IMG/VR virus record: IMGVR_UViG_3300028610_000043 | Span: 1 to 45,668 of that record | Origin: a virus | DNA length: 45,668 bases | Strand: one strand, 5' to 3' | Shown: piece after piece, positions 1-45,668 of the stretch | Numbering within the stretch: the stretch's first letter is position 1 | How the letters are laid out: the number at the start of each line of letters is the position of its first letter | Program-made: the position numbers and the translations under genes | Notes under the pieces: model-generated | The model's input: only the letters and a program-made list of their open reading frames with translations | Databases searched by the model: none | Told to the model about the DNA's origin: nothing

Positions 1-144
1 GGGCTTTCTAGTAAGCCTCCATCCAAAAATACTCATGTGTGTTTACCTCTAATAAATGTTGTACTGTCATCAGAAACTGTTGAAGATGATATATCTAAAG
101 TATCACTATCATTTCTTAATGTTGTGGTAGTAGCTGTCTGAGTC
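1..144. repeat. Terminal direct repeat, left copy
   Basis: These 144 bases are identical to positions 45525-45668. The repeat lies inside coding sequence: it holds the 3' end of the 761-residue fibre gene and the 5' end of the coiled-coil gene that starts at 45560 (equivalent to position 36). Joining the ends restores a normal ATGA overlap between the two genes. The simplest reading is the overlap left by assembling a circular or circularly permuted genome. A physical direct terminal repeat is possible but would cut through two genes. Confidence 0.95.
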
Positions 145-2318
145 ATTTTATTTCTAAATAATGTCTTAACCCACATTAATGCTGCAGCTATAGTTGTTGT
201 AGCAGCTACTGCACTTGTAGGTTCACCATAAGTATCAACAGCTATTACATCTACCATTTCAGCATTAATTTCAGAAGCTGTTGGTAAAGCAGCAATATCA
301 GTAGGTATTGTAGTTCCTGTATCTATTTCAATGTCTATAATACTTTGTGTATTATTATCATAAATAACTGTAGATGTTCCGTTGTCTGTTACGATAAAGT
401 CACCAAATAAAGTAATCGTGCCACCAGTACAGTTGGCGTTAATAGTTATATTACCTTTGCCGTGAATTTCTACAACATCAGCACCAGTTGCTCCCACGTT
501 TTGAAGCTCCATGTTACCATTCCAGTTATTAAACTGTAGGTTTGTAGCGCCTATTGCTGCACCTAAATCAAATATAGGCATTGCTGTTATTTCGGATGGT
601 CTACAATTATTTATACTATAATCATCTGCTGCTGTACAAATGAATGTACCAGAAAATGAACTATCAAGAATACCTGTTGTTGGTAGTGAAACACCAGTTA
701 ATAAACACTCAGAGAAAAATGTTTTACCTGCTCCAATTCCTATTCCAGTAATTAATGAACTTGAAAATATACAGAAGGATACATCTTGACCACCTAACGC
801 AATAGTTCCTCCTACACCACCAAATACATAAGCTGTATAAGTTTGTGCGAGTGTAATATCAGCATTTCTAACTAATTCAAAATGCCTTACTCCATCTGTA
901 CCTACCAATGCTGCAATAGTAGTTGCATCTGCTATATTATTAACAGGATTATCAGCTGTACCATCGACATAAGTAATAATTCCTGAATTAGTACCACTTG
1001 TATCAATCCATACAGCACCATCGTCATAACCTGCAAGACTTTTTCTGTTTAAAGTAGCTATTTGAGTAATTACTACTGCTGCTGAAGAATTATCTATTAC
1101 GTCCTCAAAAATTCCTCTAATATTAATTGAACCTCCTGAACCAGCAATAGTAACTATACCTCCTGTTCCTTCTAAACTTATAACATCACCAGCTTCTATA
1201 TTACTAAAATCAAGACCTCCTTGCCATCCTCTGATATTAAAATCAGAAGGCCCAACAGCAACACCTAAATCAATCATAGGTGCTGAAGTCCCTGCAATTA
1301 AAGAGAAACAATCTACAATATCAAACTGTCCTGCACTTCCTATTGTTAATGTTCCATCAAATCCAGTAGAACCATTAAATTGAGTAGGAGGTAAAGTTAC
1401 ATTGCCGATTGTACAATGATTAAATTGAGGTTGTGTAACTCCTGTAGCAATACCACTAACTGTTGCACCTTCAAATATAGAACCTGCTATATTTTGACCA
1501 CCTAAAGCTAAAGTCCAATTTTGACCAATAAATACTTGATTTGTTTGTGTTGCAGCAAAAGTAATAGATGAACCAGGATAAATTGCAAAAATAGGAATAT
1601 TAACACTAGCAGAAAGTAGATTAGCATCAGCTATATTGTCAACAGGATTATCAATAGTACCATTTTCAAAGTCTACTGAACCAGCCGTACCATTAACTGT
1701 ATCAATCCATATTTTACCTAGATAACCATTATTTTCTTGTATTTGTCTAACTCGTCTACCCCATGAATTAGTAACATTATGAGTAGCTCCAACAAGTACT
1801 TCATCTGCTAGTCTCATTAAAGCAGCAGTAGTAAATTGTTGTGTTCCAGCATCATCAGCATTATCTTGAGTTAAATCACCAAGTAATGAAGCTGTGAATG
1901 GTTGAGATGCTAAAGCTGCACTCATTAATTCGCCTAATCGATAAGTTTCTAATCTAGCAAATGCATCACCTGTATTAATACTACCAGTTGCAGACACCGC
2001 AAAGAATAAATCATATACAGCTTCTTCAACTACAAAAAATGTTTTCCATATTAATAATGCGCCAGCTACTTTAACTGAAACGTCTAATTCACCAACAGTA
2101 TTTGTATCAGTAGCATCAAATGTAATCGCATAACCACCATTAACAATATGTATTCCACCGCCTGAGTTCTTATTAACTGATGCTGTACCATTTTTTGAAA
2201 GTTTGATATCAGTATTAGCAATAGTTAATCCTGTCTCAGGTGTCTTAAAATCTGTATCATCAACAAAACCATCAAGAATTCTAGTTTGACTTGCTGTTGA
2301 CTGCCTTAAATAATTCAT
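33..2318 (-). CDS. Large beta-solenoid-like tail fibre or spike protein with internal duplication
   Basis: This 761-residue protein is rich in Gly, Thr, Asn, Ile and Val, in the pattern of phage beta-helical fibres. Residues about 25-110 form an N-terminal beta domain. A module of about 230 residues then occurs twice, beginning with IWIDT near residue 203 and VWIDT near 436. Both copies continue with an xDNPVxNIADA motif, ALGGQ, an IDLG/FDLG segment and a final G-x-I-x-I stretch. The C-terminus (about 690-761) contains FRNKMTQTATT, which I remember from other phage structural proteins. No enzymatic motif is visible. It is transcribed with the late operon, overlaps the 55-residue gene upstream and, across the map junction, the coiled-coil gene downstream. 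A virion fibre role is inferred from composition and context. Confidence 0.7.
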   Translation of the reverse strand: MNYLRQSTASQTRILDGFVDDTDFKTPETGLTIANTDIKLSKNGTASVNKNSGGGIHIVNGGYAITFDATDTNTVGELDVSVKVAGALLIWKTFFVVEEAVYDLFFAVSATGSINTGDAFARLETYRLGELMSAALASQPFTASLLGDLTQDNADDAGTQQFTTAALMRLADEVLVGATHNVTNSWGRRVRQIQENNGYLGKIWIDTVNGTAGSVDFENGTIDNPVDNIADANLLSASVNIPIFAIYPGSSITFAATQTNQVFIGQNWTLALGGQNIAGSIFEGATVSGIATGVTQPQFNHCTIGNVTLPPTQFNGSTGFDGTLTIGSAGQFDIVDCFSLIAGTSAPMIDLGVAVGPSDFNIRGWQGGLDFSNIEAGDVISLEGTGGIVTIAGSGGSINIRGIFEDVIDNSSAAVVITQIATLNRKSLAGYDDGAVWIDTSGTNSGIITYVDGTADNPVNNIADATTIAALVGTDGVRHFELVRNADITLAQTYTAYVFGGVGGTIALGGQDVSFCIFSSSLITGIGIGAGKTFFSECLLTGVSLPTTGILDSSFSGTFICTAADDYSINNCRPSEITAMPIFDLGAAIGATNLQFNNWNGNMELQNVGATGADVVEIHGKGNITINANCTGGTITLFGDFIVTDNGTSTVIYDNNTQSIIDIEIDTGTTIPTDIAALPTASEINAEMVDVIAVDTYGEPTSAVAATTTIAAALMWVKTLFRNKMTQTATTTTLRNDSDTLDISSSTVSDDSTTFIRGKHT

Positions 2319-2482
2319 CTCATCATCCTATGGTAATGGAGAGTTGGTTTACCGCCTGTTGGAGGAGCTGTTAATTTTTGTTCATTGATTATATTCCCAA
2401 ATGGTGACATATAAGTTCTATTCTCATTAAAATGAACTATTGTTCCTGATATTGGGTCCATATAAGTACGTTTAGTAGCCAT
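2315..2482 (-). CDS. Small late-operon protein, 55 residues
   Basis: A 55-codon reading frame begins MATKRTYMDP and ends HYHRMMR. It fills the only gap between the 443- and 761-residue genes. Its ATG shares a base with the upstream stop (TAATG) and its TGA overlaps the next ATG (ATGA), exactly the coupling used throughout this operon, so I call it real despite its size. I recognise no family. The sequence has a Tyr/Met/Pro-rich first half and a Pro/Gly-rich tail, and no membrane segment. A minor virion component or chaperone is possible from context only. Confidence 0.6.
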   Translation of the reverse strand: MATKRTYMDPISGTIVHFNENRTYMSPFGNIINEQKLTAPPTGGKPTLHYHRMMR

Positions 2483-3813
2483 TATGTTACCTCAATTAAC
2501 CCATCTACAAATACTGTATCTGGCGTAACTTGTCGTTTAGCTAAAGATACTCTTGCATATATAGGACCTTCAAAACCGTAAACTAGAGCACCAGTTGACA
2601 TCTCTTGTCCATTAGCTGCTGTACCTCCCCAAGAACTAACAGCATCATCTGTAATTGCTGTACTTGAAGCAAATAATCTAGTATTGGCTGGGTTAAAAGT
2701 TTGATTATGTTGTGCAGTATCACCTACATCTACAGTATAAAATTCTGTCCACATTTCATCTTCATTATAATCTACACCACCATCATTAGCTATATGTACT
2801 TTTGCAGTTTGTGAACCTGCCTCTACCCATATAGGACCAAGCCAAGGACTTTTTAATATTGCTTGTGAACTCTCTAATGTACTACTAGCTGATGGAGTCA
2901 TAGCATAAGCGAAAGCACCGCTTGCACCATCATCTGCACCACCCGTTCTTACTGCTGTAAACTCTGCATCAATTGTTCCATGAACATCTTCATATTCATA
3001 ATCTTGAATACTTGATGTTACTCCTACACTTGTTGTATCGCTTGAAGCAATAACTTCCATCGTACTTCCTAGTGTTGGTGAAGAACTATACTTATTAAAA
3101 ACAGCAGGTAAAATACAATTACGTATTTTAATTATATTAGACCCACCAGCTTGATTTACAAAAGTTGTAGTTCCTAAACCTGAAATATCCACTCCTGTAA
3201 ACGTTTTTAATCCATGACCTGTGGCCGCATTGTCAATCACAGAAGCTGTAGCTGTGAATAAAATCGAACCACCCATCATGTGAGCATCACCTTGTGACAA
3301 TCGACCTGATGCACCTAATATTTCATATATAGTATTTTCTAAAATTAAAAAACTGTTACCACTTCCTGATATACCCACATCATCAGTTGATGCTAATTTA
3401 GAATTAACCATTTTCATGGTTAAATTAGTACCTAATGTAAATCTGTCTGCCGAACTAACATAAAGTGCTATCCATGTTGCAAATCCAGCTATGTTAATAT
3501 CACTAGCTGCTCCAGTACAAGCTATTTTAGGTAGTGTCACAGCTAAGTCAGCTAATACAGGAGGCTCATTAGTAGTACCATCAACAACACCTGTTAATAT
3601 ACACGGATTAGTAATTATTCCAGGACTTGTGAATGTTCTGGTCGCTGCTGCTGTATCGTCATTCACACCCTGAACCCAAAGTCTATCACCTGCTGACATA
3701 ACAGCATAAGCTCCCTCAAGCGTTAACTTAGCTAACGCCCAAGTTGTTCCATTTTGGGCATCACTACCTATAGTTAATACACCACCACCTGTAACCATAT
3801 AGAAATCAGCCAT
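2482..3813 (-). CDS. Beta-rich virion protein, probable fibre or spike component
   Basis: The protein has 443 residues and is dominated by Gly, Ser, Thr, Val and Ile with short beta-strand periodicity. The stretch from about residue 90 to 240 looks like a parallel beta-helix, with runs such as ILENTIYEILG and IKIRNCILPA. The start is fixed by TAATG overlap with the preceding gene and the end by TAATG with the 55-residue gene. Between capsid-proximal genes and the duplicated 761-residue fibre it is best read as part of a fibre, spike or head-decorating structure. No catalytic motif is seen and I cannot name a family. Confidence 0.55.
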   Translation of the reverse strand: MADFYMVTGGGVLTIGSDAQNGTTWALAKLTLEGAYAVMSAGDRLWVQGVNDDTAAATRTFTSPGIITNPCILTGVVDGTTNEPPVLADLAVTLPKIACTGAASDINIAGFATWIALYVSSADRFTLGTNLTMKMVNSKLASTDDVGISGSGNSFLILENTIYEILGASGRLSQGDAHMMGGSILFTATASVIDNAATGHGLKTFTGVDISGLGTTTFVNQAGGSNIIKIRNCILPAVFNKYSSSPTLGSTMEVIASSDTTSVGVTSSIQDYEYEDVHGTIDAEFTAVRTGGADDGASGAFAYAMTPSASSTLESSQAILKSPWLGPIWVEAGSQTAKVHIANDGGVDYNEDEMWTEFYTVDVGDTAQHNQTFNPANTRLFASSTAITDDAVSSWGGTAANGQEMSTGALVYGFEGPIYARVSLAKRQVTPDTVFVDGLIEVT

Positions 3814-4283
3814 TACAATTCCTCCCTAACATCATCGTCAAATAATAATTGGTTATTAAGGATGTAATTTTGTCTTTCTCTGATACGAATTCGTTGGGTT
3901 TGTGTGAAAAAGTTCTCGATTTGGATATTGGTAAAATTTTGCACATATTCAGCAGCCTTTAGCATCTTTTCTGGATTGCCGAGCATTAGAGCTTTTACAA
4001 CTCGTTTAGCTTTCTGATTATTGTTTAGATGTTTCAAAACAATAATTGAAGGGTCAGCACCTTCTTGAATGGCTTGTTGTAAAGATTCTTTTTCACCCTC
4101 AATCAAGCTAGCTTCGAGTTTAGGAACCCAATCAAGCAACTCTTGATTAATGTCATGGCCTACAAGACAAGAATAACGATGCTCATGTATATCACCATTA
4201 TGGTCGGTATGTTGCTCAAATACGGCTAACCGACCATTACCTCTGTTACGCCATTTAATAATTTGACTTGATACTATTGGCAT
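3813..4283 (-). CDS. Hypothetical late-operon protein, 156 residues
   Basis: The N-terminal third (residues about 1-50) is beta-like and contains an EQHTDHNGDIHEHRYSC stretch. The rest is helical and charged, with ALMLGNPEKMLKAAEYVQNF and an Arg-rich segment ending in acidic residues. It starts one base after the 88-residue gene and ends by TAATG overlap with the 443-residue gene. I do not recognise a family. A small structural or assembly protein is likely from the tight packing in the late operon; the His-rich patch might bind metal, but that is only a guess. Confidence 0.6.
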   Translation of the reverse strand: MPIVSSQIIKWRNRGNGRLAVFEQHTDHNGDIHEHRYSCLVGHDINQELLDWVPKLEASLIEGEKESLQQAIQEGADPSIIVLKHLNNNQKAKRVVKALMLGNPEKMLKAAEYVQNFTNIQIENFFTQTQRIRIRERQNYILNNQLLFDDDVREEL

Positions 4284-4284
4284 T

Positions 4285-4551
4285 TTATTGTACTACATAA
4301 AAACCGACTGGGTTAGTAGTCGCTTGTTTTAGAATATCATATTTATTTGGTCCGGCTAGCTGGATAACATTCTCAGCTGCGGAAAGGGCTATCTTAGGTA
4401 CTACAGGAGTAGACACACCATTTAAAATAACATTGACAGTTATTTCTTCACTACTAATAAGTCCATCGTGTGCGATACTTACAAATCTATCATCAGGAAT
4501 GTATAGACGTTCAGTTTTAGCATCTGTAGTTGGTTCTATAATTGTTTGCAT
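4285..4551 (-). CDS. Hypothetical small beta-rich late protein, 88 residues
   Basis: The 88-residue product reads as alternating beta strands and turns, with RLYIPDDRFVSIAHDGL and VNVILNGVSTPVVPKIALS, ending NPVGFYVVQ. No signal peptide, membrane helix or known motif is visible. It is the first gene after the terminator at 4562-4589, so its expression depends on read-through from the capsid unit or an unseen promoter. The size and beta content fit a minor head or tail component, which is inference. A GGAG motif lies just before the ATG. Confidence 0.6.
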   Translation of the reverse strand: MQTIIEPTTDAKTERLYIPDDRFVSIAHDGLISSEEITVNVILNGVSTPVVPKIALSAAENVIQLAGPNKYDILKQATTNPVGFYVVQ

Positions 4552-4561
4552 ACTATCTCCT

Positions 4562-4589
4562 CAAAAAGAGGGTCATCCGAAGATGACCC
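4562..4589 (-). terminator. Rho-independent terminator inside the late operon
   Basis: Read on the minus strand, an 8-bp perfect stem (GGGTCATC / GATGACCC) closed by a TTCG tetraloop is followed directly by TCTTTTTG. It sits 15 bp after the stop of the decoration-like gene and before the 88-residue gene. UUCG loops with a following U-tract are among the most efficient intrinsic terminators. It would separate a highly expressed capsid unit from the fibre and tail genes, with partial read-through supplying the latter. Confidence 0.88.
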
Positions 4590-4603
4590 AATCCAACCAC
4601 CAA

Positions 4604-5047
4604 CTACCGAGGAATTTTGGTGTATTCGCCAGTCTTCTTCTCTGGTTCTAAATACTCAATGACTATATAGTATTTACCAACAGCAGTTTGTGCACCTACT
4701 ATTGTAATACCAAGCCATACAGTAACACCAGTATCAGTTTCAGATTGACCAGTAAATGTACCTGTTTTACCTGTTGCAGCATCCATATCAGCAGCAGACA
4801 TAATCTCAGAACCACCAGAAGCAGTACCAAGAGTAGCTACGCCTGACGTGGCCATATCTCCAACAGTATTAACATGAACATAAGCGTCTGTAATAATAGA
4901 ATTAGGTGGAAGGTCACACAACTGGTGGTCTCCATCTCCTAAAGGTAAATTATTATCATCCGTACCTTCTTCCAAAAAGATTGCAAAATAACTTGTACTT
5001 TTCTTTTGGAAGGCTTCATTTTGAAGTCTTAAGTCTGTATCAGCCAT
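4604..5047 (-). CDS. Probable capsid decoration or head fibre protein
   Basis: The 147-residue product lies 2 bp after the major capsid gene and before a strong terminator, so it is co-expressed with the capsid. Residues about 35-135 show a beta domain with LPPNSIITDAYVHV, then ATSGVATLG, then TGVTVWLGITIVGAQTAVGKYYIVIEYL. The same order of motifs occurs in the second half of the 223-residue protein at 29795-30466 (IPNDATIIQAWYEV, SGGSATIALG, AGKIRIWFKFL). I recall this beta-sandwich-like unit from phage head-associated proteins. Decoration or head fibre function is inferred from position and this shared domain. Confidence 0.6.
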   Translation of the reverse strand: MADTDLRLQNEAFQKKSTSYFAIFLEEGTDDNNLPLGDGDHQLCDLPPNSIITDAYVHVNTVGDMATSGVATLGTASGGSEIMSAADMDAATGKTGTFTGQSETDTGVTVWLGITIVGAQTAVGKYYIVIEYLEPEKKTGEYTKIPR

Positions 5048-5049
5048 GA

Positions 5050-6222
5050 TTACTGTACCTCCACATCAACAGCAATAACACCATAGTCAATTGCAGCGAC
5101 TTTGGCTTGCTTATATGTTTCGTTTTCAGCAGACAACTTACACTTACGAGTTTCCATCCAGAACTCAACAGCTGATTCAGATTTAATACCAAAATCTTGA
5201 GACTCTTGATATTTATAATCTGGCTGTTTACCGAATGCAATTTGAAGTGCACTTCGACCCATGATAAGACCACGTGAATGTAGATTAGTTCCAGCATAAT
5301 CAAACCCTGTTTGACCTGTCCAAGGATCAGAAGTTGGGTCAGTACCATTATACTGTCTTAAACCACAAATCTCAATCTCAGAAGCATTTAAAGTCCAACC
5401 AGTAGCTGCACCATCTGTTTGACCAAAGAAGTGATTTGCTTCAACAATCATCAAAGCACCAATTTGTCCAAACACACCTGAAATATTACGATTGTTCTGA
5501 CCACGAATGTCAGAATCTTTCATAATAGTTTGATAACCATCAGTATCTTTACGTAGCATAGAAGCCATAGCTGAATCGATTACGAAAACCCATTTTGACA
5601 TCATACCATACTTGCCATCTTTTCCTTTATACATAGTATAACCATCAAGAGGACGACGTATGCCACCAGTATCAAACCCATTAGAAGTTTTAAGAGTTTT
5701 CTCAATTTCAACCAACTGGTCGAATGTAAATGTTGTGCCAAGGTCAATGATATGAGTAGGAGCTTGAGCACCATCATCATTAGTTACCAGATTACCCTGA
5801 GCAGCATCGAAAATTGCCTGGTCTTTAAATCGAACAAACAAATCACCTAACTTATTACGTGAGTCTGAGTGTTCATTAATAGTTAAATCTCCGATATTAA
5901 CACCATCGAATTTATCACCATTATCTACAACTAGACGATAACGATCAACAGTGATTTTTTCAGAGAACTTTTTCTTCTGCTCGCCTTTACCAAATGCCGT
6001 ATCTTTACCTTTAATAGCTTTGCCAGAAAGGTTACCGTCATAATCAAATACAACAGTATGGCCAGTACCAGAGTTTTCATTGTTTTCTTGATAAACAATA
6101 GCATCTTTGGAATTACCAGTGAACGGAGTCCAGAAAGAAAGAGAGGAAGACTGAATCAAACCTTCACGCATCCACTTCTTGCGTTTAAGGTCGGACGTTA
6201 AACTGACTACAGCAGTAGACAT
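5050..6222 (-). CDS. Major capsid protein (N4 gp56 / DUF4043-like)
   Basis: This 390-residue protein matches my memory of the phage major capsid family related to N4 gp56, with WMREGLIQSSSLSFWTPFTG near the start, GHTVVFDYDGNLSGKAIKGKDTAFGKGEQKKKFSEK around residues 55-90, and NKLGDLFVRFKDQAIFDAA around 130. It should form the HK97-fold icosahedral shell. Position supports it: directly after the scaffold gene and directly before the decoration-like gene, with its own promoter (6377-6385), a leader of about 150 nt and a terminator after the next gene. The SD GAGGTGAG lies a few bases before the ATG. Confidence 0.92.
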   Translation of the reverse strand: MSTAVVSLTSDLKRKKWMREGLIQSSSLSFWTPFTGNSKDAIVYQENNENSGTGHTVVFDYDGNLSGKAIKGKDTAFGKGEQKKKFSEKITVDRYRLVVDNGDKFDGVNIGDLTINEHSDSRNKLGDLFVRFKDQAIFDAAQGNLVTNDDGAQAPTHIIDLGTTFTFDQLVEIEKTLKTSNGFDTGGIRRPLDGYTMYKGKDGKYGMMSKWVFVIDSAMASMLRKDTDGYQTIMKDSDIRGQNNRNISGVFGQIGALMIVEANHFFGQTDGAATGWTLNASEIEICGLRQYNGTDPTSDPWTGQTGFDYAGTNLHSRGLIMGRSALQIAFGKQPDYKYQESQDFGIKSESAVEFWMETRKCKLSAENETYKQAKVAAIDYGVIAVDVEVQ

Positions 6223-6237
6223 ATTCTCACCTCGTTT

Positions 6238-6254
6238 GAGTGCTCACTGCACTC
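6238..6254 (-). promoter_or_regulatory. Hairpin in the capsid mRNA leader next to the ribosome-binding site
   Basis: On the transcript, GAGTGC and GCACTC form a 6-bp perfect stem with a five-base loop, ending a few bases 5' of the capsid SD GAGGTGAG. There is no U-tract, so it is not a terminator. Stem-loops placed just before a strong SD often protect abundant phage mRNAs or mark RNase cleavage sites. That role is inference. Confidence 0.5.
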
Positions 6255-6376
6255 ATTAAATATTCATTAAGAGTACAGTGAATCCGAAAGTATGCTTACT
6301 ACGGTGACTGTGATGGGTTTATTCAACCTGAATTTTATGCAGTAAACTGGAATTAAAATTCATTTAGAATACGTAT

Positions 6377-6385
6377 ATTATATCA
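6377..6385 (-). promoter_or_regulatory. Extended -10 promoter for the capsid unit
   Basis: The minus strand reads TGATATAAT, a perfect TATAAT with an extended TGn. The same ATATGATATAAT string occurs in the promoter at 17641-17669. The -35 position (TTTTAA, 17 bp upstream) is poor, as is common with extended -10 promoters. Initiation near 6370 would give a leader of roughly 148 nt in the otherwise gene-free 6223-6399 gap. Confidence 0.6.
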
Positions 6386-6399
6386 TATATATAGGAGGA

Positions 6400-7122
6400 T
6401 TAAAATATTTCTTTTTCATATGAAGATGCTGCTGCTCTTGCTACCGCGTCTTCATCAGGTATACTACTACCACCCGCTTTATCAAAGTCAGGTTTCTCGT
6501 CAACTCCTTTACCTTTATCAATTACTTTATCTTTACTGACATATTTAACTACTTTAGCTATATACTCTTCAAAAGTAATTTCTCCTTTAGCTAATTGATT
6601 GGTTATACGTGGAGGAACGTCGTTATCTATCAAATCTTGAGTTATCTGAAGTTCAGGGTTAGCTTCATTGTATTCTTCAACTAGCCGAGCACGTTTATCT
6701 AACTCAGTTTCATTCTTTGCATCATCAGTAAGTTTAGTTCTCTTTTCTTTATGCGTTGTTCTTGCTACTTCTTTATATTCATCAATTTTAGTTTTCCAAG
6801 CATCAGGGTCAGAAGTTTTAAGTCCGTCAAGTTCTGTACGTTGTTCACTAGTTAGATTATTAATTGCTTCACCTTCCCATCCAGTAGCTAAAGCTTCATT
6901 TTCTGCTGCTAAAGACTTATTTGTATTCTTTTCTCTTGTAAAGGAAGAAAACGTATCACGTCTTCTTATTTCAGTGCGTGCAGCATACTGTAACTCTTCT
7001 GAAGCTTCAGTACCTTCAGGTAATGCTAGTTTACCGTCTTCACCTTTAACAAACTTGTCTGCTAGACTGTTTACTTGCTGTTCCATTGTAGAAGCTGCAG
7101 ATTTATCATCCGGAGTGCTCAT
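6400..7122 (-). CDS. Capsid scaffolding protein
   Basis: The 240-residue protein is highly charged, predicted helical, and lacks Cys and hydrophobic core segments, as is typical of phage scaffolds. It opens MSTPDDKSAAS, has a Glu/Lys/Ala-rich middle (residues 40-150) and a C-terminal AAASSYEKEIF tail that could bind the capsid protein. It is first in the leftward operon and immediately precedes the major capsid gene, the standard scaffold position. An AAGGA ribosome-binding site and the promoter at 7156-7184 lie upstream. A fused protease is unlikely because no catalytic motif is present. Confidence 0.8.
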   Translation of the reverse strand: MSTPDDKSAASTMEQQVNSLADKFVKGEDGKLALPEGTEASEELQYAARTEIRRRDTFSSFTREKNTNKSLAAENEALATGWEGEAINNLTSEQRTELDGLKTSDPDAWKTKIDEYKEVARTTHKEKRTKLTDDAKNETELDKRARLVEEYNEANPELQITQDLIDNDVPPRITNQLAKGEITFEEYIAKVVKYVSKDKVIDKGKGVDEKPDFDKAGGSSIPDEDAVARAAASSYEKEIF

Positions 7123-7155
7123 TGGTATTATCCTTATTTCATTAGTTGGACATAT

Positions 7156-7184
7156 ATTTTATATAAATTATTTACAAATGTACA
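7156..7184 (-). promoter_or_regulatory. Leftward late promoter
   Basis: The minus strand carries TGTACA, a 17-bp spacer and TAAAAT, giving a start near 7149 and a short leader before the scaffold ATG at 7122. TGTACA is self-palindromic and falls within the spacer of the opposing promoter (7171-7199), so the two polymerases would compete for the same DNA. Confidence 0.5.
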
Positions 7185-7199
7185 CATTTATTATATAAT
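7171..7199 (+). promoter_or_regulatory. Rightward promoter for the regulator and terminase genes
   Basis: TTTACA at 7171-7176, a 17-bp spacer and a perfect TATAAT at 7194-7199 make a good sigma70-type promoter, with a start near 7206, about 20 bp before the ATG of the 57-residue regulator candidate. It overlaps the leftward promoter back to back. Confidence 0.72.
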
Positions 7200-7225
7200 A
7201 TTATCTTTAATATTAAGGACCCTGT

Positions 7226-7399
7226 ATGCCTGTATATACTTTCTCTACTCAGACCAAGAAACCTATGGATGATAAGCTTGTACAACGTATTAAAGCTCAC
7301 TGTCGTAAACACCATTTAAATTTCAGTGGTATCCTTATTGAACAATTAGCTAAGTATGAGGAGCAATTGAATGAAATACAGCGAAGAAGAGAAGTATAA
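7226..7399 (+). CDS. Small ribbon-helix-helix-like regulator candidate
   Basis: A 57-codon frame starts MPVYTFSTQTKKPMDD and continues with LVQRIKAHCRKHHLNFSGIL and a Glu-rich helix. A short strand, then a helix with a basic face, a turn with NFSG and a second helix resembles Arc/MetJ ribbon-helix-helix proteins, in which a Ser caps the second helix. It has an AAGGA site 5' and overlaps the terminase small subunit start by 29 bp. Being first downstream of the divergent promoters, it could repress one or both. The family call rests on pattern only. Confidence 0.55.
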   Translation: MPVYTFSTQTKKPMDDKLVQRIKAHCRKHHLNFSGILIEQLAKYEEQLNEIQRRREV

Positions 7400-7871
7400 A
7401 GCTCTCTCTTTATTAAACGATGGTAAAGAACCTCGTAATGTAGCTACTGAACTTAAAATACCTGTAACAACTATTATAAGGTGGAATAAAGAACTAAAAG
7501 AAGAAATAGCTAATGGTGGAATAAGTAAAATAATAGACTTAGACCAAGTACTTATAGGAGAAGTATTAACTAAAATAGTAGATGAAGAACCTATATTAAC
7601 TGATGCAGCTAATGAATTAACTGCTAGTCTATCCTCATTAGAACGATTAAGTGAAGAATTACACACAACAGCTATGGTTATTAACTCCAGAACTAAAAGT
7701 ATGGTGCATAGAGCTGAGACTGCGGCTGAACTAATAATGTTGGCTGAAGTGGTTTGCGAGATTCAGAAATCTTTCTTTAATACTAACTCTACTAATATTA
7801 ATATACAAAATAATAATGGTGGTGAATCAAGATATAATGCATTCTTAGGAGATAAGCCAATCGATGCTTAG
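7371..7871 (+). CDS. terS: Terminase small subunit (putative)
   Basis: The 166-residue product begins with a helix-turn-helix (residues about 5-45, YKALSLLNDGKEPRNVATEL then IPVTTIIRWNKEL), as in many small terminases that bind the packaging site. The middle is helical and suitable for oligomerisation, and the C-terminus ends in an Asn-rich linker. It overlaps the large terminase by 8 bp, the usual terS-terL pairing, and has a GAGGAG ribosome-binding site. An alternative is a plain HTH regulator, but the position argues for packaging. Confidence 0.75.
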   Translation: MKYSEEEKYKALSLLNDGKEPRNVATELKIPVTTIIRWNKELKEEIANGGISKIIDLDQVLIGEVLTKIVDEEPILTDAANELTASLSSLERLSEELHTTAMVINSRTKSMVHRAETAAELIMLAEVVCEIQKSFFNTNSTNINIQNNNGGESRYNAFLGDKPIDA

Positions 7872-9498
7872 AATCACTGAGAATGAGTTCAATGAGATAT
7901 ATCCAGACCTTGCAGGCTTATATTGTCACTTCAATGACTCTGTACCAGTCGGTATATCTGATAAAGCCTTTGAAAATAAGTATTTAGTCTCCAAACTATG
8001 GCGATTAAATAACTTATACACCATAACTAACAAAGATGGTGACTTAGTTATCTTTAAGATGAACTATGCACAGCATAAAGTGTATGCTAAGTCTAGAAAC
8101 CATCCCAGATTAATTATATTAAAGTCTAGACAGCAAGGTATTTCTACCATGTGGCTAGTTTCATACTTTGATGATGCCATATTCTGCAAATATATGAATT
8201 TAGGTCTAATGGCACAAGGTGCTGATGAAGCATCTACACTACTAGAACGAACAAAACTACTTTGGGACAAGCTAAACCCCTCTATTAAAGGCTTTCTTGG
8301 TATTTCCTTAAACAAAGACAATAGTAAGGAATTCAGTTTCTCCAATGAGTCAAAAATATTTATTCGAGTGTCATTCAGGTCTGCCACTCTTCAAAGGCTT
8401 CATATCTCAGAGTTCGGTAAAATTGCTAATCAATATCCAAAACGAGCTAGAGAGACTAAAACTGGTACATTACAGGCTCTGGGCAAAGGAAACACTGGCG
8501 TCATCGAGTCCACCGCAGAAGGTATTAATGACTTCAAAGATATGTGGGACAAAGCTGAGCTTGCAGAGTCATCTGGAACTATGTCCTGGAAAGACTTTGC
8601 ACCAGTGTTCTTACCGTGGTTTAAAGACCCTGACTGCCATGAAGAAGTCGACCAAGTAATTGATGAAGAAGCATTCCAGTATTTTAAAAAGATGGAAGAG
8701 GAGACAGGTCATGTGCTTAGACGAACTCAAAAGAATTTCTGGATTGCTCAGAGAAGAGAACTTGAGGGTGATATATATCAGGAGTATCCAGCCACACCAG
8801 CTGAAGCATTTAGTGCCTCCAAAAATGGCTCCTACTATAGTACAGGTTTTACAGAACTTGTTGTCCAGAGGGACAGAGTGGTCAAAAATCTATATGACCC
8901 AAATCTACCTGTCGACGTATACTTCGACCTCGGAGTGGATGACTATATGGTACTTATCTTCACTCAGTGGTATAGAGGAGAGTATCGCATCATTGATGAA
9001 TACTGGAACGACGGATACGGACTTAAGCACTATATTGAAGAAGCAAATGAAAGAGGCTATAATATTAGGAGTCTGCGTTTCCCACATGACATAGAAGTAA
9101 GAGAATTAACTAACTCTGATAAAAGAACCGGTAAAGCTAAAAGTAGACTGAAGTACTGTAGAGAGATAGTAAGAGAACTAAAGTTAGGTTGGTCAGTATC
9201 TAAAGTGAAGAAGGGAACTCTTGCTGATGGTATAGAAGCTGTGCGTCGTATGATACCTATGTTGAAAGTCGATGCACGTTGCACTTATATAATCTCATGC
9301 TTCCATAAGTATTCCAGAGAATGGGATGATAAATTACAAGTGTGGAAGAAAACTCCTCGGCATGATGAATACTCACATGGTGCTGATTGTTTGCGTCAAG
9401 TTGCTCAAGGTATAGTAGAATCTGGAGAATCTCATAGAAGTACACATGAACCCAAAGACAGACAAGTTAATAGAAGAAGCAGTAGTTATGACATATAG
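7864..9498 (+). CDS. terL: Terminase large subunit (DNA packaging ATPase and nuclease)
   Basis: The 544-residue protein has the two-domain plan of large terminases. The ATPase part carries a Walker A-like KSRQQGIST near residue 83 and a Walker B region LQRLHISEFG near 175, followed by coupling sequence GVIESTAEG. The nuclease part (residues about 345-520) has YFDLGVDDYMV, then FPHDIEVRE, then DEYSHGADCLRQ, the three acidic positions of the RNase H-like nuclease. It drives DNA into the prohead through the portal. Unusually, it lies on the strand opposite to portal, scaffold and capsid. No clear terminator follows its stop. Confidence 0.93.
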   Translation: MLRITENEFNEIYPDLAGLYCHFNDSVPVGISDKAFENKYLVSKLWRLNNLYTITNKDGDLVIFKMNYAQHKVYAKSRNHPRLIILKSRQQGISTMWLVSYFDDAIFCKYMNLGLMAQGADEASTLLERTKLLWDKLNPSIKGFLGISLNKDNSKEFSFSNESKIFIRVSFRSATLQRLHISEFGKIANQYPKRARETKTGTLQALGKGNTGVIESTAEGINDFKDMWDKAELAESSGTMSWKDFAPVFLPWFKDPDCHEEVDQVIDEEAFQYFKKMEEETGHVLRRTQKNFWIAQRRELEGDIYQEYPATPAEAFSASKNGSYYSTGFTELVVQRDRVVKNLYDPNLPVDVYFDLGVDDYMVLIFTQWYRGEYRIIDEYWNDGYGLKHYIEEANERGYNIRSLRFPHDIEVRELTNSDKRTGKAKSRLKYCREIVRELKLGWSVSKVKKGTLADGIEAVRRMIPMLKVDARCTYIISCFHKYSREWDDKLQVWKKTPRHDEYSHGADCLRQVAQGIVESGESHRSTHEPKDRQVNRRSSSYDI

Positions 9499-9698
9499 AG
9501 TAAATTTATTAAATTTATTAAGCTATTATACTAACTCACTTTTAAACCCATTCTCCCAAGGATTAGTCAAGCCCCGGACTGGCCCTAGCCCTCCTAATAA
9601 TGCCATATGAGTATAAAACCACAGACTTCCAGAGCTCTAGACTTCTAGACATCCATTCACTATCGTAGCATTTTGTTACAATCTATATTAAATAACAG

Positions 9699-9727
9699 TG
9701 TACATTCAATCAAATTCATGATACTCA
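9699..9727 (+). promoter_or_regulatory. Promoter-like site, weak copy
   Basis: TGTACA, a 17-bp spacer ending in ATGA, and TACTCA. The -35-like box and spacer length match the other sites in this genome, but the -10 box is poor. A TTTTGTTACA stretch lies 5', and a similar TTGTTACA precedes the next site, so the two look like duplicated control units. Confidence 0.35.
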
Positions 9728-9777
9728 AGACTCTTTATATATATCATGTCTTGAAGCATCTTGTTACATTCTAATAG

Positions 9778-9806
9778 TGTACATTTATATAAGAATATGA
9801 GATAAT
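9778..9806 (+). promoter_or_regulatory. Early promoter
   Basis: TGTACA, a 17-bp spacer and GATAAT with an extended TG. The spacer TTTATATAAGAATATGA is almost identical to that of the promoter at 17641-17669. It is the nearest good promoter for the 136-residue gene at 9914. Confidence 0.65.
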
Positions 9807-9913
9807 CAATGTATTAAGTCAATAGCACTTAAACGTTCATTAACAATCAATTGTACGACCTTCATAGAGATATCTATTATCTCTCTAATCAAACTATATA
9901 AGTGAGAATAATC

Positions 9914-10324
9914 ATGAGTAATATCAAAAAGCAGTTCGTATCTATCTTTAGTATCATTGAAACTAATAAAGATAAATTCTCTAAATCACTTTATCAGTCT
10001 CTTGTTGATGAATGTACAAGTAAGACACTTGCACAGACATTCAGAACTAACGATGATGGCGATTTAGAAGTATTTTGTTGGTATCATAAAGAGTGGGAGA
10101 ATACAACCACTTGTGAGTATGGTAACAAGAAAGGTACTAAGACTGGACTCAATACAATGTGCAAACAAGGTGTAAGTTCATGGACTAAGCAACAACGAGT
10201 TCTTAAGTCTTCTAAAGAAAATCTCTTGACTCAAGTAATGAATGGTGACGTTCAACAAGATGAGTTAGTAGATTTAATGTATGACCTTGAACAAGCATCT
10301 AAAAAGATTGAATCTCGCAAGTAA
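9914..10324 (+). CDS. Conserved early protein with TGLNxMCKxGVSxWTK motif
   Basis: The 136-residue product shares its core with the 162-residue gene at 11993-12481. Both have a W/FYH segment, then G-x-K, then TGLN-[TS]-MCK-x-GVS-x-WTK, a basic helix, and a Leu/Asp-rich C-terminal helix ending near KI or QI. The function is unknown to me. The basic motif and early position suggest a nucleic-acid-binding or host-takeover protein. I chose the ATG at 9914 (MSNIKKQF) rather than the in-frame GTG twelve bases earlier because of the GTGAG motif upstream. A promoter precedes it and an intrinsic terminator follows 6 bp after the stop. Confidence 0.75.
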   Translation: MSNIKKQFVSIFSIIETNKDKFSKSLYQSLVDECTSKTLAQTFRTNDDGDLEVFCWYHKEWENTTTCEYGNKKGTKTGLNTMCKQGVSSWTKQQRVLKSSKENLLTQVMNGDVQQDELVDLMYDLEQASKKIESRK

Positions 10325-10330
10325 ATAACT

Positions 10331-10354
10331 AAGCCTCTTAAGTGAGGCTTTTTT
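10331..10354 (+). terminator. Rho-independent terminator
   Basis: AAGCCTC and GAGGCTT form a perfect 7-bp stem with a six-base loop, followed by a run of T. It closes the transcript of the 136-residue gene and isolates the AT-rich region behind it. Confidence 0.9.
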
Positions 10355-10428
10355 ATACCTAAAGATAAGTGGTGCATTTTTACTATAATACTATACTATT
10401 ATTATATTATTATATATATATATTATTA

Positions 10429-10547
10429 TATTATTAAATCTATAAATCTTATTAAATATATAAGTAAACCAATTTTAGACGTCTAAGCGTCTAAATACCC
10501 ATATTATTATTCTTATGTAAGAAAACAGATTTATAGATTTAATAATA
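10429..10547. repeat. Perfect 20-bp inverted repeat enclosing an 8-bp inverted repeat
   Basis: The right arm 10528-10547 reads GATTTATAGATTTAATAATA, and the left arm 10429-10448 is its exact reverse complement. The 79-bp spacer contains TTTAGACG (10474-10481) and CGTCTAAA (10488-10495). The midpoints differ by only a few bases, so a dimeric or multimeric protein could bind symmetrically. The region could also extrude as a cruciform. Confidence 0.85.
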
Positions 10548-10636
10548 ATATAATGTATATATTAGGGTAAACTGTGTATATCACCAACTTAAAATACGTT
10601 ATATTGCAGAACGGAATCAAAAGATTAAATACTTTA

Positions 10637-10665
10637 TTTACAATAACTATAAAGTATGAGATAAT
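10637..10665 (+). promoter_or_regulatory. Promoter for the 10.7 kb small genes
   Basis: TTTACA, a 17-bp spacer ending in TATGA, and GATAAT with an extended TG. It lies about 38 bp before the ATG at 10703, which has an AAGGA ribosome-binding site. Confidence 0.65.
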
Positions 10666-10702
10666 TTTATTATAATTTTAAATAATCAAAAAGGAATAAA
10701 AT

Positions 10703-10981
10703 ATGTTAATTATAAGAATAAAATCACAAGTAAGTAATGCAGTAATGGTTAAAGCTCATGTGCATTGCATAGACCTTGACCAAGCAATCATAACATTGTT
10801 TAATGAACCTTCATTACGAGGTCATACTGTAATTCTTCTTGGTGGTAATGATAACATGATTAGTATTGACGATATTATGTATGACTTATCTTGTGAAGAA
10901 AACTTTGACACAAAGATAAATAGTAATAATCTAATCAAACCAGAAGGTTTGATTAGATTATTCTTGACTTCGCAGGTTTAG
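10703..10981 (+). CDS. Hypothetical early protein, 92 residues, with a hairpin in its 3' end
   Basis: It starts MLIIRIKSQVSNAVMVKAHV and shows beta-alpha character with a VILLGG turn near residue 45 and an acidic middle. I recognise no family. The 3' end of the gene contains a perfect 14-bp hairpin (10928-10959). In the -1 frame just after the hairpin the DNA encodes LDFAGLAILIAFTVFVVF and ends in TAA at about 11035, a plausible membrane helix. A frameshift may thus have removed a membrane tail. Alternatively a tiny separate membrane peptide exists there without a normal start codon. Confidence 0.55.
   Translation: MLIIRIKSQVSNAVMVKAHVHCIDLDQAIITLFNEPSLRGHTVILLGGNDNMISIDDIMYDLSCEENFDTKINSNNLIKPEGLIRLFLTSQV
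10928..10959 (+). promoter_or_regulatory. Perfect 14-bp stem-loop within a coding region
   Basis: AATCTAATCAAACC and GGTTTGATTAGATT pair perfectly around an AGAA tetraloop. The following sequence (ATTCTTGAC) is not a clean T-tract, so an intrinsic terminator is unlikely. Such a long perfect stem is rarely tolerated by chance in a gene. RNA processing, a protein-binding site or translation control of the following genes are possible. Confidence 0.75.
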
Positions 10982-11041
10982 CTATACTTATAGCATTTAC
11001 TGTATTTGTAGTATTCACATATTCAAAGGAACCATAAGACA

Positions 11042-11182
11042 ATGAAAAGACGAAGCTTACCTAGAGTTAAACGTATTAAGAAACCTTCATACTCAGACAA
11101 AGTAAAGAGCAATAACATGATGTATGGACCTCACCCACATAATAAGAAATTCTTAGTAGTTAAAGGAACAAACCATGAGTAG
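11042..11182 (+). CDS. Small basic protein, 46 residues
   Basis: The 46-codon frame starts MKRRSLPRVKRIKKPSYSDK and ends KFLVVKGTNHE. It is strongly basic in its first half and has an AAAGGAACC motif upstream. Its 3' end overlaps the next start by 8 bp. No family recognised. Basic micro-proteins in early phage regions often bind nucleic acid or host proteins, but nothing more specific can be said. The lack of a canonical SD right before the ATG lowers confidence. Confidence 0.5.
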   Translation: MKRRSLPRVKRIKKPSYSDKVKSNNMMYGPHPHNKKFLVVKGTNHE

Positions 11183-11404
11183 AGATATTCGTATCATTGC
11201 ACAAGAAATAACTAAGAATTGGCATCATGTTTATTTTGTGCTAAGCCTTACCTCGAAGCGATGCACAGTCTGAATACACCAAAGGACTATTATGGTTTAG
11301 ACAATGCATCCTCCATCATCATATATTTCTTAGCTAATGCAACAGCATGGAAAGGAGAAGTTGCAAGACGTGTTAAGAATGAACTAAAGGAACTAATAGA
11401 ATAA
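11175..11404 (+). pseudogene. Small conserved phage protein gene with an apparent -1 frameshift
   Basis: The first frame (ATG at 11175) reads MSRDIRIIAQEITKNWHHVYF, then runs to a stop about a dozen codons on. The -1 frame continues sensibly with CAKPYLEAMHSLNTPKDYYG, DNASSIIIYFLANATAWKGE and ARRVKNELKELIE. From memory, a family of small phage proteins reads IRKIAREI-x-W-x-YFGAVPYLEAM-YFLANA-TWRGE-AR-IKAELK, so both halves belong to one gene. Restoring one G at about 11238 (TTTGGTGCT instead of TTTGTGCT) would give YFGAKPYLEAM. It is either a true inactivating deletion, a sequence error or, less likely, frameshifting. The second half alone could start at TTG 11219. Confidence 0.65.
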
Positions 11405-11427
11405 GTTTCTATAAGCCAAATCTAATT

Positions 11428-11488
11428 GTCACCGATTTTTATTTATTCATTGATGTTAATATATCAAATAATATTTAAAATCGGTGAC
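11428..11488. repeat. 12-bp perfect inverted repeat before the leader at 11495
   Basis: GTCACCGATTTT (11428-11439) and AAAATCGGTGAC (11477-11488) are exact reverse complements separated by 37 AT-rich bases. The right arm runs into the leader GGAGCTCACAGGAGACG. In RNA it would make a stem ending 6 bases before the ribosome-binding segment. As DNA it could be an operator. Confidence 0.75.
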
Positions 11489-11509
11489 GGAGCTCACAGG
11501 AGACGAAAA
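11480..11509 (+). promoter_or_regulatory. Repeated leader with ribosome-binding site, copy 1
   Basis: CACAGGAGACGAAAA at 11495-11509 is repeated exactly at 23442-23456, and the 11 bases before it (GTGACGGAGCT versus GTCACGGACGA) also largely agree. Here AGGAGA is spaced correctly from the ATG at 11510, so it works as a ribosome-binding site. Confidence 0.6.
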
Positions 11510-11712
11510 ATGACTAAATCATTGTTTCATCCAGTAACACCAGCAGGAACTGTTGTGACTGGTTAGAATCTGATACAGAAGATGAAGCATGGAATAAGCT
11601 GTTAGAAGATGCAGCTCATATGCCTTATAATGGTAAACAAGGATTCATTGACCGAGGATATACAGTTGAGAAACATAAATTTGTAAACATGGAGTATATT
11701 AAAGATGAATGA
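11510..11712 (+). pseudogene. Small gene with an apparent -1 frameshift, about 67 residues when repaired
   Basis: From ATG 11510 the frame reads MTKSLFHPVTPAGTVVTG and stops at TAG. The -1 frame continues with CDWLESDTEDEAWNKLLEDA, AHMPYNGKQGFIDRGYTVEK and KFVNMEYIKDE, ending at TGA 11710-11712. Adding one T (ACTTGTTGT for ACTGTTGT) would give PAGTCCDWLESDTE. The excellent ribosome-binding site and the overlap with the next ATG indicate a once intact gene. No function is known to me. The defect resembles that of the gene just upstream. Confidence 0.6.
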
Positions 11713-11896
11713 AGTTAGCCGGATAGTCAGAGTTATTAAACCTGAAGGGTTGTATGAGAACATCTATGACTGGATGATTCATCGTAAACAAGGCAGAACA
11801 CTACGTGGTCATGCTGTGCACAGAGATACTCAAGAAGTGATACCAAATGTCGTGCGGTTTTTAGACTCTAAAAATATTGAAATAATTTCACTTTAA
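11705..11896 (+). CDS. Hypothetical small early protein, 63 residues
   Basis: It begins MNEVSRIVRVIKPEGLYENI and has a basic middle (HRKQGRTLRGHAVHR) followed by a short beta-like tail ending IEIISL. A GGAG lies about 10 bases before the ATG, which overlaps the end of the frameshifted gene by 8 bp. No family is recognised. It ends right before the promoter at 11900, so it closes the 10.7-11.9 kb early unit. No terminator hairpin is visible after it. Confidence 0.6.
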   Translation: MNEVSRIVRVIKPEGLYENIYDWMIHRKQGRTLRGHAVHRDTQEVIPNVVRFLDSKNIEIISL

Positions 11897-11899
11897 CTA

Positions 11900-11928
11900 T
11901 GTACTTTTATATAAAATCATTATATAAT
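11900..11928 (+). promoter_or_regulatory. Promoter for the 162-residue early gene
   Basis: TGTACT, a 17-bp spacer (TTTATATAAAATCATTA) and a perfect TATAAT at 11923-11928. The first half of the spacer matches the promoters at 9778 and 17641. Transcription from about 11935 leaves a leader of about 58 nt. Confidence 0.68.
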
Positions 11929-11992
11929 AATCGTCCTATATAAATATATAGAAAGAGTTTACTAATCCACTAACTATAAGGTACTAAATATT

Positions 11993-12481
11993 ATGACAAT
12001 TAAAAAAGCTTATGTAGCCATCGTCGAATTTCTCGAACAGAATGGTGAGAAGAAAGTTAAATCAGTTATTAAAGATGTAATTGCTATGGCATCAGCGAGA
12101 ACTGGTGGAGGTGGTGGTAAAGCTACTGCTTTCCATAGAGATGAAAAATCACAAGTAGTAACTGCTGTTCGATGCTTCTACCATCGTTTATGGATGTCAC
12201 CTCAAATTGTTGATTTTGGTGCTAAAGCATCATCTGCCACTGGCTTAAATAGTATGTGTAAAGATGGTGTATCAAAATGGACTAAACGTGACCGTGCTTA
12301 TAAAGCAGGCAAAGAAGGTTTACTTGCTGACTTGATAAATGAAGAAGTTGACTTTAATCAAGCAGACCTTGCAGATGCAATGGCAGCACTTGAGACAGCA
12401 AAGACTCAAATCATTCCTCGTGAAGATGGTTATGGCTTTGAGACTTTAGAAGATTGTTTGGCTGACTTAGCCAATCGTTAG
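11993..12481 (+). CDS. Paralogue of the 136-residue early protein, 162 residues
   Basis: The core FGAKASSATGLNSMCKDGVSKWTKRDR aligns with FG-like residues, TGLNTMCKQGVSSWTKQQR of the gene at 9914. A Gly-rich loop ARTGGGGGK near residue 36 and a C-terminal extension with acidic character distinguish it. The gene has its own promoter and is followed by two hairpins and a T-tract. Paralogues flanking the AT-rich repeat region, each as a separate transcription unit, suggest related roles early in infection, perhaps DNA binding. Function unknown. Confidence 0.8.
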   Translation: MTIKKAYVAIVEFLEQNGEKKVKSVIKDVIAMASARTGGGGGKATAFHRDEKSQVVTAVRCFYHRLWMSPQIVDFGAKASSATGLNSMCKDGVSKWTKRDRAYKAGKEGLLADLINEEVDFNQADLADAMAALETAKTQIIPREDGYGFETLEDCLADLANR

Positions 12482-12521
12482 AATGACCGAGAAGTCATCT
12501 ACGATACAGTCTTAAGCAGCA

Positions 12522-12543
12522 GAAGGTAAGCTTGCTTACCTTC
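12522..12543 (+). promoter_or_regulatory. Perfect 10-bp hairpin between gene and terminator
   Basis: GAAGGTAAGC and GCTTACCTTC pair perfectly with only TT between them, so in RNA the loop would open to four or more bases. It lies 13 bp before the terminator hairpin. A 3' stabilising element or a processing site is likely. Confidence 0.7.
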
Positions 12544-12555
12544 CACTACTGAAAG

Positions 12556-12583
12556 ATGGGACCGTGAAGTCCCATTATTTTTC
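12556..12583 (+). terminator. Rho-independent terminator
   Basis: ATGGGAC and GTCCCAT form a perfect 7-bp stem with a six-base loop, followed by TATTTTTC. It ends the transcript of the 162-residue gene and separates the early region from the replication operon. Confidence 0.88.
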
Positions 12584-12616
12584 TACATAAATATACATTA
12601 TTGCCAAGGTACTTAC

Positions 12617-13279
12617 ATGCATAACTTAGACTTACTATTAATAGCAGGAGCAAAGGAAGAAGATTTATGCCAACAGTTCAACTGTACTCATCTACAACTA
12701 AGAACAAAAGCAAAACAACTCAACGCACCATTAAATTATCTACGTATCCCGCTATCTCTGCAGCAAGAAATAAGAAACAAAAGAGACTCAGAAGATTGGC
12801 CGAGAAAGAAGTTAGCCGCAAGATACTTCATAAGGTTGGACCAAGTGTTAGCGTGTTTTTATCACACACTAGCTAAGCCTCCACAAGAATTCGATGAACA
12901 AGAAGCATTAAACTTAGCTAATCAAGGTTATTCCTATAAACAGTTAGCTAAGCATTTCAAGACTACAACATATCAGATTAAAAAGGTAGTTCACAATATT
13001 AATAAGCATGGATTAACACCACAAGAATATCAAGCTTTAATAGAACAAGTATTAGAGCATAAAACAGTTAAAGACATTGCACGATATTTTAATCTTTCAA
13101 TACAAGTGGTTTATCGTATACGCAACAGTCTTATAGTTATACCCGAACGCAAAGCACATACTAGAGTAAATACAATAAAAATTAAAGAACTGTATAACCA
13201 AGGATTAACTCAACAAGAAATAGCAGTAAAACTAAATACAACCCAGCCAACAGTGCACAGACACTTAAGGAAGACATAA
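12617..13279 (+). CDS. Multi-helix-turn-helix DNA-binding protein
   Basis: The 220-residue protein appears to be built of up to five successive HTH-like units of about 40 residues: near 5-35 (AKEEDLCQQFNCTHLQLRTK), 58-82 (WPRKKLAARYFIRLDQVLAC), 93-125 (NQGYSYKQLAKHFKTTTYQI), 138-168 (HKTVKDIARYFNLSIQVVYR) and 188-219 (QGLTQQEIAVKLNTTQPTVH). The last three have the clear pattern of homeodomain-like or sigma region 4-like HTH. No catalytic residues are visible. It starts the replication operon after a terminator. It could be a transcription activator or an origin-binding protein reading repeated sites. Its stop overlaps the next ATG. Confidence 0.75.
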   Translation: MHNLDLLLIAGAKEEDLCQQFNCTHLQLRTKAKQLNAPLNYLRIPLSLQQEIRNKRDSEDWPRKKLAARYFIRLDQVLACFYHTLAKPPQEFDEQEALNLANQGYSYKQLAKHFKTTTYQIKKVVHNINKHGLTPQEYQALIEQVLEHKTVKDIARYFNLSIQVVYRIRNSLIVIPERKAHTRVNTIKIKELYNQGLTQQEIAVKLNTTQPTVHRHLRKT

Positions 13280-13608
13280 TGCATAGACCTATAATGAAAA
13301 TATATAATAAAATAGTTATGACTGTACAAAACATAGCTAAACTAAAACAATTAGAAGCACAAATAACTAATACAGTGCAAGAAGCTAACGAACGGTCAGC
13401 AAAGATTAATAGACTACATTGGTTAGGTTGTGGCCCTAAATGGTCATTTGTTAGAACTATATCAGAAGCTACAAAAACTGTATGGATAAACAAAGCAGGT
13501 AAAAGATTATTAAGAGTTAGATGTATTGGTTTATTTCGTTGTAGACAAACTAATGAATTCCAAGAACGTACATTTTATCAACATCCTCATGCATTAACAA
13601 GGAGTTAA
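13279..13608 (+). CDS. Hypothetical basic protein, 109 residues
   Basis: The N-terminal half is helical (MKIYNKIVMTVQNIAKLKQL and a following Glu/Thr-rich helix), and the second half is beta-like and Arg-rich (KRLLRVRCIGLFRCRQ). The start at 13279 is set by TAATG overlap with the HTH gene; an internal ATG six codons on is an alternative. It shows no known motif. It belongs to a run of small genes between the HTH protein and the primase-helicase, and its basic character would suit a nucleic-acid-binding accessory. Confidence 0.6.
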   Translation: MHRPIMKIYNKIVMTVQNIAKLKQLEAQITNTVQEANERSAKINRLHWLGCGPKWSFVRTISEATKTVWINKAGKRLLRVRCIGLFRCRQTNEFQERTFYQHPHALTRS

Positions 13609-13610
13609 TC

Positions 13611-13814
13611 ATGCAGATATTTGCAAATGACTTTATAGCTAAGATAGTACAATTCTTAGATAGACCTAAGAAAGTTTATGTTGTAATATATACTAGAGAT
13701 GAAAATAACTGTGTCATAGCAAAGAAAGAATACCCAGTAGAAACAGTATTTAGTCATACTAGTAGAGTTATGATACATTGTGAAGAAAGTCAAATGAAGG
13801 ATATGCAATTATGA
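13611..13814 (+). CDS. Hypothetical small protein, 67 residues
   Basis: It begins MQIFANDFIAKIVQFLDRPK and continues with a beta-like segment VYVVIYTRDENNCVIAKKEY. AAGGAG precedes the ATG. Its TGA overlaps the ATG of the next gene (ATGA). No family is recognised, and no membrane segment or signal is visible. Tight coupling on both sides is the main evidence that it is a real gene. Confidence 0.6.
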   Translation: MQIFANDFIAKIVQFLDRPKKVYVVIYTRDENNCVIAKKEYPVETVFSHTSRVMIHCEESQMKDMQL

Positions 13815-13984
13815 GCTTTCCATTAATGTTATCAGATGTTATGCCTTTTGGTAAACACAAAGATGTGCAAATCGAAGACCTTATTTATGATGAACCAAGG
13901 TATATGACATGGCTTGCGGAAGAAACAGATACTGACTTTGATATAGAAGTAACTAAACTAATGGAAGAAAGGAAACTAATATGA
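13811..13984 (+). CDS. DUF3820-like small protein, 57 residues
   Basis: A 57-codon frame contains MPFGKHKDVQIEDLIYDEPR followed by YMTWLAEET. This resembles the DUF3820 family (MPFGKYKG-x-EDLP-x-YL-WL), small proteins sometimes found beside or fused to exonucleases. It is linked by ATGA overlaps to the genes on both sides. The role is unknown; an accessory in DNA metabolism is suggested by its family associations and by neighbouring replication genes. Confidence 0.68.
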   Translation: MSFPLMLSDVMPFGKHKDVQIEDLIYDEPRYMTWLAEETDTDFDIEVTKLMEERKLI

Positions 13985-14349
13985 AGCCAGTAATATGTCC
14001 TCATTGTGATACTAAAGCTAAGTTAGTTAAAGGTACTAAGATATATCCACATAGAGCAGACTTACATAATAAGAATTATTGGTTATGTGAATGTGGTGCA
14101 TATGTAGGATGTCATCCAGATTCTAAACAAGCTTTAGGTACACCAGCTAATATACAACTTAGACAAATGCGTTCGTATTGTCATAGAATATTCGACCCTT
14201 TATGGCGAAATACTGATATGTCAAGAGCTGATGCTTATAAATCATTAGCAGCAGGACTATGTTTAGAACGTCATAAATGTCATATTGGTATGTTTACAGA
14301 AGAACAATGTGATAAAATGATAACATATATAGAAGGACAAATGCTATGA
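13981..14349 (+). CDS. DUF3268-like zinc-finger protein
   Basis: The 122-residue protein opens MKPVICPHCDTKAKLVKGTK, with a CxxC at residues 6-9, and a second pair CECGAYVGCH near 37-45. It continues with GTPANIQLRQMRSYCHRIFD, MSRADAYKSLAAGL and KCHIGMFTEEQCD. This is the pattern I know for DUF3268 zinc-finger proteins, common in phage replication regions. The first pair and second pair of Cys would bind one zinc. The biochemical role is not known. It overlaps both neighbours by 4 bp. Confidence 0.78.
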   Translation: MKPVICPHCDTKAKLVKGTKIYPHRADLHNKNYWLCECGAYVGCHPDSKQALGTPANIQLRQMRSYCHRIFDPLWRNTDMSRADAYKSLAAGLCLERHKCHIGMFTEEQCDKMITYIEGQML

Positions 14350-14570
14350 TAGACTTAGCTAAAATAAAAATAGGTGATAAAGTTCATTATTGTCCTTTTC
14401 ATCTTCCAGAAAGTAAGTGGGAAAATGGTGTAGTAAAAGAATTACCTGACCATACAATGACTGCTGTACGAGTTGTTTATAACTGTGCAGGTAATTGGGA
14501 TAACTTTAAAGACTATACAAGTGCATTAACAGATATTCGAGACTTAAGTTTAGGATGGAGAATTAACTAG
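14346..14570 (+). CDS. Hypothetical small protein, 74 residues
   Basis: The sequence starts MIDLAKIKIGDKVHYCPFHL and has the look of a small beta barrel (IGDKVHY-x-P, GVVKEL, RVVYNC), like SH3-type or KOW-type folds, and ends SLGWRIN. I recall similar short phage proteins with IGDKVxY but no assigned function. It overlaps the zinc-finger gene by 4 bp, and its TAG shares a base with the GTG start of the primase-helicase. Confidence 0.6.
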   Translation: MIDLAKIKIGDKVHYCPFHLPESKWENGVVKELPDHTMTAVRVVYNCAGNWDNFKDYTSALTDIRDLSLGWRIN

Positions 14571-16762
14571 TGAAGAATATCCAACCTTTCATTGACCTTG
14601 GGTGGCATACTGTACCATTACAAGGTCAATTAGTAAGAAAAGAGGATGGTGATAAAACGATACCACAGTTTGAGAAAAACTGGAAACAAAAGTATCGAGA
14701 GAAAATGAATAAGAATGCTACTGCTATTGGTGGTGTACTTACTGGTGAAGTCTCTAACATTATTGCCATAGACTGTGACAATGAAGTCACTTATAATTTA
14801 TTCAAATCATTGGACCCTGATTATGAAACAATATTCATCTCAGAAGGTAAAGGTAAAGAAGCTGGAACATTCATTTACAAATATGATGCTGCTATTCCTG
14901 ACAGTTTTAGTCCTACAGATGGTGATATTGAACTTGATGTGTATAGCGATAACGGTTTTGTATATTTACCTACCAAAGATAATGACTCTAAAAGAACTTG
15001 GACAACTATTCTTGACATAAAAGAATTACCAGCTACAACTAAATTATTATTGATGCAATTGCAGAAGAAAGTCATTAAGCCTAAAGAAACATATATACAG
15101 TCATCGCAGGCTAGAGCTTGTCTTGAACCAATACTTATACAATTTATAGGTAAACGAGGTGAGTTTATACCGTCATTATTTAAAGTGATTACTCCTCGAG
15201 ATTTTAGACAACTTGAACAATATCAAACTAAAGGATTTTTGCATCCTCAGAACGTCCCAGATGGTCGTGGTAGCGAATATCTATCTAAAATAAGTGCTAT
15301 CTTAGGTGCGGACGAAAGTGTCAATGAAGAGCTTTATATTGATTGTATGACGCATATAAATGACTTATATAATCATCCAATGGATGGTGAAAGACTTGAT
15401 ACAACTATCCTTTCACCAATGTTAGAACATAATGCAAGTATAGATGGAGTTCCTATCTGGCAATATAATGAACAATGGGCTGATGATAGATTTTCTCTAA
15501 CTACTAAGCATGGTCTTATTATAGATGTAGCTTTTGATGACAGACGGAACACATATTATTTTATAGATATGACCAATGAGATACTCCATGGATTTGCTAA
15601 AGATACTGAATTCATGTCGTACTTAGAAGCAACAGTAAGAACTGAAATACCTAAGAAAAGAATAGTAAAACAGAAGACACCTATAGTACATATTCAATCT
15701 AATCCGTCTGTTCCGTTCGGCTTCTGTAAGAGTAGCACACCACAAGTATTAGCTTTCAACAGTTTTAAACCATCTGCTGAGTTAGCTATTATACAAGAAC
15801 CTGAGGACTATAAGAAATTCTATAAGAAGCCAGAAGCTATACTTAAGTACTTAGAATGTCTAGTACCTAATGATGATGCACGGAATTATATGCTACGGTT
15901 TCTTAAGCGGAAGTTTCTTACTTTTGATTATAGTCCAGTGATACTGTACTTTCTAGGAGTTCCTGGTTCTGGTAAGGATACATTTGTTAGTATATTAGAA
16001 GAAATAATGTCCACTATGTCTAGACCTACTACTAATGAATTTCTAGAGATATATAATAATTGGATGTTAGACACATATTTTGTACAACTTGATGAATATG
16101 GTGACCAGCTTAGTCGTATGGCTGATAAAGAAATGGTTAAAGGTAAGCTAAAAGCATATACTGGTAAAGCTGGAGTTAGAATAAGAAATATGAGGCAAGC
16201 TAGCTATGACATTAGACATGCAATAACATTTATAATGACAGCTAATAAGAACCCGTTAATGCTTGATGACCAAGATAGACGGGTACATTTAATGGAAACT
16301 CCTAATGTATTGGAAATGCAACCGTGGTTTAACTCACAAATGTATGACCAGATGATGAGTGAGATTAAAGACTTCTGTTACTACTTAGCTACCGATGTAC
16401 CGACTATGACTAAAGATGAGTATATGTCACCACCTAAGTCTGAATCTAAGCATCGACTAATTGCTGATAGTATGTTCGCAGCACAAAAGTTAGCTTATGC
16501 CTTCAAGCATAGCATGTGGAATTATTTAATAGAATTAGCTAAAGACCATGGCGCTGATAAGTTTGCTGATGGTATTAAGCATGGCAGAGTAGCAAGTGAT
16601 GACTTAGAAGAATTATATGATGAGCTAACAGATTTTAAGGGAGATTGTAAGACAGTTAGAAAAATTCTCCGCAAAGAAGGATTCGCAGCAATACCAACTA
16701 CTAAGCAAGGCCATAAGAGTTATTATTATAACTTAAAAATCAACCCATTCGAGGATAACTAA
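14570..16762 (+). CDS. Primase-helicase (AEP-like primase fused to SF3-type helicase)
   Basis: The 730-residue protein begins with an archaeo-eukaryotic type prim-pol-like domain (residues 1-170), with GGVLTGEVSNIIAIDCDN supplying an acidic catalytic pair and ELDVYSDNGFVYLP later. The C-terminal half is a superfamily 3-like helicase: Walker A GVPGSGKD with Lys near 469, Walker B VQLDEYG near 507, and a sensor region FIMTANKNPLMLDDQDRR. It should prime and unwind phage DNA for the family A polymerase. The start is GTG at 14570, preceded by GGATGGAG. The arrangement replaces the T7-type TOPRIM/DnaB helicase. Catalytic assignments in the primase half are approximate. Confidence 0.85.
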   Translation: MKNIQPFIDLGWHTVPLQGQLVRKEDGDKTIPQFEKNWKQKYREKMNKNATAIGGVLTGEVSNIIAIDCDNEVTYNLFKSLDPDYETIFISEGKGKEAGTFIYKYDAAIPDSFSPTDGDIELDVYSDNGFVYLPTKDNDSKRTWTTILDIKELPATTKLLLMQLQKKVIKPKETYIQSSQARACLEPILIQFIGKRGEFIPSLFKVITPRDFRQLEQYQTKGFLHPQNVPDGRGSEYLSKISAILGADESVNEELYIDCMTHINDLYNHPMDGERLDTTILSPMLEHNASIDGVPIWQYNEQWADDRFSLTTKHGLIIDVAFDDRRNTYYFIDMTNEILHGFAKDTEFMSYLEATVRTEIPKKRIVKQKTPIVHIQSNPSVPFGFCKSSTPQVLAFNSFKPSAELAIIQEPEDYKKFYKKPEAILKYLECLVPNDDARNYMLRFLKRKFLTFDYSPVILYFLGVPGSGKDTFVSILEEIMSTMSRPTTNEFLEIYNNWMLDTYFVQLDEYGDQLSRMADKEMVKGKLKAYTGKAGVRIRNMRQASYDIRHAITFIMTANKNPLMLDDQDRRVHLMETPNVLEMQPWFNSQMYDQMMSEIKDFCYYLATDVPTMTKDEYMSPPKSESKHRLIADSMFAAQKLAYAFKHSMWNYLIELAKDHGADKFADGIKHGRVASDDLEELYDELTDFKGDCKTVRKILRKEGFAAIPTTKQGHKSYYYNLKINPFEDN

Positions 16763-16763
16763 A

Positions 16764-17282
16764 ATGTATGAAACAATGATAGACATAGAAACACTTAATA
16801 CTACTAATAAATCAGTTATATTCCAAGTAGGTTTAATATTCTTTGATGATACTAAACAATATAAGTATATTTGGAATTTAGATATAAATGAACAACTAGA
16901 ATTAGGTCGTACTATAGATGCTAGTACATTAGCATTTCATTTAAAAATACCTGATAATCTTTTGGATTCTATAGAAGAACAAAGTCATTATCCTATAATA
17001 CCTTTTAAAGTAGAATTAGAAGATTTGTTCTTAAGATTTAAACCTGAAGCTTGTTGGTCTAAAGGATATTTCGATTTTGCTTTATTAACAGACTTATTGC
17101 ACGGTAAAGTACCTTGGGAATTTTGGACTTTACGAGAACTTCGTACAATAATGAAAGAATGTAATGTACAACCTTCTAAAGAAGCTACACATAATGCTTT
17201 AGAAGACTGTAAAGACCAAATAGAACAATTATTAGAATGTAGGAGAAAGATAAATGAGAGAGCACAGACAGATACAAAATAA
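16764..17282 (+). CDS. DEDD-family 3'-5' exonuclease
   Basis: The 172-residue protein has the RNase H-like exonuclease signature: MIDIETL at residues 5-11 (motif I, two acids), YFDFALLTDL near 109 (motif II) and HNALEDCKDQ near 145 (motif III, His and Asp of the DEDDh type). Length and pattern resemble the small phage exonucleases related to Rv2179c-like or DnaQ-like enzymes. It probably degrades single-stranded DNA or RNA ends during replication. It lies one base after the primase-helicase and overlaps the next gene by 29 bp. Confidence 0.82.
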   Translation: MYETMIDIETLNTTNKSVIFQVGLIFFDDTKQYKYIWNLDINEQLELGRTIDASTLAFHLKIPDNLLDSIEEQSHYPIIPFKVELEDLFLRFKPEACWSKGYFDFALLTDLLHGKVPWEFWTLRELRTIMKECNVQPSKEATHNALEDCKDQIEQLLECRRKINERAQTDTK

Positions 17283-17442
17283 ATCTGTTTGGACGAACTA
17301 TATTAAAGACCATATGAGTAATGCAGTTGTGGTGGAAGGAGTCGGCCAAACAATATATCAAACTAATGATGGTGAAACTATAGCTGTATGGCAATCATTC
17401 GGCTTAGGCCACATTTATGAAGCAAGGGAGAAACAAAGATGA
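17254..17442 (+). CDS. Hypothetical small protein, 62 residues
   Basis: It starts MREHRQIQNKSVWTNYIKDH and has a short beta-like middle with GQTIYQTNDGETIAVWQSFG. An AGGAG motif upstream lies inside the exonuclease gene, and its own stop overlaps the next ATG (ATGA). No family known to me. Coupling on both sides and codon use like its neighbours support translation. Confidence 0.6.
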   Translation: MREHRQIQNKSVWTNYIKDHMSNAVVVEGVGQTIYQTNDGETIAVWQSFGLGHIYEAREKQR

Positions 17443-17618
17443 GTAAACAAAAACTTGAAATTATTATAGGTACAGAAGTAGATATAAGCCTTGCAGTTAA
17501 TCCTGAATTTGAAGAAAGACTTATGGCTTGTATTGTAGACTTTATGGATGATATTGTAGAAAATGCTCCTGCACTTCCTATAAATTATACAGAATTAGAG
17601 TATGGAGAACTTGTTTAG
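17439..17618 (+). CDS. Hypothetical acidic small protein, 59 residues
   Basis: A 59-codon frame starts MSKQKLEIIIGTEVDISLAV and continues with ERLMACIVDFMDDIVENAPA, ending ELEYGELV. It is acidic and has one amphipathic helix. The ATG overlaps the previous TGA (ATGA), and an AAGGGAG lies upstream. It ends 22 bp before the promoter at 17641. Small acidic phage proteins may mimic DNA or inhibit host enzymes, but there is no specific evidence here. Confidence 0.55.
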   Translation: MSKQKLEIIIGTEVDISLAVNPEFEERLMACIVDFMDDIVENAPALPINYTELEYGELV

Positions 17619-17640
17619 CATTAAAAATTTAAATACTTTG

Positions 17641-17669
17641 TGTACATTTTATATAAGATATGATATAAT
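17641..17669 (+). promoter_or_regulatory. Strong promoter for the SSB gene
   Basis: TGTACA, a 17-bp spacer (TTTTATATAAGATATGA) and a perfect TATAAT with an extended TG. It is the best copy of the phage's shared promoter pattern. Initiation near 17676 gives a leader of about 64 nt before the SSB gene. Confidence 0.78.
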
Positions 17670-17739
17670 ATTCTGTCAGCTTGTAAAAGTTGAAGGATAG
17701 TAAGACTAAAAGTAACTTAACAGTAAATTGAGGTAACAT

Positions 17740-18387
17740 ATGACAAAATTGACAATTCAGAAAACCGTCTCTCCTAAAGGTGAGTTTGCTTGGGTTTGCA
17801 TAACTGGCGAAGGTAAAGAAAACCTTTCAAAGAAAATGCAATATAAAGTAGACTTAATTCTCGACCCAAAAAAGAACGAAGTGCATCAAGCTTATATCGA
17901 TAGCATTACGGACTATTGGAACGAAGTTAAACCTAAAGGATTCAGACGTAAACCTAAATCACTTGGCTGGATGTATTGTGACAATGTTCTCGATGAGGAT
18001 GGTCAAAAAGTTGAAGATGATGAAGGTCGTAAAGTATACGATAAAGAAGGTCGTGTATCAATTTCGTTTAAAACATCTGTTGCATATCCTGATGGTTCAA
18101 ATAAAGTTGTTAAAACCAGGAATGCTCGTGGTGGTGAAGTAAGTTTAGGTGATATTAAGATAGGTAATGGTACTATAGGTTATGTAGCAGGTGCTATGGA
18201 TTTATATACCACTGACACTGGAGATGCTGGTGTTACATTCTATCTTGATGAGCTTAAAATTACTAAACTAGTCGAGTATAGTGAAGGAGCTGATTTTGGC
18301 GATGACACTGATGATGAAGATGGATGGACTGGTGAAGATATAGATGCATTTGCTGGTACATCAGAAGAATCAAAACCTAGACTATAA
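17740..18387 (+). CDS. ssb: Single-stranded DNA-binding protein (DUF2815/Enc34-like)
   Basis: The 215-residue protein has an OB-fold-like beta domain followed by an acidic tail. Recognisable parts are GEFAWVCITGEGKENLSKKM, DYWNEVKPKGF near residue 65, GYVAGAMDLYTTDTGDAGVT near 145, and a C-terminus very rich in Asp and Glu (GDDTDDEDGWTGEDIDAF). The tail is typical of phage SSBs that recruit replication partners. It has its own strong promoter and an intrinsic terminator, fitting a protein needed in high amounts. Confidence 0.82.
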   Translation: MTKLTIQKTVSPKGEFAWVCITGEGKENLSKKMQYKVDLILDPKKNEVHQAYIDSITDYWNEVKPKGFRRKPKSLGWMYCDNVLDEDGQKVEDDEGRKVYDKEGRVSISFKTSVAYPDGSNKVVKTRNARGGEVSLGDIKIGNGTIGYVAGAMDLYTTDTGDAGVTFYLDELKITKLVEYSEGADFGDDTDDEDGWTGEDIDAFAGTSEESKPRL

Positions 18388-18393
18388 CTAATT

Positions 18394-18416
18394 TGAGGCA
18401 ATAATGCCTCATCTTT
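18394..18416 (+). terminator. Rho-independent terminator after SSB
   Basis: TGAGGCA and TGCCTCA form a perfect 7-bp stem with ATAA loop, followed by TCTTTT. It begins 6 bp after the SSB stop. Confidence 0.85.
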
Positions 18417-18417
18417 T

Positions 18418-18511
18418 GCCTGATGTCAGTACTGGCTACGCTACGCGCTTAAGCTAGCATGTTTGAGGAACTTTAAGCCTCCTCTATCGTAAGTACGGTC
18501 AGGCTCTTTTT
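18418..18511 (+). ncRNA. Structured non-coding RNA or second terminator candidate
   Basis: A gene-free segment has paired ends: GCCTGA at 18418-18423 with TCAGGC at 18499-18504, followed by TTTTT. Inside, GTAC pairs again with GTAC (18429-18432 and 18493-18496), GCTA/TAGC could make one arm and GAGG/CCTC another. The DNA is less AT-rich than its surroundings. It may be a compact small RNA ending in a terminator, or an attenuator for the next genes. I match it to no known family. Confidence 0.4.
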
Positions 18512-18520
18512 AAAAACTAC

Positions 18521-18539
18521 AGTGACATTCGGAGTCACT
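18521..18539 (+). promoter_or_regulatory. Hairpin in the leader of the 123-residue gene
   Basis: AGTGAC and GTCACT form a perfect 6-bp stem with a seven-base loop, about 20 bp before the ATG at 18559. CTGGAG between them is the ribosome-binding site. No convincing promoter is visible, so these genes may rely on read-through. Confidence 0.45.
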
Positions 18540-18558
18540 ATAAACTGGAGATACAATC

Positions 18559-18930
18559 ATGAACGAAGTAGACTCATTATTAGCACAAGACAAACAATTC
18601 CAAATCATCGCTGTAAGATTTCCATTTGATTATTCACCTGTAAATAATTGTTATTATAACTCTAGAAAATATCACTATAAAACTATTTTAGATGTTGAAG
18701 AAGGTGATACAGTTATTGTATGTGTTAATGGTCTTTATAAATCTGTATTAGTTGTAGATACGCATATTAAAGCATCAAGATGTCAAAATATTAAATGGGT
18801 AGTACAAAAAGTATGTGATAAACAGTATGAAAAGTGTATTAAAGTAGAAAAAGAATTGCTTCAGCATGTTAGAAAAAATAGTTTAAGTAGTTTAGTTAAA
18901 AAACTTATTAAAGAGTTAAGGAGAAGTTAA
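18559..18930 (+). CDS. Hypothetical protein with KWVVQKV motif, 123 residues
   Basis: The protein has a beta-rich first part with QIIAVRFPFDYSP, YHYKTILDVEEGDTVIVCV, VVDTHIKA and KWVVQKVCD, then a Lys-rich C-terminal helix (residues 90-123). The next gene has the same order of elements, so the two are tandem paralogues. I recall short phage proteins of this kind but no function. CTGGAG lies before the ATG and the stop overlaps the next ATG by one base. Confidence 0.65.
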   Translation: MNEVDSLLAQDKQFQIIAVRFPFDYSPVNNCYYNSRKYHYKTILDVEEGDTVIVCVNGLYKSVLVVDTHIKASRCQNIKWVVQKVCDKQYEKCIKVEKELLQHVRKNSLSSLVKKLIKELRRS

Positions 18931-19184
18931 TGGAAGAATACACTATAATTGGAGTACGTTTTAATAAGTACAGTCCTACTTATCATTATAAAACTAATGA
19001 GGAGTTTGAAGTTAAAGATTTGGCTGTAGTAAAAGCTCCTGATGGTTTTAAAGTAGTAGAAGTTACTCATATTAATGTTGACGAAATTGAAAACCCATCA
19101 TTTAGTGAGTATAAATGGATTGTTCAAAAACTGGTAGACCAAAGACCTAAGGAGGATGAATGCGAACGCCCTACAAGATTGTAA
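18930..19184 (+). CDS. Tandem paralogue of the preceding protein, 84 residues
   Basis: MEEYTIIGVRFNKYSPTYHY, then EFEVKDLAVVKAPDGFKVVE, then EYKWIVQKLVDQ align with the preceding gene's IIAVRF, YHYKT, EGDTVIV and KWVVQKVCD. It lacks that gene's basic C-terminal helix. The 3' end overlaps the DNA polymerase gene by 25 bp and contains the polymerase's AAGGAGG ribosome-binding site, so the genes are translationally linked. Function unknown. Confidence 0.65.
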   Translation: MEEYTIIGVRFNKYSPTYHYKTNEEFEVKDLAVVKAPDGFKVVEVTHINVDEIENPSFSEYKWIVQKLVDQRPKEDECERPTRL

Positions 19185-20815
19185 AGCTTGAAGACTTAAA
19201 GCTTGATAAATCTAAAGACATTGGCTTTGATATAGAAACGTGCGGGTTTTATCAAAAGATAAGACTTGCACAGTTTTATCAAGAAGGTGATGAGTATGTA
19301 CAAATGGTTGAATGGCCAGACCCAATATTGCTTGCTAAGTTGGTAAATAACTATAATTTATTAATACACAATGCTCATTATGAAATAACCACTATTCAAC
19401 AACAAACAGATACACGTTGGATACCTAAACAATATGCATGTACATTCTTATTAGCTCGACTTGCTTTACCTAAAGATACTGAGTTTAGCTTAGATGCAGT
19501 TATATTAAGTGTTCTAGGACATGACCCTTATGTTGACCAACATTTAGATAAGAAGAAGCTACAAAAAACTAATTGGGAAGCAGCTTATTTAACTGAAGCA
19601 CAAAGATTATATGCTGCTACTGATGTATATTATATGCCTCAAGTATACGAAGCAGTTAAATGTGCAGAAGAAGAGTATAACTATAAATTAGACATATTGA
19701 TTCTTGAATATTGCTTAGATTTTCAATGGAATGGTATGCCATTGGATATAGACAGATTAAATACTAGATTCCGTGAGAATGAAAAGAAGCTTAAAGAACT
19801 AGCTTGTCCAATTAATTATAATAGCTGGCAACAAGTACGTAAATGGCTAGACAGTGACCAATCAGATGATATTGCATTAGCTCGTATGGAACTTAATGGC
19901 AATGAAAGAGCTAAAATGATTAGAACTTGTCGTAAGACTGCTAAGCAAAATTCATTTATTAAGAAATATTTATTAAGGGATGATGTCTTATTAGGTAAGT
20001 TTAAACCATCAGCTAGGTCAGGTAGACTAACATCAAATGACGAGAATTTACAACAGATACCTCGTAAACTAAAAGGATGTTTTTCTGCTAGACCAGGTAA
20101 GGTTTTAATTTATGCTGATTATGCTCAGTTAGAGTTAAGAACTATTGCTGCTATTGTTAATTGTACACTTATGGTACAAAAGTTCAGAGAAGGCGTTGAT
20201 ATTCACAATTTCACAGCTGAAATGATATTTGGTATAGACTTTACTAAACATCAAAGACAATTAACTAAAACTGCTAATTTTAACTTTCTATACGGTGGTG
20301 GTATTGCTGTATTTATTTCTATTCTTATTAAAGAAGCAAGTATTTGGTTAAAAGACCGTGAAGCTTATTCACTAAGAAAGAAGTGGCGTAATCTATGGAG
20401 TGAAATATATGCCTGGCAACAGCGTGGTATTACTGCATGGGAACGAGGCAAGATATGGTCTACACCATTAGGTCGACAGTATGTTGGCAAGATGATGACA
20501 GACCAGTTGAATATCCAGAACCAAGGAGCAGGTAGTGAGGTAGCTAAGTTGGCTCTTCATTATATGTATCCTGAAGGTAGTAAGCTTGGAGACCTCTGTG
20601 ACTTCATCCATGACTCATATATATGGGAATGTGATGATGACCCAACTGTCTATGAACCCTTAGCTCAGATTGTTGCAGATGCAATGCAAGAAAGTTGGAC
20701 AGAAATGTCTCAGCTATTCAAAGTCAAAGACCTTCCTATGCCAGTTAATGTAAGAGTAGGTACAAACTGGGGAGATATAGAAGACGGTCACTTTATATGG
20801 GAGTTAAATCAATGA
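19160..20815 (+). CDS. polA-like: Family A DNA polymerase with 3'-5' exonuclease domain
   Basis: The 551-residue enzyme has both domains. Proofreading: FDIET near residue 23 (Exo I), HNAHYE near 70 (Exo II) and YAATDVYYM near 152 (Exo III). Polymerase: DYAQLELRT near 319 (motif A), RQLTKTANFNFLYGGG near 370 (O helix, motif B) and DFIHDSYIWE near 483 (motif C). It is shorter than T7 DNA polymerase (about 700 residues), lacking much of the thumb insertion that binds thioredoxin. The O helix has Asn after the key Phe where many family members have Gly. It copies the phage genome together with the primase-helicase and SSB. Confidence 0.95.
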   Translation: MRTPYKIVKLEDLKLDKSKDIGFDIETCGFYQKIRLAQFYQEGDEYVQMVEWPDPILLAKLVNNYNLLIHNAHYEITTIQQQTDTRWIPKQYACTFLLARLALPKDTEFSLDAVILSVLGHDPYVDQHLDKKKLQKTNWEAAYLTEAQRLYAATDVYYMPQVYEAVKCAEEEYNYKLDILILEYCLDFQWNGMPLDIDRLNTRFRENEKKLKELACPINYNSWQQVRKWLDSDQSDDIALARMELNGNERAKMIRTCRKTAKQNSFIKKYLLRDDVLLGKFKPSARSGRLTSNDENLQQIPRKLKGCFSARPGKVLIYADYAQLELRTIAAIVNCTLMVQKFREGVDIHNFTAEMIFGIDFTKHQRQLTKTANFNFLYGGGIAVFISILIKEASIWLKDREAYSLRKKWRNLWSEIYAWQQRGITAWERGKIWSTPLGRQYVGKMMTDQLNIQNQGAGSEVAKLALHYMYPEGSKLGDLCDFIHDSYIWECDDDPTVYEPLAQIVADAMQESWTEMSQLFKVKDLPMPVNVRVGTNWGDIEDGHFIWELNQ

Positions 20816-20934
20816 GCGGAAAAGACTTAATAGATTATATTTGTTCACAGTTAATTTTAGATGATATACTTTGTACTGATTCTAATATTATAACTTATTT
20901 ACGTAATATGACAATGCAGGAGTTAAACCAATGA
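20812..20934 (+). CDS. Very small protein, 40 residues
   Basis: A 40-codon frame reads MSGKDLIDYICSQLILDDIL and ends MTMQELNQ. It fits exactly between polymerase and the next gene, with ATGA overlaps at both ends, which is the operon's usual coupling. It may form one or two short helices. No family is known to me. Confidence 0.5.
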   Translation: MSGKDLIDYICSQLILDDILCTDSNIITYLRNMTMQELNQ

Positions 20935-21203
20935 ATATTAAAGATATGAACAAAGCAAAAATATTAGCAGCATTATATAATAATTCTAGACCTTTAGGTA
21001 TGGGATTTCTTCAAGCTACACCAGAAGATATGACTGAAGATGAAGCTCAAGCTTTATTAAATGAGGGTCAAGCCTATTTTGATTATCTTAAAGGTCGTGT
21101 AATGAAAGTAGACTTAAGTAAAGATGAGTTATTTACTGGATTATATAATCGTGATAATGGTCCTAATCGTTGTGAAGAAATAATAGAAGGTTTAACATTA
21201 TGA
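20931..21203 (+). CDS. Conserved phage protein with GMGFLQ and YFDYLKGRVMKVDL motifs
   Basis: The 90-residue protein contains KAKILAALYNNSRPLGMGFL, MTEDEAQALLNEGQAYFDYL, KGRVMKVDLSKDE and LYNRDNGP. I remember this as a widespread small phage protein of unknown function, often near nucleotide or replication genes. It overlaps the enzyme at 21200 by 4 bp. The RDNG and KVDL elements look like a metal or nucleotide site but this is unproven. Confidence 0.72.
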   Translation: MNIKDMNKAKILAALYNNSRPLGMGFLQATPEDMTEDEAQALLNEGQAYFDYLKGRVMKVDLSKDELFTGLYNRDNGPNRCEEIIEGLTL

Positions 21204-22012
21204 CAGTTCAAAAGTTTGAACTTCATTATGCAGACTTGATTAGTAAGATATTGTGTAAAGGTGAAAAGAAAGATTGTCGTAATGGTTATACTAAATCTGT
21301 TTTTGGTGAGAGTATTAAAGTCGATATATCTGATGGTTCTTTTCCTCTTATACAAGGACGTAAGATGTATCCTGAAGGTATACTTGGTGAGTTTGCTGCA
21401 TTTGTACGAGGACCTAAACATGTTGATGACTTCAAGAAATGGGGTTGCAATTATTGGGATTTATGGGCAGATAAAGATGGCAACTTAACTATTGACTACG
21501 GTAATGCTTGGATAGCTAATGGACAGTTAGACTGGCTTATTAAGACTCTTAAGACTAATCCTAATGACCGTCGAATGATTATTAATGGTTGGAGACCTGA
21601 GAGATTAAAATATCTTAGCTTACCTTGTTGTCACTATTCTTATCAATTTCATGTCAATACTAATGGTGAGCTAAATATGATATGGAATCAACGGTCTGTT
21701 GATATGATGATAGGCTTACCTGCTGACTTTGTATTAGCAGCTATTTGGGTTATTATATTAGCTAATGAAGTTAATCTTAGACCTGGTACTATTACAATGA
21801 TGTTGGGTGATTGTCATATATATGATGAACATTTAGACCAAGCTGAAATGTATATTAATAATGTTTATCGTTATCTTGGTAACTTACAAATGTCTATCCC
21901 TTTATGTGAATTAATTGCACCTGTAGGCACTCCTATGATTCAAATGGAGCCTGGATGGTTTGGTATTTTATATGAGAGTATGGACCCTATTAAGTTTTTA
22001 CTTAAGGAGTAA
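21200..22012 (+). CDS. Thymidylate-synthase-fold enzyme, probable dCMP hydroxymethylase
   Basis: The 270-residue protein keeps the TS framework: RR at 124-125, catalytic Cys144 in LPCCH, QRSVD at 164-168, and GDCHIY with His206 and Tyr208. The decisive position is Asp176 in GLPADF, where thymidylate synthases have Asn in PFNIA. In T4 gp42 the Asn-to-Asp change makes the enzyme select dCMP. It would transfer a one-carbon unit from methylene-tetrahydrofolate to dCMP, giving hydroxymethyl-dCMP, or methyl-dCMP as in phage XP12. A MazG-like pyrophosphatase and a dCMP deaminase follow. No kinase or glucosyltransferase is visible. A divergent thymidylate synthase remains possible. Confidence 0.75.
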   Translation: MTVQKFELHYADLISKILCKGEKKDCRNGYTKSVFGESIKVDISDGSFPLIQGRKMYPEGILGEFAAFVRGPKHVDDFKKWGCNYWDLWADKDGNLTIDYGNAWIANGQLDWLIKTLKTNPNDRRMIINGWRPERLKYLSLPCCHYSYQFHVNTNGELNMIWNQRSVDMMIGLPADFVLAAIWVIILANEVNLRPGTITMMLGDCHIYDEHLDQAEMYINNVYRYLGNLQMSIPLCELIAPVGTPMIQMEPGWFGILYESMDPIKFLLKE

Positions 22013-22015
22013 CTA

Positions 22016-22579
22016 ATGCAAGAAATATATGAACGAGTAGCTAAATGGAATAAGCTTCGTTATGAACGAGAATATAATGAAGCTTTAACTTTTAGCTTGT
22101 TACAAGAAGAACTTAAAGAATTCTATGATGCTAAGAATGTTGTTGAAGAAGTAGATGCCTTATGCGATGTAATGTTTATTGCTTTTGGTGGCATTTGGAA
22201 ATTGGGTGAAGATATAGATGCTTGTATGGCGCATGCAGTTAAAGTTGCACAAGGATTAATCAATGTGCAAGAATTAATGCCTGCTTATTACATCCCAGCT
22301 TTTATGGGAGCTAGTGCTATAACTGACTATCCTCAAATGACTATGCTATGTGTCACAATACAGTTAGCTGCTTCACAGTTAACAGGTTATGGTTTAGACA
22401 GGAAGGGCGTTGAAGAAGTATTACTTGCTGTCTGTGACTCTAATGATACTAAGTGCGCAGAGAAAATACCAACTGATTCTAAATATACAAATCAAGGTAA
22501 AGGGGATGACTATATATCTCCTAAACTTGCTATAACTAATATATTAAGGAGTAAGAAATGTCTATCGACAGTACATTAA
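22016..22579 (+). CDS. MazG-like nucleotide pyrophosphohydrolase
   Basis: The 187-residue protein has the all-alpha NTP pyrophosphatase signature: EELKE at residues 31-35 and EEVDALCD at 44-51, the EExxE and ExxD metal-binding motifs. A C-terminal part with AVCDSNDTKCAEKI, GKGDDYISPKLAI is also seen in phage MazG-like proteins. Members of this superfamily include T4 dCTPase. Three bases separate it from the TS-fold enzyme. A dCTP-to-dCMP activity would both remove dCTP and feed that enzyme. Substrate specificity cannot be read from sequence. Confidence 0.75.
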   Translation: MQEIYERVAKWNKLRYEREYNEALTFSLLQEELKEFYDAKNVVEEVDALCDVMFIAFGGIWKLGEDIDACMAHAVKVAQGLINVQELMPAYYIPAFMGASAITDYPQMTMLCVTIQLAASQLTGYGLDRKGVEEVLLAVCDSNDTKCAEKIPTDSKYTNQGKGDDYISPKLAITNILRSKKCLSTVH

Positions 22580-22962
22580 AAGAAAGAAGTCGCTATGGAC
22601 CATTTGAAAGTCATTCTGAATTAAGTCAAAAACTTAAAAAATGTATGGTTAGTCATCATGTGACTAATTGGGAGAAATTACCACCTATTATAAAAGAAGC
22701 TCTTGAAATGATACAACATAAAGTTGCTCGTATACTTAATGGTGACCCAATGTATGGTGATAATTGGCATGATATACAAGGTTATGCAAAACTTGTAGAA
22801 GATTGGATAAATCCTCCAATTACTACAATGCCACCAGACCTTGAAACACCTATACCTATAACAACTGTAATAAATGTAGATTTAGCTGAAGAATGTATTT
22901 GTACAAAATTTACAAAATCATTTCATGGTTGTTGTGTTGAATGTGGAGGTATCGTAATATGA
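22558..22962 (+). CDS. DUF6378-like protein with C-terminal Cys motif
   Basis: The 134-residue product contains TLKERSRYGPFESHSELSQK, then EALEMIQHKVARILNGDPMY, NWHDIQGYAKLVEDW, which is the DUF6378 pattern of phages (RYG-x-F, EAL-x-MI-x-HK, RILNGDP, D-x-W-x-DI-x-GYA). The fold is probably all-helical and may be distantly related to MazG-type proteins. The C-terminus has CICTKFTKSFHGCCVECGG, which could bind zinc. It overlaps the MazG-like gene by 22 bp with GGAG upstream. Function unknown. Confidence 0.72.
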   Translation: MSIDSTLKERSRYGPFESHSELSQKLKKCMVSHHVTNWEKLPPIIKEALEMIQHKVARILNGDPMYGDNWHDIQGYAKLVEDWINPPITTMPPDLETPIPITTVINVDLAEECICTKFTKSFHGCCVECGGIVI

Positions 22963-23414
22963 ATAAGTGGACTAAGCGCTTCATTGCTATAGCTCATGAA
23001 GTTGCTACTTGGAGTAAAGACCCTAAATGTCAAGTTGGATGTGTTATAGTCTCACCTGACAAAAGGCAATTTACTGTTGGTTATAATGGCTTTCCTAAAG
23101 GTATTAAAGATTTAGATGGACGACTAGCAGATCAAGTGTATAAGAATAGTATTACTGTACACGCTGAACTTAATGCTATACTAAATGCTGGTACTAATCT
23201 TGAAGGCTGGACATTATATACTACTAAGCCATTATGCGTAAATTGTGCAGCAGCTGTTATCCAAGCAGGTATAAAAGACATAGTAATGCCAAATGTAGCT
23301 GAAAATAGTGACTGGAAAGCTGAAAATGATGCTGGATATCTGCTTTTAGTTGAAACGGGCTCCAAAATCATCCGTTACGACGTTTTATATTCTAGCCCAG
23401 ACAAACATATCTAA
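22959..23414 (+). CDS. dcd-like: Deoxycytidylate (dCMP) deaminase
   Basis: The 151-residue protein has the zinc deaminase signature: HAE at residues 68-70 and PLCVNC at 91-96, giving zinc ligands His68, Cys93 and Cys96 and catalytic Glu70. VGCVIVSPDKR and GYNGFPKG are typical of dCMP deaminases. It converts dCMP to dUMP for dTMP synthesis. T4 also encodes both a dCMP deaminase and a dCMP hydroxymethylase. I chose the ATG at 22959, which overlaps the previous TGA (ATGA) and has GGAGG upstream, over the in-frame start 18 bp earlier. Confidence 0.9.
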   Translation: MNKWTKRFIAIAHEVATWSKDPKCQVGCVIVSPDKRQFTVGYNGFPKGIKDLDGRLADQVYKNSITVHAELNAILNAGTNLEGWTLYTTKPLCVNCAAAVIQAGIKDIVMPNVAENSDWKAENDAGYLLLVETGSKIIRYDVLYSSPDKHI

Positions 23415-23427
23415 AACTATTTAAATC

Positions 23428-23456
23428 TCCGTCACGGACGACACAGGAGACGAAAA
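23428..23456 (+). promoter_or_regulatory. Repeated leader, copy 2
   Basis: CACAGGAGACGAAAA at 23442-23456 repeats the leader at 11495-11509, and the adjoining bases also largely agree. Here no start codon follows at the right distance; the HNH gene starts 40 bp on with its own GAGG. A tiny frame (ATG 23469, MIKRTIRGSYA) ends within the HNH start. The copy could be the remnant of a gene start displaced by the HNH gene. Confidence 0.5.
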
Positions 23457-23496
23457 TTTACGAAATTGATGATTAAACGTACTATAAGAGGCAGTT

Positions 23497-23970
23497 ATGC
23501 ATAAGATAGAGGATATAAATCATAAACAATTGTATGAACATATAGAAGGTGACAAGTTAGACAAATTATTGTTCTGTGTTTATTGCGGTGACTTGGCTAC
23601 TGAACGTGACCATGTGCCACCTAAGACTAGAATAGACGATTATAGAGCCCAAAGATTAAAGTTTGAATTGTTTATAACAGTGCCTAGCTGTAAACATTGT
23701 AACATTATTTTAGGTGACGAGTTAGACCTATCTATAGTCAGCAGAATAAATAGACTTAAGGAGTACTTAGAGTTAAAGAGGCCTAAAGATAACCCTGTAT
23801 GGACAGTTAACGAACTTATAGAACTCGATTATGCTTTAAGAGAGTCTGTTATACAAAAGTTAAAAGACGAGAAGAATATAGTAAAGAAAATAAAGTATAA
23901 CAAAGGTTTATACGAAGTTTTACAAAACATAAACCTAATATACGAGATTAACTTTGAACTTGATACATAA
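23497..23970 (+). CDS. HNH-like zinc-finger endonuclease
   Basis: The 157-residue protein has CVYC at 27-30, ERDHVPP with Asp38-His39, and SCKHCN with Cys65, Cys68 and Asn69. Two CxxC pairs around DH and a following Asn is the treble-clef HNH arrangement. The remainder (80-157) is a charged helical region that could bind DNA. Free-standing HNH genes in phages are often homing endonucleases or packaging accessories. It is flanked by non-coding leader DNA repeated elsewhere, unlike its tightly overlapping neighbours, which favours an inserted mobile gene. Confidence 0.72.
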   Translation: MHKIEDINHKQLYEHIEGDKLDKLLFCVYCGDLATERDHVPPKTRIDDYRAQRLKFELFITVPSCKHCNIILGDELDLSIVSRINRLKEYLELKRPKDNPVWTVNELIELDYALRESVIQKLKDEKNIVKKIKYNKGLYEVLQNINLIYEINFELDT

Positions 23971-23981
23971 AGGAGTAAATA

Positions 23982-24815
23982 ATGACTATTAAAATCAATA
24001 ATACGGACATCCGTATACGACCCTCTGCAGTTGATACATTCTTTCAATGCAGTTATCAATGGGGTAAGGTATTCTTAGAAGGTATAACGTCCATACCTAA
24101 CAGTAGAGCAGCTATCGGAACAAGTATCCATGCAGCAGCAGAAGTGTATTGGACAGAAGCAATCAAACGAGGAGATAAAGAAGATACTAATTTATCTGCT
24201 CTTATTGATGCAGGAGTTGAAGCTTGGAAAGAAGAAGAACAGAAAGGTATGCGGTATGGAGATGGTGAGAATCAGAATACTTGTACTGCTGAGATTATAA
24301 CTGGTACAAGTACTTTTGTCGATGATATTGTACCATTTTCTAAAATACCTGATGGAGTTGAAAAGTTCTTTACAGTTAAGATAGACCATCAGTTGGTTAC
24401 AGAACTTGGTGGTACTGTAGACTATATTTCTAATACAACTATTGCTGATTTAAAGACTGGTAAACGTAAAGCTTCAGTTAGAAATTATACAACACAACAG
24501 TCTATCTATCGATACTTAGCTCAAGAGAATGGTATTAATGTGCAGAATAACTTAATTCAAAATGTTGTTCTTAAGAAAGTACCCGAAGGTCAAATCTTAG
24601 GTATGCCTACAAACGTCCCACAAGCTAAACATCTGATTAATTCTATGTTAGACACATTAGACTTAGTTCTAATGGATGTAGTACCAGTTGAAACAATCTT
24701 ACGTGGTAATCCTAAATACTATTTATGCTCAGAGAAATATTGTGCATTATATAGTACTTGTCCATTCATTAAAGAAGAAGCACCAGAAGCGGTTAAGCCA
24801 GGAGTGAAGTTATGA
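23982..24815 (+). CDS. PD-(D/E)XK exonuclease with predicted Fe-S cluster (Cas4/RecB-like)
   Basis: The 277-residue protein shows SAVDTFFQCSYQW at the start, GTSIHAAAE near 47, GGTVDYISNTTIADLKTGK near 138-156 (catalytic Asp, then D-x-K), and QQSIYRYLA near 168. This is the RecB-type PD-(D/E)XK nuclease. Cys23 plus Cys249, Cys254 and Cys260 match the four cysteines that hold a 4Fe-4S cluster in Cas4 and AddB-type nucleases. It probably processes DNA ends in recombination or degrades host DNA. It starts 11 bp after the HNH gene with AAGGAG and overlaps the next by 4 bp. Confidence 0.85.
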   Translation: MTIKINNTDIRIRPSAVDTFFQCSYQWGKVFLEGITSIPNSRAAIGTSIHAAAEVYWTEAIKRGDKEDTNLSALIDAGVEAWKEEEQKGMRYGDGENQNTCTAEIITGTSTFVDDIVPFSKIPDGVEKFFTVKIDHQLVTELGGTVDYISNTTIADLKTGKRKASVRNYTTQQSIYRYLAQENGINVQNNLIQNVVLKKVPEGQILGMPTNVPQAKHLINSMLDTLDLVLMDVVPVETILRGNPKYYLCSEKYCALYSTCPFIKEEAPEAVKPGVKL

Positions 24816-25081
24816 TACATGCAAGAGAAGACTATAATCGAATACAAGACCCTGCTAATAGAATTGGTGAAGATGAACCAGTATTTCTTATTAGAGCTAA
24901 AGATATATCAGCGGTAGAAACTCTAGAATGTTGGATAAGAGCTAATGAGGCTAATGGAGGAGACCCAGTATTAAGTAATTTAGTTAGAGACCATAGAGAC
25001 CTTATGATATATTGGCAAGATAAGAATGGTCGTAAACCTGCAGATATAACACCTTCTCAAGTAATAGGAGAATTAGAATGA
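24812..25081 (+). CDS. Conserved hypothetical phage protein, 89 residues
   Basis: The protein includes RIQDPANRIGEDEPVFLIRA, DISAVETLECWIRANEANGG and VRDHRDLMIYWQDKNG. From memory, similar small proteins with RIQDP and DEPVFLLRA occur in many phages near recombination genes, without known function. Mixed alpha/beta, no membrane part. It is linked by 4-bp overlaps to the nuclease before and the protein after it. Confidence 0.7.
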   Translation: MIHAREDYNRIQDPANRIGEDEPVFLIRAKDISAVETLECWIRANEANGGDPVLSNLVRDHRDLMIYWQDKNGRKPADITPSQVIGELE

Positions 25082-25524
25082 AAATTAACTATGACTTATA
25101 TGTAATTGCAAAACCTAATCCATCTTTTGGATTAGTAGAAACTGAAGGTCCTTTTGTTTATACTGTATGGAATACTGATATTAATGATGTAGATAAAAAC
25201 TATATATTAGTGTATACTCAACCTGGAATGAGTTTAGATATACCTGATAGTATAGATATGGTGAGTAAAGCAATAGAATCTTTTGAAGATGCCAAAGAAA
25301 AACTACAAGCTGAATATCATGTAAAGAAAACAGAAATTGAAGATAAGATATCAAAACTTTTAGCTATTGAGCATAAACCTGAAAAGCCTATAAATAGTCC
25401 CAGACAATTAGGTATACAAGCTTATAATGAAGGTAAAACTTCTTCAGATAATCCATATATTGTTAATACACTAGACCATGATGCTTGGGCTCAAGGTTGG
25501 TGTGACATGGATATTCCCTTTTGA
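25078..25524 (+). CDS. Protein with C-terminal ribosome modulation factor-like motif
   Basis: The 148-residue protein has a beta-like N-terminal part (1-60), a charged helix (residues about 68-100), and a C-terminal segment LGIQAYNEGKTSSDNPYIVN followed by DAWAQGWCDM. The G-x-x-A-x-x-G, NPY and W-x-x-GW spacing resembles ribosome modulation factor and CrpP-like proteins. It could bind ribosomal RNA or act in host take-over, which is inference from the motif alone. Its TGA overlaps the TTG start of the helicase. Confidence 0.6.
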   Translation: MKINYDLYVIAKPNPSFGLVETEGPFVYTVWNTDINDVDKNYILVYTQPGMSLDIPDSIDMVSKAIESFEDAKEKLQAEYHVKKTEIEDKISKLLAIEHKPEKPINSPRQLGIQAYNEGKTSSDNPYIVNTLDHDAWAQGWCDMDIPF

Positions 25525-26765
25525 AGCCTTGGGCACATCAAAGCGAGTTAAGCAAAGAAATTATTCCAATCATAAAGGAGCATATGATTGCTTATCTCGC
25601 ATGGGAAGAACGCACAGGTAAAAGTTTTACTGCTTTATTAGTAGCAGAAGATATTAAAGTAAAAGACGTTCTAATAATAACTAAGAAGAAAGCATTAAAA
25701 GACTGGAGAACTTTACTTAAAGAAGCAGACTTAACTAAGAATTATAAGCTTATTAATTATCATCAAGCTTGGAAACTGTGCGGTAACTATGACCTCATTA
25801 TATTAGATGAGGCTCATAACTATCTTTCAGCATATCCTAAGATTGGTGCTACAGCTGAGCAGTTAAAAGAACACCGTAAGAATGGTACTTATAATAAGAG
25901 TATATATGATGCAGTTAAAAGGTTAGCTAAAGATAAACCATTATTATACTTATCAGCTACTCCATATGCTCAAGGTCCTCAATTACTGTATCATCAGTTT
26001 TCTGTTAGTACTTGGTCACCTTGGAATAAATACAGTACTTTCTATAATTGGTTTAGAACTTATGGTGAACCTTATACAATTGAATTAAGAGGTAGGGAGG
26101 TAAATCAATATGATAGGTGTCACGTTGACATGGTTGTTGCTTGTTGCGAGCATCTTTTTATTACTAAAACGAGAGCAGAACTGTCCTTCGAACATGAACC
26201 GGTGGATGTTATGCATAGCATTAGTCTTTCTTCTAATACTAGAGCAATATACAATGAGCTTATAGAACATGATATGGCTTTTATTGATGAACTGCCTGAA
26301 CCTCTTATCTGTGATACTACAACTAAACTAAGATATGCTCTGCATATGCTAGAAGGTGGTGTAGCTAAGTTAGATAAGCGATATTTTACATTATCTAATA
26401 CAGAGAAGATTGATTATATTAAAGATAAGTGGGGAGACCATAAAGACTTAGTTATAATGTACAACTATATTGAAGAGCAGAACAAACTACGTGACCATTT
26501 TGAGCATGCTACTATATTACAAGCAACAAGTTTCTCTGAAGGTGTAGACCTCAGTATGTATAAGAATATGGTTATATACAGTCAAGACTTTAGTACAGCA
26601 AGACATACACAAAGGCGAGCTAGACAATGTAATATGAATAGAAAAGAACCTATTAATATACATCATCTATTAGTTAAGAAAGCAGCTAGTTCACAAGTAT
26701 TTAAAACAGTATCAGTTAACAAGAAAAACTTTGTTGACTCAGTATTCGAAAGGGTAACAATATGA
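25521..26765 (+). CDS. Superfamily 2 DNA helicase
   Basis: The 414-residue protein has the SF2 motifs: EERTGKS with Lys34 (motif I), LDEAH at 95-99 (motif II), YLSATP (motif III), and QRRARQCN near the C-terminus (motif VI). The first residues KPWAHQ act as the Q-motif-like element. The length fits the compact phage SNF2/UvsW-like helicases, which remodel forks or recombination intermediates. The start seems to be TTG at 25521 overlapping the upstream TGA; there is no strong SD, so translation is probably coupled. Confidence 0.85.
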   Translation: MKPWAHQSELSKEIIPIIKEHMIAYLAWEERTGKSFTALLVAEDIKVKDVLIITKKKALKDWRTLLKEADLTKNYKLINYHQAWKLCGNYDLIILDEAHNYLSAYPKIGATAEQLKEHRKNGTYNKSIYDAVKRLAKDKPLLYLSATPYAQGPQLLYHQFSVSTWSPWNKYSTFYNWFRTYGEPYTIELRGREVNQYDRCHVDMVVACCEHLFITKTRAELSFEHEPVDVMHSISLSSNTRAIYNELIEHDMAFIDELPEPLICDTTTKLRYALHMLEGGVAKLDKRYFTLSNTEKIDYIKDKWGDHKDLVIMYNYIEEQNKLRDHFEHATILQATSFSEGVDLSMYKNMVIYSQDFSTARHTQRRARQCNMNRKEPINIHHLLVKKAASSQVFKTVSVNKKNFVDSVFERVTI

Positions 26766-27202
26766 AAAAAGTACAACAAAAAGAAGTCAGTAAAACTACA
26801 GGTGATTGTATGAGAGCTGCAATAGCTAGTGTATTAGAACTTGAACTTGAAGCTGTACCACATTTAACTAAAACACCTGAAATTAAATGGTTTTCTGTAA
26901 TGTATTACTTTTTAGTTTCTTATGAATATCTTTATTGTGGTATGTGGTATCCTAATCAGAGTAAACGGAAACTATTAAAACGTAATTCGTTCAATGGATT
27001 CTACTTAGCTTCAGTAAATAGTAGAACATATGAAGGAATTACTCATATGGTTATAATAAACAAAGATTGTAAAGTAATACATGACCCTCATCCATCTAAA
27101 GCCTGGCAAGACGAACAATTAATAGGTAATAAAGATTTTAATAGTGCATATAAATTTAAGAAAATGAATAGTACAGATAAAAACTATTGGCATTACTTAT
27201 AG
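26762..27202 (+). CDS. Papain/C39-like cysteine peptidase-fold protein
   Basis: The 146-residue product starts with KTTGDCMRAAIASVLELELE, giving a Cys (16) at the start of a helix, and later has THMVIINKDCKVIHDPHPSK with His95 and Asp108. A helix-leading Cys followed by H-x-V and a D-P-H-P motif resembles peptidase C39-like or papain-like proteins; I recall similar phage proteins ending in DPHPSG. It may cleave a host or phage protein or a peptide. Activity is unproven. It overlaps the helicase by 4 bp. Confidence 0.6.
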   Translation: MKKVQQKEVSKTTGDCMRAAIASVLELELEAVPHLTKTPEIKWFSVMYYFLVSYEYLYCGMWYPNQSKRKLLKRNSFNGFYLASVNSRTYEGITHMVIINKDCKVIHDPHPSKAWQDEQLIGNKDFNSAYKFKKMNSTDKNYWHYL

Positions 27203-27211
27203 GAGTATAAT

Positions 27212-28045
27212 ATGATTCCGATGAAACCACACCGTAAAGTACCTGAACTTGACACTTTAGAATATCCATTATTAGCATCACCTAAACTTGATGGTATTCG
27301 TTGTGTTAATGTTGATGGTGTCCCTTTATCATATGAACAAAAACCTATACCTAATAGATTTATAACAGATATGTTATTAAGACTATTAAAATACTATGAT
27401 TTAGATGGTGAACTTATGATTGATGGTGATTTTAATCAAGTGCAATCAGTTGTTATGAGTTTTAATCATTTAGAAGAAGAAAAGTTCTATTTAAATGTTT
27501 TTGATAATTTTGCTTGGCCTAATAAACCTTTTTATCACAGATTAGAAAGTGCAAGAAGAATAGTTAATATTATTGATAGTAGACATGTAAGATTTGTTGA
27601 GCATATACTTATTCATAATCCTAAAGATTTACAAAAATACTGGGAATTACAAGTTGACAAAGGCTATGAAGGTGTAGTTACTAGAGCTGTTAATGGTATT
27701 TATAAATTCGGTCGTAGTACTATTAAAGAAGGTTATGCTCGTAAGCTAAAGCATTTTGATGATGATGAAGGACTTATTATTGGTTATGAAGAACTTATGC
27801 ATAATCTCGATACTTCTACTAATAAGTTAGAAAATCAACTTCCTGGAGATACTTTGGGTGCTTTGATATTATCATGGCAAGGTAAGACAGTTAAAGTAGG
27901 TTCAGGTTTTAGTGCAGAAGAACGAGCAAGATTGTGGGCAATTCGTAATGACTTATGTGGTCAGCGGGCTACATTTAAGTTCCAAGGCGTTAGTCGTTAT
28001 GACATCCCACGTTTTCCAGTATATAAAGCAATAAGGAGAGACTAA
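27212..28045 (+). CDS. ATP-dependent DNA ligase
   Basis: The 277-residue enzyme carries motif I SPKLDGIR with adenylated Lys25, LDGELMI (motif III-like) near residue 67, EGVVTR (motif IV) near 153, and ARKLKHFDDDEGLIIGY (motif V) near 180. An OB-fold follows (LGALILSWQGKTVKVGSGFS). At 277 residues it is shorter than T7 ligase, like the minimal ATP-dependent phage ligases. It seals nicks in replicated DNA. AGGAG precedes the ATG, and the stop overlaps the next ATG (TAATG). Confidence 0.9.
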   Translation: MIPMKPHRKVPELDTLEYPLLASPKLDGIRCVNVDGVPLSYEQKPIPNRFITDMLLRLLKYYDLDGELMIDGDFNQVQSVVMSFNHLEEEKFYLNVFDNFAWPNKPFYHRLESARRIVNIIDSRHVRFVEHILIHNPKDLQKYWELQVDKGYEGVVTRAVNGIYKFGRSTIKEGYARKLKHFDDDEGLIIGYEELMHNLDTSTNKLENQLPGDTLGALILSWQGKTVKVGSGFSAEERARLWAIRNDLCGQRATFKFQGVSRYDIPRFPVYKAIRRD

Positions 28046-28293
28046 TGACTGCTACTATAACAGAAATAATTCCAAGAAATAGACCAGACTGGTTTAATAA
28101 AGCTATGGAAAATGGTAATGTATTTACTGAAACAATAGAACGAGATAAAATGCTTATAGCAATTTGGGAAGCTGCTACTGACTATAGAATGGTAGAAGAT
28201 AATGAAGAATTTGCTGAAGGACTTGGAAGTTTAGAATTCTTAAAATGCAAATTAGACAAGGCAATAGCAAATTGGGAAGAGTCTGATGATTAG
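28045..28293 (+). CDS. Hypothetical acidic protein, 82 residues
   Basis: The product starts MTATITEIIPRNRPDWFNKA and is mostly helical and acidic (DNEEFAEGLGSLEFLKCKLD), ending NWEESDD. No family is recognised. Position between ligase and the small GGWLV protein, with TAATG coupling to the ligase, supports it being a gene. It has no membrane segment or Cys motif. Confidence 0.6.
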   Translation: MTATITEIIPRNRPDWFNKAMENGNVFTETIERDKMLIAIWEAATDYRMVEDNEEFAEGLGSLEFLKCKLDKAIANWEESDD

Positions 28294-28342
28294 ACTTGCT
28301 ATAGCAATGATAAAGTATAACCCAGTAAAGAAGGAGAATAAA

Positions 28343-28474
28343 ATGAAATGGGAAAGAATTGATATTGAAACTAAGCGAGCTAAGATTACTGGAGGTTGGC
28401 TTGTAAAGACTGGACCTTGGTGGAGTAGGTCTATATGCTTTGTAGCAGACAATGTACATAAGTGGAAATTATGA
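28343..28474 (+). CDS. Small protein with GGWLV motif, 43 residues
   Basis: From ATG 28343 the frame reads MKWERIDIETKRAKITGGWL and continues to NVHKWKL. AAGGAG lies six bases upstream, which decides this start over an in-frame ATG 57 bp earlier overlapping the previous gene. The pattern (W-E-x-I, GGWLV, ICFV-x-D-x-H-x-W) is familiar from short phage proteins of unknown function. The stop overlaps the VRR-NUC start (ATGA). Confidence 0.62.
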   Translation: MKWERIDIETKRAKITGGWLVKTGPWWSRSICFVADNVHKWKL

Positions 28475-28752
28475 GTGAAGCTAAAGAACAATCTAAAGTT
28501 CTTAAGTGGCTTAAAGAAAATGGCTATTGGGCATTCAAGACTATAGTATGCAATCGTAAAGGTATTATGGATATTATATGTTGTTCACCTAAAGGTCAGT
28601 TTATTGGTATTGAGATGAAGTTTGGAAGTAACAAGTGTTCTAAGCTTCAAGGCTGGAATATAATGGAAGTAGTTAAACGCGGTGGTATTGCGTTCGCTGC
28701 TTGGAGTTTACAAGACGTTAAAAAACAGTTGGAGAAAGAAAATGACTACTAA
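28471..28752 (+). CDS. VRR-NUC domain nuclease
   Basis: The 93-residue protein is a single VRR-NUC type PD-(D/E)XK domain. RKGIMDII gives the catalytic Asp34, FIGIEMKFG gives Glu48 and Lys50, and QSKVLKWLKENG is the first helix; a C-terminal VVKRGGIAFAAWSLQDVKK matches the family's final strand and helix. Stand-alone phage VRR-NUC proteins act as Holliday-junction or branched-DNA nucleases. The start is taken at 28471 because of ATGA overlap with the previous gene. Confidence 0.85.
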   Translation: MSEAKEQSKVLKWLKENGYWAFKTIVCNRKGIMDIICCSPKGQFIGIEMKFGSNKCSKLQGWNIMEVVKRGGIAFAAWSLQDVKKQLEKENDY

Positions 28753-29134
28753 AGTTATAGTTCATTGTAGTGACTCACCTGATAACAGGGCTGATATAGA
28801 TGCTGAAGAAATACACCGTTGGCATACAAAACGGCGTTGGAGTGGTATTGGCTATCATTATGTAATTAAACGAGATGGTATTCTTGAAAATGGAAGACCT
28901 GAATATTGGACTGGAGCTCATGTAAGAAGTCATAATAAAGATTCAATAGGTATATGTATGATTGGTCGTGAACGATTCACCACGGAGCAATTTGATACGT
29001 TATTTGACTTAATTCAAGACTTAAATAGACGACATTTAGGAATATCGTTATTTAGTCATTTTGAATTGGATGATAGAAAAACATGCCCTAACTTTGATGC
29101 TAGAGCATGGTACGAAAAAAGACTTAGTAAATAG
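28742..29134 (+). CDS. N-acetylmuramoyl-L-alanine amidase (T7 lysozyme-like endolysin)
   Basis: The 130-residue enzyme follows T7 gp3.5 closely: VIVHCSDSP with zinc ligand His8, GIGYHYVIKRDG, a SIGICMIG strand, then SHFELDDRKTCPNF with His106, Lys113 and Cys115 as the remaining zinc ligands and catalytic Lys. It cleaves the amide bond between muramic acid and L-alanine in peptidoglycan to lyse the host. T7 lysozyme also binds T7 RNA polymerase, but no such polymerase is present here. No signal peptide, so a holin is needed. It is the last gene of the rightward arm. Confidence 0.93.
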   Translation: MTTKVIVHCSDSPDNRADIDAEEIHRWHTKRRWSGIGYHYVIKRDGILENGRPEYWTGAHVRSHNKDSIGICMIGRERFTTEQFDTLFDLIQDLNRRHLGISLFSHFELDDRKTCPNFDARAWYEKRLSK

Positions 29135-29147
29135 GTTGTTTAGAAGG

Positions 29148-29183
29148 AGTCTTCTTTCTAGAAGACTTCTTTTTCTTTTTAAC
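29148..29183 (+). terminator. Rho-independent terminator ending the rightward arm
   Basis: AGTCTTCT (29148-29155) and AGAAGACT (29160-29167) pair perfectly with a TTCT loop, followed by TCTTTTTCTTTTT. It lies 13 bp after the amidase stop at the point where the two arms converge. In the leftward direction the stem is not followed by T. Confidence 0.88.
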
Positions 29184-29185
29184 TG

Positions 29186-29593
29186 TCATATATTTTTACC
29201 TGCCCAAAAAGCAGGTCCTCCCCATTCTTGTACAGCCCAATAATACTTACTTGCTCTACGTCTCATTAAGGCTGTTGGTTTCCACCATTTATGTGATTGT
29301 GTGTCAATTATTCGAACCATATTATTACGCATAACTCTATCAGCTTCATCTTTATCTTCTACAGTTCTACCTTCATTATACATAAAATCATGTATATGAC
29401 AAGCATAACCAATATAAGTACCATAAATTTTATCTGGTACAAAATCAAACTTAGCATTAGCTGCACCACAACCATTACATATTTCCATAAGAACAGTAAT
29501 AGGTGAATTAAGAAATGAAGCAGGTGCAAATAATTTACCTTGTGTAGCTAATAATTTAGCTTTAATAATTTGAGCTTCTTGTTTAGTGTCCAT
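29186..29593 (-). CDS. Phospholipase A2-like fold protein
   Basis: The 135-residue protein contains NGCGAANAKFDFVPDKIYGT, then YACHIHDFMYNEG with the PLA2-type His68-Asp69 pair after Cys65, then DEADRVMRNNM with a second Asp, and ends GGPAFWAGKN. This C-x-x-HD-x-x-Y plus later Asp arrangement resembles secreted phospholipase A2 and the PLA2-like proteins I remember from other phages. It is last in the leftward operon, next to a lipoprotein, so roles in lysis, membrane damage or entry are possible. Catalysis is not shown. Confidence 0.62.
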   Translation of the reverse strand: MDTKQEAQIIKAKLLATQGKLFAPASFLNSPITVLMEICNGCGAANAKFDFVPDKIYGTYIGYACHIHDFMYNEGRTVEDKDEADRVMRNNMVRIIDTQSHKWWKPTALMRRRASKYYWAVQEWGGPAFWAGKNI

Positions 29594-29795
29594 TAATTAA
29601 TACATCCACTACTGTACAAGCTGGTACCCAAGCAGGGTCTATTAAATGTATAGAAAACAAAATAATTGCTCTTTCACTTGCTTTTTCTTCTGTACAATAG
29701 TTCTGTTTTAATTCTATAACACTTCTTGTAATATCACCAAACTGATAATTTGCACAGCTAGTTAAAGCTAAGCATAATATTAATGCTTTAAACAT
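29583..29795 (-). CDS. Small lipoprotein, possible outer-membrane spanin
   Basis: The 70-residue product starts MFKALILCLALTSCANYQFG: a short hydrophobic signal and a lipobox LTSC with Cys14 as the lipidation site. The mature part is about 57 residues with two further Cys. It would be anchored in the outer or inner membrane leaflet. Being next to the PLA2-like gene and near the lysis end of the operon suggests a lysis role such as o-spanin or u-spanin, but it has neither the Pro-rich Rz1 look nor a C-terminal membrane helix. Overlaps its neighbour by 11 bp. Confidence 0.7.
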   Translation of the reverse strand: MFKALILCLALTSCANYQFGDITRSVIELKQNYCTEEKASERAIILFSIHLIDPAWVPACTVVDVLINGH

Positions 29796-30466
29796 TATTC
29801 ACTCCTTAAGAACTTAAACCAAATACGAATCTTACCAGCTGTTAAAACTGCAGCCACTATGGATAAAATAACATCACGAACAGCAGTAGACTTGGTAGTG
29901 AAAGTAGAAGCAGTATTATCGCATAAAGTATCGTGATACCCAGCCGCAAAAGAAGCGTCATCAAACGCTGTAGCTGCTTTAATACCTGCTGCATCATCAA
30001 TGTCTACTCCTAAAGCTATTGTTGCAGAACCGCCTGAAGTAGGCGCAGTTATTACTTCATACCAAGCTTGAATAATAGTTGCATCATTAGGTATAGTTCC
30101 TAAAGCAATATCACTAACAGCTCCACCATCTACATCAAAGTCGTATAGTACAGATTTAAAGCCTTGATTACGAGAAGAGAATCCAATTTCTACCCAGAAA
30201 GCTGCACCTGTATTAGAAGCTACACCTGTTGTAGCTAAAGGGTCATAAGTATATTCAATATACTCAGCAGTACCATTATATACTCTTGCTCTAGTAAATA
30301 CAGTAATGTCTAAATTTTGCATTTCTAGTTCAGTTAGTACAGCATACGGTAAATCTAAACTGCCTTCATTAGCAATTACATTATTTCTGTCTTGTGAGAC
30401 TTCTCCAACGCCTTGCTGAAGGTCTCTCATTCCAATAAGATTCTTTCTTACATTTCTAGTAGGCAT
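29795..30466 (-). CDS. Virion fibre or adaptor with shared anchor and beta domains
   Basis: The 223-residue protein combines two modules found elsewhere in the window. Its N-terminus (MPTRNVRKNLIGMRDLQQGV, then QDRN and a RARVYNG segment) matches residues 1-60 of the protein at 43101-44036 (TQRTVKKSLAGLEDL, QSRN, KARLYTG). Its second half (IPNDATIIQAWYEV, GGSATIALG, IRIWFKFL) matches the decoration-like protein at 4604-5047. A modular fibre whose N-terminus docks to the virion is the natural reading. It overlaps the large ejection protein by TAATG. Confidence 0.62.
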   Translation of the reverse strand: MPTRNVRKNLIGMRDLQQGVGEVSQDRNNVIANEGSLDLPYAVLTELEMQNLDITVFTRARVYNGTAEYIEYTYDPLATTGVASNTGAAFWVEIGFSSRNQGFKSVLYDFDVDGGAVSDIALGTIPNDATIIQAWYEVITAPTSGGSATIALGVDIDDAAGIKAATAFDDASFAAGYHDTLCDNTASTFTTKSTAVRDVILSIVAAVLTAGKIRIWFKFLRSE

Positions 30467-33201
30467 TATAGCATCTCCACTCTATCCGAACCTAGTAATT
30501 TAGCTCTATAACCTTTTCGCTTAAGAGCTTCGTTTGTAGCTTTAATATCTGATTTATGTATTCCATTTAACTGCTGAAGTCTTGTAATGTCATCAGGACC
30601 TGCTATTCTAGTACGATGCATTCTAGTCTTAGTACCAGTACCCTTAAACTTAAATGTCTTATTGCCTAATGTACCATATAACTGTACATACTCATTAGTA
30701 TCTTTAGGAGCACGTGCTGCAGCAGTTTTCTGTAATTCTTGAACTCTATCAGCTATATCAATATTATCGCCTACTTCTTTCATAAGAGCTCTAGCAGACT
30801 TAACATCTAAAGGATTCTCTAATAATTTAGTAGTTCTCATCATTAAAGCTAAAGCTCTACTTTTTCGTGTAGGCATATGTTCTTTAACTCTTCTAAACAT
30901 TACATTAGCAAACTCATATTTAAGTCTTGCTACAGGGTCAGTAGTTAAATAACTTTGATTCTTAGGTATTGTTATAGTACCTGTCTGCTGAGCTAATGGA
31001 ATATCGTTTAAAAATACTTGAGCTAATTTATCAATAGCACCTTTCATCTGTCTAGCTTCTTTAGTTGTAAATGATATTTTAGCTAACTCTTCTGACAACA
31101 TTGGGAAGTTAGTAGCACGTAGACCACCTTCTAAACCAGCTGTATACTTATTAGTCATATGATTCAATACAGCACCTTCAGCTTTTTCTTGTGCTGCTTT
31201 AGGTAACTTAGAAACTACATCAGTCCATGTCTCATCTACAGAAGTAATATACCTTGATAGATTCTTGACTATCTGTTCTTCTGTTATACCCGGCTTACGT
31301 AAAGCTTTAGCTAACATATTCTTTTCAAGACCTTTCATTTGTGCATATTGTGAATTAGCTTTCTTCCAGTCTTTCTTCCACTGCTCAGGATTCTCTAATA
31401 CAACGTCAGCACCTTCATCAATCATTTCATCAATCTTAATAATCAATTCTTTAAACTGCTTCTGCTCTGAAGCTTTCTTAAGACCGCGACCAAATCTAAA
31501 ACCATTAATAGTCTTACGTAAGTCTAATAAGTCTGCAAAGGACCTACCATCTGCTCGTTCTTTAATCTTATTCATCTTAAAGACAAATCGCTCAGAAGCA
31601 GCTAAATCATCTATTTTAGAAGCCATTAATTTCAATACAGGTTCAACACCTAATTTGTGATAATTAAATGAATATGCATTGACATGAGGAGACTGAGCTG
31701 CTTGTTGTTTGGTCTGCTCAAAGAAGTCTGATACATCATTAGTATAATTAACTAAATCTTGCTTCATTGTCTTACCAAAGTTCTCATCAGTAAGCTCAGA
31801 AGAAGTTTTAAGTAAATCTTTAGCTCTTGAGTCAATATCTAATGCTACTGTTCTATGTGCAGCTGGGTCTATATCACCAGCAACACGCATAATTTCTTCA
31901 CCACCAGGTTGTGTCAATACAAATGAAGCAATGTCTTTATCAGTAGTCTTACCTGGTACAGTAGCAACTCTTTCTAACTTATTAAGCATTTCTTCAGCTG
32001 CATCGTCAGTTATCTTAAGTTCTTCTCTAAGAGCTATTCTAGCACCTTCTTTATTACCTGCTAATAGTTTCTTCCAAGCACCTCTGGTATGCTTTACAGC
32101 ACCACCAACAGTCTTAAATAAACCCATACCAACTAGCTCGCCAAAGACTGATAATTGAGATTCATTCATAGCATTATGTGCATATGTAGTCCATGCTAAC
32201 TCTTCATGCATATTCATTGAAGCTTTAGCTGTATCATATATAGAGCCAGCAGCAGCACCAACAGCACCACCAACAACAATCGCAGCACCTTTAGCTAAAG
32301 GATGAGGTATTGGTAATCGAGAAGCTGCTAAGCCTCCAGTGACTGCACCTGTTATAGCGCCTTCTTCTGCTTTTAAAGAATCCCACATTCCTTCATCGAC
32401 TCTTGATTTAGTTCCATCAGGATTAGTCATTACCCAATAGCCTGCATCATAACCAGGAACACCAATATCAGGGTCAGGTGCTATATCACCATATTGATTA
32501 GTTAAACCAGCTTGTGCAGGGTCAGGTGCTCCTACCCATTCAAAGTCTAAATTAAAGTCTTCTGACATACGTTTAGCAAAATGTTCTCTATAAGCTAGTT
32601 CAGCTTGAGATGCTAATTTTTCTGACTCTTTATTACCGAATAAAGCTGCAGTACGAGTAAAGTTAGACTGTAAGTTAGGATATACAAATTTATAGTTAGC
32701 CATATATTGACTAAGTGTCATATCATTAGCAGGGTCAACCATAGTTTCGTATGCATCAACCTTACCTCTTAGCTGGCTATAAATTTCTTCTTCAGCTTTA
32801 TCCATAGTAACTGGAGCAATGAATGACTTGAACTCACTACCACGCATAGCAGTTTCTCTAGCGCCTAGAAGACTTGTATGAGCAGACTTAACTAAACCTT
32901 CAGGTAGTTCTTCTAATCCCATCATAGACATAGCTTGAGATGGGTCCATTTCACTTAAGTCATCGACTGATTCAATCTGAGGTAGTTGACCAACTAAGTG
33001 AGACCGTATAGACTCTGTATCAATACCTTTAGAGTATAGATTACGAATACCAGTACCTTGAAGTATTGCTTTATCAATATCATCTTGGTCTTCATCTTCC
33101 ATCTCTAGTCTTATTTGGTCTTCAGTCTTACCATCTTCAAATGCTTTATTAACATTGAAAGCTCCGACAATAGGAGACTCATATAATTTATATTCCGACA
33201 T
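30466..33201 (-). CDS. Large internal virion (ejection) protein
   Basis: The protein has 911 residues when started at ATG 33201 (MSEYKLYESPIV), which has GGAGGAG a few bases upstream; an in-frame start 33 bp earlier is less likely. It is charged and mostly helical, with a Gly/Ala-rich hydrophobic stretch near residues 290-335 (AITGAVTGGLAASR and GAAIVVGGAVGAAAGS) that could insert in a membrane. No transglycosylase motif is evident. Position after portal and next to other Lys/Glu-rich proteins fits the podophage ejection proteins that enter the host with the DNA. The C-terminal end has a basic patch. Confidence 0.68.
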   Translation of the reverse strand: MSEYKLYESPIVGAFNVNKAFEDGKTEDQIRLEMEDEDQDDIDKAILQGTGIRNLYSKGIDTESIRSHLVGQLPQIESVDDLSEMDPSQAMSMMGLEELPEGLVKSAHTSLLGARETAMRGSEFKSFIAPVTMDKAEEEIYSQLRGKVDAYETMVDPANDMTLSQYMANYKFVYPNLQSNFTRTAALFGNKESEKLASQAELAYREHFAKRMSEDFNLDFEWVGAPDPAQAGLTNQYGDIAPDPDIGVPGYDAGYWVMTNPDGTKSRVDEGMWDSLKAEEGAITGAVTGGLAASRLPIPHPLAKGAAIVVGGAVGAAAGSIYDTAKASMNMHEELAWTTYAHNAMNESQLSVFGELVGMGLFKTVGGAVKHTRGAWKKLLAGNKEGARIALREELKITDDAAEEMLNKLERVATVPGKTTDKDIASFVLTQPGGEEIMRVAGDIDPAAHRTVALDIDSRAKDLLKTSSELTDENFGKTMKQDLVNYTNDVSDFFEQTKQQAAQSPHVNAYSFNYHKLGVEPVLKLMASKIDDLAASERFVFKMNKIKERADGRSFADLLDLRKTINGFRFGRGLKKASEQKQFKELIIKIDEMIDEGADVVLENPEQWKKDWKKANSQYAQMKGLEKNMLAKALRKPGITEEQIVKNLSRYITSVDETWTDVVSKLPKAAQEKAEGAVLNHMTNKYTAGLEGGLRATNFPMLSEELAKISFTTKEARQMKGAIDKLAQVFLNDIPLAQQTGTITIPKNQSYLTTDPVARLKYEFANVMFRRVKEHMPTRKSRALALMMRTTKLLENPLDVKSARALMKEVGDNIDIADRVQELQKTAAARAPKDTNEYVQLYGTLGNKTFKFKGTGTKTRMHRTRIAGPDDITRLQQLNGIHKSDIKATNEALKRKGYRAKLLGSDRVEML

Positions 33202-34813
33202 GTTTTTTAATCTCCTCCATTGTAAGACCTGCATCTAACAATCGTTTAACACTTGCTTGCTTCTCTTCAAAGTCTTTTATAAAGCCTTCATCTTTACCTT
33301 CTTTACGTAACTGTTCATGTGCATCTTTAGCTTGATACAAAGCAACAGCAGCAGCTCCAGGAGAAGAATATAGACTAAATCGAATATCTTTACCTTTCTT
33401 TGGTTTAATAATAGCATACTTAGTTTTTGGTCTTGTTGTAATAGCTGTTAAACCATTTAATAATTCTACAGTACTTATTAATCCTTGTTTATACTTTTCT
33501 ATATGATTAATAGCTGTCTTATTATCTTTAAATAAGTTATTTTTCTTTAATTCTTCAACCATATCTTTAAAAGGTCTAGATTCAGGTCCCCAAAGGTCTG
33601 CAATATTATTTACCATTCTATGCATATCTGTTACTTGTTTAGGCGTTTTTAATAAGGGCTGAGGAGTTCTACTTGGAACTTCTTTCATTTCAAAGTCTGA
33701 ACCTGACGCTCTTGCTATTTTGCGCATTTGTGGTACTACTGCTTTCTTATACCAATCTTTAACTCCAGTACCTCTAGCTAATTTATCATCAACTTCTCTA
33801 CCACTTATAGGTATAGCTAATTGTTGCCGACCATCATTCAAGGCTTGCACTAGTTCTTTTTCAATAGTTTTACGAGCCCAAGTCTTCTCAAAAGGAGAAA
33901 TAGGAGGTGCAGTACTATCTAATACACTAGCTATATCATCTTGTAGTTCATCTGCAGACATAGAAGGTAAACCTGTACGTTCTAAAAAGCCATCATAGTC
34001 TACTTGTAAATCTGCTGTATTATCTCCAGCTGCTTCCCATCGATTTATAAAAGTACCTAACCATTCTACTTGTTCTTCATTAACTGGAACACCATTTAAA
34101 GTAGCTTTTTTTATTTCTCCTTTATAACCTGATTGTCTACCTTTTTGATGAAGGTCTGATTGTATTTCTTGAAGGACTCTTGTTGGAGTACCATCGAATG
34201 TATCATCAAAGCTTCGAGCATGCATAAGATAGTTATCTTCAGAGCTAAAATGTGGTGCATTATAACGAGATTGACCTTTAGCTAATCTATGCATTTGAGC
34301 AACAATATTAGTTGGATGTGTACCTTCATTTAGTTCATCAAATATTCTAGCTACTGTGCCTTCATCAAATTGTTCAAGTAATATTTTATAAGCATTATCA
34401 GTACTAGTACCTTCACTAAACTCATCAAGTTTTTCTAATGCTTCAGAGGTCTTAAATATAGCATCACCTTTTTCTTTAGAGAACTGAGGTTTATTAGGGT
34501 CTATACCCTTCTGTCTGAACTTATACACTCGAGCTTTATATGTATGACCTTGTTCTGGACTATGTATACTAATATTACGATACTGGTCATTTGCTTCAAC
34601 AATACTATGAACGTCTTTACGACCTTTCTCAAGCTTAAGTAATTCTTCTTTTTTATAGAACTTATCGTCATCTATAGCTAAGTCAGCCCATTTGATTTCA
34701 TCTTCTTTAACACCTTTACCACGAAGTGTAGGATTAATGTAACTTCCTTTAATACCACCCTTCTTGCCTATGCGTTCGAAGACTTCTTTCATTGCTGAGA
34801 ATATTGCTGCCAT
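33188..34813 (-). CDS. Internal virion protein with EIQSDLHQ domain
   Basis: The 541-residue protein contains VLQEIQSDLHQKGRQSGY near residue 217 and, downstream, a PISPFEKTW segment, ELVQALNDGRQQLAIPISG, and DWYKKAVVPQMRKIARASGS. I know this arrangement (E-x-QSD-x-HQ, then PF-x-x-W, then the G-x-x-x-I strand and a WYD-like helix) from phage virion proteins and large polyvalent proteins; its activity is not known to me. The start MAAIFSAMKEVF overlaps the portal stop (TAATG). It may be injected with the DNA. Confidence 0.65.
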   Translation of the reverse strand: MAAIFSAMKEVFERIGKKGGIKGSYINPTLRGKGVKEDEIKWADLAIDDDKFYKKEELLKLEKGRKDVHSIVEANDQYRNISIHSPEQGHTYKARVYKFRQKGIDPNKPQFSKEKGDAIFKTSEALEKLDEFSEGTSTDNAYKILLEQFDEGTVARIFDELNEGTHPTNIVAQMHRLAKGQSRYNAPHFSSEDNYLMHARSFDDTFDGTPTRVLQEIQSDLHQKGRQSGYKGEIKKATLNGVPVNEEQVEWLGTFINRWEAAGDNTADLQVDYDGFLERTGLPSMSADELQDDIASVLDSTAPPISPFEKTWARKTIEKELVQALNDGRQQLAIPISGREVDDKLARGTGVKDWYKKAVVPQMRKIARASGSDFEMKEVPSRTPQPLLKTPKQVTDMHRMVNNIADLWGPESRPFKDMVEELKKNNLFKDNKTAINHIEKYKQGLISTVELLNGLTAITTRPKTKYAIIKPKKGKDIRFSLYSSPGAAAVALYQAKDAHEQLRKEGKDEGFIKDFEEKQASVKRLLDAGLTMEEIKKHVGI

Positions 34814-36639
34814 TAGTCTACTCCCTCATTTGTATTTTGAGGTAACTTAAGTGCTTTAGAACCAGGTTGACCAGGAGCTATACCTTGTGCCATCTCAGAA
34901 GCACCTTGTTGAGCTTCTGGTTGTTTCTGTAACATCTTACCTGTATCAACTAATATTTTACTAATATGATGACTATACTTAGTTTTCATTGACCTTATAG
35001 ATAATGCAGACATCTCAAAGAATCCAGCTGGATTAACTTTAGCTGTCATTTGACCTATCTGACCTGATAAAACTGTCTCTAGCATTAACTGAGCTTTTTC
35101 ATCTTCATCATTATAAGCAGCAGAATCTAACTCAACATTAAATTTCGTAAATGTAAATTCAGTATTAGATTCAGGTATAGGAGATAATACAATATTGTCA
35201 TCATCATCGACCTCAAAGTCTCCATCGGTCTCCGTAGGAAGCAATATGGGACTATATTGAGGTTCTCCATTCTGTACATCACCATTGAACTCTTGCATCG
35301 GTTTATTAATCTCAATCCAACGTTCTTTATTAATATCATCTGATATTCTAAGAATCTGGTGAGCTTTATAATATTGCTTAACAAGATGGGCTACATCCAA
35401 GCCTAATGACTTATAGAATGATTCTATACGAGCTGTAAGATATCTAAGAGACATAATACTTGCATTCTGTTGTAGCTTTACTTTGCGTCCAGAATCAGAT
35501 GCAAAAGCCATACCCAAAAAGCTATCGTTAATGCCCAATATACGCTGTATTCTATCAAACGACTTATCGATAATAGCATATTGGTCCAGAACTTCTCTTG
35601 ATAATTTTTCAATATGAATACCTGAGTAGTCTAAAACTTCTACAATACCATTAACTCTATTGAAAGCCATAGTAAAATCATCAATATTCTCAACAGCTCC
35701 ATCTTCTATATAAGCTTTCTCAGAATTAACCATAAGTTGTAATTTAAGTAAAGCTTGATTAACTGCTTTCTGAGATTCAATAACTTCTCTAAATACACCA
35801 TAATATTCTTTTTTATCAGAACTATGTACTTTCTGTACACGATAAGACCATTTAGCTTCTTTATTAGTAATTTCTTCCTTATAGAGCATATGTCTATCAC
35901 TCCAGAAACAAGTCCATAGTCTACTTTTGCTATCTTCTATTATAGAATGTACAATAAGATAATTATCAAATACACGATAATGGCCAGTGAACTCCCAACC
36001 ATAGTTAAACTCAAAATCAGCTTCATCAACATTAAGGAAATTCCAGTAGGCTGTGAGTTTATCCAAAGCGTCTTGACCGAATGTATTACGTATTCTGTCT
36101 TCTGATAACCATTTAAATCTATGAATAAACGAAGCATCTGAATAGTCATCTTTATAACTCCCAGGGTCTAATACTAATTCACTTGCTGGTACATAACTAA
36201 TAACTACTCGATTAATCGGTCTACCAAACTGGTCTTTTTCATCAGTCTTCTTAACATCAACATGAGCACATAATAAACCAGATAATAGCCCATTAAGCTT
36301 TATTTGGTCACCTACTATGTCCATTCTATTATCTCTAAAAGTATAGTCCACAGTATCATTTAATAGTGCTGCTGTATCAATGTCATGATAAGTCTGAGGT
36401 GTCACAGTAACTGTATTTATTACAGTTGAATAATAGCCTACCATCATTCTAGCAAAGAGTTTAATAACATTAAAAGTTTCAGCAGGTTGGCCACGTTCCA
36501 AAAGTATAGCTAATTGGTCTATTGTGTACTGTCTATTATGATAGTACTCATTAACCTCATTAGCTTCTTTTCTGGAATCTTCAAAAGCTTCGTAACCAAT
36601 CTTAAACGAATCTCTTAAATCTTCTACATTAGCTTCCAT
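34813..36639 (-). CDS. Portal protein
   Basis: The 608-residue protein has the features of podophage portal proteins: an N-terminal helical region, PAETFNVIKLFARMMVGYYS near residue 53, VISYVPASELVLDPGSYKDD near 148 and a helix-rich C-terminus with a Pro/Gln/Gly tail. It should form the dodecameric ring for DNA entry and exit. The usual order (terminase, portal, scaffold, capsid) is broken: here the portal is near the end of the leftward operon, about 16 kb downstream of capsid in transcript order (through the map junction), between two groups of ejection proteins. It overlaps the gene before it by 11 bp. Confidence 0.82.
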   Translation of the reverse strand: MEANVEDLRDSFKIGYEAFEDSRKEANEVNEYYHNRQYTIDQLAILLERGQPAETFNVIKLFARMMVGYYSTVINTVTVTPQTYHDIDTAALLNDTVDYTFRDNRMDIVGDQIKLNGLLSGLLCAHVDVKKTDEKDQFGRPINRVVISYVPASELVLDPGSYKDDYSDASFIHRFKWLSEDRIRNTFGQDALDKLTAYWNFLNVDEADFEFNYGWEFTGHYRVFDNYLIVHSIIEDSKSRLWTCFWSDRHMLYKEEITNKEAKWSYRVQKVHSSDKKEYYGVFREVIESQKAVNQALLKLQLMVNSEKAYIEDGAVENIDDFTMAFNRVNGIVEVLDYSGIHIEKLSREVLDQYAIIDKSFDRIQRILGINDSFLGMAFASDSGRKVKLQQNASIMSLRYLTARIESFYKSLGLDVAHLVKQYYKAHQILRISDDINKERWIEINKPMQEFNGDVQNGEPQYSPILLPTETDGDFEVDDDDNIVLSPIPESNTEFTFTKFNVELDSAAYNDEDEKAQLMLETVLSGQIGQMTAKVNPAGFFEMSALSIRSMKTKYSHHISKILVDTGKMLQKQPEAQQGASEMAQGIAPGQPGSKALKLPQNTNEGVD

Positions 36640-38257
36640 TTGGTAATTCCTTATCTAACAATGCTTGCTTTTCTTCAGGAGAGCCTGTAAACTCTACTTT
36701 CTGACCTTTAGGCTTTGGCTTGAATCCTGATATAAAATCAATACGTCGTTCCATTTGAGTAATAATACCCGACATTTCTTCTTTAGTCTTACCTGAATAA
36801 TAGTAAGCTAAATGAGGGTCAGTCATATCATATACACCCTGAAGTTCAGTTTTTAAATCTTCCATTTGAGTTAATAACTCTTGTAAAACTGGACCTTTCT
36901 TTTGCTTCAATGTTCCCATTGCTTCATTAAACGATTTAATTTCAGCTGCTGATAAAGCTGAACCGTATAAAGCATGTCTTAGTACATTTCTAAACGTAGC
37001 ATAAGCAGCTGTACCTTTAATACCAACTACAGAATCTGACATATATTTCTTAAGATTATGTAATGTATTATCCAGTAAACCAGTTTCTTCATCGGTTATT
37101 TCTGCACCAGCAGTTTCACCAAGAGCCATAAGCTTACGAATATTATGTAGTCTATCTCTGTCTTTTACAGATAGTTCTTTACCACTAAACTGTTCTAATT
37201 CAGCAACTAAAGGACCCATCTTACGACGCATCTTAGGGTCAGCTAAATCAGCTTCAAAGAAGTCACCGCCAGCTGCTTCATCCATTTGAACTCTTACATC
37301 TCTAGCACTTTCAACATCACGTGCTTTAGTTGTACGACGTTCAATATTCTTACGTGCTTGATTTCTAGCCTCATCATCAGATAATGTACGGTCACCTTCT
37401 TTGACTCGTTCATATTCACGCTCAATAGCAGAACCTGCACTACCTAAACGAGCAGCTTTTGATATTGCTTCATTATAAGTTAAGTCAGGGTCATCTTCCA
37501 TTAAATTAGCAGCTACACGTTCTAGTCTAGAACCACCTGATTTACCTTTAGATAATCGTTCAAGTACTGTAGAATATGCTTCACCAGTCTCTTCTGAAAT
37601 ACTTCTAGCTGCACGTTCTATATTATTCATTTCACCAAAAGCTATACCATACTTCTGTAAAGAACTTATATTCCTACGAGCTTTAAATCTTTCACTAGCT
37701 GTCTTATCCGCATATGTTAAGTATCTTGTTTGTTTATAGATTGTATCAAGGTCTATAACACTTTGCTTACCATCAGGACTTGTAGCTACAACATGATTAC
37801 CATGTTTATCTGGGTCACTAAAATAACCATCTAAATCTGTTATACCTGCTCTAGATAACTGTGACCGATTCTCAGGTGTATCTGTTATTTTGTCTAGTCT
37901 AGTCATACCACCATACATTCTAGCCCCTTGAGGAGTTTTCTTAATATCAGTCAAAAAATTATTTAAGTGCTTTATATCATCAGTAGACTCATAAGCATCA
38001 AAAGCAGCGTAGGTAGCTTTCTCTGCACTTGTACTTTGTAACTGGTTTAATTGCTGCTTAGTTTGTTCTAACTCTAAATCTTGTCTAGATTTACGATTTT
38101 GAGCAGTATCTTTATAGTCTTCTAATTTTAAAGCAGATAATTCTTGGCGAGACTGTGCTTCTTCACGTCGTGCATCACGTTCAGGACGTTCTCTATTATA
38201 AGTAGCAACATTAGAAGCACCTTTAGATATGGCTTCACCCATATAGATGTTAGTCAT
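36629..38257 (-). CDS. Internal virion protein, coiled coil
   Basis: The 542-residue product is mostly charged helix. It begins MTNIYMGEAISKGASNVATY and continues with an Arg/Glu/Gln-rich coiled-coil of about residues 20-85 (RREEAQSRQELSALKLEDYK), with further helices up to a Lys-rich C-terminus. There is no Cys pattern or enzymatic motif. Placement just upstream of portal and beside the Ala-rich 194-residue protein suggests an ejection protein comparable in role to podophage internal core proteins. Start from TAATG overlap with its upstream neighbour. Confidence 0.65.
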   Translation of the reverse strand: MTNIYMGEAISKGASNVATYNRERPERDARREEAQSRQELSALKLEDYKDTAQNRKSRQDLELEQTKQQLNQLQSTSAEKATYAAFDAYESTDDIKHLNNFLTDIKKTPQGARMYGGMTRLDKITDTPENRSQLSRAGITDLDGYFSDPDKHGNHVVATSPDGKQSVIDLDTIYKQTRYLTYADKTASERFKARRNISSLQKYGIAFGEMNNIERAARSISEETGEAYSTVLERLSKGKSGGSRLERVAANLMEDDPDLTYNEAISKAARLGSAGSAIEREYERVKEGDRTLSDDEARNQARKNIERRTTKARDVESARDVRVQMDEAAGGDFFEADLADPKMRRKMGPLVAELEQFSGKELSVKDRDRLHNIRKLMALGETAGAEITDEETGLLDNTLHNLKKYMSDSVVGIKGTAAYATFRNVLRHALYGSALSAAEIKSFNEAMGTLKQKKGPVLQELLTQMEDLKTELQGVYDMTDPHLAYYYSGKTKEEMSGIITQMERRIDFISGFKPKPKGQKVEFTGSPEEKQALLDKELPNGS

Positions 38258-38841
38258 TAGCCTTTCTCCTCATTCAGATAGTCAGCTAAAGCTGTACCTG
38301 TCGTTTCTATAGCAGTCTGAGTAGCTGATGCTGAAGACCTTGCTGCTGTCTCTGCTCTAGCTCTTGCATCTGCTGCTCTGTCACCTAATATTCTACTCAT
38401 TGAATCACCAGGGTCTTGACCTAAGCCAACTTGAAGAAATCGCATTTTCTCATCTGCTACTGCACCAGGAGCTGAACGTCTAACATCTGCACGTTGTCTC
38501 ATAGTTTCAAATTCAAGACCTGTCTGAGCTGATTTAGCTAAACCACTACTTGAAATACCACGTTGAGCAAAGTTTTCATCAATTAACTTCATAGTTCTAG
38601 CTTTTTCAGTTTCAATAGCTTCTAAACCTTCTACTTCATACTGGTCTGGACTTAAGTCAGTATAATACTGAGCTAAATTTTCTTGTATAGGACCATATAT
38701 ATTTTGCCAATCATCGTATCGCTGTTGTTCAAAAGCTAATGCAGCAGCATCTGATTCAGCAGCATCATCTGACGCACTACTACTGCTACTAGAACCTATT
38801 ATAGCCCCTAATACGGTTGCTCCAGCTGCAATCCAAGCCAT
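38257..38841 (-). CDS. Small internal virion protein with N-terminal hydrophobic segment
   Basis: Starting at ATG 38841, which has AAAGGAG upstream and a TAATG overlap with the sulfotransferase-like gene, the protein has 194 residues (MAWIAAGATVLGAIIGSSSS). The first 16 residues are hydrophobic, then comes a Ser/Ala/Asp linker, and then long Ala/Glu/Arg-rich helices (ALAFEQQRYDDW, then RMRQRADVRR-like repeats). This matches the layout of the small podophage ejection proteins (T7 gp14-like) that sit in the outer membrane after ejection. The family call is by layout only. Confidence 0.65.
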   Translation of the reverse strand: MAWIAAGATVLGAIIGSSSSSSASDDAAESDAAALAFEQQRYDDWQNIYGPIQENLAQYYTDLSPDQYEVEGLEAIETEKARTMKLIDENFAQRGISSSGLAKSAQTGLEFETMRQRADVRRSAPGAVADEKMRFLQVGLGQDPGDSMSRILGDRAADARARAETAARSSASATQTAIETTGTALADYLNEEKG

Positions 38842-39320
38842 TATGTATTCTCCTTTAATAATTGCATAGCCCAAGAAGTTGGTGTACATTGTTCAGCTTC
38901 TATAGTCATTTGTTTAAATTCTTCTACAATTTTTGAATCAGGATAAGTATTAGTACAATAGTATACTATAGACTCTAATTGTCTATCTAAGTCATAAAAA
39001 TTCACATGTAACCCTTTAAATGTACGTAATTTCTTTTGTAATGCATAAAGCATTTTAGTCATATCTTTATTATATAACTGTTTTAAACTATCTATAACTT
39101 CAATTATTGGTCTATGTACAATAACTGTAGGTAAAGCTATCTCACCATAATAAGCCATACCACAATCAGCATTACCACCAAGATATAAGTCAATAATAAA
39201 TTCATCTTCACTATTACTATGCGCTAATAATTCATGATGACAAGGATGGCCAAGTGCTGTAAAAAACTTAGCAAACCAAGCTGTCCTACTTCTAGGTAAT
39301 CCTGTGATAATAAAACTCAT
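38841..39320 (-). CDS. Sulfotransferase-like P-loop protein
   Basis: The 159-residue protein begins MSFIITGLPRSRTAWFAKFF, where GLPRSRTAW (residues 7-15) matches the 5'-phosphosulfate-binding loop of sulfotransferases (PRSGTTW). IVHRPIIEVIDSL (Arg70, Ser78) matches the 3'-phosphate-binding motif. It is much shorter than standard sulfotransferases (about 250-300). The Cys/His segment GHPCHHELLAHS follows the first motif. If active, it would transfer sulfate from PAPS to a sugar or other acceptor. It lies between a fibre and an ejection protein. I chose ATG 39320, where ATGA overlaps the fibre stop. Confidence 0.65.
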   Translation of the reverse strand: MSFIITGLPRSRTAWFAKFFTALGHPCHHELLAHSNSEDEFIIDLYLGGNADCGMAYYGEIALPTVIVHRPIIEVIDSLKQLYNKDMTKMLYALQKKLRTFKGLHVNFYDLDRQLESIVYYCTNTYPDSKIVEEFKQMTIEAEQCTPTSWAMQLLKENT

Positions 39321-39847
39321 ACTTGTGTCCAACCATTAGTTAAAGCTAAAGCAAATGTGTTGCCTGTTCTGTAGAAACATTTAACATCTACACCTGTATT
39401 TTCCATTAATACTCGCTGTACTACACCACCACCTAAAGATAAAGCACTATCGATATATGTAATATAAGTAGTACCACCAGTAACAGCAAAAGGTGCATTA
39501 GTCATTTCACTACCTAAAGCTGTAAATTGTCCTTTACCTTGAAGCTGATTCCAAGCAACACTATCAAAGTCTCTAAACACTATATCAAGTTCTTGATGTC
39601 CAGTAGTAAATTCTGAATCCTTAGCAAAAATACTAGTTGTAGAAAGTGCTTCATCTGTAGACTCTGTAGTACTAGTTAATTCTGATATTGAATCTTGTAT
39701 AGACGTTATAGCTGCGTCTACTTCTGTTAAATTTGGAACATCTTCAGCTAAACCTTGTAATTCACCTAAAGCTTCTACAACAGCTTGCATATACCGTTTA
39801 ACAAGTACAGGGTCATCTAAATTTACAGGCACTTGAATGTCAATCAT
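39317..39847 (-). CDS. Short tail fibre-like protein
   Basis: The 176-residue protein starts MIDIQVPVNLDDPVLVKRYM. A helical, coiled-coil-like region (residues 20-80, with LTEVDAAITSIQDSISEL) leads to a beta domain ending FYRTGNTFALALTNGWTQV. Coiled-coil stalk plus C-terminal beta head is the plan of trimeric phage fibres. I chose ATG 39847 over an in-frame TTG 18 bp upstream. It overlaps the nozzle-like protein by 8 bp and the sulfotransferase-like gene by ATGA. Receptor binding is inferred. Confidence 0.6.
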   Translation of the reverse strand: MIDIQVPVNLDDPVLVKRYMQAVVEALGELQGLAEDVPNLTEVDAAITSIQDSISELTSTTESTDEALSTTSIFAKDSEFTTGHQELDIVFRDFDSVAWNQLQGKGQFTALGSEMTNAPFAVTGGTTYITYIDSALSLGGGVVQRVLMENTGVDVKCFYRTGNTFALALTNGWTQV

Positions 39848-41762
39848 TTTCTGACCGTCCTGCAATATATTCTATTTCATATACTTCACCAGTACCTTCT
39901 ATATGAAATTGTATAAAATGACCTCTTTGTTTATCTTGTGGTACTTGTACTTGATGATTATCTGCACCAATTAATTCTTTAGTTTTTACTATAACATTGT
40001 CAATTAAAACATCTACAATTACAGTTCCAGTGGAGTATATTTGTATTTTCTTATACGTCTTAAATTCAGATACTTTACCTTCTACAAAATTAGGTGAAGT
40101 GTATTTAAATGTTTCTACTTCTGCAGATTCAAATAATGCGTATAATACGCCTTCTCTATATCCAAACAATCTGTCATCTGCTGAAACTACAGTATTAACA
40201 CCTAGTTTTAAATTTTTGATTATCAAACCGTATCTAAAATCTACAGCTAACATAGTCATATTAGTATCTAATACATAGTATACTTCATCTAATAGAGCAG
40301 AATCAACTGGGTCAATAATTAACTTTCCAGTTTTCTCTTTTGTTACAACTTCTACTCTACTACCATTAGATACACATACACCATCAGTAGAAGCCCATAC
40401 AGCAGCTTCACTAACTAATTGAATAGACTCTTCAGCTATACAGCCTTGGTCACCACTTAATGGATGTTGAGTAAATGAATTAGGATTGGTGCCTAAGATT
40501 ATATAAGTTCTAAAGTGTGTAAATACTAATATACCATTAGCTACAGGTGCTACTCCTGTTATTGTTGCATTAAACAACAAAAAGAAGTCTTCTGGCCAAT
40601 AATTAGGCTTACCTATTTGTGTAAATCTTAGCTTATTATCTTCTGCACCAAATAGTATTGCATATGCTTCTGATAAATGTTTAAGAGCTGTAGGTGCTAC
40701 TACATTACTTTGTGCTGTTAATATTGTACCTACAATGTCTGTATCTTCTGTATTATCTATGTATGATACATCTGCATTATCAATAGTATCAACAAGTGCA
40801 AAAGAAGCTAAATTACCACCTATTCGATAAATGCGTTTCTTATCTACTTGAGGGTCTGTAGAAACTTCTAGTACAGTTAAGTTAACTACATCATTTAATT
40901 CTTGTTCAGCTGAAGCAGGACTTTGAACAGACTCTGTACCATCTGCTGAGTTATAAAAAGTATAAACATACTGTATAGTACCTTTAATAGGTGATACATC
41001 AGCTTCATCAAAAGCATCATTAGCAGATATATCATAAGTACTATCATCTAATGTAGCTGCATCATTTGCTAATGACCCTACTAGTCTATAAGTACCACCA
41101 TATTCTCTATATACTTTAACACCATTAGAACCGAAAGTTAAACCTATAATATTTTGAATAACTATGTTTCTTGTAGCTAAAGTAGATTGGTTCAAGAAAG
41201 GTCTAGTGAAAAATGAATCATTTGCTGAATCATACCAAGCACCAAAGTCTTCTTGTGTCCAGTCAATTTGTATTTGTGTTCTTGTTAAATTTACATCTAA
41301 CTTCAAAGGAGCAGAAAAGAAATTACCATCATCATTAACTAAAATATATTTATGTATAGTAGATGGTAAGTCTCCTGCATAACCTGGTGTTAAATCTACA
41401 GCTTCTACTGCTTGTACAGTATTATCCGGTGCTACTGTTGGTGCTGTAGTAGGAGGAGTTATACCTAAATTATACTGATTAGTTCCATCATACTTTTGAG
41501 GTCTACCTGTACCATCTGTCCAATATAGAATCTTTTCATACTCTACATATTGACGTCTTTCTGGATGAGTTAGCCATTCTCGTTCAGCTATATACATATG
41601 GTTATACTTTTCAACATCTAAAATAGATGGAACAGATTTTTTAACAGGCGCTAGTATACCGACCTCATTGTCTATATTCTCATAAACAATAGCCTCGTTA
41701 ATCCCAATCATATGAGATTTTAATCGAGTACTTAAACCACCATGAAATTGTTGAATTTTCAT
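39840..41762 (-). CDS. Tail nozzle / stabilisation protein
   Basis: The 640-residue protein is beta-rich with repeated strands, with MKIQQFHGGLSTRLKSHMIG at the start (many phage nozzle proteins open with F-x-GGL-x-R), GTGRPQKYDG near 83, a VYTFYNSADGTESVQSPASA segment near 270 and beta-propeller-like repeats to the end. It resembles in character the P22 gp10 or T7 gp12 nozzle that extends the tail below the adaptor. Its ATG overlaps the 107-residue membrane protein gene (ATGA). The assignment is by pattern and by position downstream of the adaptor. Confidence 0.72.
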   Translation of the reverse strand: MKIQQFHGGLSTRLKSHMIGINEAIVYENIDNEVGILAPVKKSVPSILDVEKYNHMYIAEREWLTHPERRQYVEYEKILYWTDGTGRPQKYDGTNQYNLGITPPTTAPTVAPDNTVQAVEAVDLTPGYAGDLPSTIHKYILVNDDGNFFSAPLKLDVNLTRTQIQIDWTQEDFGAWYDSANDSFFTRPFLNQSTLATRNIVIQNIIGLTFGSNGVKVYREYGGTYRLVGSLANDAATLDDSTYDISANDAFDEADVSPIKGTIQYVYTFYNSADGTESVQSPASAEQELNDVVNLTVLEVSTDPQVDKKRIYRIGGNLASFALVDTIDNADVSYIDNTEDTDIVGTILTAQSNVVAPTALKHLSEAYAILFGAEDNKLRFTQIGKPNYWPEDFFLLFNATITGVAPVANGILVFTHFRTYIILGTNPNSFTQHPLSGDQGCIAEESIQLVSEAAVWASTDGVCVSNGSRVEVVTKEKTGKLIIDPVDSALLDEVYYVLDTNMTMLAVDFRYGLIIKNLKLGVNTVVSADDRLFGYREGVLYALFESAEVETFKYTSPNFVEGKVSEFKTYKKIQIYSTGTVIVDVLIDNVIVKTKELIGADNHQVQVPQDKQRGHFIQFHIEGTGEVYEIEYIAGRSEND

Positions 41763-42082
41763 CCATCTACCTGTTGTATTTTATCATTTAATACAGCTAC
41801 TTTTAATTCAGTAATTGCTTGTAAGTTAGCTAAGTGCGTGTCATTTACTAACTTAGTTAAGTCTGTAACATCTTCACCTACTTTCTTAATAGCTTTTTCA
41901 TTTTTCTCTATAGCATCTTTCATAGGACCTACCTTTTCTTCCATTATTGCTATCGCTTCTTTTTTAGTGAATGTATTAATGCTTTTCTTAAACATAAAAC
42001 CACCAATTCCTGCAATTCCTGCAGCTATTAAGGCTATAATCCATTTAGCTGCTGCTGTTATTAGTCCAGTTTCTGCTGGCAT
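41759..42082 (-). CDS. Membrane protein with coiled coil, possible holin
   Basis: The 107-residue protein has one strong membrane helix (residues about 8-31, AAAKWIIALIAAGIAGIGGF) and then a long charged helix with heptad spacing (EKVGPMKDAIEKNEKAIKKV). One helix and a cytoplasmic coiled coil occur in some holins and in XhlA-like proteins, so it may open the membrane for the amidase. It could instead be a structural or ejection component given its place between fibre and nozzle genes. It overlaps both neighbours. Confidence 0.55.
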   Translation of the reverse strand: MPAETGLITAAAKWIIALIAAGIAGIGGFMFKKSINTFTKKEAIAIMEEKVGPMKDAIEKNEKAIKKVGEDVTDLTKLVNDTHLANLQAITELKVAVLNDKIQQVDG

Positions 42083-43104
42083 TATACTGTATCCCAGTTG
42101 ATTAAGAAATTAATAGTAGCAGTGGCAGTTAAATCACCATTGCCTGTGTCTGTTACAGTTACTTCAAATGTATCATTTGTCTCTTGTGTAAATGATTGAC
42201 CTTGTACTTGCATGGAACTTAAATTAGTTGGTCCTACTATAGCTAAAACATTATCACCTGTCTTATAAGCCCAAGAATATGTAAAAGGTCCTATACCATT
42301 AGTTACTATAGCATTAATAAGTGGAGAATAATAAGGTGCTGAAGGATTAATTAGCTTAAGAACTTTATTAGGATTAATCGTTACCGTATGTGTAAACTGA
42401 TTATATAGGTCTAAAATTTCTGTCGCTGTTAATTCTCTATTGTAAAATTTTCTATCATCTAATAAACTATTATAACGATGTGAACCACCAGAATAATCTG
42501 CTGTACCTGTACGAAACTGGTCTGCTGTTGTTACTATTGCACCCATAGAAACATTAGTAGTTTCTAATTGTCCATCAATATAAACTTTACCTATACCACT
42601 TTTATATGTCAAACATACAAAATACCAAGTATCGTCATCAACAACTGTTGTACTTGTAACTTTAGGTGACGTTGTACCATTACCAATAACTAATGATACT
42701 AATCCTGAAGCTTTACTAACTTCAACTTGATGTCCTGAATCGGTACCAGGATTATATTTTGAAAACATAACAGCTTCATCATTTGAACTAGTTGCTGTTG
42801 GTGCCTTCATCCAAAAGACATAAGTAAGTTCATTTGTACTTGGAGCTAATAAATTATCGTGTGGTACATTAACAACTGCAGAACCAGTGTCAAGAGAAAA
42901 GTCTAGTGCATCGCCTATTTTTCCTGCTACAATTCCTACGTCACTACCTACCGTACCATCAAGATTATTAGTAGTCTCATCAAATTCTGTAGTACCTGAT
43001 ATATTATCACCTGTCCAATAAGCTACATAATCAGGTGAAGGTTCACTAGACCCTAAAGCTATACGTATAGCTTTAAGAAGAATATTAAGTGCTGGAAAAC
43101 TCAT
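42082..43104 (-). CDS. Virion protein with LamG/lectin-like and Ig-like domains
   Basis: The 340-residue protein has a concanavalin-A/LamG-like domain (residues about 25-230): VAYWTGDNISGTT, GDALDFSLDTGSAVVNVPHD, LTYVFWMKAP, TWYFVCLTYKSGIGKVYIDG and DDRKFYNRELTATEILDLYN. A second beta domain (about 240-340) contains GPFTYSWAYKTGD and EVTVTDTGNGDLTATATI, in the manner of PKD or Ig-like domains. These fit carbohydrate recognition by a tail appendage. It overlaps the fibre upstream by ATGA. Confidence 0.75.
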   Translation of the reverse strand: MSFPALNILLKAIRIALGSSEPSPDYVAYWTGDNISGTTEFDETTNNLDGTVGSDVGIVAGKIGDALDFSLDTGSAVVNVPHDNLLAPSTNELTYVFWMKAPTATSSNDEAVMFSKYNPGTDSGHQVEVSKASGLVSLVIGNGTTSPKVTSTTVVDDDTWYFVCLTYKSGIGKVYIDGQLETTNVSMGAIVTTADQFRTGTADYSGGSHRYNSLLDDRKFYNRELTATEILDLYNQFTHTVTINPNKVLKLINPSAPYYSPLINAIVTNGIGPFTYSWAYKTGDNVLAIVGPTNLSSMQVQGQSFTQETNDTFEVTVTDTGNGDLTATATINFLINWDTV

Positions 43105-44036
43105 GTTTCAAGACTTCCTGTTACTAACCAAGTATCTACTGCTATTTTAAGTAATGTAGCAAAACCATTTGTAGCTTTAATTTTTAATCCTAATTCAGAA
43201 AGAAGAGTTACACCAGGTGTAGGAAATATAGTTACTTGTCCAGCACCAATTTCAGCTAAAGATACTGGTGTACCTATCTCAAAAGGTACAGTAGCATTTA
43301 AAGGTACAGTTGTAATAATTGGATTAACATTATCTTGAGTAACTAAACTACCTCTATCGCCTAAACCCAAAGTATAAGTAGTACCTGTTTGAGGATTAAT
43401 AGGTATAACTGCATCTTTAATATTGTTAGCATGAAATGCAGTATAAGAAGTACCTGCTATATTAAATGTAACTGTAGATAATGTTGCTATAGTAGCTTCT
43501 TTAGTTATACTACCTAACACTGGTGCACCATCTAAATTCTGTAATAAACTAAATGAAGCAGTTGCTAGAGTATTAAAACCTTTAATACCTGCTGTAACAG
43601 TTATAAATTCACTAAAAGTATGGTTACCAGTCCAGTCATAATCTGCTGTTAAGTCTATAATATTATTTACACTATCAAGTTTCCAAGTCTCTGTATCACC
43701 ATCCCAATAAATAACGTCCAAATTATCAGGTGTTGTAGCTTGTACTTCAGCTAAACTAGCAACTGAAGAACCACCGCCTAAAGAAGTTTGTTCCCAAACG
43801 CCTGCTATAAATTCATAGTCAACTGGAGGTGTTTCAATATCACCTGTATACAATCTTGCTTTAACAAACAAGTCAGTATCTAAAGCATTTAGTTCTGCAA
43901 GAGAATTAACTGGATACACATATCTAATCTGCGTAATAGGATAAGTACCACCATTACGACTCTGATTCTCTGTACCCTCACCTAATGTTAAGTCTTCTAA
44001 ACCTGCAAGACTCTTCTTAACTGTTCGTTGTGTCAT
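43101..44036 (-). CDS. Tail fibre protein with shared N-terminal anchor
   Basis: The protein has 311 residues from ATG 44036, where ATGA overlap with the adaptor and homology to the paralogue's start agree; ATG 44042 is an alternative. Residues 1-60 (TQRTVKKSLAGLEDLTLGEG, QSRN, FVKARLYTGD) match the 223-residue protein at 29795-30466. The rest is beta-rich and Gly/Thr-rich (AGIKGFNTLATASFSL, GLGDRGSLV). The conserved start probably docks a common virion site, and the differing C-termini carry different functions. Confidence 0.65.
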   Translation of the reverse strand: MTQRTVKKSLAGLEDLTLGEGTENQSRNGGTYPITQIRYVYPVNSLAELNALDTDLFVKARLYTGDIETPPVDYEFIAGVWEQTSLGGGSSVASLAEVQATTPDNLDVIYWDGDTETWKLDSVNNIIDLTADYDWTGNHTFSEFITVTAGIKGFNTLATASFSLLQNLDGAPVLGSITKEATIATLSTVTFNIAGTSYTAFHANNIKDAVIPINPQTGTTYTLGLGDRGSLVTQDNVNPIITTVPLNATVPFEIGTPVSLAEIGAGQVTIFPTPGVTLLSELGLKIKATNGFATLLKIAVDTWLVTGSLET

Positions 44037-44983
44037 TCCCATGGACTCCTGTAGTGTGAACGATGACTAGGCGATTTTATTCCATCTGTAGCACTGAACT
44101 TTCTAGCTAAATCAAATTCTCTTTCATAGAGTTTTAAAAATTTTGCACTCTTTTTAAGACTTGCTGTATCATAGTCATCATCATAAGCATGTGCAATAAC
44201 ATAATATTTTAAAGCTTTATCATACATAGTAGGAATAAGCAATTGGTCTGCAGTGCTAGACAATATTAAAGCTGTACTTGTATACCAAATACTAACCATA
44301 CCATCTGTCTCCATAATCTGCACAACAATGCCATAAATACTTTCCATAACTTCTGTAGTCACTAGTGGGTCAAACATACTTGTTAATACACCATAAGGAC
44401 TATCAAAAGTATAATTAGGTAAATCTGTTGTTTCAATGTCTGTCACAAGACCTAGCATCTCGTCACCTACATAAGTAACAGTATTAGCATTTTGAAATGT
44501 ATAATCTGAGTCTGATACAGTATCATCAGGTATAGGATAGAACTGAATCTTCAAAGGATTCCTATTATCAAATATAACTGCTTCTACTTCTCCACCTGTT
44601 GCGTCTTCCCATTTTAATGAACGACTATCAAAGCTAGTTCTAACATTAAAACTATCACTATCTCGTTCAAAGTAATCTTGTACATTATCAGCATAAACTA
44701 ATCGTCTAGCATTTTCATCCATTATAGTATTAGTTAATAATGGTATTTCTCTATTATCTACAGCAGCTCTTATTATTCTATAACAATCTGCTGGTAAGTC
44801 ATATTCAGCTTGTCCAACTACTAAAGGAATATCAATCCTGCTCTTTAACAATTCAGTATGTATAACTATATCTTCTTGAGCTTCACTAACTAACCTTAAC
44901 AGTCTTGGGTCATCCCAACGGTCACTATTAGGGTCTGCTAAAGTATCTCTTGCTCTAGATATAATTTCAGTTATTCTACTCAT
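44033..44983 (-). CDS. Head-tail adaptor (tail tubular A-like)
   Basis: The 316-residue protein begins MSRITEIISRARDTLADPNS, then DRWDDPRLLRLVSEAQEDI, YDLPADCYRIIRAAVDNREI and LKIQFYPIPDD. I associate this order (R-x-x-L-x-D, W-x-D-x-x-L-x-x-x-x-x-A-x-x-x-I, Y-x-L-P, FYP-x-P) with adaptor proteins under the portal of podophages and siphophages. A helical C-terminal region includes LLIPTMYDKALKYYVIAHAY. It overlaps the 71-residue gene by ATGA. The assignment is good but rests on recalled family patterns. Confidence 0.72.
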   Translation of the reverse strand: MSRITEIISRARDTLADPNSDRWDDPRLLRLVSEAQEDIVIHTELLKSRIDIPLVVGQAEYDLPADCYRIIRAAVDNREIPLLTNTIMDENARRLVYADNVQDYFERDSDSFNVRTSFDSRSLKWEDATGGEVEAVIFDNRNPLKIQFYPIPDDTVSDSDYTFQNANTVTYVGDEMLGLVTDIETTDLPNYTFDSPYGVLTSMFDPLVTTEVMESIYGIVVQIMETDGMVSIWYTSTALILSSTADQLLIPTMYDKALKYYVIAHAYDDDYDTASLKKSAKFLKLYEREFDLARKFSATDGIKSPSHRSHYRSPWE

Positions 44984-45195
44984 CGTATATGTACCCTTGT
45001 TAAGTTGCGAGTAAGAGCTCTAGTCAAATTACGAGTTAATCTTCTTATAGCAGTAGCTGCAGTAGCTAAAATGCCTCCATATACCTTAAGCAATGTTTGT
45101 CTGTCTGCTTGGTCTATAGTACCATCAGGTATAGGTAGTATAATACTACTTAAAGCAATAACCGAATTACGCTTAGCTAAGCTGTCAATAGCCAT
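44980..45195 (-). CDS. Conserved small phage protein with PDGTIDQADRQ motif
   Basis: The 71-residue protein has SLAKRNSVIALSSIILPIPD followed by GTIDQADRQTLLKVYGGIL. I recall the PDGTIDQ-x-DRQ-x-x-x-x-Y-x-GILA motif from many phages, in a gene just before the adaptor. Its C-terminus is odd: RRLTRNLTRALTRNLTR, a repeated LTR(N/A) unit, probably a recent DNA repeat. Overlaps with both neighbours place it in the late operon. Function unknown, perhaps head completion. Confidence 0.68.
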   Translation of the reverse strand: MAIDSLAKRNSVIALSSIILPIPDGTIDQADRQTLLKVYGGILATAATAIRRLTRNLTRALTRNLTRVHIR

Positions 45196-45560
45196 TGTAT
45201 TGTCTCTGTTATAGAACCTTTAAGTTTAAAGCCTAATTGTTCAACTTTTTCAACTCTAGCATCTATTATAGCTTTTAATTCAGACTGTCGAGCTCCAACA
45301 GACTGCTCAAAGCTTTCATTATATCGTTCAGCTGCTCGTAAATGAATAATAGCTTGAATTTTATTAGCATCTTGTTGAATTTTAACTCGCTCTTTTTCAT
45401 ATTTAAGTTGTTCTTTTAAGTCTTTTTCAACTTGAATAGCATTCTTTTCATTTTCAGTTCTAATAGTTTGTTCAGCTTTTAACAATTTATGTAGAGATGA
45501 AACTTCTTCACTTTCTACATGTACGGGCTTTCTAGTAAGCCTCCATCCAAAAATACTCAT
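45177..45560 (-). CDS. Coiled-coil virion-associated protein at the map junction
   Basis: The 127-residue product starts MSIFGWRLTRKPVHVESEEV and is one long charged helix (residues 20-110, KLLKAEQTIRTENEKNAIQV and onwards) with a final ITETIQWLL segment. In the circular map its start (45558-45560, equivalent to 34-36) overlaps the end of the 761-residue fibre gene by ATGA. It may be an assembly chaperone, stalk or i-spanin-like protein, but there is no N-terminal membrane helix. Overlap with the 71-residue gene is 19 bp. Confidence 0.6.
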   Translation of the reverse strand: MSIFGWRLTRKPVHVESEEVSSLHKLLKAEQTIRTENEKNAIQVEKDLKEQLKYEKERVKIQQDANKIQAIIHLRAAERYNESFEQSVGARQSELKAIIDARVEKVEQLGFKLKGSITETIQWLLTA

Positions 45561-45668
45561 GTGTGTTTACCTCTAATAAATGTTGTACTGTCATCAGAAA
45601 CTGTTGAAGATGATATATCTAAAGTATCACTATCATTTCTTAATGTTGTGGTAGTAGCTGTCTGAGTC
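45525..45668. repeat. Terminal direct repeat, right copy
   Basis: Identical to positions 1-144. It contains the first 36 bases of the coiled-coil gene and the last part of the fibre gene. The repeat length is in the range of an assembler overlap. Confidence 0.95.

Follow-up and report, generated by a model that had tools for sequence, protein, structure and literature searches.

A thymidylate synthase-fold phage protein with aspartate at the base-selectivity position: a predicted dCMP C5-methylase

The window analysed here, the whole 45,668-nucleotide stretch of the IMG/VR virus record IMGVR_UViG_3300028610_000043, encodes a thymidylate synthase (TS)-fold protein with Asp in place of the Asn that tells dUMP from dCMP. 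A sequence-only reading had taken the protein for a dCMP hydroxymethylase of a phage with modified cytosine in its DNA. The locus thus raises the questions of which nucleotide the enzyme uses, whether it transfers a methyl or a hydroxymethyl group, and where the product goes.

Fold, active site and relatives of the TS-fold protein

The gene starts with ATG and codes for 270 amino acids. Its product belongs to the TS family (PF00303, E=7.9e-58 in Pfam; phrog_160), with a top match of 1.3e-38 among PDB sequences. The AlphaFold model (mean pLDDT 95.9) matched E. coli TS with a query-normalised TM-score of 0.85-0.88; all 50 of the PDB matches listed were TS or DHFR-TS, and T4 dCMP hydroxymethylase was absent among them. 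In the HMMER alignment with solved TS structures, LPCCHYSYQ of the window protein lies opposite LPPCHCLFQ, which identifies C144 as the catalytic Cys, and GLPADF lies opposite GVPFNI, which places Asp176 at E. coli Asn177. Except for Asn177, replaced by Asp176, the canonical TS catalytic set is complete: E64, W86, Y100, R124/125, C144, H145, Q164-R165-S166, H206 and Y208 (in E. coli TS E58, W80, Y94, R126/127, C146, H147, Q165-R166-S167, H207 and Y209). The sequence-only reading had correctly reported Cys144, Arg124-Arg125, Gln164-Arg165-Ser166, His206 and Tyr208 to be in place and Asp176 to occupy the dUMP/dCMP selectivity position; these residues, D176 included, are invariant in an alignment of nine clade sequences.

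Position 177 (E. coli numbering) was compared in 99 TS-family sequences, a set that includes T4 gp42, DLP4 and BF486P1. Asp is present in 96 and Asn in three, one of which is the canonical TS of BF486P1; because of this distribution, Asp176 is neither a sequencing slip nor a chance event. Among the phage relatives, about 95 in number, almost all keep Asp177, which persists across deep divergence (40-65% identity). According to works cited in PMC8670742, the same Asn-to-Asp change in an active site otherwise like that of TS (E. coli TS N177D, L. casei TS N229D) yields dCMP methylases, with the preference shifted from dUMP to dCMP. The use of dCMP, which the sequence-only reading had inferred from Asp176, is therefore a well-supported prediction, backed by the alignment, by conservation in the clade and by this cited mutagenesis. 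Unlike in the laboratory mutants, Asp is here natural and clade-wide, and is accompanied by the additional changes Asp99, Asn102 and Cys143, which form the clade signature DYGNAW/LPCCH in place of VYGKQW/LPPCH of TS. Asp99 adjoins Tyr100, and all 45 sequences aligned have Asp at this position; in the larger set, Asp precedes the catalytic Tyr in 93 of 99.

The comparison drew on 131 related loci in a single viral collection, IMG/VR, 80 of which were fetched. A search of 84,980 prokaryote genomes yielded only four related loci, which makes this in essence a viral clade. Megablast of 10 kb of the window against phage records gave zero matches. The close relatives are podoviruses infecting Pseudoalteromonas, Vibrio, Edwardsiella and Dickeya, along with Manatee Spring genomes and one Pelagibacter phage. 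The sequenced isolates of the group, KF-1, VPMS1, PH1 and Amaethon (Kafunavirus and kin), have an orthologous TS (about 48-54% identical along most of its length) and share with the window Asp177, a MazG-type gene behind the TS gene and the replication gene order. Their TS, however, is annotated as thymidylate synthase ('pyrimidine hmase' in one related record), and their deaminase is of another subtype or, in VPMS1, absent. Exactly one TS-family gene was found in each of 50 records, and neither a second TS nor ThyX was found in any of the 50. Common descent of the clade with T4 gp42 or DLP4 is not claimed, as both are long branches of unsure placement in the tree.

The window is also nearly devoid of GATC, with three sites (5325, 5943 and 23130) versus 113 expected from trinucleotides. 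VPMS1 has three versus 85 expected and many relatives have none, whereas GATC is not avoided in others, among them Pelagibacter phage Kolga (21 versus 15 expected). The depletion points to host-linked pressure, perhaps from a Dam+ gammaproteobacterial host.

Gene neighbours and natural Asn177 variants

Features of the TS module and of the gene upstream of it
Feature	Coordinates	Strand	Basis
Family A DNA polymerase, upstream of module	19160..20815	+	PF00476 1.1e-34, PF01612
TS-fold enzyme with Asp at base-selectivity position; predicted dCMP C5-methylase (5-methyl-dCMP synthase)	21200..22012	+	PF00303, residue mapping, AlphaFold model
MazG/PRA-PH-type all-alpha NTP pyrophosphohydrolase	22016..22579	+	PF01503 3.9e-5 (above cut-off); phrog_671 nucleotide pyrophosphohydrolase
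DUF6378-like small protein inside module	22558..22962	+	PF19905 2.1e-4 (below its cut-off); phrog_16943
Zn-dependent dCMP-deaminase-family protein	22941..23414	+	PF00383 6.1e-20; phrog_174 dCMP deaminase 2.8e-40

Two neighbours that the sequence-only reading had not linked to the enzyme are a MazG-type gene and a gene of the dCMP-deaminase family. The former starts four bases downstream of the TS gene, and the predicted role of its product is to convert the triphosphate to dCMP (or dUMP). In VPMS1 the corresponding protein is annotated as DR2231-like. A MazG-type gene lies directly 3' of the TS gene in about 60 relatives and near it, mostly directly behind, in 68 of 87 loci whose downstream sequence extends for 2.5 kb or more; it is missing there in a minority of Asp177 loci. 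The EExxE motif is kept in 30 of 31. A search of the confident structure model (pLDDT 93.7) against the PDB with Foldseek was discarded as a guide to the substrate, since only meaningless helix-bundle matches were returned; a Leishmania dUTPase stood at rank 46 with a TM-score of 0.45 but an E of 3.5.

The deaminase-family protein carries the motifs HAE, CxxC and GYNG and could act on dCMP, 5-methyl-dCMP or 5-methyl-dCTP. A PF00383 gene is present in 44 of 49 Asp177-clade records, some of which are near-duplicates, and in neither of the two Asn177 records. One Trp has an aligned Trp in the deaminase of DLP4 and is probably the counterpart of W128 of Xp12, which PMC12088426 discusses as partnering the methyl group. 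A role in defence was rejected, as the PADLOC match to a dCTPase model reflects the shared deaminase domain. The DNA polymerase encoded upstream would need to accept a modified dNTP if cytosine were replaced.

No DHFR (PF00186) was found in the window. In agreement with the sequence-only reading, which saw no dedicated hmdCMP kinase and no glucosyltransferase, a T4-type dNMP kinase was found neither in the window nor in 38 relatives, and no glucosyltransferase was found among the window proteins scanned. The T4-type kinase is also absent from the Xp12-type phage DLP4, so its absence argues neither way. The PF02543 carbamoyltransferase, a partner gene in the MetaGPA study, was found in none of 50 records, DLP4 included.

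The gene set itself is already known from that study (PMC8670742), in which PF00303, PF01503, PF00383 and PF14437 co-occur on contigs with modified cytosine. All four domains are present in the window, together with Asp177. The top two positions in that work are 177 and 147, and His147 is lost in the enzymes tied to modified cytosine; the window clade, in contrast, changes 177 only and keeps His147 (His in 97 of the 99 sequences; His145 in the window protein). A close parallel is the phage Xp12, in which all cytosine is 5-methylcytosine and for which DLP4, of the same genus (Bosavirus), was read as a proxy. DLP4 encodes DHFR, a deaminase, a TS with Asp177 and MazG. The window resembles it in the Asp177 TS fold, a non-acidic residue three before the catalytic Cys, MazG, the deaminase family and the lack of a T4-type kinase and of a second TS. 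It differs in His147 (Pro in DLP4), in Asp99, Asn102 and Cys143, in the absence of DHFR from the window and in a TS sequence too diverged for joint placement in a tree.

Two members inside the clade (L061:3989-4816 and L062:4004-4819) have Asn177 and appear to be natural revertants. They paired in a quick tree, a pairing that the careful tree did not resolve, so the change may represent one event or two. No deaminase gene was found in either record, that of L061 being a 21-kb fragment. MazG was not detectable in L062, and in L061 its EExxE is changed to DTxxK. L061 encodes a true DHFR (3.1e-37), whereas the L062 ORF at the MazG position is DHFR-like by eye only, with no Pfam match. Both retain Asp99. 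Since the revertants are without the deaminase and have MazG lost or motif-broken, the pattern fits Asp177, MazG and the deaminase forming one functional unit, although few events lie behind it.

Several other features were noted. Vibrio phage VAP7 (L115, 529-1431), with a 145-kb genome of the Ackermannviridae, encodes a TS annotated as ordinary that bears both modified-cytosine-type marks, Asp177 and Pro147 (LPPCPVLFQ, GVPFDI). In the window, an ORF among the virion genes (38841-39332, minus strand; start FIITGLPRSRTAWFAKFF) has a sulfotransferase-type P-loop by eye; it had no Pfam match and matched only phrog_10855 'hydrolase'. The early proteins encoded at 9902-10324 and 11993-12481 (plus strand) are paralogous, both belonging to phrog_10459. 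A possible phospholipase A2-like protein with the motif CHIHDFMYNEG (29186-29593, minus strand; PF09056 E=0.003, below cut-off) is encoded beside lysis/virion genes.

The transferred group

TS-type methylation converts the folate cofactor to DHF; hydroxymethylation leaves THF, which is not oxidised. DHFR scored above cut-off in six of 50 records: four of the Asp177 clade, one Asn177 member and DLP4. It lies directly 3' of the Asp177 TS gene in L076, and the gene order in L031 is TS, MazG, deaminase, nuclease, DHFR. In L004, L045, L050 and L072 DHFR is located away from the module, and no other TS is present in these four. DHFR beside an Asp177 TS therefore fits methyl rather than hydroxymethyl transfer. 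The residues point the same way. The signature of hydroxymethylation is Asp/Glu three residues before the catalytic Cys and Ser/Thr two before Tyr96; the T4 enzyme lacks the C-terminal tail of TS, and its D145N variant yields no product (PMC6400193). The window protein has Leu141 and Ile98 at the two positions and retains the tail (...DPIKFLLKE), as do its relatives. At the first position Leu is found in 97 of the 99 sequences, the exceptions being DLP4 (Asn) and T4 gp42 (Asp, as also in the dUMP hydroxymethylase SPO1 gp29); at the second, Val, Leu or Ile is found in 93 of 99. Thus, T4 gp42 shares the TS fold, the catalytic Cys and Asp at the N177 position, and its genome encodes a dCTPase/dUTPase, but it has Asp, Ser and Thr147 where the window protein has Leu, Ile and His, and it is without the tail that the window protein retains. 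Both lines, signature residues with the tail and DHFR, favour methylation. The likelier product would be 5-methyl-dCMP, which we rather favour, 5-hydroxymethyl-dCMP being improbable.

A T4-like dCMP hydroxymethylase, in which water adds to the methylene intermediate to give 5-hydroxymethyl-dCMP and hydroxymethylated DNA, was the assignment of the sequence-only reading, and it did not hold up as the preferred one; we regard it as unlikely. Asp176 agrees with it, as does a window without DHFR, and the polar Asp99 stands where the T4 enzyme has Ser94 (Val93 in E. coli TS; equivalence from PMC6400193). Asp99 could act on water in place of the water-activating Asp145 of T4, and hydroxymethylation therefore keeps a small share of the probability. 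However, besides the residues, tail and DHFR described above, Asp99 is found in both Asn177 members as well, and neither the carbamoyltransferase nor a glucosyltransferase was detected in the sets scanned. Still less probable is an ordinary TS that tolerates Asp and mainly converts dUMP to dTMP. It would explain the otherwise complete set of TS residues, with His147 and the tail, the DHFR of some relatives and the presence of a sole TS-family gene in each record, yet the cited mutants shift from dUMP to dCMP, Asp has been kept through the divergence of the clade, and the Asn177 members differ in their partner genes.

From the computed fold, residues and gene partners, with their conservation, we infer the substrate, the product and its fate, and the substrates of the MazG-type protein and the deaminase. 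The explanation that we favour, with somewhat better than even confidence, is a folate-dependent dCMP C5-methylase in an Xp12-like module, with the product going into DNA and/or to dTMP/dTTP; a dCMP methyltransferase is made in Xp12-infected cells (PMC8543423). Asp176 would re-tune thymidylate synthase to bind and protonate cytosine, and the adjoining pyrophosphohydrolase would supply dCMP from dCTP. The methylene of methylene-THF would pass to C5 of dCMP and be reduced by hydride as in TS, giving 5-methyl-dCMP and DHF. The former could be phosphorylated by a host or another gene product and enter DNA as 5-methylcytosine, and/or be deaminated by the neighbouring enzyme to dTMP/dTTP, as in phage Xp12. 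Counting against a methylase are His147, which is replaced in DLP4, T4 gp42 and SPO1 gp29, the possible water activator Asp99, the absence of DHFR from the window and from what most Asp177 relatives show, and the minority of Asp177 loci that lack MazG near TS. On balance, the protein is likelier to belong to the Xp12 type, as a separate variant with Asp177 and His147, than to be a T4-type hydroxymethylase.

Fate of the product

A dCMP methylase could also serve thymidylate supply, from dCTP through dCMP (MazG) and 5-methyl-dCMP to dTMP/dTTP (deaminase), with ordinary cytosine in virion DNA. This possibility overlaps the methylase explanation favoured above, differing solely in product fate, and is plausible though rather less probable. 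It accords with the distribution of the deaminase between Asp177 and Asn177 records, with the single TS gene and lack of ThyX, and with the failure to find a T4-type dNMP kinase. According to PMC12088426, 5-methyl-dCMP is a substrate of known DCTDs, and the deaminase of Xp12 converts 5-methyl-dCTP to dTTP. The His147 kept by the clade also weakens the modified-DNA reading, as does the HhaI band profile given for VPMS1 DNA in the text of PMC4870561, since 5mC at GCGC blocks HhaI (PMC7653180). However, VPMS1, the source of the HhaI data, is without the deaminase. Its genome has 148 GCGC sites, and complete HhaI digestion would leave no fragment over 1.9 kb, versus the bands of 7-10 kb that the text of PMC4870561 gives for another phage on the same gel; VPMS1 DNA may be partially modified alongside its HhaI profile. 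Moreover, Xp12 does both at once. Palindrome avoidance was rejected as a test of modified DNA because it offered no usable contrast, the Xp12-type DLP4 and T4 looking like the rest; its sole yield was the GATC depletion described above. We consider modified virion DNA about as probable as unmodified, and leave the choice between DNA modification and the thymidylate route undecided.

A widespread group of small phages, routinely annotated as carriers of thymidylate synthase, thus most likely has a cytosine-methylating pathway. This bears on how the DNA of these phages resists or triggers restriction, and on how reliably Asp177 denotes modified DNA in metagenomes, as the clade breaks the 177/147 pair of MetaGPA. 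It also bears on whether phage dTTP arises via 5-methyl-dCMP rather than dUMP. Possibly, though with no more than a minor share of the probability, the clade represents a natural cytosine-first route to thymidylate with no dUMP step, in which the DNA need not be modified and from which the Asn177 members would have returned to dUMP, shedding the deaminase and a working MazG.
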